Source of the DNA: Thermobrachium celere DSM 8682
GTDB taxonomy: Bacteria > Bacillota > Clostridia > Clostridiales > Caloramatoraceae
Length of the DNA stretch: 32,216 nucleotides
Direction of reading: 5' to 3'
Assembly (NCBI RefSeq): GCF_000430995.1
Contig: NZ_HF952022.1
Coordinates: forward strand, 44,438-76,653
A program made the position numbers and the translations under genes. The notes beneath the pieces were generated by a model that did not search any database, was not told the origin of the DNA, and worked only from the letters and a program-made list of their open reading frames with translations. Shown here in pieces: positions 1 to 32,216 of this stretch (position 1 is the first letter of the stretch; each line of letters starts with the position of its first letter).

Positions 1-404
1 GCGCTTTATAGTATCAACAGACAAATTTAACTCTTTTAAGCTAAACTTGACATACTATAAGTATTAGTAAGCTCTGTTATAACGTACATAGATAAAAGAT
101 TAGTGATTCTATAATAACGTGGCAAGAATTCAATATGCTCATAAAATCTTTTACCACAAATATTACAACGATATCTACGCTTTTTAATAACGAGAACAGT
201 AGGTTTTAAGAATAGAGGAATGTGTTTAACACGTTGTATTCTATAATCATGAACTCTACGAGTTTGAGAGTTACAACAAGGGCAAGTATGAGGTTTCTTC
301 TTCATTTCTAAATAAATCTCAAAGCAATTATCTGTATTAAGTATTTTTGTTACAATAACATCTTTAAAACCGAGTAGGTTTTTGATAAAATTATTATTGT
401 GCAC
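1..404 (-). pseudogene. ISL3-family transposase, N-terminal part, frameshifted
   Basis: The product begins with the ISL3-type N-terminal zinc-finger region: a CPCC motif and a CNICGKRFYEH motif, 18 to 40 residues apart and rich in Arg/Lys, which binds the element ends. A TTG at 425 opens the longest frame, but AAAGGAGG lies inside those first codons, so the GTG at 404, about nine bases after that ribosome site, is the better start. The frame ends at a TAA at 38-36 directly after Ser-Leu-Ala. Moving to the -1 frame, bases 36-1 read Lys-Glu-Leu-Asn-Leu-Ser-Val-Asp-Thr-Ile-Lys-Arg, which is what an intact ISL3 helix-turn-helix would show next. A small deletion or insertion, or less likely programmed frameshifting at the run of four A, therefore splits the gene. 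The rest of the usual 400 or more residues lies outside the window. Confidence 0.8.
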
Positions 405-482
405 TTGTTGGATGCCTCCTTTCAAATTGTGTGTGTGTAATTTATTATATCAGGCATCTAAACAGGTGCATATTTTTTTTGT

Positions 483-513
483 AAAAAAATATGCTGGGGC
501 TACGCCCCAACAT
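483..513 (-). terminator. Hairpin with T-run, inside or beside the IS end
   Basis: Arms 491-500 and 504-513 pair over ten positions with one G-T wobble around a three-base loop. On the minus strand they are followed by a run of seven T (489-483). It can terminate dnaC read-through and shield the transposase from it. If the IS boundary at 526 is right, this hairpin belongs to the element. Confidence 0.7.
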
Positions 514-529
514 TTATTATAGAACCTAT

Positions 530-565
530 AAAAATAAATGCTGGGAAGCCCCAGCATTTATTTTT
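530..565 (-). terminator. Terminator of the dnaD-dnaC unit
   Basis: Arms 530-545 and 550-565 are perfectly complementary over 16 bases with a four-base loop, and the stem ends in T/A runs. The stop codon of the dnaC-like gene (558-560) is inside one arm. Confidence 0.8.
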
Positions 566-1541
566 TAAATTTCTTTTGAATTCTAATATCCTCTCCATAA
601 AATTTAAATAGAGTAAAATGTCCTAGTATTCTTGATGTTATTCTTTCAGGGTAGTTTTGTATAATATCGTTTAGTTGAAAATTTGTGGATATAAGCATTT
701 TTTTCTTATTTAGTATTCTAGTGTTTATTATATTAAATAGTTCTGAGTATGAATAGGGGGTTACAGGTTCTGTTCCAAGGTCATCTATAATTAAGAAATC
801 ACACTCTAAGAGTTCATTAAGTTCATTATAGTTGGAATTTTCTTCAAATCTACACCTTCTTATTATGTCCATAAGATTTGCAGCAGTTTGATATATTACA
901 ACCTTTCCCTTATCTAATAACTCCTTTGCAATGCAGTTTGATAAGAATGTCTTTCCAAGACCTGAACTGCCATAAAAAAATAGGCTTTCATTTATTTTAT
1001 CAAAGTTTTTTGTATAGTTGACAGCATATGCATATATTCTTTCTATATTGTCACGTGGACTTAATTCTTCATTTTCATAAGGTCTAGAGGAATAATATTC
1101 AAAGTTAAATGTATCAAAGTTTTCTGTTCTTAATATTTCATTTAAGTTTGATTGTTGATAATACTTATTTATGAGTTTTTGTCTAAAACAACTACAGTAT
1201 TTATTATTTATATATCCTGTATCTTTACATTTTTTGCATTTATACTTTATTTCCATATAATCTATTGGATATCCATATCTAGATAGAAGTTCAGTCTTTT
1301 CAATTTTAAGATCTGTAATTTTTTCTTTTTGAGTATTTATATATTCTTCTATATTATCTATATCTTTAGAAACAACAGAAGTTGCAATTCTAAATCCTAT
1401 TTGTGAGATTTCTTTATCTATATCCTTTATTCTAGGTATCTTTTCATATATTTCTTCAATACGTTTTGACTGTTCTAACTTTGCATTTTCTCTTAGCTTT
1501 TCGTACTCATTTAAAATTTCAGATATATATTTATTCTTCAT
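558..1541 (-). CDS. dnaC: DnaC/DnaI-like helicase-loading ATPase
   Basis: This is an AAA+ ATPase of the DnaC/DnaI family, which loads the replicative DNA helicase. The 327-residue product has a helical N-terminal region, a zinc-type cluster at residues 102-118 (Cys102, Cys105, Cys116, Cys118), Walker A GSSGLGKT at 191-198 and Walker B FLIIDDLG at 249-256. The length suits the Firmicute family, which carries an N-terminal helicase-binding domain before the ATPase. The start ATG lies inside the last codons of the upstream dnaD-like gene (11-base overlap) and uses the GGAAGGGGGG in that gene as ribosome site, so the two are translationally coupled. It could be annotated dnaI; the family is certain, the symbol is convention. 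Confidence 0.9.
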   Translation of the reverse strand: MKNKYISEILNEYEKLRENAKLEQSKRIEEIYEKIPRIKDIDKEISQIGFRIATSVVSKDIDNIEEYINTQKEKITDLKIEKTELLSRYGYPIDYMEIKYKCKKCKDTGYINNKYCSCFRQKLINKYYQQSNLNEILRTENFDTFNFEYYSSRPYENEELSPRDNIERIYAYAVNYTKNFDKINESLFFYGSSGLGKTFLSNCIAKELLDKGKVVIYQTAANLMDIIRRCRFEENSNYNELNELLECDFLIIDDLGTEPVTPYSYSELFNIINTRILNKKKMLISTNFQLNDIIQNYPERITSRILGHFTLFKFYGEDIRIQKKFKK

Positions 1542-2469
1542 TTAATTCCCCCCTTCCTAGGAGCTTCTTTTCAAGTTCATTTATATCATATTGTCTTTGA
1601 CCACTGTAAGCTATATAAGGATGTACATTTTTTACTGTTTTATCTTTTTTAGTTGCCTTTTTATCAAGCTTTTTAATATCTTGAATTGTTTTTACCCCTA
1701 AATTATTCCAATCGGTAATTATTTTATCTATATAATTAAGATTAGCTTCGTTTATTCTCATAATAGCAATTCTACAGGCTTCTAATATAACATCTAAAGG
1801 CATTTTATAGGTATATACCCATTTTTCTAATAGTTGTTCTTGAGGTATGGATATATCTGTGTCCTTCAATCCTATATAATTTAATATCTTTCTATAATTT
1901 GCCCACTTTTCTTCATGCTTTTTTATATGATTTTGAGCATCTTCTATGGTCTTTATTCCCTTATCATGCCAGCCTATTGCAACTTTTTCTATATATCTAA
2001 TATCTGTTTTCTTTTTAGATACACAATATTCAATAAGAAAAATTAGGACCTCTAATGAAAAATTAAATTTATCCATAAGCATAGTGAAAAACTTATAGTC
2101 TGAAGGGGTAAGAGGTCTTCCAAGAGCTATCTCTATTTCTTTAAATATATTTTTGTTATTATCTATAACAACAAAACAGGAATCATCATCTAAATTGAAG
2201 GAATTAAAACTTATTTCTCCGCTGTCAGAGATATAAATTAAATTATTCTCCTGCCAATAGCCTAATGCGTTTATAACTTCAGATTCTGGTATATTTAATT
2301 TTTTAGAAATAATTTCTGTAGAACATATGGTATTAGTATAAGACAATCTTAAAAGGGTTAAGTAAACTTTAATATAGTCTCCATGAGCTTTTGGTAAGTA
2401 TTTATCAATAAATACTGTAGATAAAGGGATAAATTTAGCCTCTGGAGGAGACAATGTGATGTTTGGCAT
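1531..2469 (-). CDS. DnaD/DnaB-type primosomal protein with two DnaB_2 domains
   Basis: The 312-residue product looks like a Firmicute replication-restart and initiation protein that works with the DnaC/DnaI loader. Residues about 30-85 look like a winged helix (a Ser-Thr-Glu-Ile-Ile-Ser-Lys-Lys-Leu recognition region). Two DnaB_2 repeats follow, each ending in the family's YxxxIxxxW-type motif: YIEKVAIGW at 159-167 and YIDKIITDW at 246-254, both followed by a Gly-[Ile/Val]-Lys-Thr-Ile segment. Two repeats in one chain are common in clostridial members, which combine features of Bacillus DnaD and DnaB. The ATG follows AGGAAGTGAT at good spacing. It is the first gene of a two-gene unit with the helicase loader downstream. 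Confidence 0.88.
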   Translation of the reverse strand: MPNITLSPPEAKFIPLSTVFIDKYLPKAHGDYIKVYLTLLRLSYTNTICSTEIISKKLNIPESEVINALGYWQENNLIYISDSGEISFNSFNLDDDSCFVVIDNNKNIFKEIEIALGRPLTPSDYKFFTMLMDKFNFSLEVLIFLIEYCVSKKKTDIRYIEKVAIGWHDKGIKTIEDAQNHIKKHEEKWANYRKILNYIGLKDTDISIPQEQLLEKWVYTYKMPLDVILEACRIAIMRINEANLNYIDKIITDWNNLGVKTIQDIKKLDKKATKKDKTVKNVHPYIAYSGQRQYDINELEKKLLGRGELNEE

Positions 2470-2591
2470 TTTATCACTTCCTAATGGATTTTTTAGCTTA
2501 TAATATTATAACAGAAGTGATTATATACCTCAATAAAGTAGAATATGAATAAAAAATAAAATATAGCATATATTAAGTAAGAAACTGTTTG

Positions 2592-2620
2592 TTGCACTTG
2601 AAGGTAAGTTATAGTATTAT
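2592..2620 (+). promoter_or_regulatory. Sigma-A-type promoter of the M23 peptidase gene
   Basis: TTGCAC (2592-2597), a 17-base spacer and TATTAT (2615-2620) lie just ahead of an AAAGGAGGGG ribosome site. This is the clearest promoter in the 177-base gap between the divergent dnaD-like and M23 genes. Confidence 0.6.
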
Positions 2621-2646
2621 AAATATGTACGAAAGGAGGGGAAGTG

Positions 2647-3993
2647 GTGAATAATTTTGTTAAGTTTATTAAAAGAATTGAGTATAGTGGTTTAATGGGG
2701 GTACTATTTGGGATTGCGTTAACTGTACTTACTCTTAATCTTTATGTTCAGTCTAACGCAATTTATATGGTTAAGGTTTCAGGAAAAGAATTAGGCTATG
2801 TAAAAGGAATAGATGAAGTAAATAAGGCAGTAGAAAGAATAAAGCAGACAGATGGAAAGTATGTTTTAAAGGATGTACAAATAGATAAATGTAAAGATGG
2901 TAGCGGAAAAACTTTAAATTCACAGGAGATAGAGACAAGGCTTAGAAAAGAGCTGAAACTTAAAATTCCAGCATATATAGTAAGAGTTGGAGATGTTCAG
3001 GTTGCAGTTTTAGCTTCAAAGAATGATTATGAATTATTAGTTGAAACTTTAAAGAAAAGATATATACCAAAGTATGATAAAACAATTTCAGTAGAGATCA
3101 ATTCATTTAAAATAGATGAAAATATAAACTTTACAGTTCAATATGTAGATGCCATATTAGTTGAAGATGTAGATGAAGTAGCAGAAAAAATAATAAAGGG
3201 AAAATTAGTTGAACAGACATATATAGTTAAAGAAGGAGACACTATTTGGGAAATTTCATCAAAGTTTGGGTTAAGCATTGATCAAATTACTACATATAAT
3301 CCAAAGCTGGATCTAAATAAGATTAAACCAGGACAGGAAATAAAAATAGTGAAAAACGAGCCATATTTTAATGTGGAAATGGATTTAAATGTAGTAACCA
3401 ATGAAGAAGTTCCTTATGAAGTAAAGGAAGTATATGATAAAACTATAAATAAGGGTAAGCAGGTAGTAAAGGAATATGGAAGTAATGGTTTAGCTGAAGT
3501 TACTAAGAATATAAAAGTAGTAAATGGAAATGTTGTTGATGAAACTCTGATAGCATCAAAACTAATAAAGGAACCTAAGAATAAGGTTGTTGTCATAGGA
3601 ACTAAACAATCTAATATAGTTGCTTCAGGAATGTTTATAAGACCTTCAAGAGGATACATATCCTCTCACTTTGGAAGAAGATGGGGAAGAATGCACGAAG
3701 GAATTGATATAGCAGCACCTACAGGTACCCCAATACATGCAGCAGATGCAGGAAGGGTAGTTTTTGCAGGTTGGATGTCAGGATATGGTAAGTGCATAAT
3801 GATAGATCATGGAAACGGATATAGAACAGTATACGGCCATGCAAGTAAATTGTATGTATCTGCGGGAACTAGGGTATCAAAAGGACAGTTGATAGCAGCA
3901 GTAGGTTCAACAGGAAGATCAACAGGACCACATCTTCATTTTGAAATTAGAAAAAATGGAGTACCTCAAAATCCAATTAAGTATATAAAATAA
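2647..3993 (+). CDS. Membrane-anchored LysM-G5-M23 peptidoglycan endopeptidase
   Basis: This is probably a cell-wall hydrolase that cuts peptide cross-links outside the membrane. Counting from the GTG at 2644, residues 16-38 form one membrane segment or uncleaved signal anchor. A LysM domain (192-237) binds glycan, a G5 domain (about 247-320) follows, and the C-terminal M23 (LytM) domain spans about 328-449. Its zinc ligands are visible: His351 and Asp355 in HEGID, and His432 in the HLH motif; His399 is the second catalytic histidine. Two GTG codons are adjacent. The second (2647) is better placed, seven bases after AGGAGG. The layout matches clostridial spore- or division-linked M23 proteins, but nothing here shows which role applies. 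A strong hairpin follows directly. Confidence 0.9.
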   Translation: MNNFVKFIKRIEYSGLMGVLFGIALTVLTLNLYVQSNAIYMVKVSGKELGYVKGIDEVNKAVERIKQTDGKYVLKDVQIDKCKDGSGKTLNSQEIETRLRKELKLKIPAYIVRVGDVQVAVLASKNDYELLVETLKKRYIPKYDKTISVEINSFKIDENINFTVQYVDAILVEDVDEVAEKIIKGKLVEQTYIVKEGDTIWEISSKFGLSIDQITTYNPKLDLNKIKPGQEIKIVKNEPYFNVEMDLNVVTNEEVPYEVKEVYDKTINKGKQVVKEYGSNGLAEVTKNIKVVNGNVVDETLIASKLIKEPKNKVVVIGTKQSNIVASGMFIRPSRGYISSHFGRRWGRMHEGIDIAAPTGTPIHAADAGRVVFAGWMSGYGKCIMIDHGNGYRTVYGHASKLYVSAGTRVSKGQLIAAVGSTGRSTGPHLHFEIRKNGVPQNPIKYIK

Positions 3994-4016
3994 GCCCCAT
4001 AGGGGCTTATTTTTTT
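3990..4016. terminator. Bidirectional terminator
   Basis: Arms 3990-3998 and 4002-4010 pair perfectly (core AAGCCCC/GGGGCTT) with a three-base loop and seven T after it. It closes the M23 gene on the plus strand and contains the stop codon of the convergent subtilase (4007-4009). Confidence 0.9.
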
Positions 4017-5203
4017 AGTATTTTATCAAACACGAACATTCCTGCACCTTGAGCATTTTTGTTTTCACCTATAGATTTTGAAGATAAAATAAGAATGCTT
4101 TTTATATCCTTAACTGTAAGATTAGGGTTATATTCAAGTAAAAGTGCTATACATCCAGATATAACAGCACTAGATATGGAGGTGCCTGATGCATAAGTGT
4201 AGGGATTTTGAATTGAATATTTGTAAGTTCTTAAAGGGTTATAATTTCTATCACAGTTTAATGACAGCACATTTATACATGGAACTACAAGATCGGGTTT
4301 ATTTATTCCGTCAATAGTCGGTCCCCTTCCTGAAAAATTTGCAATTTTAATAGTTTTTCTATCTGAATCAACATAAGCACCTCCAACTGTTATGACATCC
4401 TTCATATTACCCGGGAAATATATGCTCATACTTTGCGGACCTAAATTTCCTGAAGATACGACAGGAACTATGTTATTTTCAATAAGTTTATTTATTGCCT
4501 TTTCAAGAGGATTATTAGGCAAGCTATTTATATATGGAAATTCGAAGGGTAAACAGACAATCCTTATATTAAATTCATCCTTCATTAATATTATTGATTC
4601 AATTGCTATTATAATGTCTGACATATATCCATAGCCTAAAGAATCAAAACATTTAAATATACATAATTTTGAGTCAGGTGCAATTCCCTTATAGGATTTG
4701 TTTGTATGTCCACTTGATGCAATTATTCCAGATAAAAAAGTTCCATGTCCATGATCATCATATGGCTTGCTAATATTATTAATGAAATCTTTAAAATACA
4801 CTATTGAATTTTTATTTGAGATAAGGTCAGGATGTGGAAAACATCCGGTGTCAATTAGTGCTATTCCTATATCTTTACCAGTTAGAGAAAGGCTGTGGGC
4901 AAATTTTACACCAATAGTCTGAGAAATATTATTTAAACAAAGCATAGCTTTGTAATCAAAACAAATATAAGATATGTCTGGGTTTTCTGTAACTTTGTCA
5001 ATTGATATAGGAGAAAGCTCACATGCTATTGCATTTATTATCTTGTATTCATATTTTATTTTACCACCATTATAAACAATAGAGTTTTTACTAGATTTTA
5101 GATTATTTTTATAGGTTACTATAACAGGTATTTTTCTTTTAGAGTTTATGTTCATATATTCCTTTAATTTTTTATCTATCTTTTTGTTTAAAAACCAAAA
5201 CAT
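4007..5203 (-). CDS. Subtilisin-like (S8) serine peptidase without signal peptide
   Basis: This is a subtilase of 398 residues. The triad is intact: Asp118 in the ALIDTG motif, His153 in HGHGT and Ser342 in ASGTS, with the oxyanion Asn253 in SSGN. Residues about 25-85 look like an I9-type propeptide/inhibitor region. The N-terminus is charged after a short Phe/Trp stretch and has no signal peptide, so an intracellular enzyme of the AprX type is likely, though export by another route is possible. The start is supported by AGGTGAT ahead of ATG. The gene stands alone between convergent M23 and divergent FmdB genes. Substrates cannot be read from the sequence. Confidence 0.9.
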   Translation of the reverse strand: MFWFLNKKIDKKLKEYMNINSKRKIPVIVTYKNNLKSSKNSIVYNGGKIKYEYKIINAIACELSPISIDKVTENPDISYICFDYKAMLCLNNISQTIGVKFAHSLSLTGKDIGIALIDTGCFPHPDLISNKNSIVYFKDFINNISKPYDDHGHGTFLSGIIASSGHTNKSYKGIAPDSKLCIFKCFDSLGYGYMSDIIIAIESIILMKDEFNIRIVCLPFEFPYINSLPNNPLEKAINKLIENNIVPVVSSGNLGPQSMSIYFPGNMKDVITVGGAYVDSDRKTIKIANFSGRGPTIDGINKPDLVVPCINVLSLNCDRNYNPLRTYKYSIQNPYTYASGTSISSAVISGCIALLLEYNPNLTVKDIKSILILSSKSIGENKNAQGAGMFVFDKILKK

Positions 5204-5378
5204 TATATCACCTATTTAAATTTATGCAATACATTATATGCATCTAATACTAAGTTTGTTACATATTTTTATATGCATTAAAATCCTTTTGTATAAAAAT
5301 TATTTAGTATATTATGGTAGCCTTATACGTTGCTTATGTTTTTTATAGGTGATAAAATGATTACAGGGAGGGATTATT

Positions 5379-5561
5379 ATGGCGTTAATTGACTTTAAAT
5401 GTAAGGAATGTGGACATGAGTTTTTTGAAATAGTAAATAGTAATGATAAGGTATTATGCCCAAAGTGTAAAAGTGAAAATGTAGAAAGAATATATAAAGG
5501 AAAGTTTTACGGCAAGGGAAGTTGCAGTGGTGGATGCTCTACATGCTCAGGATGCCATTAA
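5379..5561 (+). CDS. FmdB-family zinc-ribbon protein
   Basis: This 60-residue protein carries the FmdB zinc ribbon: Cys8-x2-Cys11 (CKEC) and Cys28-x2-Cys31 (CPKC). The tail is rich in Gly, Ser and Cys and ends in Cys-His, a feature common in clostridial members and perhaps an extra metal site. The family is often annotated as a regulatory protein after FmdB of methylotrophs, but its biochemical role is unsettled. GGGAGGGATTATT precedes the ATG. It is a single gene with its own terminator and is convergent with the Spo0E-like gene. Confidence 0.88.
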   Translation: MALIDFKCKECGHEFFEIVNSNDKVLCPKCKSENVERIYKGKFYGKGSCSGGCSTCSGCH

Positions 5562-5562
5562 T

Positions 5563-5587
5563 AAAAGCGTGGGAAACCCACGCTTTT
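5563..5587. terminator. Bidirectional terminator between FmdB and Spo0E-like genes
   Basis: Arms 5563-5573 and 5577-5587 are perfectly complementary (core AAGCGTGGG) around an AAA loop, with T-rich tails on both strands. The Spo0E-like stop codon (5586-5588) overlaps the distal arm. Confidence 0.85.
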
Positions 5588-5750
5588 ATACTGTTACTGA
5601 AAGCTTTGTGTAAAGAACTATCAACTTATCAAGTTCTTGGCTTAAGGATAATACTTTTGAATAGTTTTCTTTTCTTATACCATTTTTTAGTTGTAAATTC
5701 AATTCATTTGATAGATTTTCAATTTTCTTCTTTAGTTCGTTTTTTACCAT
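5586..5750 (-). CDS. Spo0E-like aspartyl-phosphate phosphatase (short)
   Basis: A 54-residue product that a length-filtered gene search would miss. Residues 37-49 read SQELDKLIVLYTK, which matches the Spo0E signature SxELDxLI followed by a hydrophobic/Lys segment. The N-terminal half is a Lys/Glu-rich helix, as expected for the two-helix fold. Members dephosphorylate Spo0A-P and so hold back sporulation. GGTGGGGGAT lies just ahead of the ATG, and a good promoter stands at 5796-5824. The gene converges on fmdB and shares its terminator. Family membership is well supported by the motif; the partner response regulator is inferred from the family. Confidence 0.85.
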   Translation of the reverse strand: MVKNELKKKIENLSNELNLQLKNGIRKENYSKVLSLSQELDKLIVLYTKLSVTV

Positions 5751-5795
5751 ATTTATCCCCCACCATTTACACTTTTAAAGACAGCGACAGAAAAC

Positions 5796-5824
5796 ATTTT
5801 AGCATTTTTAGAAGTTAAAGTCAA
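5796..5824 (-). promoter_or_regulatory. Promoter of the Spo0E-like gene
   Basis: On the minus strand TTGACT (5824-5819), a 17-base spacer and TAAAAT (5801-5796) precede the Spo0E-like ribosome site. The elements and spacing are close to the sigma-A consensus. Confidence 0.65.
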
Positions 5825-5846
5825 TATTTGTTAAAAAATAGTTTAT

Positions 5847-6743
5847 CTAATCAAAAAAATTAAACTGCATTTGTTTAATGTGTAAAATGAATTCTCTTGC
5901 AGCTGGTGATAGAGTCTTTTTATTATGACATACCAAGTATATAGGTCTTGACACTTTAAAGTCATCAATGGTGTGGGATTTTAAAATACCAGCTTCAATT
6001 AAATCTTTACAAGCATAGTATGAAACTATTGCAACCCCAAGCTTGTTTTTAACAAATTGAATTACAGCTTCAAGGCTATTTACATTTAACACAACATTTA
6101 AATCTTCAATATTTATATTTTTAGCTTCTAAACTTCTTTCAAATACATGCCTTGTGGCAGAACCATCTTCCCTTTGAATAAATGGGAGTTTAATTAAATC
6201 GTTTATTTTTATTGTTTCTGGTAAGTAATCTAGGTTACTAACAAGAATTAATTCATCTTCAAATAACTTAGTATAATTTAATTTACAATCTTCTATTATT
6301 TCTCCCACAATTCCTAAATCTGCTTCAAAGGCAAGAAGCTGATCAACTACGTATTGTGTACTACCTTCCTTAATGTCGTAATTTACTTCATTATATATAT
6401 CATTAAATGTTTTAATCATATATGGAAGAAGAAAACGGCAAGGTGTAGTACTAGCAGCTATAGTAATTCTACCACATATTTTGTTATCGTAATCTGATAG
6501 ATTAGAAATTGCAGAATTTCTAATGTTTATAAGATTTACGGCATATTCATAGAATATTTTACCAGCCTCTGTTAATCGTATGTCCTTTCCATTTCTATCA
6601 AACAAAACTACCTTTAATTCCTTTTCAAGAGATAGTATATGGGAACTTATGGTAGGTTGTGATAGGAATGTTGCTTCAGCTGCCTTTGAAAAGCTCTTAT
6701 ATTTAGCTACATTAACAAATGCTTCTATTTGTTTAAAGTCCAT
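5847..6743 (-). CDS. LysR-family transcriptional regulator
   Basis: A LysR regulator of 298 residues. The N-terminal helix-turn-helix (about residues 2-60) contains SFSKAAEATFLSQPTISSHI, and the rest is a two-lobe LysR effector domain (about 88-295) with a FVKNKLGVAIVSYYAC segment. The N-terminal stretch resembles the group annotated as selenium-metabolism-associated LysR regulators and also CysL. No selenium or sulfur gene is adjacent, so the target is unknown. Two GTG codons lie upstream in frame, but they form part of the GGGGTGGTG ribosome site, so the ATG at 6743 is the start. It is divergent from murA. Confidence 0.85.
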   Translation of the reverse strand: MDFKQIEAFVNVAKYKSFSKAAEATFLSQPTISSHILSLEKELKVVLFDRNGKDIRLTEAGKIFYEYAVNLINIRNSAISNLSDYDNKICGRITIAASTTPCRFLLPYMIKTFNDIYNEVNYDIKEGSTQYVVDQLLAFEADLGIVGEIIEDCKLNYTKLFEDELILVSNLDYLPETIKINDLIKLPFIQREDGSATRHVFERSLEAKNINIEDLNVVLNVNSLEAVIQFVKNKLGVAIVSYYACKDLIEAGILKSHTIDDFKVSRPIYLVCHNKKTLSPAAREFILHIKQMQFNFFD

Positions 6744-6761
6744 AAACACCACCCCAATTAT

Positions 6762-6790
6762 ATAGTAAATGAATATAACAAAAATTTCAA
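6762..6790 (-). promoter_or_regulatory. Promoter of the LysR gene
   Basis: TTGAAA (6790-6785), a 17-base spacer and TACTAT (6767-6762) on the minus strand. Farther upstream an AACAA...TTGTT dyad (about 6819-6844) could be a LysR-type T-N11-A operator for autoregulation. Confidence 0.45.
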
Positions 6791-6864
6791 CATTTTAAAC
6801 AAAATACTTTTTATTCATTAACAATATAGTTATAATTTGTTATCAAAAAAAATAAAAAAATGTA

Positions 6865-6893
6865 TTAAAAAAATAAAGATTAAGTGCTATAAT
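6865..6893 (+). promoter_or_regulatory. Possible murA promoter
   Basis: A perfect TATAAT at 6888-6893 has only a weak -35 match, TTAAAA, 17 bases upstream at 6865-6870. The -10 box is convincing; the full promoter is less so. Confidence 0.45.
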
Positions 6894-6959
6894 ATCAACT
6901 ATGGGTAGAAATATGGATAATTAGATAAATTAATATAGATAGAAGGATGGGTGCTGTTT

Positions 6960-8219
6960 ATGGAAAAATTAGTTATAGAAGGTGGAATTCCTTTAAAGGG
7001 AGAGGTTGTAATTGGCGGAGCTAAAAATGCAGCTGTTGCGATTCTTCCTGCAGTAATACTTGCAGATAAAGGTGAATTTGTAATAGAGAATCTTCCACAA
7101 ATAGAGGATATAAAATGCCTAGAAGAAATTTTAAAGTCTCTTGGAGCAAATGTTGAAGAAGTAGGAGAAGGTGCATTAAAAATAGATGTTAAGGGAGTAA
7201 AGGATTTTAGAGCCTTAAGTGAAGAAGTTAAAAAGATGAGAGCTTCATATTATCTTTTAGGTTCACTTTTGGCTAAATTTGGTCGTGCAGAAGTTGCTTT
7301 CCCAGGGGGCTGCCCTATTGGTGTAAGACCAATAGATCAGCATATAAAGGGATTTGAAGCAATGGGAGCAAAGGTAACAATAGAACATGGTGTGATAAAG
7401 GCCTATACAGAATCAGGGCTTAAGGGAGCACATATATTTTTAGACGTTGTAAGTGTGGGTGCTACAATAAACATAATGCTTGCTGCAACAAAGGCTGAAG
7501 GTGTAACTATAATTGAAAATGCTGCAAAGGAACCTCATGTTGTAGATGTTGCAAACTTTTTAAATAGCATGGGGGCAAAAATTAAAGGTGCAGGAACAGA
7601 TGTAATTAAGATATATGGTGTTAAAGAATTAGAAGCATGTAACTATAGTGTTATACCAGACCAAATAGAAGCAGGAACATATATGGTGGCAGCAGCTGCA
7701 ACACAAGGCGATGTTGTATTAAAGAACGTAATACCAAAACATCTAGAATCAATAACTGCAAAGCTTTTAGAGATGGGTGTTATTGTTGAGGAAGGAGAAG
7801 ATACAGTAAGAGTTTATTGTAAAAAAAGACCTAAGGGTGTAAATATAAAGACACTTCCATATCCAGGATTCCCAACAGATCTTCAACAACCAATGTCAAC
7901 GTTGTGTACAATAGCTGAAGGGGTAAGTATAATAAATGAAAGTATATGGGAAGGACGTTTTAAACACTGTGATGAATTAAAAAGAATGGGAGCAAAAATT
8001 AAAGTAGAAGGAAGAATAGCTGTAATTGAAGGGATAGATAAACTATCAGGTGCAGAAGTTGCAGCAACAGATTTAAGAGGTGGAGCAGCTCTAGTTGTTG
8101 CTGGACTTGTTGCAGATGGTGTAACTGAAATAACTAACATCAGACATATAGATAGAGGATATGAGAAAATAGAGTATAAATTACAAAAATTGGGTGCAAA
8201 AATAAAGAGAGTAAAATAA
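6960..8219 (+). CDS. murA: UDP-N-acetylglucosamine 1-carboxyvinyltransferase
   Basis: MurA transfers enolpyruvate from PEP to UDP-GlcNAc, the first committed step of peptidoglycan synthesis, in the cytosol. From the ATG at 6960 the product is 419 residues, the normal family length. Lys22-Asn23 in GGAKNAAV and the loop Cys118 in [11 protein letters not shown] are present; this Cys is the residue attacked by fosfomycin. The C-terminal [12 protein letters not shown] motif holds the conserved Arg. A GTG nine bases earlier directly abuts AAGGATGG and is too close, so the ATG is preferred. Clostridia often carry two murA paralogues; which one this is cannot be told here. It is monocistronic with a strong terminator. 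Confidence 0.95.
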
Positions 8220-8244
8220 GGGGCTAACTAATTAGCCCCTTTTT
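8220..8244. terminator. Bidirectional terminator between murA and malic enzyme
   Basis: GGGGCTAA (8220-8227) and TTAGCCCC (8232-8239) pair perfectly with a four-base loop and are followed by five T. The malic enzyme stop codon occupies the first three bases of the second arm. Confidence 0.9.
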
Positions 8245-9407
8245 GCTGCACCACTTTTTAAAGCGGCGTCATATACAGCTTTTGCAACTTTCTTTTGTAC
8301 TTGTAAATTAAATGGTTTAGGAATTATGTATTCTTCATTTAGTTCATTTTCTGTAACTGATTCTGCAATAGCAAGGGCTGCAGCTATTTTCATCTCTTCA
8401 TTTATTATTTTAGCTCTTGCATCAAGTGCACCTCTAAATATTCCAGGGAAGGCTAATACGTTATTAATTTGATTTGGAAAATCAGAACGACCGGTTCCAA
8501 CAATTCTTGCTCCAGCTTCCTTTGCTTCATTTGGGAAAATTTCTGGTGTTGGGTTTGCCATAGCAAATACAATGGCATCCTTATTCATTGTCTTTACCAT
8601 ATCTTTGGTTAGTACATTTGGAGCAGAAACACCTATGAATACGTCTGCACCTACTATAACATCCCTTAATGCACCCTTTTCATTATTTGGATTTGTAATT
8701 TCTGCTAACCTTTTCTTTGACTCATCTACATTTTCAATTCCCCTATATAATGCTCCAACTCTATCACAAACAACTATATTTTTAACTCCATAGGATATAA
8801 GGAGTTTACATATTGAGGTTCCTGCTGCACCAGCTCCATTTATAACTATCTTAATATCTTCAAGCCTTTTATTTACTATTTTAAGGGCGTTAATAAGGGC
8901 TGCTAAAGAAACAATTGCAGTGCCATGTTGGTCATCATGAAATACAGGAATGTCAAGCTTTTGCTTTAGTTTTTCTTCAATTTCAAAGCATCTTGGTGCA
9001 GATATATCCTCTAAATTTATTCCACCAAAGGAAGGAGATATTTTTACTATTGTATCTACAATTTCATCTACATCTTTTGTATTTAGAACAATTGGAAATG
9101 CATCTACATCGGCAAATTTTTTAAATAAAACTGCCTTGCCTTCCATGACAGGAAGAGAAGCAAGAGGACCTATATCACCAAGGCCTAAAACTGCAGTTCC
9201 ATCAGATACAACCGCAATGGTATTCCATTTTCTTGTATATGTATATACAAGTTCAGGATTTTTATGTATCTCTATACATGGTTGAGCAACTCCTGGTGTA
9301 TATGCAAGGGATAAGTCAGATGCATTATTTACCTCAACCCTTGATATAACCTCAATCTTACCTTTTTTTTCTTCATGAAATTTCAGTGCTTCATCATAAA
9401 TGCTCAT
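8232..9407 (-). CDS. NAD(P)-dependent malic enzyme
   Basis: This enzyme decarboxylates malate to pyruvate with reduction of NAD or NADP. At 391 residues it belongs to the short bacterial class without the phosphotransacetylase-like extension. The candidate catalytic Tyr36 lies in AYTPGVAQP and Lys91 in MEGKAVLF. Metal ligands sit in NLEDISAP and FHDDQHGTA, and the nucleotide fold shows NGAGAAGTS. An open frame extends 29 codons upstream, but ACGGGGTGATACT precedes the ATG at 9407, and family members begin near Ser-Ile-Tyr. The cofactor cannot be assigned safely. It may supply pyruvate and reducing power; the gene is alone and converges on murA. Confidence 0.92.
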   Translation of the reverse strand: MSIYDEALKFHEEKKGKIEVISRVEVNNASDLSLAYTPGVAQPCIEIHKNPELVYTYTRKWNTIAVVSDGTAVLGLGDIGPLASLPVMEGKAVLFKKFADVDAFPIVLNTKDVDEIVDTIVKISPSFGGINLEDISAPRCFEIEEKLKQKLDIPVFHDDQHGTAIVSLAALINALKIVNKRLEDIKIVINGAGAAGTSICKLLISYGVKNIVVCDRVGALYRGIENVDESKKRLAEITNPNNEKGALRDVIVGADVFIGVSAPNVLTKDMVKTMNKDAIVFAMANPTPEIFPNEAKEAGARIVGTGRSDFPNQINNVLAFPGIFRGALDARAKIINEEMKIAAALAIAESVTENELNEEYIIPKPFNLQVQKKVAKAVYDAALKSGAAKRG

Positions 9408-9459
9408 AGTATCACCCCGTAAATTAATATCAAGAATATTATAACATAAATAATTTCCA

Positions 9460-9488
9460 TTGTAGTTATAAAGGAAAAAAAGTAAAAT
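9460..9488 (+). promoter_or_regulatory. Promoter of walJ-htrA
   Basis: TTGTAG (9460-9465), 17 bases and TAAAAT (9483-9488) stand just ahead of the GAAAGGAGAGAG ribosome site of walJ. Confidence 0.5.
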
Positions 9489-9511
9489 ATACATATGAAA
9501 GGAGAGAGATT

Positions 9512-10300
9512 ATGGATTTTTGTACATTATACAGTGGAAGTAGTGGTAATTCTATATATATAGGTACGCACAGGACAAAGATTTTGGTAGATGCGGGATT
9601 AAGTGGGAAGAAAATACAAGAAGCTCTATTGGAAATAGGGGTAAATCCAAGTGAAATAAAGGCTATATTAATAACTCATGAACATGATGATCATATAAAG
9701 GCGGCTGGTATTCTATCAAGAAGGTTTAATATACCCATATATGCTAATGCAGAAACTTGGATTGCAATGGAATCACAGATAGGGGATGTAAAAGAAGAAA
9801 ATATTAAAGTTTTTAATAGATATGAACCTTTTGAAATAGGTGATATTACGGTTATTCCATTTAAAATTCCTCATGATGCATCTAACCCATGTGGATATAG
9901 TTTTGTTGAAAAAAATAAAAAAATATCAATAGCAACAGATATTGGTCATGCAAGCTTGGAGGTTAAAAATAATATCAAGGATTCCGATTTAATACTTCTA
10001 GAATCTAATCATGATGTTGAAATGTTGAAGGTTGGGCCATATCCATACCATCTTAAAAGAAGAGTTTTAAGTGATATAGGACATCTATCAAATGAGGATT
10101 GTGGCAGGACGATTGTGGATATACTAAATAGTAGGATAAAAAAGGTTGTACTAGGACATTTAAGTAAAATAAACAACTATCCAGAACTGGCCTATAGAAC
10201 AGTTGTATCAATTTTAGAATCAAATGGCATTAAAGATGGAGTGGATTTGGACTTAGATATTGCACATAGGGATAGGGTAGGTAAATATTATTCCATATAA
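9512..10300 (+). CDS. walJ: YycJ/WalJ-type metallo-beta-lactamase-fold hydrolase
   Basis: A 262-residue metallo-beta-lactamase-fold protein of the YycJ/WalJ family. The metal-binding HxHxDH motif is HEHDDH at residues 56-61, and further ligands are likely at the Asp of ATDIGHAS and the His of LGHLS. The N-terminal CTLYSGSSGNSIYI strand is typical of the family. YycJ proteins have been described as 5' exonucleases linked to mismatch repair, and genetically with wall homeostasis in Bacillus. Here it heads walJ-htrA-rlmH, the same order as the end of the Bacillus wal operon, but no walRK lies upstream. ATG after GAAAGGAGAGAG is a clear start, and htrA follows after 11 bases. Confidence 0.9.
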   Translation: MDFCTLYSGSSGNSIYIGTHRTKILVDAGLSGKKIQEALLEIGVNPSEIKAILITHEHDDHIKAAGILSRRFNIPIYANAETWIAMESQIGDVKEENIKVFNRYEPFEIGDITVIPFKIPHDASNPCGYSFVEKNKKISIATDIGHASLEVKNNIKDSDLILLESNHDVEMLKVGPYPYHLKRRVLSDIGHLSNEDCGRTIVDILNSRIKKVVLGHLSKINNYPELAYRTVVSILESNGIKDGVDLDLDIAHRDRVGKYYSI

Positions 10301-10311
10301 GAGGTGAGGTT

Positions 10312-11400
10312 ATGGAGTATTATGGCAGGAGGAGGCCTTCTGTATTTGGCTATTTTTTAGCAGCAATGTTCGGAGCAATATTAGGAGGATTTTTAATATT
10401 AACCTTTGCACCAGAGGCACTTATACAAAAGTTTCAACCCAAGGAACAGCCAAAGGTTGAAACTAAAAAAGAGGTAGTTTATGAAACTGTAAAGACAGAT
10501 ATCACAAGTGCAGCTGAAGAGGTTATTCCAGCGGTTGTGGGTATAAAAACAACAAAAATTCAAAGAAGCTTTTTTCAAAATAAGAGGATACAGGGTATAG
10601 GAAGTGGGGTTATTATAGATAAGGATGGATATATTTTAACTAATAATCATGTGGCAGGGTATTCATCTTCAGATATAGTAGTTTCATTATATGATGGTAG
10701 AGAAACGAATGGTAATGTAGTTTGGGCAGACGAAGTGTTAGACCTTGCTATTGTAAAGATAGAGGAAAAGAACTTAAATGTTGCAAGGCTTGGAGATTCT
10801 AAAAATGTTAAGATAGGCCAAACAGTTATTGCAATAGGTAATCCCCTTGGGCTTACATTCCAAAGGACAGTAACCGCAGGAATAATTAGTGCGCTAAATA
10901 GAACAATTGAAGTTTCTGAGGGTGTTTTTATGGAGGATTTGATTCAAACAGATGCTTCTATTAATCCTGGGAATAGTGGTGGACCACTTGTAAATACATC
11001 TGGTGAGGTTATTGGTATAAATACTGTTAAAGTAACTTCAGCAGAAGGGATAGGATTTGCAGTTCCGGTTAATATAATAAAGCCAATAATAGATTCAATT
11101 AAAAGAACAGGTCGCTTTGAAACTCCATCTCTTGGAATTAAAGCCTTTGATAAGAACCTTGCAGGGTATTTTGAATTTAAGATACAAAAGGGGATATATG
11201 TTTATGATGTGTTAAGAGGTGGCCCTGCAGCTAGAGCAGGAATTAAAGAGGGAGATATAATAATAGCAATTGATGATAGGGAAGTAAACACAATGATGGA
11301 ACTAAAGGAGGAAATATATAAAAAGGGTGTAGGAAGTACTTGTAAGGTAACCATTAAAACACCTGTTGGGACAATAAAAACAGTGGATGTTAATTTGTAG
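10312..11400 (+). CDS. htrA: HtrA/DegP-type serine protease, membrane-anchored
   Basis: A trypsin-fold protease and chaperone of 362 residues that handles misfolded proteins at the outer face of the membrane. One membrane segment (about 11-32) follows a short Arg-rich cytosolic tail. The triad is His113 in TNNHV, Asp144 in LDLAIV and Ser222 in NPGNSGGP. A single PDZ domain covers about 272-360, as in Bacillus HtrA proteins rather than E. coli DegP, which has two. A GAGGTGAGGTT ribosome site precedes the ATG. The gene is probably cotranscribed with walJ and is followed by a hairpin that includes its TAG stop. Confidence 0.93.
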
Positions 11401-11420
11401 GCCTAAACAGGCCTATTTTT
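11398..11420 (+). terminator. Terminator or attenuator between htrA and rlmH
   Basis: TAGGCCT (11398-11404) and AGGCCTA (11409-11415) pair perfectly over an AAAC loop and are followed by five T. The stem starts at the htrA stop codon. It stands only 21 bases before the rlmH start, so rlmH expression would depend on read-through or an internal promoter. Confidence 0.75.
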
Positions 11421-11440
11421 ATTCAGAAAGGAGAAGGGAT

Positions 11441-11920
11441 ATGAATATTATAATAATATCAGTTGGTAAGTTGAAGGAAAAATATTTAAAGGAAGGAATA
11501 AATGAGTACCTAAAGAGGTTATCAAAATATGCAAAGGTAGATATAATAGAAGTTCCAGATGAAAAGGCTCCGGACAACCTCTCACCAAAGGAAGAGGAAT
11601 TGGTTAAGGAAAAGGAAGGGCAAGGGATTTTAAAACATATAAAGGACAATATGTATGTTGTTGCACTTGATATAAAGGGTAAGCAGCTTTCATCTGAGGA
11701 GCTTGCAGAATTTTTAAGCCAAAGGGCTCTTTTAGGAGAGAGTAGTATAGCTTTTATAATAGGTGGTTCTCTAGGTCTTTCTCAATCAGTTTTAAATAGA
11801 GCAAACTATAAACTATCCTTCTCAAAGATGACCTTTCCACATCAACTTATGAGACTAATTCTTCTTGAACAAATTTACAGGGGATTTAGGATTATAAACG
11901 GTGAACCGTACCATAAGTGA
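11441..11920 (+). CDS. rlmH: 23S rRNA pseudouridine-1915 N3-methyltransferase
   Basis: RlmH is a SPOUT-class methyltransferase that uses SAM to methylate pseudouridine 1915 in helix 69 of 23S rRNA. From the ATG at 11441 the product is 159 residues, the standard length. The SAM-binding knot segment [10 protein letters not shown] and the C-terminal [13 protein letters not shown] are both intact. An 18-codon upstream extension crosses the htrA stop and terminator and is not credible; AAAGGAGAAGGG gives the start. It closes the walJ-htrA-rlmH block. Confidence 0.95.
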
Positions 11921-11989
11921 TATAAATATACTGATTTAAAGAGAAAACATGAGAAAAACTGTTTATTTAAGTGGTTTTTGAGTTTTATT

Positions 11990-12008
11990 GCTTATTTTAA
12001 GCTTTTTT
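11990..12008 (+). terminator. Weak terminator after rlmH
   Basis: GCTTA (11990-11994) and TAAGC (11998-12002) form a short stem with six T after it. The stem is only five base pairs, so its efficiency is uncertain. The remaining bases to 12088 hold a TATAAT at 12037-12042 without a clear -35 box. Confidence 0.4.
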
Positions 12009-12088
12009 ATCACTTATATTTATAAAGTAAATAAAATATAATTTAAAAGTGTTTGTTAAATATAAGTAATATGTGGGGGTATATGTTT

Positions 12089-13456
12089 ATGGTAAGAAAG
12101 TTAATATCAAAATTTCTATTAACACTACTGTTTGTTTTTTGTTTTACAGCACTCATTCCGATTACATACTTTAGTGTAGCTAAAGCGGAAGGGAATGCAG
12201 AACAAGGTAACGAAATAATTCCAGTGGAGAGGGTAGTTTTTGAAAATGTAGAGGTTGAAAACGATAAGTATCAGAAAAAGCTAAAAGTAGGAGAGAGTTT
12301 TGAACTTAAGATAAAAGTCCAACCAGAAAATGCAGTATATGAAGAAGTTATTTGGAGTTCAAGTAATGAAAAAGTAGCTGTAGTTGATAATAATGGTAAA
12401 GTTATTGCAAAGACGATAGGTGAATTAACAATAAAAGTTACAGTTAAGTCAAAGATAAATGAAGAGATAAAAGAAGTGACAGCAGAATGTAAAATAATTG
12501 TAGAGCCTATTAATGTATCTGGTGTAATATTGACTGAAACTAAGAAAAAAGTGAAGATAGGTGAAACATTTAATTTAACTGCAAAGGTATTTCCTGAAAA
12601 TGCAACAAATAAAGGAGTAAAATGGGATATAAAGGATAAAGATAAAAATAAAAATGTAGTTTTAGTTGACAACAATGGAAAAGTAACTGCAGTTGGAATT
12701 GGAACTGCAAAAATCATTGTTACAACATTAGATGGGGGATTTAAAGCAGAATGTGAAGTAGAGGTTATACCTTTAAATCTTCAGGATATTGAAAAAAGAA
12801 TAGTTTCATCTATTCCTACAGCAACAATAAAGTTAGATACAAATATATATACATCTAGTGTTAAAGGAAAAGTTAAAACTAAGGTTTTAAAGGGAACAAA
12901 GGTAATAATATTAGATAATAAAGAAGAGTGGTATTTAATAAAGCTTCAAAATGGAATAGTAGGCTGGATTAAAAAAAGTTATTTAATTATAAATCCTAGC
13001 CCAATTTTAAAGGATACACTAAGAAAAGAGGACTTAGAGCTATATGTAAATAGTAAAAATTTTAAGTCAAAAACAAATTATTTTGTATGGGTTGATATTG
13101 CAAGACAGAGAACATATGTATTTATGAAAGATAAAAAGGGAAAATACAACTTGATAAAGGATTTTGTAGTTGCAACAGGTAAGGATGCTACTCCAACGAT
13201 AATAGGATTATTTGAACTTGATGGACAAAGAGGTACATGGAAATACTTCCCTCAATACAAGGTTGGAGTAAAGAATTGGATAAGATTAAAGGGAGGATAT
13301 CTATTCCACTCTATACTATTTGCTAAGGATGGAAAGACTATTTTAAATCCTAATGTTGGTAAAAAATTATCTCACGGATGTATAAGAATGAAGGTAGATG
13401 ATTCATATTGGTTTTACAAAAATATACCTTCAAAGACAACTGTTTGGGTAAATTGA
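12089..13456 (+). CDS. Secreted Ig-like/SH3b/L,D-transpeptidase
   Basis: A 455-residue exported protein. A signal peptide (about 1-34, ending Ala-Lys-Ala) is followed by two Big_2-type Ig-like domains, each with a VDNNGKV segment, then an SH3b domain (GWIKKSYL at its end) and a C-terminal YkuD L,D-transpeptidase domain. The catalytic motif is SHGCIR at 428-433 with Cys431; an upstream His is in LFHSILF. Such enzymes form 3-3 cross-links in peptidoglycan or attach proteins to it, and resist most beta-lactams. Several ATG codons precede the chosen one, but the GTGGGGGT ribosome site fits only the ATG at 12089. Two tandem Ig domains probably act as a spacer through the wall. Confidence 0.9.
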   Translation: MVRKLISKFLLTLLFVFCFTALIPITYFSVAKAEGNAEQGNEIIPVERVVFENVEVENDKYQKKLKVGESFELKIKVQPENAVYEEVIWSSSNEKVAVVDNNGKVIAKTIGELTIKVTVKSKINEEIKEVTAECKIIVEPINVSGVILTETKKKVKIGETFNLTAKVFPENATNKGVKWDIKDKDKNKNVVLVDNNGKVTAVGIGTAKIIVTTLDGGFKAECEVEVIPLNLQDIEKRIVSSIPTATIKLDTNIYTSSVKGKVKTKVLKGTKVIILDNKEEWYLIKLQNGIVGWIKKSYLIINPSPILKDTLRKEDLELYVNSKNFKSKTNYFVWVDIARQRTYVFMKDKKGKYNLIKDFVVATGKDATPTIIGLFELDGQRGTWKYFPQYKVGVKNWIRLKGGYLFHSILFAKDGKTILNPNVGKKLSHGCIRMKVDDSYWFYKNIPSKTTVWVN

Positions 13457-13466
13457 TTTTGAGTAC

Positions 13467-13495
13467 TTGATATATAGTTTTAATTTTGCTAAAAT
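13467..13495 (+). promoter_or_regulatory. Promoter of the fluoride-responsive operon
   Basis: TTGATA (13467-13472), 17 bases and TAAAAT (13490-13495) place the transcription start near 13501, exactly at the 5' end of the riboswitch aptamer. Confidence 0.7.
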
Positions 13496-13500
13496 AAACT

Positions 13501-13551
13501 AAGGTGATGGAGTTCACCTTTAACCGCCTTTTGGCTAATGACTCCTACAGA
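13501..13551 (+). ncRNA. Fluoride riboswitch (crcB motif)
   Basis: The conserved crcB-motif blocks are present in order: GGTGATGGAGTTCACC (P1, 13503-13507 with 13514-13518), AACCGCC, a TTTT loop, GGCTAATG and ACTCCTAC. The P1 loop GGAGT (13509-13513) can pair with ACTCC (13541-13545) to make the fluoride-dependent pseudoknot. ACTCC is also the start of the terminator stem, so ligand binding and termination exclude each other: fluoride should turn the operon on. The two genes controlled are both of kinds known from this riboswitch class. Confidence 0.93.
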
Positions 13552-13581
13552 TAACTTTATGTTTTCTGTAGGAGTTTTTTT
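13541..13581 (+). terminator. Riboswitch-controlled terminator
   Basis: Arms 13541-13551 and 13565-13575 pair perfectly over 11 bases with a 13-base loop, followed by a T-run to 13581. The 5' arm is shared with the aptamer pseudoknot, which makes this the expression platform. Confidence 0.92.
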
Positions 13582-13616
13582 GTTTTGGACATAATATTAT
13601 TGAGGGAGGGTTTAAA

Positions 13617-14825
13617 ATGACGGCAAGTATAGCATTACTTTTAATTTTAGGTTTATTTTCAAACTACATATTTACCAAAATAAAGCTTCCAGGACTTCTT
13701 GGGATGTTAATTTTAGGTGTTGTTGCAGGACCTTATGTATTTAATATACTTGATCCTGAACTTTTAAAAATATCTGCTGACTTAAGAAAGATAGCTTTAG
13801 TTATTATTCTTCTTAGAGCTGGGCTTGGTATTAGTAGAAATGATCTAAATAAGGTAGGTGCAACAGCACTTAAATTTAGTTGTATTCCAGGTATATTTGA
13901 AGGATTTACAATTGCATTTATATCAACAAAGATATTAGGATTTTCATTTATAGAGGGTGGAATACTAGGTTTTATAATTGCAGCAGTATCTCCAGCAGTT
14001 GTTGTACCTCAGATGTTAGAGTTTATGGAAAAGAAAATAGGTACAAATAAAGGTATACCAACAATAATATTAGCAGGGGCTTCAATAGATGACGTTTTTG
14101 CAATAACGTTATTTTCAACATTTTTAGGACTTTATAGTGGAAGCCATGTAAATATAGGAATAGAATTATTTAAAATACCTGTATCAATAATTTTAGGTAT
14201 ACTATTAGGTTTAATTATTGGATTTATTATGGTTTGGATGTTTAAAAAGTACCATATTAGAGATACAAAGAAGGTAGCTTTAATTTTAGGCTCAGCTATT
14301 CTGCTTACAGTAATAGAGAATGAGTTGAAAAATAAAATTGAAATTGCAGGACTTTTAGGAGTAATGACTATAGGTTTTATACTACTTGAAAAAATTCCAA
14401 ATGTAGCCAAAAGATTGGCTTCAAAGTTTAATAAAATGTGGGTATTTGCAGAGATATTTTTATTTGTTCTAGTAGGATCTCAAGTAAACATAAATGTTGC
14501 ACTTAATGCAGGTCTTAAGGGACTGTTGGTAATTTTTATTGGACTTATTGGTAGAAGTTTAGGGGTTTTAGTTTCAACACTTGGAACAGATTTGAATTGG
14601 AAGGAAAGGGTATTTTGTATGATAGCCTATATTCCAAAGGCTACTGTTCAAGCGGCAATAGGAGCAATTCCTTTATCATTAGGTATTCCTTCAGGTGAAG
14701 TTATTTTAGCTGTTGCAGTATTGTCTATTCTTGTAACAGCACCACTTGGAGCGGTGTTTATAAAGCTATCGGCAAACTACTTACTAGAAAGGGAAGAGGA
14801 TAGATTGCAAAGAGAGGTTAGCTAA
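13617..14825 (+). CDS. Cation:proton antiporter (CPA family), fluoride-switch-controlled
   Basis: A membrane protein of 402 residues that is hydrophobic throughout, with about 12 segments, matching the Na/H exchanger fold. Ion-binding candidates are Asp158-Asp159 in ASIDDVF, the place of the conserved Asp pair in electrogenic exchangers, and the AAVSPAVVVPQ segment matches the crossed-helix region. Family members exchange Na+ or another cation for H+. Its place directly behind a fluoride riboswitch suggests a role in fluoride stress, perhaps in restoring pH or ion balance after F-/H+ exchange; direct fluoride transport is not shown. The ATG follows GAGGGAGGG. The CLC-F gene starts 15 bases downstream. 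Confidence 0.87.
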   Translation: MTASIALLLILGLFSNYIFTKIKLPGLLGMLILGVVAGPYVFNILDPELLKISADLRKIALVIILLRAGLGISRNDLNKVGATALKFSCIPGIFEGFTIAFISTKILGFSFIEGGILGFIIAAVSPAVVVPQMLEFMEKKIGTNKGIPTIILAGASIDDVFAITLFSTFLGLYSGSHVNIGIELFKIPVSIILGILLGLIIGFIMVWMFKKYHIRDTKKVALILGSAILLTVIENELKNKIEIAGLLGVMTIGFILLEKIPNVAKRLASKFNKMWVFAEIFLFVLVGSQVNINVALNAGLKGLLVIFIGLIGRSLGVLVSTLGTDLNWKERVFCMIAYIPKATVQAAIGAIPLSLGIPSGEVILAVAVLSILVTAPLGAVFIKLSANYLLEREEDRLQREVS

Positions 14826-14840
14826 ATTGGGGGGAGATAG

Positions 14841-16166
14841 ATGCATAGAAGGGTGATCAATTTTATAAAAAAGCTTGATCATTTTATTTTAATGCTTTCT
14901 CTTATAAAATGGTTTTTTTTAAGTAGTATAGTTGGATGTGTTATGGGGATTCTGTCAGCTTTATTTTTAAAAAGCTTAAAATTAGCAACAGATTTAAGAG
15001 AGTTAAATCCATGGCTTTTATTCTTACTTCCCTTTGCAGGAGCATTTGTAAGTTTTCTATATTCAAGGTATGGAAAAAATTCTGCTAAAGGAAACAATTT
15101 AATTATAGAACAGGCGTATTATGGAGATAGGGAAATACCGTTAAGGATGTCTGTTTTGGTGTTCTTAGGTACATTTTTAACACACTTATTTGGAGGATCA
15201 GCAGGAAGAGAAGGTACGGCAGTACAAATGGGTGGAAGTGTATCAGAATTTATAGGAAGATTATTTAAATTAGATAAGCATGATATGAAAATTATTTTAA
15301 TGTGTGGTATAAGCAGTGGGTTTGGTTCAGTCTTTGGTACACCTCTTGCAGGAACTATATTTGCTGTGGAAGTTATTGCTATAGGATATATGCATTATGA
15401 GGCTCTCATCCCTTCATTTATGTCTGCTTTTATAGGAGATTATGTTGCTACTTTAGTTGGAGCAACACATTCACATTATCACATTTATTCTGTACCAGCT
15501 GTAACACCAATAAATGTAATAAAGGTTATAGTTGCGGCAGCAATTTTTGGAATAATGAGCATTATTTTTAGTGAGGGTGTTCATATATCAAAATCTCTAT
15601 TTAATAGAATAACTAAGAATGCAGTCCTAAAAAGTTTTATTGGAGGATGTATGGTTATTTTATTAACATATATTTTTGATACAAGGGAGTATTTAGGGTT
15701 AGGGCTTCCTATGATTAAGGCTGCATTTGATGGGCATGTACCAAAATACAGTTTTATTTTAAAAACTTTATTTACATCTGTTACGTTAGGTGCAGGTTTT
15801 CAAGGTGGAGAAGTAACTCCTATATTCTTTGTTGGTTCAACTTTAGGAAATATACTATCTAATATACTTTTGCTTCCTGCTTCATTTTTAGCTGCACTTG
15901 GTCTTATATCTGTATTTTGTGGTGCTACTAATACACCAATTTCATCATTTATTTTGGGTATTGAGATGTTTGGAAGTCATGGAGTTGTATTTATGTTTAT
16001 TGCATGTATAGTAAGCTACCTTTTTTCAGGACACTATGGAATTTATACATCTCAAAGGGTATATAAGAGTAAAAGTAGGATGCTGAATATTTATAATGAA
16101 AAGACTTTAAAGGATATAAGGGAGCTTAAGATAAAGAGAATATTAATGAAACAAGGAGAGCACTAG
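14841..16166 (+). CDS. CLC-F type fluoride/proton antiporter
   Basis: A 441-residue CLC-family transporter. In place of the chloride-type GSGIP filter it has GNNLI at 84-88, and in place of GREGP it has GREGT at 122-126 with gating Glu124. Both changes mark the CLC-F clade, whose members export fluoride in exchange for protons. Most of the rest is membrane segments, with the usual CLC repeat around GTPLAGTIFAVE. GGGGGGAGAT precedes the ATG. Position second in a fluoride-riboswitch operon independently supports the function, so a generic chloride channel name would be misleading. A hairpin with the TAG stop in its loop ends the operon. Confidence 0.93.
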   Translation: MHRRVINFIKKLDHFILMLSLIKWFFLSSIVGCVMGILSALFLKSLKLATDLRELNPWLLFLLPFAGAFVSFLYSRYGKNSAKGNNLIIEQAYYGDREIPLRMSVLVFLGTFLTHLFGGSAGREGTAVQMGGSVSEFIGRLFKLDKHDMKIILMCGISSGFGSVFGTPLAGTIFAVEVIAIGYMHYEALIPSFMSAFIGDYVATLVGATHSHYHIYSVPAVTPINVIKVIVAAAIFGIMSIIFSEGVHISKSLFNRITKNAVLKSFIGGCMVILLTYIFDTREYLGLGLPMIKAAFDGHVPKYSFILKTLFTSVTLGAGFQGGEVTPIFFVGSTLGNILSNILLLPASFLAALGLISVFCGATNTPISSFILGIEMFGSHGVVFMFIACIVSYLFSGHYGIYTSQRVYKSKSRMLNIYNEKTLKDIRELKIKRILMKQGEH

Positions 16167-16174
16167 CTCTCCTT
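16153..16174. terminator. Bidirectional terminator after the CLC-F gene
   Basis: AAGGAGAG (16153-16160) and CTCTCCTT (16167-16174) pair perfectly; the six-base loop contains the CLC-F stop codon. A T-rich tail (TATCTTTT) follows. The convergent Mpv17-like gene ends on the last base of the distal arm. Confidence 0.8.
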
Positions 16175-16818
16175 TATCTTTTAGCTATTGAAAGAATTGC
16201 ACCAAGGGCTATAGATAAAAATGAAGCCATAAGAACTCTATATTCAGAGGGTAAAAGAAAAGTAATTGTATGGGCAGGAACCCAGAAGAAAGGAATGGTT
16301 TTTAAAACTACAAAACTTATATACCCATACCAATCTATTTTATTTACTACGTCCTTAAGATTTGTTTTTAATATTAAACTTAACTTACCTTGTCCAAGAT
16401 CTATATATGTATCAGTAATCCTATGTAGTGCCATGAAGGTAGGAGCAAATATTGTATTCATTATGAAGCTTGTAAAAAAAGCAAATACAAAGGGATAGCT
16501 GCTATTTGGAAGCAGGCCTTTATTCATTGAAGCTAATACACCTTGTGCAAAAACTTCAAATACAAGTGTAAATGCCATACCAAATAACCCCCAAACTATA
16601 AACCTATATGTTAATCCGTATGGCTTTTTATAGTCTCCAACTTTTAATCTAATAGCAAGTAGTTCCCCCAATGTAGCAAGTATAGAAACCTTAATAAAGC
16701 CCATGATATATGGGTGCGATTTGGTTGCATTAATAAAAGCTAAATGAGTTGGTTTATAGATTAGAAGAAAGGCTATTAGTATTATTGTAGCAATCCAAAT
16801 GAGATCTTTTTTCTTCAT
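16174..16818 (-). CDS. Mpv17/PMP22-like integral membrane protein
   Basis: A 214-residue polytopic membrane protein. The C-terminal region, FFWVPAHTITFLLPSEYRV followed by a hydrophobic Ser/Leu segment, resembles the Mpv17/PMP22 signature (a Trp-x-Pro near an Asn/Thr-Phe, then Pro-x-x-Tyr-Arg-Val). Mpv17 proteins are best known from mitochondria and peroxisomes; bacterial members have no established function. The N-terminus has a membrane helix after Met-Lys-Lys-Lys-Asp. A 27-codon upstream extension is rejected because GGGGGGATAAT precedes the ATG at 16818. A TATAAT-type -10 lies at 16857-16852 without a clear -35. It converges on the fluoride operon. The family call is by pattern only. Confidence 0.65.
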   Translation of the reverse strand: MKKKDLIWIATIILIAFLLIYKPTHLAFINATKSHPYIMGFIKVSILATLGELLAIRLKVGDYKKPYGLTYRFIVWGLFGMAFTLVFEVFAQGVLASMNKGLLPNSSYPFVFAFFTSFIMNTIFAPTFMALHRITDTYIDLGQGKLSLILKTNLKDVVNKIDWYGYISFVVLKTIPFFWVPAHTITFLLPSEYRVLMASFLSIALGAILSIAKR

Positions 16819-16951
16819 ATTATCCCCCCTATAGATTAAGTGTACATTTGTATTATAGCATATCCACTGAATGTTTACTAAATATTTTGAAAAATACATA
16901 CAGACTAAAGTGCAGGTTATTATTTTAACAAAAAATAAATTAAATTTAAAA

Positions 16952-16981
16952 TTGACAGAAAAATTAAAAATATATTATAAT
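16952..16981 (+). promoter_or_regulatory. Promoter of the ribose operon
   Basis: Perfect TTGACA (16952-16957) and perfect TATAAT (16976-16981) with an 18-base spacer. This is the strongest promoter match in the window, consistent with a unit held down by a repressor. Confidence 0.85.
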
Positions 16982-16985
16982 ATAC

Positions 16986-17013
16986 TTGACCGGTTTACTA
17001 AAACGGTTTACTC
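16986..17013 (+). promoter_or_regulatory. Tandem LacI-type operators at the rbs transcription start
   Basis: CGGTTTACT occurs twice, at 16991-16999 and 17004-17012, 13 bases apart. Around each CG centre the sequence is an imperfect palindrome (TGACCGGTTTA; TAAAACGGTTTA), the form of LacI-family sites. They cover the predicted start site, so a bound repressor would block initiation. The likely ligand is the LacI-family protein encoded at 21806-22804. Confidence 0.6.
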
Positions 17014-17039
17014 AAAGTAACAAAAGGAGTGTATATAAT

Positions 17040-17975
17040 ATGTATGATATATGTGTTGTAGGAAGTTTAAATATGGATATGGTTGTAAATGTTGAAAGAA
17101 TACCAAACATAGGAGAGACTGTTTTAGCAAAGGGGTTTAAAAAAATACCTGGAGGTAAAGGAGCTAATCAAGCAGTTGCTGCAAGAAGAATGGGAAGTAG
17201 TGTGGTTATGGTAGGATGTGTAGGTGACGATGAAAATGCGAAGATACTAATAGATAATTTAAATAAAGATGGAGTAGAGACTAAGTATTTAAAGATAGAT
17301 GAAGAAACTCCAACAGGGGTAGCCCTTATTTATGTAGATAAAGATGGTAGAAACAATATATCAGTTTATGCAGGTGCTAATCTTAATATAAATAATGAAG
17401 ATATAAATAGATTAAGTAATATTATAAAATCCAAAATAGTAATAACACAATTTGAAACACCTGTTGAAACTGCAATAGAATCATTTAAACTAGCAAAACA
17501 AAATAACAGTATAACTATATTAAATCCAGCTCCTGCAAGAGAAATACCAGAGGAGTTAATAAAATTATCAGATATAGTAATTCCAAATGAAACAGAGACA
17601 GAAGTTATAACAGGAATAAAGCCAATTGATGAAAAGAGTATAAAGGATGCAGCAGCAATAATGCTTCAAAAAGGAGCTAAGTATGTGATTATAACATTAG
17701 GGGAAAAGGGAGCTGCAATTATAGATAATGAAAGATTTACTATAGTTGAAGCCCAAAAGGTAAATGCAGTAGATACAACAGCAGCAGGAGATTCTTTTAT
17801 AGGTGGTTTGTCACATTATATTTCTAAAAAAGGCAATTTAAGTTTTGATGTGTTAATAGAAGCGGTTAAATTTGCAAATAAGGTTTCTGCAATAGCAGTT
17901 ACAAGAGAAGGTGCACAATCATCAATTCCATATATGTGGGAATTAAAGGAGATATTTGGGGAGGAATTAATATGA
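17040..17975 (+). CDS. rbsK: Ribokinase
   Basis: Ribokinase phosphorylates D-ribose to ribose 5-phosphate with ATP. The 311-residue product is a PfkB-family sugar kinase: it opens with [11 protein letters not shown], has the substrate signature GGKGANQA at 38-45 and the ATP/catalytic signature DTTAAGD at 245-251, with Asp251 as base. An in-frame extension through the operator region is not plausible, and AAAGGAG ten bases ahead of the ATG at 17040 gives the start. It is the first gene of the operon and overlaps rbsD by four bases (ATGA). Confidence 0.95.
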
Positions 17976-18367
17976 AAAAGATTGGTATATTAAATCATGA
18001 AATTTCTGAAGTAATAGCAAAAATGGGGCATACAGATTCAATAGCTATAGGAGATTGCGGACTTCCTATTCCTGATAATGTAAGGAGAATAGATTTGGCT
18101 CTAGTGAAAAATATACCTTCATTTATAGATACATTGAAGGCTGTTTTAATTGAACTTAAGGTAGAGGAAGTAGTTATTGCAGAAGAGACTATTAAGGTAA
18201 GCAATTTTGTATATGAACAAATTGAAAAAGAAGTTGGAGATGTAAAAATTACAATAGTATCTCATGAAGAGTTAAAAGAAAAACTTAAGGATTGTAAGGC
18301 AGTTATAAGAACAGGTGAACAAACTCCCTATGCAAATGTAATATTGAAATCAGGAGTTGTATTTTAA
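17972..18367 (+). CDS. rbsD: D-ribose pyranase
   Basis: RbsD interconverts beta-pyranose and beta-furanose forms of ribose, so that imported sugar suits the kinase. It has 131 residues, normal for the family. His20 in [18 protein letters not shown] is the catalytic base, and the C-terminal [13 protein letters not shown] is typical. The ATG overlaps the rbsK stop in ATGA and uses GGGGAGGAA within rbsK, implying coupled translation. A longer in-frame start inside rbsK was rejected. Confidence 0.95.
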
Positions 18368-18379
18368 GGGGGCAAAAAA

Positions 18380-19879
18380 ATGATTAAACAACCTATTTTA
18401 GAGATGATAAATATAAAAAAATCTTTCCCTGGAGTTAAGGCGTTAAAAGGAGTAAATTTAAGAGCCTATTCAGGAGAAGTTATGGCCTTGCTTGGAGAAA
18501 ATGGAGCAGGCAAGTCAACTCTTATGAAAATCCTAAGTGGTGTATATAAAAAGGACGAAGGAAGTATAAAAATAAACGGCAAAGAAGTTGAAATACAAGG
18601 AATAAAACATGCTGAAGAACTAGGTGTTTCTATTATTCATCAGGAACTTTCACTTTTATCAAACCTAACTATATATGAAAATCTTTTTTTAGGACATGAA
18701 ATAACTTCCTCAATGTTTAAACTAAATAAAAACGAAATGATAAAAAGAACAGAGGAATTACTGAAAAAGTTTGATTTTAATATATCTCCAAAAACATTAG
18801 TTAAAGAGCTTACAGTTGGAGAAATGCAGATGATTGAAATAATAAAGGCTACGTCAAAGAATTCAAAAATTATTGTTATGGACGAGCCTACTACTGCTCT
18901 AACAGACGTAGAAACAAAGAAACTATTTGAGATTATAAGGCAACTTAAGGAACAGGGTGTAGCAATTATTTATATTTCACATAGGATGGAAGAAATATAT
19001 GAAATATGTGATAGAGTTACTGTATTAAGAGATGGTGAATTTATTGGAGAAGAATTATTAAGTAATGTTGATAAAGAAAAATTAATTTCTATGATGGTAG
19101 GAAGAAAGCTTGAAGAACAGTTCCCTTATAGAAAAGCAAATTTAGGAGATATAGCTTTAGAAGTTAATAATGTATGTATGGGTAAAAAATTAAAAGATAT
19201 ATCATTCAAGCTAAGAAAGGGAGAAATCTTAGGGATTGCAGGTTTGATGGGATCAGGAAGAACAGAACTTGCTAAGCTTATTTTTGGAGAATACAAAAAA
19301 ACAGGTGGAGAAATTTTTGTAGAAGGAAAAAAGGTTGAAATAAGATCACCTAAGGATGCAATAGAGAGTGGTATTGCTTATTTATCTGAAGATAGAAAAA
19401 AAGAGGGGCTAGTTCTTAATCTAACAGTTCTTCATAATATGAGTCTTGCAAATTTAAAGAGATATGAAGGTAGAGGATTTAGAATAAATAAAGAGATGGA
19501 ACTTAGGGATTGTGAAGAGTATACTAAAAAACTTTCAATTAAAACTTCTTCACCATATCAAATTATTAAAAATTTAAGTGGTGGTAACCAACAAAAAGTT
19601 ATTCTTGCTAAATGGCTTTTAAATTCACCAAATATATTAATTATTGATGAACCAACCAGAGGAATAGATGTTGGAGCTAAAAAGGAAATTTATGAGCTTT
19701 TAAATGAACTTAAGGCTCAAGGTAAAGCAATAATGATGATATCATCTGATATGGAAGAAATATTAGGAATAAGTGATAGAATAATTGTAATGCATGAAGG
19801 AAAGATTAGTGGAGAACTAACTAGAGAAGAAGCAAATCAAGAAACAATAATGAAATATGCTGTTGGAATTACAAATTAA
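18380..19879 (+). CDS. rbsA: Ribose ABC transporter ATP-binding protein
   Basis: A 499-residue tandem ABC ATPase that drives ribose import. The N-terminal half has Walker [10 protein letters not shown] at 39-47, signature LTVGEMQ and Walker B IVMDEPTT. The C-terminal half has a degenerate nucleotide loop (GLMGSGRTE) but a complete LSGGNQQ at 399-405 and IIDEPTRG, as usual for sugar importers of this type. AAGGGGGC precedes the ATG 12 bases after rbsD. It partners the RbsC permease and RbsB binding protein encoded next. It is closely similar in plan to the mglA product at 28756. Confidence 0.95.
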
Positions 19880-19891
19880 GGGGTGTAAAAA

Positions 19892-20821
19892 ATGAGCAAT
19901 ATAAAGGCGTTTGTTATAAAATTTAAGTCTTTAATAGGGCTAATTGCTTTATGTGTAATTATATCAATAATTACTCCAAGGTTTTTAAATATAAACAATA
20001 TATTAAATGTATTAACTCAAGTTTCAGTTAATGCAATAATTGCAATAGGTATGTCCTTCGTTATTTTAACAGGAGGAATAGATTTATCAGTAGGATCTAT
20101 ATTAGCAATCTCCGGAGCAGTAGCTGCAAGTATATACATTAAAACACACAGTTTATTTTTAGCATTAGCTGTGAGTATTATAATAGGTGCATTAATAGGA
20201 TTGATTAATGGAGCTTTAGTATCTAGGGGTAAGATACAACCATTTATAGTTACATTAGCAACAATGACTATATTTAGAGGAGTGACTTATGTATATACAA
20301 ATGGTACACCTATATCTGGATTGTTAGGAAAGTTTAGCTTTATAGGTAATGCTAAAATAATAGGCATACCTTTTCCAGTAATAATTACAGCGATAGTTTT
20401 TGTAATAACATGGTATTTAATTAACGAAACAAGATATGGTAGATACGTTTATGCATTAGGTGGTAATGAAGATTCAGCTAGATTATCAGGAATTAATACA
20501 GAAAAGATCAAGACAACAGTATATTTAATTTCAGGTATTGCTGCAGCTATAAGTGGAATAATTGTTACAAGCAGAATAGGTTCAGCCTCACCAAATGCAG
20601 GTTCTGGTTATGAACTTGATGCTATAGCAGCTGTGGTTTTAGGAGGTACAAGCTTATCAGGTGGAGAAGGTTCAATTACAGGAACAATTATAGGTGCGAT
20701 GATAATAGGGGTTTTAAACAATGGATTAAATTTAATGAATGTTTCTCCATTTTATCAATCAATTGTTAAAGGTTTAGTAATTCTTCTTGCAGTATTACTA
20801 GACAAGAAGAATAAAAAATAA
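19892..20821 (+). CDS. rbsC: Ribose ABC transporter permease
   Basis: A 309-residue permease of the BPD_transp_2 family that is hydrophobic along its length, with about eight to ten membrane segments. Characteristic stretches are GGIDLSVGS near residue 60 and [14 protein letters not shown] near the C-terminus. It forms the membrane channel for ribose with RbsA. AAGGGGTG precedes the ATG, and spacing to rbsA and rbsB is short (12 and 14 bases), so all are cotranscribed. Confidence 0.94.
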
Positions 20822-20835
20822 AAGGAGGTAAACTT

Positions 20836-21744
20836 ATGAAAAAAATTATTAAGGTTCTATCAACAATTTTAGCTTTAACACTTGTATTTGGAACATTTAC
20901 AGGATGTTCTAGCAAGACAACAAATGAAGGCAGCAAAAAAATTGGTATGGTTATTTCTACGCTTAACAATCCATTCTTTGTATCAATGAAGGAAGGCGCA
21001 GAAAAGAAGGCTAAAGAGTTAGGATATGAAGTAGTTATTTTAGATTCACAAAATGATGCATCTAAGGAAAGATCAAATGTAGAAGATTTAGTTCAACAAG
21101 GAATTTCAGTTCTTATTATTAACCCAACTGATAGTGATGCAGTTGCAAATTCAATCAATGTAGCAAAGGAAAAGAATATACCTGTAATTACTGTAGATAG
21201 AGGTGCAAATGGAGTTGAAGTTGCTTGCCATATAGCTTCAGATAATGTAGCTGGAGGAAAGTTAGCAGCAGAATTTATTTTAGAAAAATTAGGTGGTAAG
21301 GCAAAGATAGTTGAATTACAGGGTATACCAGGGGCATCTGCAACAAGAGATAGAGGAAAGGGATTCCATGAAGTTGTTGATAATAAGGCAGATGTAAAGG
21401 TTGTAGCAAGCCAATCAGCAGACTTTGATAGACAAAAGGGATTAAACGTAATGGAAAACATAATACAAGCTACACCAGACTTTGACGCAGTGTTTGCACA
21501 TAATGATGAAATGGCATTAGGTGCAATAAAGGCATTAAAGACAGCAAATAAAAATGTAATTGTAGTAGGATTTGACGGTACACCAGATGCAGTTACAGCA
21601 GTAAATAATGGTGAAATGGCAGCAACTATAGCACAACAACCAGACCTAATGGGAAGCTTAGCTATTGAAAATGCAGTTAAGCTAATGAAGGGTGAAAGTG
21701 TAGAAAAACAAATTCCAGTTGATTTAAAAGTAATAAAGAAGTAA
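20836..21744 (+). CDS. rbsB: Ribose-binding lipoprotein
   Basis: A periplasmic-binding-protein-type lipoprotein of 302 residues. The signal peptide ends in a lipobox, Phe-Thr-Gly-Cys, with lipidated Cys24, so it sits on the outer face of the membrane. The Peripla_BP_4 fold is visible in [38 protein letters not shown] and GFDGTPDAV, all near-identical in kind to known RbsB proteins. AAAGGAGG lies ahead of the ATG. A hairpin with a weak T-run follows and may lower read-through into the regulator gene. Confidence 0.95.
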
Positions 21745-21757
21745 TATAAAGTTAAAG

Positions 21758-21784
21758 TTGCGTCATCTTTAAAAGGTGACGCAA
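21758..21784 (+). terminator. Attenuating hairpin between rbsB and the LacI-family gene
   Basis: Arms 21758-21767 and 21775-21784 pair over ten positions with one wobble and a seven-base loop. Only TAATTTT follows, so termination is probably partial. It could protect the rbs transcript's 3' end and keep repressor levels low. Confidence 0.55.
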
Positions 21785-21805
21785 TAATTTTAAAAGGGTG
21801 GTTTT

Positions 21806-22804
21806 ATGAGAAAGGTTACTATAAATGATATAGCTAAAATGGCAGGGGTTTCAAAAACGACAGTTTCAATGGTTTTTAATAATAAAGATGAAAATATAAG
21901 TAGGGAGACTAGAGAAAAAATATTAAATATAGCAAAGGAATTAAATTATATACCTAATTCAATAGCAAGGAGTCTAGCTACTAAAAAAAGCTATTCTATA
22001 GGGATTATATTACCAGATATAACAAATCCGTTTTTCTCTGAAATAGCAAGGGCAATAGAAGATGAGGCAAATAAATTAGGATATAATGTTGTACTTTGTA
22101 ATACTGATAACAAAGTCAAAAAAGAGGAAGAATACGTAAAGCTTTTAATTAGTAAATTAATAGATGGAATTATATTTATTGCAGGTGGCGAAAGTAAAAG
22201 AAGTATTGATCTTATTAAAAATAATAATATACCTTTTGTGCTTGTAGATAGATATATAGATGGATATGAAGAATGTTATGGGGTATTTTGTAAGAACTAT
22301 GATGGTGTTGTAGAGGGAGTGGAGTATTTATTAAGTAAAAATAAGAGAAATATAGTATTTGTTAATGGGCCTAAGGATCTTGAAATCTCAAGGCAGAGAT
22401 TTCAAGGATATAAAGATACTATGATGAAATATGGTCTGTTTAAAGAAAAATTAGTTTATGAATCTGATTTTACTCTAGAGGGAGGTAAAATAGTAACTCA
22501 GAGGATAATAAATGAACTTAAGGATTTTGATGCTATATTTTATAGTAATGATGTTATGGCCTTTGGAGGTATAAAGGTTTTATTAAGAAATGGCTTTAAG
22601 ATTCCAGAAAAAATTAGTATTATGGGATTTGATAATATACAGATATCACAATTCATAGAACCAGAGCTTACAACTATAGCACAACCTATATATGATATGG
22701 GTAAAAGGGCTTGTAGTTTATTGATTGATATAATCAATGGAGAAGAAAATATAGAAAAGGTATATTATTTTATGCCAAAATTAATTATAAGATCAACAAC
22801 ATAA
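21806..22804 (+). CDS. rbsR: LacI-family repressor, probable RbsR
   Basis: A LacI/GalR regulator of 332 residues. The helix-turn-helix at about 4-24 reads TINDIAKMAGVSKTTVS and is followed by the hinge SIARSLATKKSYSIG. The rest is a sugar-binding domain related to RbsB (IILPDITNPFFSEIARAIE, VDRYIDG, GFDNIQIS). Ending the rbs operon, it most likely senses ribose and binds the tandem operators at 16986-17013, giving autoregulation of the whole unit. AAAAGGGTGG precedes the ATG. The family is certain; the ligand and target are inferred from position. Confidence 0.85.
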   Translation: MRKVTINDIAKMAGVSKTTVSMVFNNKDENISRETREKILNIAKELNYIPNSIARSLATKKSYSIGIILPDITNPFFSEIARAIEDEANKLGYNVVLCNTDNKVKKEEEYVKLLISKLIDGIIFIAGGESKRSIDLIKNNNIPFVLVDRYIDGYEECYGVFCKNYDGVVEGVEYLLSKNKRNIVFVNGPKDLEISRQRFQGYKDTMMKYGLFKEKLVYESDFTLEGGKIVTQRIINELKDFDAIFYSNDVMAFGGIKVLLRNGFKIPEKISIMGFDNIQISQFIEPELTTIAQPIYDMGKRACSLLIDIINGEENIEKVYYFMPKLIIRSTT

Positions 22805-22835
22805 TGTAATAATTTTATTTTTATTACAAATTTTT
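22805..22835 (+). terminator. Terminator of the rbs operon
   Basis: TGTAATAA (22805-22812) and TTATTACA (22821-22828) pair perfectly; AA plus five T follow. The stem starts directly after the TAA stop. It is AU-rich and so of moderate strength. Confidence 0.6.
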
Positions 22836-22850
22836 AATCCCCTAGGCACG

Positions 22851-22879
22851 TTGATAAAAACTTTGTCGTATTATATCAT
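22851..22879 (+). promoter_or_regulatory. Promoter of the response regulator gene
   Basis: TTGATA (22851-22856), 17 bases and TATCAT (22874-22879) lie about 50 bases ahead of the gene, which has a GGTGGGGGA ribosome site. Confidence 0.5.
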
Positions 22880-22928
22880 ATATTTAACAGACATATAAGT
22901 ATGCAAATGTTGTAGGTGGGGGATTTAA

Positions 22929-23741
22929 ATGAAAAACGATAGAAAAAAACACTTGTTACTGGTTGATGACTCTAATTTAACCCAGATTACAATAAAAAAG
23001 ATACTGGAATTAGAAGGATATATTGTAGATGTATCAGTTTCAGCTGAGGATGCATTAAATCAGATTAAATCAAGGGATATACCATATGATTTAATAATAA
23101 CTGATATACATCTCCCTCAAAGGGACGGTTTTTATATTATAGATACACTAAAGTCAAATAAAGAATATAGTATTCATAAATCAACACCAATTATGATTTT
23201 ATCTGCTGATGCTACTTCAACAACTGTAAGAAGGGCAGTAGAAAAGGGAGCAAAGGAATATCTAAATAAGCCATTTACAACAAAAGAGTTAATATCAAGA
23301 ATAAAGAAGCTGCTTTTAGATACAGAAGAGAGTTTATATTCATTACTTATAGAGTGTTTAAATGAAGAAATAGAGAGGGCAAAACGAGGCGAGTATGAAC
23401 TAAGTTTAGTGATTGCAAGCAGGGAGTTTTCTGAAGGTATACTTATAGAAGAAGTAGTAAAGGAAATTAAAAGAGAATTAAGAAAGGTAGATACGGTTAT
23501 AGAATTAGGAAAATCTACTTTAGCTTTAGTACTGCCCTTTACTAATTTAAATGGAGCGAATGTTGTGGTTAATAAGATAAAGGCTAATTTAAATGAAAAA
23601 TGGTATTTTGGCATAACTAATTTTCCAAATGAATGCCAGACAGTAGAGGAGCTATATAGGTTAGCAAAGCAGAGAATAAACAACAAAATAAACAAAGAAA
23701 TAAATGAAAAGGAACAAAATAAAGAAGAGATGAAAAAGTAA
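22929..23741 (+). CDS. Response regulator with degenerate GGDEF-like output domain
   Basis: A 270-residue response regulator. The receiver (about 7-127) is complete: Asp13-Asp14, phosphoacceptor Asp59 in ITDIHLP, Ser92 in ILSAD and Lys114 in NKPF. Residues about 133-250 keep the pattern of a GGDEF domain (ECLNEEIERAKR start, a VDTVIELG...LALVLPFT core, then a YFGITNFP and a VEELYRLAKQ segment). However, the catalytic GGDEF loop is replaced by Glu-Leu-Gly-Lys-Ser, so cyclase activity is unlikely. It could be a c-di-GMP or nucleotide sensor, or simply a dimerisation module. No histidine kinase is adjacent. It converges on a DUF5317/HD-GYP pair. Confidence 0.85.
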   Translation: MKNDRKKHLLLVDDSNLTQITIKKILELEGYIVDVSVSAEDALNQIKSRDIPYDLIITDIHLPQRDGFYIIDTLKSNKEYSIHKSTPIMILSADATSTTVRRAVEKGAKEYLNKPFTTKELISRIKKLLLDTEESLYSLLIECLNEEIERAKRGEYELSLVIASREFSEGILIEEVVKEIKRELRKVDTVIELGKSTLALVLPFTNLNGANVVVNKIKANLNEKWYFGITNFPNECQTVEELYRLAKQRINNKINKEINEKEQNKEEMKK

Positions 23742-23760
23742 TCTTACTTTTTCATCTCTT
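23725..23760. terminator. Bidirectional terminator with both stop codons in its stem
   Basis: Arms 23725-23741 and 23744-23760 are perfectly complementary over 17 bases with a nominal loop of two. The response regulator stop (23739-23741) and the DUF5317 stop (23744-23746) form the top of the stem. T-runs flank it on both strands. Confidence 0.8.
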
Positions 23761-24280
23761 TTATTACGTAGCCCATAAGTCCAAGGGATATAAATATATC
23801 TCCTACGCTTATTACGTAACGACCTAATGCTATGTAGTCACCTAAAAAAGGTAAAATTGTTTTTGAGTTTTGTACTGTGTATAAGCCTTCAGATGAAGCC
23901 ATTGTTTCCTTTACATATTCAATTGAAGGTGCCATTCCTGCTTTAACCATAGCTTCTGGGCTTACAGGCATTGCACCACCGTTTAAAAATATGGCAAGTG
24001 CATTTAATATTATGCCTAAACCTATTACAAGGAAGGCATAATCCTTTCTATTGAGATAAATGAAGATTAATATGAGTAGATATTGAGTTAGATAAAATAT
24101 ATAAGTTAAGTTACTTCTTTCTATAACGCCTCTTCTTATGAGATTAAAAAGAATAAATTCAATAGAAAAGGCAGCTACTGCAAGATAAGGTCCTTTTATG
24201 TTAGAAACATCTATTTTTCTTATGTCACCCTTTAGAATAAAACCAATTATAAGTCCGATAATAAGTGATGCTAAAAACAT
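23744..24280 (-). CDS. DUF5317 family membrane protein
   Basis: A 178-residue membrane protein with about five hydrophobic segments. The central NGGAMPVSPEAM motif and the later LGDYIALGRY...SVGDIFISLG segment match DUF5317, a clostridial and actinobacterial family with no assigned function. The ATG lies two bases after the HD-GYP stop, and its AGGGG ribosome site lies inside the end of that gene, so the two are cotranscribed and likely coupled. The pairing suggests a link to the HD-GYP sensor, but no mechanism can be read from the sequence. Confidence 0.8.
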   Translation of the reverse strand: MFLASLIIGLIIGFILKGDIRKIDVSNIKGPYLAVAAFSIEFILFNLIRRGVIERSNLTYIFYLTQYLLILIFIYLNRKDYAFLVIGLGIILNALAIFLNGGAMPVSPEAMVKAGMAPSIEYVKETMASSEGLYTVQNSKTILPFLGDYIALGRYVISVGDIFISLGLMGYVIKEMKK

Positions 24281-24282
24281 AC

Positions 24283-25551
24283 TTAACCCCTCGAATTACA
24301 TAGATTTTCTTTATCACAAATTTTTAAATATATATCAACAATTCTTGGATGAAACTGAAGTCCACGGTTTTTTATAAGTTCAGCTTTTATTTGTTCTGGG
24401 CTTAATGCCTTTCTATATATTCTATCTGTAGACATAGCATCTACTGAATCAGCAAGCTGTAATATATATACATCTATATCTAGCTCGTCCCCTTTTTTGC
24501 CATCAGGGTATCCTTTACCATCATATCTTTCATGGTGGTGTCTAACTAGTTCAGGAATTTTTCCTAGGTCCTTTATTCCTTTAACTATATCGTAGCCTAT
24601 AACTGTGTGACTTTTAATTTGTTTATATTCATCTTCTGTTAACTTTTCTGGCTTATTTAATATACTGTCGGGAATACCTATTTTACCAATGTCATGTAAA
24701 TATGCAGCAAGTTCTAACTCTTCTATATGGCTGTCGCTATAGTTTAGCTCTTCTCCTATTGCTCTAACTATTTTAGCAACGTTTCTTGAATGACCTTCTG
24801 TATACTTATCTCTCATTTCAAGAGCAGTCATTAGGACTTTGACTGTTTCTTGATATTTTGTTTTAGATTCAATATACAACATATATGTATAACGAACTAA
24901 TAATACTGGTACCATTAGCAATAATATTCCTAATATGTTATATTCATTATATAAATATGCAATTAGATAACCAAAAGGAACCATTGGAATAACACTCAAA
25001 AGTCCAAAAGAAAAACTTCTGTTAAATACATTTTTTAAATTATCATTAGTAATTATAGCTATAAGAATAGACATTATTAAAATGTTAGTTGTAACAAAAG
25101 AAATTGTAACTAAAAGCACTTGCAAAATAATTTTTATAATATTATTATTAGAATATCTTTCTATGATTTGATAAATATTTGAAGCAATAAATACAGATAT
25201 TCCTATATTACATACATTAAAAAATATTTTATATATTGGTATGTTGAATATATGTTGGTATTTGTTATTATGTTTAAATATTCTAAGAGCAATACCAAAG
25301 CTAATTATAATCATTGTATAAAAAGTACCAAATATCATAATTGAAGCTAACGTAATTGCAAATCCTGAACTAATTGACATTTTTTTATAAACTACTAAAA
25401 GGGATTCAGTAACTATTGATAGAACACAAAAGAATAGAATACTAATATAATTATGTTTGTTTATATTATTTTTAAATGCTATATAAAATAAATATATATA
25501 CAAAGCATATATGATTGACATATATAAATATAATTTAATTTTTTTTTGCAT
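24283..25551 (-). CDS. Membrane HD-GYP domain phosphodiesterase
   Basis: A 422-residue membrane protein. Residues about 8-228 form seven or eight hydrophobic segments of an unrecognised sensor region. A short linker leads to a C-terminal HD-GYP domain at about 235-415. Key motifs are intact: HSRN at 254-257, LHDIGK with His286-Asp287, HHHER at 338-342, GKGYP at 345-349 and LQLADSVDAM at 365-374. Active HD-GYP proteins hydrolyse c-di-GMP to pGpG or GMP, so this enzyme probably lowers c-di-GMP in response to a membrane or extracellular signal. AGGAGGTAATT precedes the ATG. A structured leader with a micropeptide gene lies immediately upstream, and DUF5317 immediately downstream. Confidence 0.92.
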   Translation of the reverse strand: MQKKIKLYLYMSIIYALYIYLFYIAFKNNINKHNYISILFFCVLSIVTESLLVVYKKMSISSGFAITLASIMIFGTFYTMIIISFGIALRIFKHNNKYQHIFNIPIYKIFFNVCNIGISVFIASNIYQIIERYSNNNIIKIILQVLLVTISFVTTNILIMSILIAIITNDNLKNVFNRSFSFGLLSVIPMVPFGYLIAYLYNEYNILGILLLMVPVLLVRYTYMLYIESKTKYQETVKVLMTALEMRDKYTEGHSRNVAKIVRAIGEELNYSDSHIEELELAAYLHDIGKIGIPDSILNKPEKLTEDEYKQIKSHTVIGYDIVKGIKDLGKIPELVRHHHERYDGKGYPDGKKGDELDIDVYILQLADSVDAMSTDRIYRKALSPEQIKAELIKNRGLQFHPRIVDIYLKICDKENLCNSRG

Positions 25552-25596
25552 AAAATAATTACCTCCTAAATTTAATAATAAAAAGGCCGATTTTTA

Positions 25597-25674
25597 TTAT
25601 ATCCAAGTTATGTGTGAACCACCTGCTAAAACAAGTGTTAAAAGAGCTAGAACTGCAGGTAAAAATCTCTTCAT
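25597..25674 (-). CDS. 25-residue hydrophobic micropeptide
   Basis: A short frame with a convincing start: GAAGGAGTGATAGTA precedes the ATG. The peptide opens Met-Lys-Arg-Phe, has a Leu/Ala/Val-rich hydrophobic core at about 4-17, then Ala-Gly-Gly and a polar/aromatic end, Ser-His-Ile-Thr-Trp-Ile. This is the layout of a signal peptide with a short released tail, or of a tiny membrane peptide. The TAA lies three bases before the inverted repeat's 3' arm. I do not recognise the peptide. It could be a signalling peptide, a leader peptide controlling the HD-GYP gene, or a membrane-active peptide; the ribosome site favours real translation. Confidence 0.55.
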   Translation of the reverse strand: MKRFLPAVLALLTLVLAGGSHITWI

Positions 25675-25684
25675 TACTATCACT

Positions 25685-25742
25685 CCTTCGCGTTTAGGCT
25701 AACAGGTCTTCGCTAATCACCTGTCGCATTTCTCCGCTAAGG
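25685..25742 (-). ncRNA. Candidate structured leader RNA upstream of the micropeptide
   Basis: On the minus strand CCTTAGCG (25742-25735) pairs with CGCGAAGG (25692-25685) in seven pairs with one A-G mismatch, and the 3' strand contains the micropeptide ribosome site. Inside, ACAGGT (25724-25719) and ACCTGT (25707-25702) make a second stem with an 11-base loop. TTAGCG followed by Gly/Ala-type GAG or AAG occurs both in the outer strand and in that loop. I could not match the element to a riboswitch class I know; GEMM, fluoride and preQ1 patterns do not fit. It is GC-richer than its surroundings, as expected for a structured RNA. Confidence 0.5.
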
Positions 25743-25746
25743 ATAA

Positions 25747-25775
25747 AATATAAATTAAATCGGCCTTTTTTACAA
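25747..25775 (-). promoter_or_regulatory. Possible promoter of the leader/micropeptide/HD-GYP unit
   Basis: TTGTAA (25775-25770), 17 bases and TATATT (25752-25747) on the minus strand. Transcription would start near 25740, at the 5' side of the outer stem of the structured leader. The inverted repeat arm lies within the spacer. Confidence 0.5.
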
Positions 25776-25786
25776 GATATTAAGTT

Positions 25787-26404
25787 TTAAGAGGTTATTT
25801 TTTGTATTACCCTGTTAATTGCATCTAGTGTTGCTCTTGCTATTGTTTCATTTAAATCATTTTTAACAAGTGCTGAACCTACAAGTACCTCTTCAGTTCC
25901 ATACAACAGGGCATTTACTATAACAGTAACTACAGATATATCATTACTTGTGTTAATTAGCACATCCTGAACATCAAATATGTACTCTTGTCCTAAAATT
26001 GATTCTACTGCCTTAAGGGTTGTTTTAGAAACTAGCTTCTTTTTGTTTATGGAAGTGTTTATAGCAACGTCTTCAACCTTATACTCATTATCATCGTATA
26101 TTAAACTTACACTACACTCTAAAGTGTTTAATTGGTTTTTAAGTTGAACACTGTTAAATTTAACCCTCTTTGTAGATATAACATCTTCTGATTGTATAGA
26201 AGCAATACTGATTTTATTTCTATCTATTTTTAAATCATACATTGCATATAAAGCAGATTCAATATCTCTTAAAACTTGCTTTGGAGATTTAGAGTTGTTT
26301 GCTAGTACATGTACTTCAGTTATTTCTCCATTTTCCTTTACAACCTTTGAACGTATAACACCCTCTATTTTGTTTATTGTGTCTTGTACTGCCAAAACGT
26401 CCAT
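25787..26404 (-). CDS. Conserved cytosolic protein of unknown function
   Basis: A 205-residue soluble protein that I cannot assign. The N-terminal third (IEGVIRSKVVKENGEITEVHVLA and SPKQVLRDIESALYA, then IDRNKISIASIQ) has a compact alpha/beta look that I associate with uncharacterised Firmicute proteins. The C-terminal part has a GSALVKNDLNETIARATLDAINR stretch reminiscent of regulatory dimer domains, which is only a resemblance. GGAGG is one base from the first ATG but seven from the second at 26404, so the second is chosen. There is no signal peptide or membrane segment. No terminator follows it on its own strand, so transcripts could read into the leader and HD-GYP region. Confidence 0.7.
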   Translation of the reverse strand: MDVLAVQDTINKIEGVIRSKVVKENGEITEVHVLANNSKSPKQVLRDIESALYAMYDLKIDRNKISIASIQSEDVISTKRVKFNSVQLKNQLNTLECSVSLIYDDNEYKVEDVAINTSINKKKLVSKTTLKAVESILGQEYIFDVQDVLINTSNDISVVTVIVNALLYGTEEVLVGSALVKNDLNETIARATLDAINRVIQKITS

Positions 26405-26429
26405 TTTCATACCTCCAACTCACATTAAT

Positions 26430-26458
26430 ATAATAGCACATATTTTGATAATCTTCAA
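26430..26458 (-). promoter_or_regulatory. Promoter of the unknown-function gene
   Basis: TTGAAG (26458-26453), 17 bases and TATTAT (26435-26430) on the minus strand, some 25 bases before the gene. Nothing else was recognised in the 26405-26587 gap. Confidence 0.6.
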
Positions 26459-26587
26459 CCATAAATTTGAAAATTTAACACAAATTTATATATATTGTGT
26501 TATCATGTCACAATTAGTACTATCCTTTAGTATTATTAGACATAAAATCTAAAAATCCTTCTTGAAATTGTTTAATTTTTATAAAAA

Positions 26588-26624
26588 TTTAAAGGCAGCA
26601 GTTTATTTTCCTGCTGCCTTTAAA
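26588..26624 (-). terminator. Terminator of the secreted protein gene
   Basis: Arms 26588-26601 and 26611-26624 pair perfectly over 14 bases (core AAAGGCAGCAG) with a nine-base loop that holds the TAA stop (26603-26605). On the minus strand an AAATTTTTAT tail follows. Confidence 0.85.
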
Positions 26625-27352
26625 ACAGATTTTTGATGTTCGGGGTTTTTCTTACCTGTTTTATGGGTTGTGCTGTTAAAGAAATGTATGTCAATATGTC
26701 CATTCATAGCATTTCCTTTTATTACATCTAAATTTTCTCCTCTTCCATATCCTCCAGAACGACTGCTAACAACAGCAAATGCTGGTTTAGAATCTATTCC
26801 AGCATGGGGCATAAAGGACATAGATGCAGCTATTTTTCTACCATTTACCTTTACTATAACAGGTCTTGTATCCCAGCTATAGCCACCCCATATGCTCATC
26901 ATTATTTTAGTATCATTAATTGTTAAAGCTTCACAGTCGGCATGATTTGTACCCATTGTTCTTTTAACTCTAAATGTTTTACCTGTATATAGGTCCGTTA
27001 CTTCTGCAACTGTACCTATTTTGAATATATATCTTGCACTTTTCCACCAGTCAAGCAATTCACCATATCTGTTGGATTTTTTGTAATTAGAATTATTAAT
27101 TGTTCTTTTAGCTGAAGTTTGTTTTAAAGTATTTTTAGGTGTTAAATGTGTGCTGTTTTTATTTAAAGTAAAATCTAGGCTTTCTTGTTTTGTTACCTCA
27201 TCTTCTGCTTTTACATATACTTTAGAATTATATGTATATGATGATTTTATATGTTCAAGTGATGTCACATTATTTTCAGCCAAACTAATTGCATTTAAAG
27301 AGAGTGAAATGCCTAAGACTACACCTAAGGCTTCAACCATCTTTTTTTTCAT
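26603..27352 (-). CDS. Secreted protein with a conserved clostridial C-terminal domain
   Basis: A 249-residue exported protein. A signal peptide (about 1-25, ending Ser-Leu-Ala) is followed by a low-complexity Ser/Thr/Lys/Asn linker to about residue 90. A folded domain then starts at LLDWWKSARYIF and includes TNHADCEAL, RKIAASMSFMPHAG and a His-rich end, GHIDIHFFNSTTHKTG, then PEHQKSVLKAAGK. I recognise this C-terminal pattern from many Clostridia and Paenibacillus secreted proteins, often beside LysM or peptidoglycan-binding domains. The clustered His and Asp residues suggest a metal site, but no enzyme activity is established to my knowledge. GGGGTGAAC precedes the ATG. It is monocistronic. 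Confidence 0.75.
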   Translation of the reverse strand: MKKKMVEALGVVLGISLSLNAISLAENNVTSLEHIKSSYTYNSKVYVKAEDEVTKQESLDFTLNKNSTHLTPKNTLKQTSAKRTINNSNYKKSNRYGELLDWWKSARYIFKIGTVAEVTDLYTGKTFRVKRTMGTNHADCEALTINDTKIMMSIWGGYSWDTRPVIVKVNGRKIAASMSFMPHAGIDSKPAFAVVSSRSGGYGRGENLDVIKGNAMNGHIDIHFFNSTTHKTGKKNPEHQKSVLKAAGK

Positions 27353-27541
27353 AAGTTCACCCCTTTACCGTTAAAGTAAAAGCCTAATTTTTATTATACT
27401 TTATTATTATATATAAGTGAACAAGAATATGATAGAAAATTTTAGAATATTAAGGAAATAAAGTTTAAATTTATTTAATGTCTAAACAAATGTTTATAAC
27501 AATATCTTTTATTAGATATAATTCTAAAAATACAAAATATA

Positions 27542-27589
27542 TTGACAATTAAATATAAAAATATTAGAGTAATATTAGAAAGCGTTTTC
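27542..27589 (+). promoter_or_regulatory. mgl promoter with cre-like operator
   Basis: TTGACA (27542-27547) has a weak -10, TAGAGT, 17 bases later (27565-27570). GAAAGCGTTTTC at 27578-27589 is a near-perfect palindrome of the LacI/CcpA cre type, placed at the expected transcription start, so glucose repression through CcpA is likely. The other part of the 27353-27654 gap carries the divergent gene's AT-rich promoter, with a TATAAT-type box on the minus strand, and no further gene. Confidence 0.65.
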
Positions 27590-27592
27590 GGA

Positions 27593-27621
27593 ATATTTAC
27601 TCTTTTTTAAAGAGTAAATAT
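27593..27621 (+). other. 13-base-pair hairpin in the mglB 5' leader
   Basis: ATATTTACTCTTT (27593-27605) and its exact complement (27609-27621) flank a three-T loop. No T-run follows, so it is not a simple terminator. It lies between the cre site and the ribosome site and may stabilise the mRNA, or be a DNA operator. Confidence 0.5.
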
Positions 27622-27654
27622 ATAAATTAATTTAAATTATGAAGGGGGATATTT

Positions 27655-28689
27655 ATGAACAAAAAATTCATGTCACTAGCCTTAGCGGGTATGCTTATGC
27701 TAACACTTGCATCATGTGGTCAAAAGACAGGAGATAGTGGACAAGCAGGTAATCCAAAGATAGGTGTAACTATCTACAAGTACGATGACAACTTCATGTC
27801 ATTTGTACGCCGTGCAATTGAAACAAACGCACAAGGTAAGGCAGAATTAATTTTAAACGACTCACAAAACAGCCAAGCTACACAAAATGAACAGGTTGAT
27901 ATGATGATTTCAAAGGGTGTAAAGGCACTTGCAATCAACCTAGTTGACCCACAAGCAGCTCCATCAATAATTGAGAAGGCAAAGACTAAGAATCTGCCAA
28001 TTATATTCTTCAACAAAGAACCAAACGCAGAAGTTTTAAAGAGCTACGAAAAGTGCTGGTATGTAGGAACAGAATCAAAGGAAGCAGGTATAATTCAAGG
28101 AAAGATGATTGCAGATCTATGGAAAAAGAATCCAAACTGGGATAAGAATAAGGATGGTAAAATACAATATGTTTTATTAAAGGGAGAACCAGGACATCCA
28201 GATGCAGAAGCTAGAACAAAATATGCTGTAGAAGAAATTAAGAATGCTGGTATAGAAGTTGAACAGCTTGAGCTTCAAACAGGTATGTGGGATACAGTAA
28301 AGGGTAAAGAATTAATGGATGCATGGTTATCAAAGCATGGCGATAAGATTGAATTTGTAATTGCAAATAACGATGCTATGGCATTAGGAGCAATTCAATC
28401 TCTAAAGGCTGCAGGATACTTTACAAACGGTAAGTTTATGCCAGTTGTTGGAGTTGACGCTATTCCAGATGCTATCCAACAAATTAAGGATGGCTTAATG
28501 GTTGGAACAGTATTAAATGATGCAAAGAACCAAGGAAAAGCAACATTAGAACTAGCATTAAATGCAGCTCAAGGAAAGGATCCAATTGAAGGAACTCAAT
28601 GGAAACTAGATGAAAACAAAGCTGTTCGTGTTCCATACATAGCTATAACAAAGGATAACTTAAATGTAGCAGAAGAAGCTTATAAATAA
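27655..28689 (+). CDS. mglB: Galactose/glucose-binding lipoprotein
   Basis: A 344-residue sugar-binding lipoprotein. The signal peptide ends Leu-Ala-Ser-Cys with lipidated Cys21. It has the MglB-type calcium loop DKNKDGKIQ at 163-171, and ligand-region segments such as [22 protein letters not shown] and [10 protein letters not shown] match galactose/glucose-binding proteins rather than RbsB. AAGGGGGAT precedes the ATG. It is the first gene of mglBAC. Its 5' half uses many C-ending codons and CGC/CGT arginine, unlike neighbours that use AGA, which suggests strong expression. Substrate assignment to galactose and/or glucose is by family. Confidence 0.93.
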
Positions 28690-28698
28690 TTAAAATAG

Positions 28699-28722
28699 GC
28701 AAGGATGCAAATGCATCCTTGC
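28699..28722 (+). terminator. Intercistronic hairpin between mglB and mglA
   Basis: GCAAGGATGC (28699-28708) and GCATCCTTGC (28713-28722) pair perfectly with an AAAT loop and only three T after. A leaky terminator or RNA-stabilising stem here would give more binding protein than transporter, as in many sugar ABC operons. Confidence 0.65.
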
Positions 28723-28755
28723 TTTAAAATAGTTACGATAAGCGGGGTGTAACCT

Positions 28756-30264
28756 ATGCAGGAGAATATGCAAAACAAATATTTACTTGAAATGATAAAC
28801 ATAAGCAAGCAGTTTCCAGGGGTTAAAGCTCTAGATAAAGTAACATTAAGGGTAAGACCGGGAACGGTCCATGCTCTTGTAGGAGAGAATGGAGCAGGTA
28901 AATCGACTTTGATGAAGTGTTTGTTTGGTATATACCACCCTGATGAAGGTGAGATATATCTTGATGGTAGAAAGGTAAAGTTTTTAAATGCAAGACAAGC
29001 ACTTGATAATGGAGTTTCAATGGTTCATCAAGAATTAAATTTAGTAAGGCAAAGGAATATAATGGATAATATTTGGCTTGGAAGATATCCACAGTCTGGA
29101 CTGTTTATAGATGAAAAGAGGATGTATGAGGAAACTAAAAAGATATTTGATGAGTTGGATATTGATTTAGATCCTAGAGAAAAGGTTTCAAAACTTTCCG
29201 TTTCACAGATGCAGATGATTGAAATTGCGAAGGCAGTTTCATATAATTCTAAGATAATTGTAATGGACGAGCCTACTTCATCATTAACAGAAAAGGAAGT
29301 TGCTCATCTATTTAAGATTATAAAAGCATTAAAACAAAAGGGCGTCGGAATTATTTATATATCTCATAAAATGGATGAGATACTTGAGATTTCAGATGAT
29401 GTAACAGTGATGAGAGATGGTAAATGGATAGATACAAAACCAGCTAGTGAACTTGATATTGATACAATTATAAAAATGATGGTTGGAAGAGATTTAACCC
29501 ATAGATTCCCTGAAAAGGATAATAAAATAGGGGATGTAATATTAAGAGTTAGTAATCTTACAGCAAAACGACAGCCTTCGATAAAGGATGTTTCATTTGA
29601 ATTAAGAAGAGGGGAAATACTTGGAGTTGCTGGACTTGTTGGTTCTAAGAGAACAGATATAGTAGAAGCGCTTTTTGGTTTGAGGGAGATTGAAAAAGGG
29701 GATATAGAAGTAAATGGTAAGAGCATAAAGATATCTAACCCAAGAGATGCCATTAAAAATGGATTTGCGTTAGTTACGGAGGAGAGAAGAAGCACAGGAA
29801 TTTTCGGGATGCTTGATATAAAGTTTAATTCTACAATAGCAAATATAAATAGTTATTGTAAATTTGGAGTTGTTGATGATAAAAGGTGTCAAAAGGATAC
29901 GCAGTGGGTTATTGATAGTATGCGTGTTAAGACGCCTTCTCAAAAGACTGCAATCGGTACATTATCAGGTGGAAATCAACAGAAGGTTATTATAGGAAGA
30001 TGGCTTTTAACTGAACCAGATATATTAATGCTAGATGAACCAACAAGGGGTATTGACGTAGGTGCAAAGTATGAAATATATCAATTGATAATTGATCTTG
30101 CTAAAAAGGGTAAGGCAATTATCATGATTTCATCAGAAATGCCAGAGCTTTTAGGAGTTACAGATAGAATAATGGTTATGAGTAATGGATATCTTGCAGG
30201 AATTGTTGAAACAAAGAAAACAAACCAAGAAGAAATAATGAGACTTGCTGCTAAGTATCTATAG
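28756..30264 (+). CDS. mglA: Galactose/glucose ABC transporter ATP-binding protein
   Basis: A 502-residue tandem ABC ATPase. The first domain has [16 protein letters not shown] and IVMDEPTS. The second has a degenerate loop (GLVGSKRTD) and an intact LSGGNQQ with LMLDEPTRG. The pattern parallels RbsA at 18380, but sequence details and its place between mglB and mglC assign it to the galactose-type system. GCGGGGTG precedes the ATG. It energises import through MglC at the membrane. Confidence 0.93.
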
Positions 30265-30278
30265 AGGGAGTGATTAAA

Positions 30279-31289
30279 TTGATAAATACAAAAAATATAA
30301 AAGAGACTTTAATGAATAATGCAATTTACGTTGTTTTAGTAGCATTACTTGTTATTATTGTAATAATGTCTCCGGATTTCTTATCCATAGTTAACTTTAG
30401 AAATATATTAACTCAGGCCTCAACACGTATCATAATTGCACTTGGAGTGGCAGGACTTTTAATAACACAAGGAACAGACCTATCAGCTGGAAGACAAGTT
30501 GGACTTGCTGCAGTTGTGTCTGCTTCATTGCTTCAAGCTCCAAATTATGCATATAGGATGTATCCAAATTTAAAGCAACTTAATATATTTATTCCTATAC
30601 TTCTTGTTATGATTATTTGTGGAATATTTGGTATGTTAAATGGTATTGTTATATCAAAACTGCATGTAACTCCATTTATAGCTACACTAGGTATGATGAT
30701 TATTGTATATGGAGTAAACTCAATCTATTTTGATAGACCTCCTTATGGTGCACAGCCAATTGGAGGATTGGATCCTAAGTTTATGAAGTTTGCACAGGGA
30801 AGCTTTAATATAGGAGGGTTCATAATTCCATACTTAGTTATATATGCTGCTATAGTAACGTTAATAATGTGGTTTATATGGAATAAAACCAAATTAGGAA
30901 AGAATATGTATGCAATAGGTGGAAATCCTGAGGCTGCTGCAGTTTCTGGGGTTAATGTTGCAAAGAACCTTATAATACTATATACAATAGCAGGTATCTT
31001 ATATGGATTTGCAGGTTCACTAGAGGCAGCACGTGTTGGTACCGCGACTAATAATACTGGTAATATGTATGAACTTGATGCTATTGCTGCCTGTGTTGTA
31101 GGTGGAGTATCCTTTAGTGGTGGTATAGGAACAATAAGTGGAGTTGTAATAGGTGTAATCATATTCCAAGTTATAAACTATGGACTTGCGTTTATTGGTG
31201 TAAGTGTTTACCTACAATATATAATAAAAGGTTTAATAATCATAAGTGCAGTTGCCATAGATACAAGAAAGTACATAAAAAAGAAATAA
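30279..31289 (+). CDS. mglC: Galactose/glucose ABC transporter permease
   Basis: A permease of about 336 residues, hydrophobic throughout, with segments typical of the family: QGTDLSAGRQVGLAA, LHVTPFIATLGMM, GAQPIGGLDP and GGVSFSGGIGTISG. A GTG at 30270 begins a slightly longer frame but overlaps the AGAGGGAG ribosome site; the TTG at 30279 is eight bases after it and is the better start. It follows mglA directly, and a terminator ends the operon. Confidence 0.92.
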   Translation: MINTKNIKETLMNNAIYVVLVALLVIIVIMSPDFLSIVNFRNILTQASTRIIIALGVAGLLITQGTDLSAGRQVGLAAVVSASLLQAPNYAYRMYPNLKQLNIFIPILLVMIICGIFGMLNGIVISKLHVTPFIATLGMMIIVYGVNSIYFDRPPYGAQPIGGLDPKFMKFAQGSFNIGGFIIPYLVIYAAIVTLIMWFIWNKTKLGKNMYAIGGNPEAAAVSGVNVAKNLIILYTIAGILYGFAGSLEAARVGTATNNTGNMYELDAIAACVVGGVSFSGGIGTISGVVIGVIIFQVINYGLAFIGVSVYLQYIIKGLIIISAVAIDTRKYIKKK

Positions 31290-31291
31290 GA

Positions 31292-31310
31292 GGGAGGTTT
31301 TCATCCTCCC
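31292..31310. terminator. Terminator between mglC and ilvE
   Basis: GGGAGG (31292-31297) and CCTCCC (31305-31310) pair over a seven-base loop. On the plus strand CCTTCTTTTTT follows; on the minus strand TTATTTCTTTTTT follows, so it can serve both convergent genes. Confidence 0.75.
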
Positions 31311-31319
31311 CCTTCTTTT

Positions 31320-32216
31320 TTATTTTACTTCAACTATCCATCCTTCTGGAGCCTTTTCATCTCCTAATTGTATAGCAACAAGTGTATCATAAAGCTTCTT
31401 AGTTATTGGGCCAACTTCAGTTTGGCTGTAGAATACGTGTAGTTTTCCTTTATATTCAATTCCACCAATTGGAGTAATAACTGCTGCTGTACCACATGCA
31501 CCAGCTTCAATAAACTCATCAAGTTTGTCTATATATACATCTCTTTCTTCAACTTCCATACCTAAATATTCCTTTGCGATGTGCATTAGAGAATACTTTG
31601 TAATACTTGGTAGTATTGATGGTGATTTTGGAGTTACGAATTTATTATCTCTTGTAATTCCAAAGAAGTTTGCAGCACCAACCTCTTCAATTTTTGTATG
31701 AGTAGCAGGGTCAAGATAGATACAGTCTGCAAATCCTCTCTTTACTGCAAGTTCATGTGGAAGTAAGCTTGCTGCGTAGTTTCCACCAACTTTAACTCCA
31801 CCTGTTCCATATGGTGCAGCTCTATCATAATCTGATACAGTAAAGTTAACAGGTTGCATTCCGCCTTTAAAATATGGACCAACAGGGCAGCAGAATACAG
31901 AGAACATATATTCAGGTGCTGGTTTAACACCAAGATTGTTACCAATTCCTATCATATATGGTCTTAAGTATAATGAAGCTCCTGTTCCATAAGGTGGAAC
32001 AAAGTGTTCATTTGCCTTTACAACTTGTATACATGCATCAATAAACTTTTCTTCTGGTATTTCAGGCATCATTAGACGTCTGCAGCTTGTGTTCATTCTC
32101 TTTGCATTTTGATCTGGTCTAAATAGTTGGATTTTACCATCCTTTGTTCTGTATGCCTTTAAACCTTCAAAACATTGTTGGCCATAATGAAGAGCAGTTG
32201 AACCTTCACTGATGGT
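31320..32216 (-). CDS. ilvE: Branched-chain amino acid aminotransferase, N-terminus outside window
   Basis: A class IV PLP aminotransferase that makes leucine, isoleucine and valine from their 2-oxo acids, using glutamate. The frame is open to the last base of the window, so the start lies beyond; 298 codons plus stop are present, out of about 340-360 usual. The window-edge part reads [20 protein letters not shown], typical of IlvE. The PLP lysine is in the [10 protein letters not shown] motif, and the PLP phosphate-binding region [14 protein letters not shown] is complete. An internal ATG at 32096 is only the first ATG inside the window, not the gene start. It converges on mglC. Confidence 0.93.

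Follow-up and report, generated by a model that had tools for sequence, protein, structure and literature searches.

Background

Upstream frames gated by an RNA and leaders bound by a protein are kinds of regulatory element already known, and several described systems resemble the locus reported here. In the parts of its description drawn on here (PMC8632094), the alphaproteobacterial odc1 motif is a structured leader, in which the 3' strand of helix P1 constitutes the ribosome site, with a conserved micropeptide frame encoding an 11-aa peptide and with the odc1 gene. The cyanobacterial Downstream-peptide RNA (RF01704), as presented in the excerpts of PMC2864571, is likewise a conserved RNA preceding a short frame, conserved and of unknown family, and the candidate protein-binding leaders in the consulted portion of PMC11109978 are RNAs positioned for binding by a protein of their own operon.

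The locus considered here, from Thermobrachium celere DSM 8682, shares with the odc1 motif the structured leader, the use of a P1 3' strand as ribosome site and the conserved micropeptide frame, but differs from it in lineage, peptide and associated gene; furthermore, a pair of AGCG motifs, an outer helix and a partner protein are features of this locus, none of which is described for the odc1 motif in those parts of PMC8632094. With the Downstream-peptide RNA, as excerpted in PMC2864571, it shares the conserved RNA before a short frame, but not the cyanobacterial setting, and the element has no Rfam match. Relative to the leaders in that portion of PMC11109978, the proposed binding protein is encoded upstream, its target would be a micropeptide lying between two genes, and the binding is a candidate one. 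In the titles and partial texts of the literature covered, the RNA, the peptide and a small partner of HD-GYP are undescribed, an unnamed entry in motif-discovery supplements being possible; titles and abstract openings held nothing pertinent on MASE9 or DUF5317.

Organization of the module

The window, by which we mean the whole stretch of 32,216 nucleotides that was analysed, carries on its minus strand a module with the order UP207 gene, 5' arm of an outer helix (P0), AGCG-bearing RNA, micropeptide gene, 3' arm of P0, MASE9-HD-GYP gene and DUF5317 gene. The first gene (25787..26410) encodes a 207-aa protein, here UP207, which is a candidate RNA-binding regulator. The HD-GYP gene (24283..25551), preceded by a Shine-Dalgarno sequence AGGAGG at 25562..25567, encodes a predicted membrane phosphodiesterase with HDIGK and GYP motifs recognizable by eye and with profile matches to HD_5 (124.3 bits, cutoff 27.2) and MASE9 (36.2 bits, cutoff 24.3). 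The last gene (23744..24280), 2 nt beyond the end of the HD-GYP gene, encodes a DUF5317 membrane protein (Pfam profile 112 bits, cutoff 25), for which a confident model (pLDDT 92) was obtained, a helical membrane protein with no match in the PDB by Foldseek at E<=0.001; the family displays an N-G-G-x-M-P motif that hardly varies, and has neither His nor Cys at any invariant position.

An HD-GYP gene lies downstream of the peptide in all 30 fetched loci of the order and in all 19 loci inspected in the class, where 22 genomes have the peptide, two of them already known, with L112, where the partial match falls within a long ORF, kept outside the count. DUF5317 follows HD-GYP in 20/20 loci retrieved with wide flanks (19 by phmmer, L173 by eye), and UP207 is present in 17 of these, the other three having been picked as UP207-less; the genes beyond the module differ between families. 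Named examples of the module come from Caloramator sp. mosi_1, a Natranaerobius thermophilus plasmid and a record labelled Subdoligranulum variabile. In the plasmid (L183, NZ_CP144220.1), the one annotated named record inspected, the sequence of P0 is different, UP207 is annotated as 'hypothetical protein', and the PLSDB gene table, itself incomplete, holds no gene at the peptide.

Several further observations concern the surroundings of these loci. By eye, the module lies between hibernation-factor-like and SecA-like genes in L173, L174, L176, L179 and L182, some of which are also near flagellar-like genes. In a close relative (G004, L021/L051) the HD-GYP gene is broken by frameshifts and stops, reflecting either decay or sequencing error, and the RNA and peptide are intact. 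The T. celere genome itself has a second copy, 100% identical, of the initial 116 nt of the 146-nt block at 25597-25742 (C45:5814-5929, L002). Next to it are a stretch of N and what is left of a UP207 gene, with 3 stops; the copy is either a duplicate in decay or a product of the assembly. The only Rfam match in the window lies away from the module: a fluoride riboswitch (RF01734, 64.3 bits) at 13494-13554 on the plus strand, which precedes an ORF at 13617-14825.

The micropeptide

An earlier note on this DNA, made from its letters, had proposed a 25-codon frame with a good start between a promoter and the HD-GYP gene. The frame holds up: the micropeptide gene MKRFLPAVLALLTLVLAGGSHITWI (25597..25674, minus strand; 25 codons and a stop) begins with ATG at 25674, is preceded by GGAG at 25686-25683 and ends at 25597. 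Its relatives conform to the consensus MKKxxPxLLAILALAIAGGSxxTWxx, and identities at the three codon positions are 0.52/0.78/0.41 (53 of 59 sequences, the six peptides without the anchor pattern being left out). The median dN/dS is 0.40 over the 893 usable pairs of 1378, which are not independent of one another, with values below 1 in 95.9%. By these measures the micropeptide frame is coding and under amino-acid selection. The most fixed parts are GG[SA] and a near-terminal W, with AGG[SA] found in 50/59 peptides and W among the last seven residues in 53/59; AxA-like residues, by eye, precede GG[SA].

This pattern would fit a single membrane span with the KK inside and the W at the far face, and would equally fit a short signal peptide that is cut at AxA before GG[SA]xx[ST]W. 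The AgrD cyclic-lactone peptides have a KK-LP-hydrophobic N-terminus and a length similar to that of the micropeptide. Unlike AgrD, the micropeptide has no conserved cysteine, and there is no AgrB among the module genes, DUF5317 belonging to a different family. The NprX and Phr pheromones of NCBIfam are comparable in being short with signal-like N-termini, and match one or two members at chance level; they differ in that no cytoplasmic receptor of their kind is seen adjoining the peptide, whose neighbor is instead a membrane HD-GYP protein. No Pfam or NCBIfam family matches the peptide above chance. The peptide may act on the HD-GYP sensor, as a secreted signal of the kind suggested in the earlier note or from within the membrane; the pattern AxA-GG[SA]xx[ST]W agrees with this.

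The outer helix

The most striking conserved part of the element, as judged by comparison of the loci, is P0, a 14-bp outer helix that encloses the whole element, spans from near the UP207 stop to near the HD-GYP ribosome site and was absent from the earlier note. Its 5' arm AAAAAGGCCGATTT (25757..25770) begins 16 nt past the UP207 stop and pairs with the 3' arm AAATCGGCCTTTTT (25580..25593), which starts 3 nt past the peptide stop and ends 28 nt 5' of the HD-GYP start. The folding energy of the 146-nt block without P0 is not unusual (z -0.48, 59/200 shuffles as good); that of the 261-nt stretch that includes the outer arms is, with a z of -4.55 and 0/200 shuffles as good. What settles the reality of the element is its conservation. 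Among 59 loci there are 55 different 5' arms, which form a median of 14 contiguous pairs with their own 3' region; this pairing beats all 100 shuffles in 46/59 loci, with at most 5/100 shuffles as good in 54/59, and foreign 3' regions pair equally well in 1.9% of cases. Five loci do not pass this test (L063, L064, L066, L071 and L150, the last having the arm further upstream), and L156, at a contig end, was left out of it and of the table of leaders. In an alignment of 13 sequences covering P0 and the inner hairpin P2, 92.7% of cells are paired, and there are 28 double-changed cells versus 9.2 in shuffles (0/500), split half and half between the two helices.

The 5' arm starts 0-17 nt past the UP207 stop in 47/55 rows, the others being at 30-56 nt and one at 181. 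The 3' arm is situated 2-16 nt past the peptide stop in 47/59 rows and 15-25 nt 5' of the HD-GYP start in 44/59, a few rows in these spacing counts being misparsed or having broken HD-GYP frames. This placement, together with the retention of P0 in all four loci that lack UP207, favors an ordinary upstream frame, in which translation of a jobless micropeptide just couples or attenuates HD-GYP expression. Against this, the peptide sequence is conserved across families that differ in details of the RNA, and we regard this explanation as unlikely. As an intrinsic terminator P0 was rejected: its 3' arm is associated with a U run in the window, which is missing in several relatives (e.g. G015, G035).

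The promoter that had been proposed for the gap is not supported. There is a single match, TTGTAA-17-TATATT (25775-25747; 9/12), which overlaps the 5' arm of P0 and is not conserved; in G014, for instance, the P0 arm and the core abut. Transcription more likely starts upstream of UP207 than in the gap.

The inner RNA

On the evidence of its conservation the stretch is a real RNA element, so far unnamed, in which the ribosome site for the 25-aa peptide is predicted to be hidden. Its signature is two copies of AGCGRAG: motif A (AGCGGAG, 25732..25738) lies 5' of the hairpin P2 and motif B (AGCGAAG, 25708..25714) in its loop. P2 (25698..25727; 25720-25727 with 25698-25706, bulged A25700) is the inner ACAGGT/ACCTGT hairpin of the earlier note, and a second helix, P1, joins the anti-Shine-Dalgarno strand UCCUU (25739..25743) to 25684-25688, within the micropeptide Shine-Dalgarno sequence AAGGAG (25683..25688). 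This is the region of the stem noted before over the ribosome site, in which CCTTAGCG (25742-25735) can indeed pair with CGCGAAGG (25692-25685) on the minus strand.

Compensatory changes are found in P0 and P2 and are weak in P1. Across 27 sequences aligned with MAFFT, with the structure assigned by hand after inspection, P2 and P1 together have 37 double-changed cells versus 9.6 in shuffles, of which 35/37 are within P2, where 7/8 pairs have changes on both sides; counts of further pair types in this alignment and in the one of 13 sequences exceed shuffles only weakly (124/500 and 56/500 as high), not at the 1% level. As a plain hairpin P2 beats 95/100 shuffles in just 13/59 leaders, its support being the covariation. 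In P1 83% of cells are paired, the changes are mostly one-sided and 2 cells are double-changed; this helix is backed by the ribosome site being predicted as more hidden than in controls. The site is less than 0.5 unpaired, by prediction, in 52/55 UP207-bearing leaders and more hidden than with a shuffled upstream sequence in 46/55 loci, the mean unpaired probability over the 55 being 0.23 versus 0.40 (p 2e-8, which is optimistic since the loci are related). At the level of prediction, the proposal that the RNA hides the ribosome site is upheld. The 5' strand of P1 precedes motif A in the group of the window and lies between the motifs in other lineages, and these two separate ways of hiding the ribosome site argue that hiding it is the function; on the other side, the change in position of this strand and the scarce covariation of P1 weigh against the mechanism proposed below.

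The AGCG copies are direct repeats whose spacing is nearly fixed; in the loci of the order they stand near positions -65 and -40 relative to the start of the peptide. In L145, L147 and L149 there is an additional upstream AGCG copy, and the peptides there lack the W. Neither the window block nor, at the curated score, any of 15 related loci matches a class in Rfam 15, the best sub-threshold hit in 25500-25850 reaching 15.3 bits against a cutoff of 45. Other known kinds of element were considered and set aside: ANTAR-type dual hexaloops (A1/G4 in AGCGGA), since one motif sits in an open stretch and the other in a loop whose size varies; CsrA-type sites, since there is no ANGGA; and a transposable repeat with inverted ends, since there is one locus per genome with fixed neighbors. 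The searches of plasmid and phage DNA gave no match at E<=0.01, and an 11-codon leader frame within the window RNA is, by eye, not conserved.

The UP207 protein

No Rfam, Pfam or NCBIfam family covers the RNA, the peptide or the whole of UP207. The structural model of the protein (pLDDT 90.4, pTM 0.65) has an N-terminal domain of alpha-beta-beta-alpha-beta topology, nearest to the C-terminal dimerisation domains of zinc transporters (Z up to 9.6, rmsd 2.0, 70 residues), in which K44, R48, D49, D63 and S68 are invariant across 42 sequences. These 42 constitute the UP207 profile and were taken from 45 extracted proteins, L072, L102 and L105 being dropped. The C-terminal half is similar in fold to the regulatory domain of citramalate synthase (Z 10.8, rmsd 3.0, 118 residues) and to LeuA (Z 8.7); weak matches of the LeuA_dimer profile in 11/42 members (best E 5.8e-4) agree with this. 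Unlike LeuA and citramalate synthase, UP207 has this domain fused to another small domain, without a synthase domain. The combination in the model of a metabolite-sensing half with a conserved, partly basic helix would fit an RNA-binding switch. Against an RNA-binding role, the N-terminal domain resembles zinc-transporter dimerisation domains and does not assume a classical RNA-binding fold.

UP207 paralogues in deeper lineages precede SpoVS-, SecA-, TatD- and Hfq-like frames, identified by reading the translations by eye, and lack the AGCG pair; six of these (L217, L218, L221, L225, L227 and L234) lie directly 5' of SpoVS-like frames. The occurrence of paralogues before other genes without the pair (18 loci) implies that the family is wider and that RNA binding is not common to all of it.

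Distribution and joint absence

A DNA search at E<=0.001 recovered matches in 11/99 relatives, those in G062 and G085 being short pieces and perhaps due to chance; searches with the HD-GYP protein, the peptide profile and the RNA model then yielded 30 loci in the order. Of 225 genomes of the order, 31 have a peptide match, one each (that of G016 is partial, at a contig end), and an identical set of 28 genomes is recovered with UP207 (E<1e-70) and with the RNA model (E<1e-9), the latter having been built from the loci of 27 of those same 28, with the UP207-less L068, L075 and L078 excluded. Weak matches of the RNA model (E 4e-4 to 9e-3) in G006, G069, G088 and G183, and an additional one in G171, were not counted. 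The 31 genomes with the peptide comprise these 28 plus G069, G140 and G183, all three of which lack UP207. In the class, where the peptide profile recovers 22/391 genomes and UP207 is found in 55 (46 at E<1e-40, the nine weak matches covering the C-terminal half only in ORFs of about 510-540 aa that resemble LeuA), G521 displays the same double absence of UP207 and of AGCG in the leader. Likewise, the leaders of G069, G140 and G183 have no AGCG, and at least two copies are present in 55/55 UP207-bearing rows.

The hairpin is above chance in two of the four UP207-less leaders, G140 and G183 (3 and 4 of 200 shuffles as good), the lowest-energy fold of G183 (L078) pairing a hairpin arm otherwise, and is not above chance in G069 (L068, 68/200) and G521 (L104, 161/200). 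Hence, in L068, L104 and L078 decay of the whole element is not separable from loss of a protein site. In a tree of 55 HD-GYP proteins, from which L051, L061 and L071 were omitted as they have no long HD-GYP frame, the four absences of UP207 and motif trace to four changes, of which three or more fall on supported branches. Motif and UP207 go together in 3/3 supported independent pairs (sign test p 0.25, three pairs being too few to reach significance).

A spaced AGCG pair follows UP207 in 79/92 loci with a recognised HD-GYP versus 2/20 without, and is seen in 1/2280 shuffled sequences. This count covers the 112 UP207 loci with enough sequence, repeated UP207 copies being dropped; 40 additional loci among the UP207 set were hand-picked in favor of multi-copy and odd rows and are not a random sample, and the spaced pattern was used because a loose count of AGCG anywhere is unspecific in GC-rich genomes. 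The two pair-bearing loci without a recognised HD-GYP are L071, in which the HD-GYP frame is split, and L241, which has an unclassified 471-aa frame. The strict pair is missing in 13/92 loci with UP207 and HD-GYP. In L187 and L189-L191 motif A is clear and the hairpin altered. L235-L237 have UP207 and HD-GYP, with GAGCTGAGCC in the place of AGCG, P0 and an anti-ribosome-site helix recognizable by eye and peptides without GG[SA]xx[ST]W, and are possibly a co-evolved variant.

At the level of the phylum, UP207-profile matches occur in 145/338 genomes, paralogues and weak matches being counted in, and throughout the phylum as sampled membrane HD-GYP genes are repeatedly preceded by homologues of the hairpin, stem and frame. 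The RNA and peptide, whose joint recurrence had been raised as a question, recur together beside such genes. The comparative data strongly support the module as a conserved unit, and the recurrence together of RNA, peptide, UP207 and a predicted c-di-GMP-degrading enzyme suggests a signalling module that has gone unrecognised.

Proposed mechanism and alternatives

The earlier note had envisaged a ligand- or peptide-responsive RNA. The predicted hiding of the ribosome site is retained from that proposal; the likeliest trans-acting factor is now UP207 rather than a small ligand or the peptide, since UP207 and the RNA signature are present together and lost together. With hiding as the function, UP207 binding to the AGCG pair is therefore favored as the switch, with P0 providing the connection to HD-GYP translation. 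We propose that a UP207 dimer would bind both AGCG copies and switch P1, and that UP207, possibly via a ligand in its LeuA-like domain, would set translation of the micropeptide. A ribosome at the peptide stop would open P0 just 5' of the HD-GYP ribosome site, so that opening of P0 may couple synthesis of the peptide to that of the phosphodiesterase. The peptide, in turn, might set c-di-GMP breakdown by way of the MASE9 sensor, either as its partner in the membrane or as an exported ligand. For the whole of this reading, with the UP207-AGCG switch, the coupling by P0 and the peptide as MASE9 partner or ligand, we consider the chances to be even. The four UP207-less leaders (0.58, 0.26, 0.16 and 0.09 unpaired) do not differ clearly in hiding, nor in any one direction, and UP207 may act as an activator or as a repressor.

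A small-ligand riboswitch, in which a metabolite or nucleotide bound by the RNA switches the ribosome site and UP207 is a mere neighbor, would be in keeping with the conserved loop letters, the predicted helix covering the Shine-Dalgarno sequence and the location before c-di-GMP genes. However, its signature is a short motif present twice, once in an open stretch and once in a loop that varies in size, and thrice in L145, L147 and L149, which looks like repeated protein sites. Moreover, the signature is gone where UP207 is gone, though two of the four such leaders keep the hairpin, and Rfam offers no match; a riboswitch is accordingly an improbable account. The two direct repeats with near-fixed spacing could also be a DNA operator of UP207 instead of an RNA site, but copy B is part of the loop of P2, a hairpin that shows compensatory changes, and there is no conserved promoter adjacent, making this very improbable. 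Finally, a type I toxin-like mRNA, whose small hydrophobic peptide is silenced by long-range closure, is suggested by the predicted hidden ribosome site and the 5'-3' closing helix and is scarcely credible given the single match per genome, the fixed synteny with HD-GYP and DUF5317 and the conserved C-terminal GG[SA]xx[ST]W.

Implications

Extending the UP207-AGCG reading across the phylum, one might envisage a peptide-to-c-di-GMP system, in which a metabolite-sensing, LeuA-like RNA binder of a new family releases a micropeptide that sets the phosphodiesterase together with DUF5317, the peptide being either held in the membrane or released from the cell and trimmed to GG[SA]xx[ST]W, and P0 tying the outputs of UP207, peptide and enzyme to one mRNA. 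Taken as a whole we offer this tentatively, as falling well short of an even chance; in full, it would constitute a new signalling system.

To our knowledge, little is known of what signals feed into the membrane HD-GYP phosphodiesterases of Bacillota. A conserved, dedicated micropeptide with its own RNA beside the enzyme provides a concrete candidate for such an input. The module would also account for a recurrent unannotated gap, and UP207, an uncharacterised protein family, becomes testable as an RNA-binding one.
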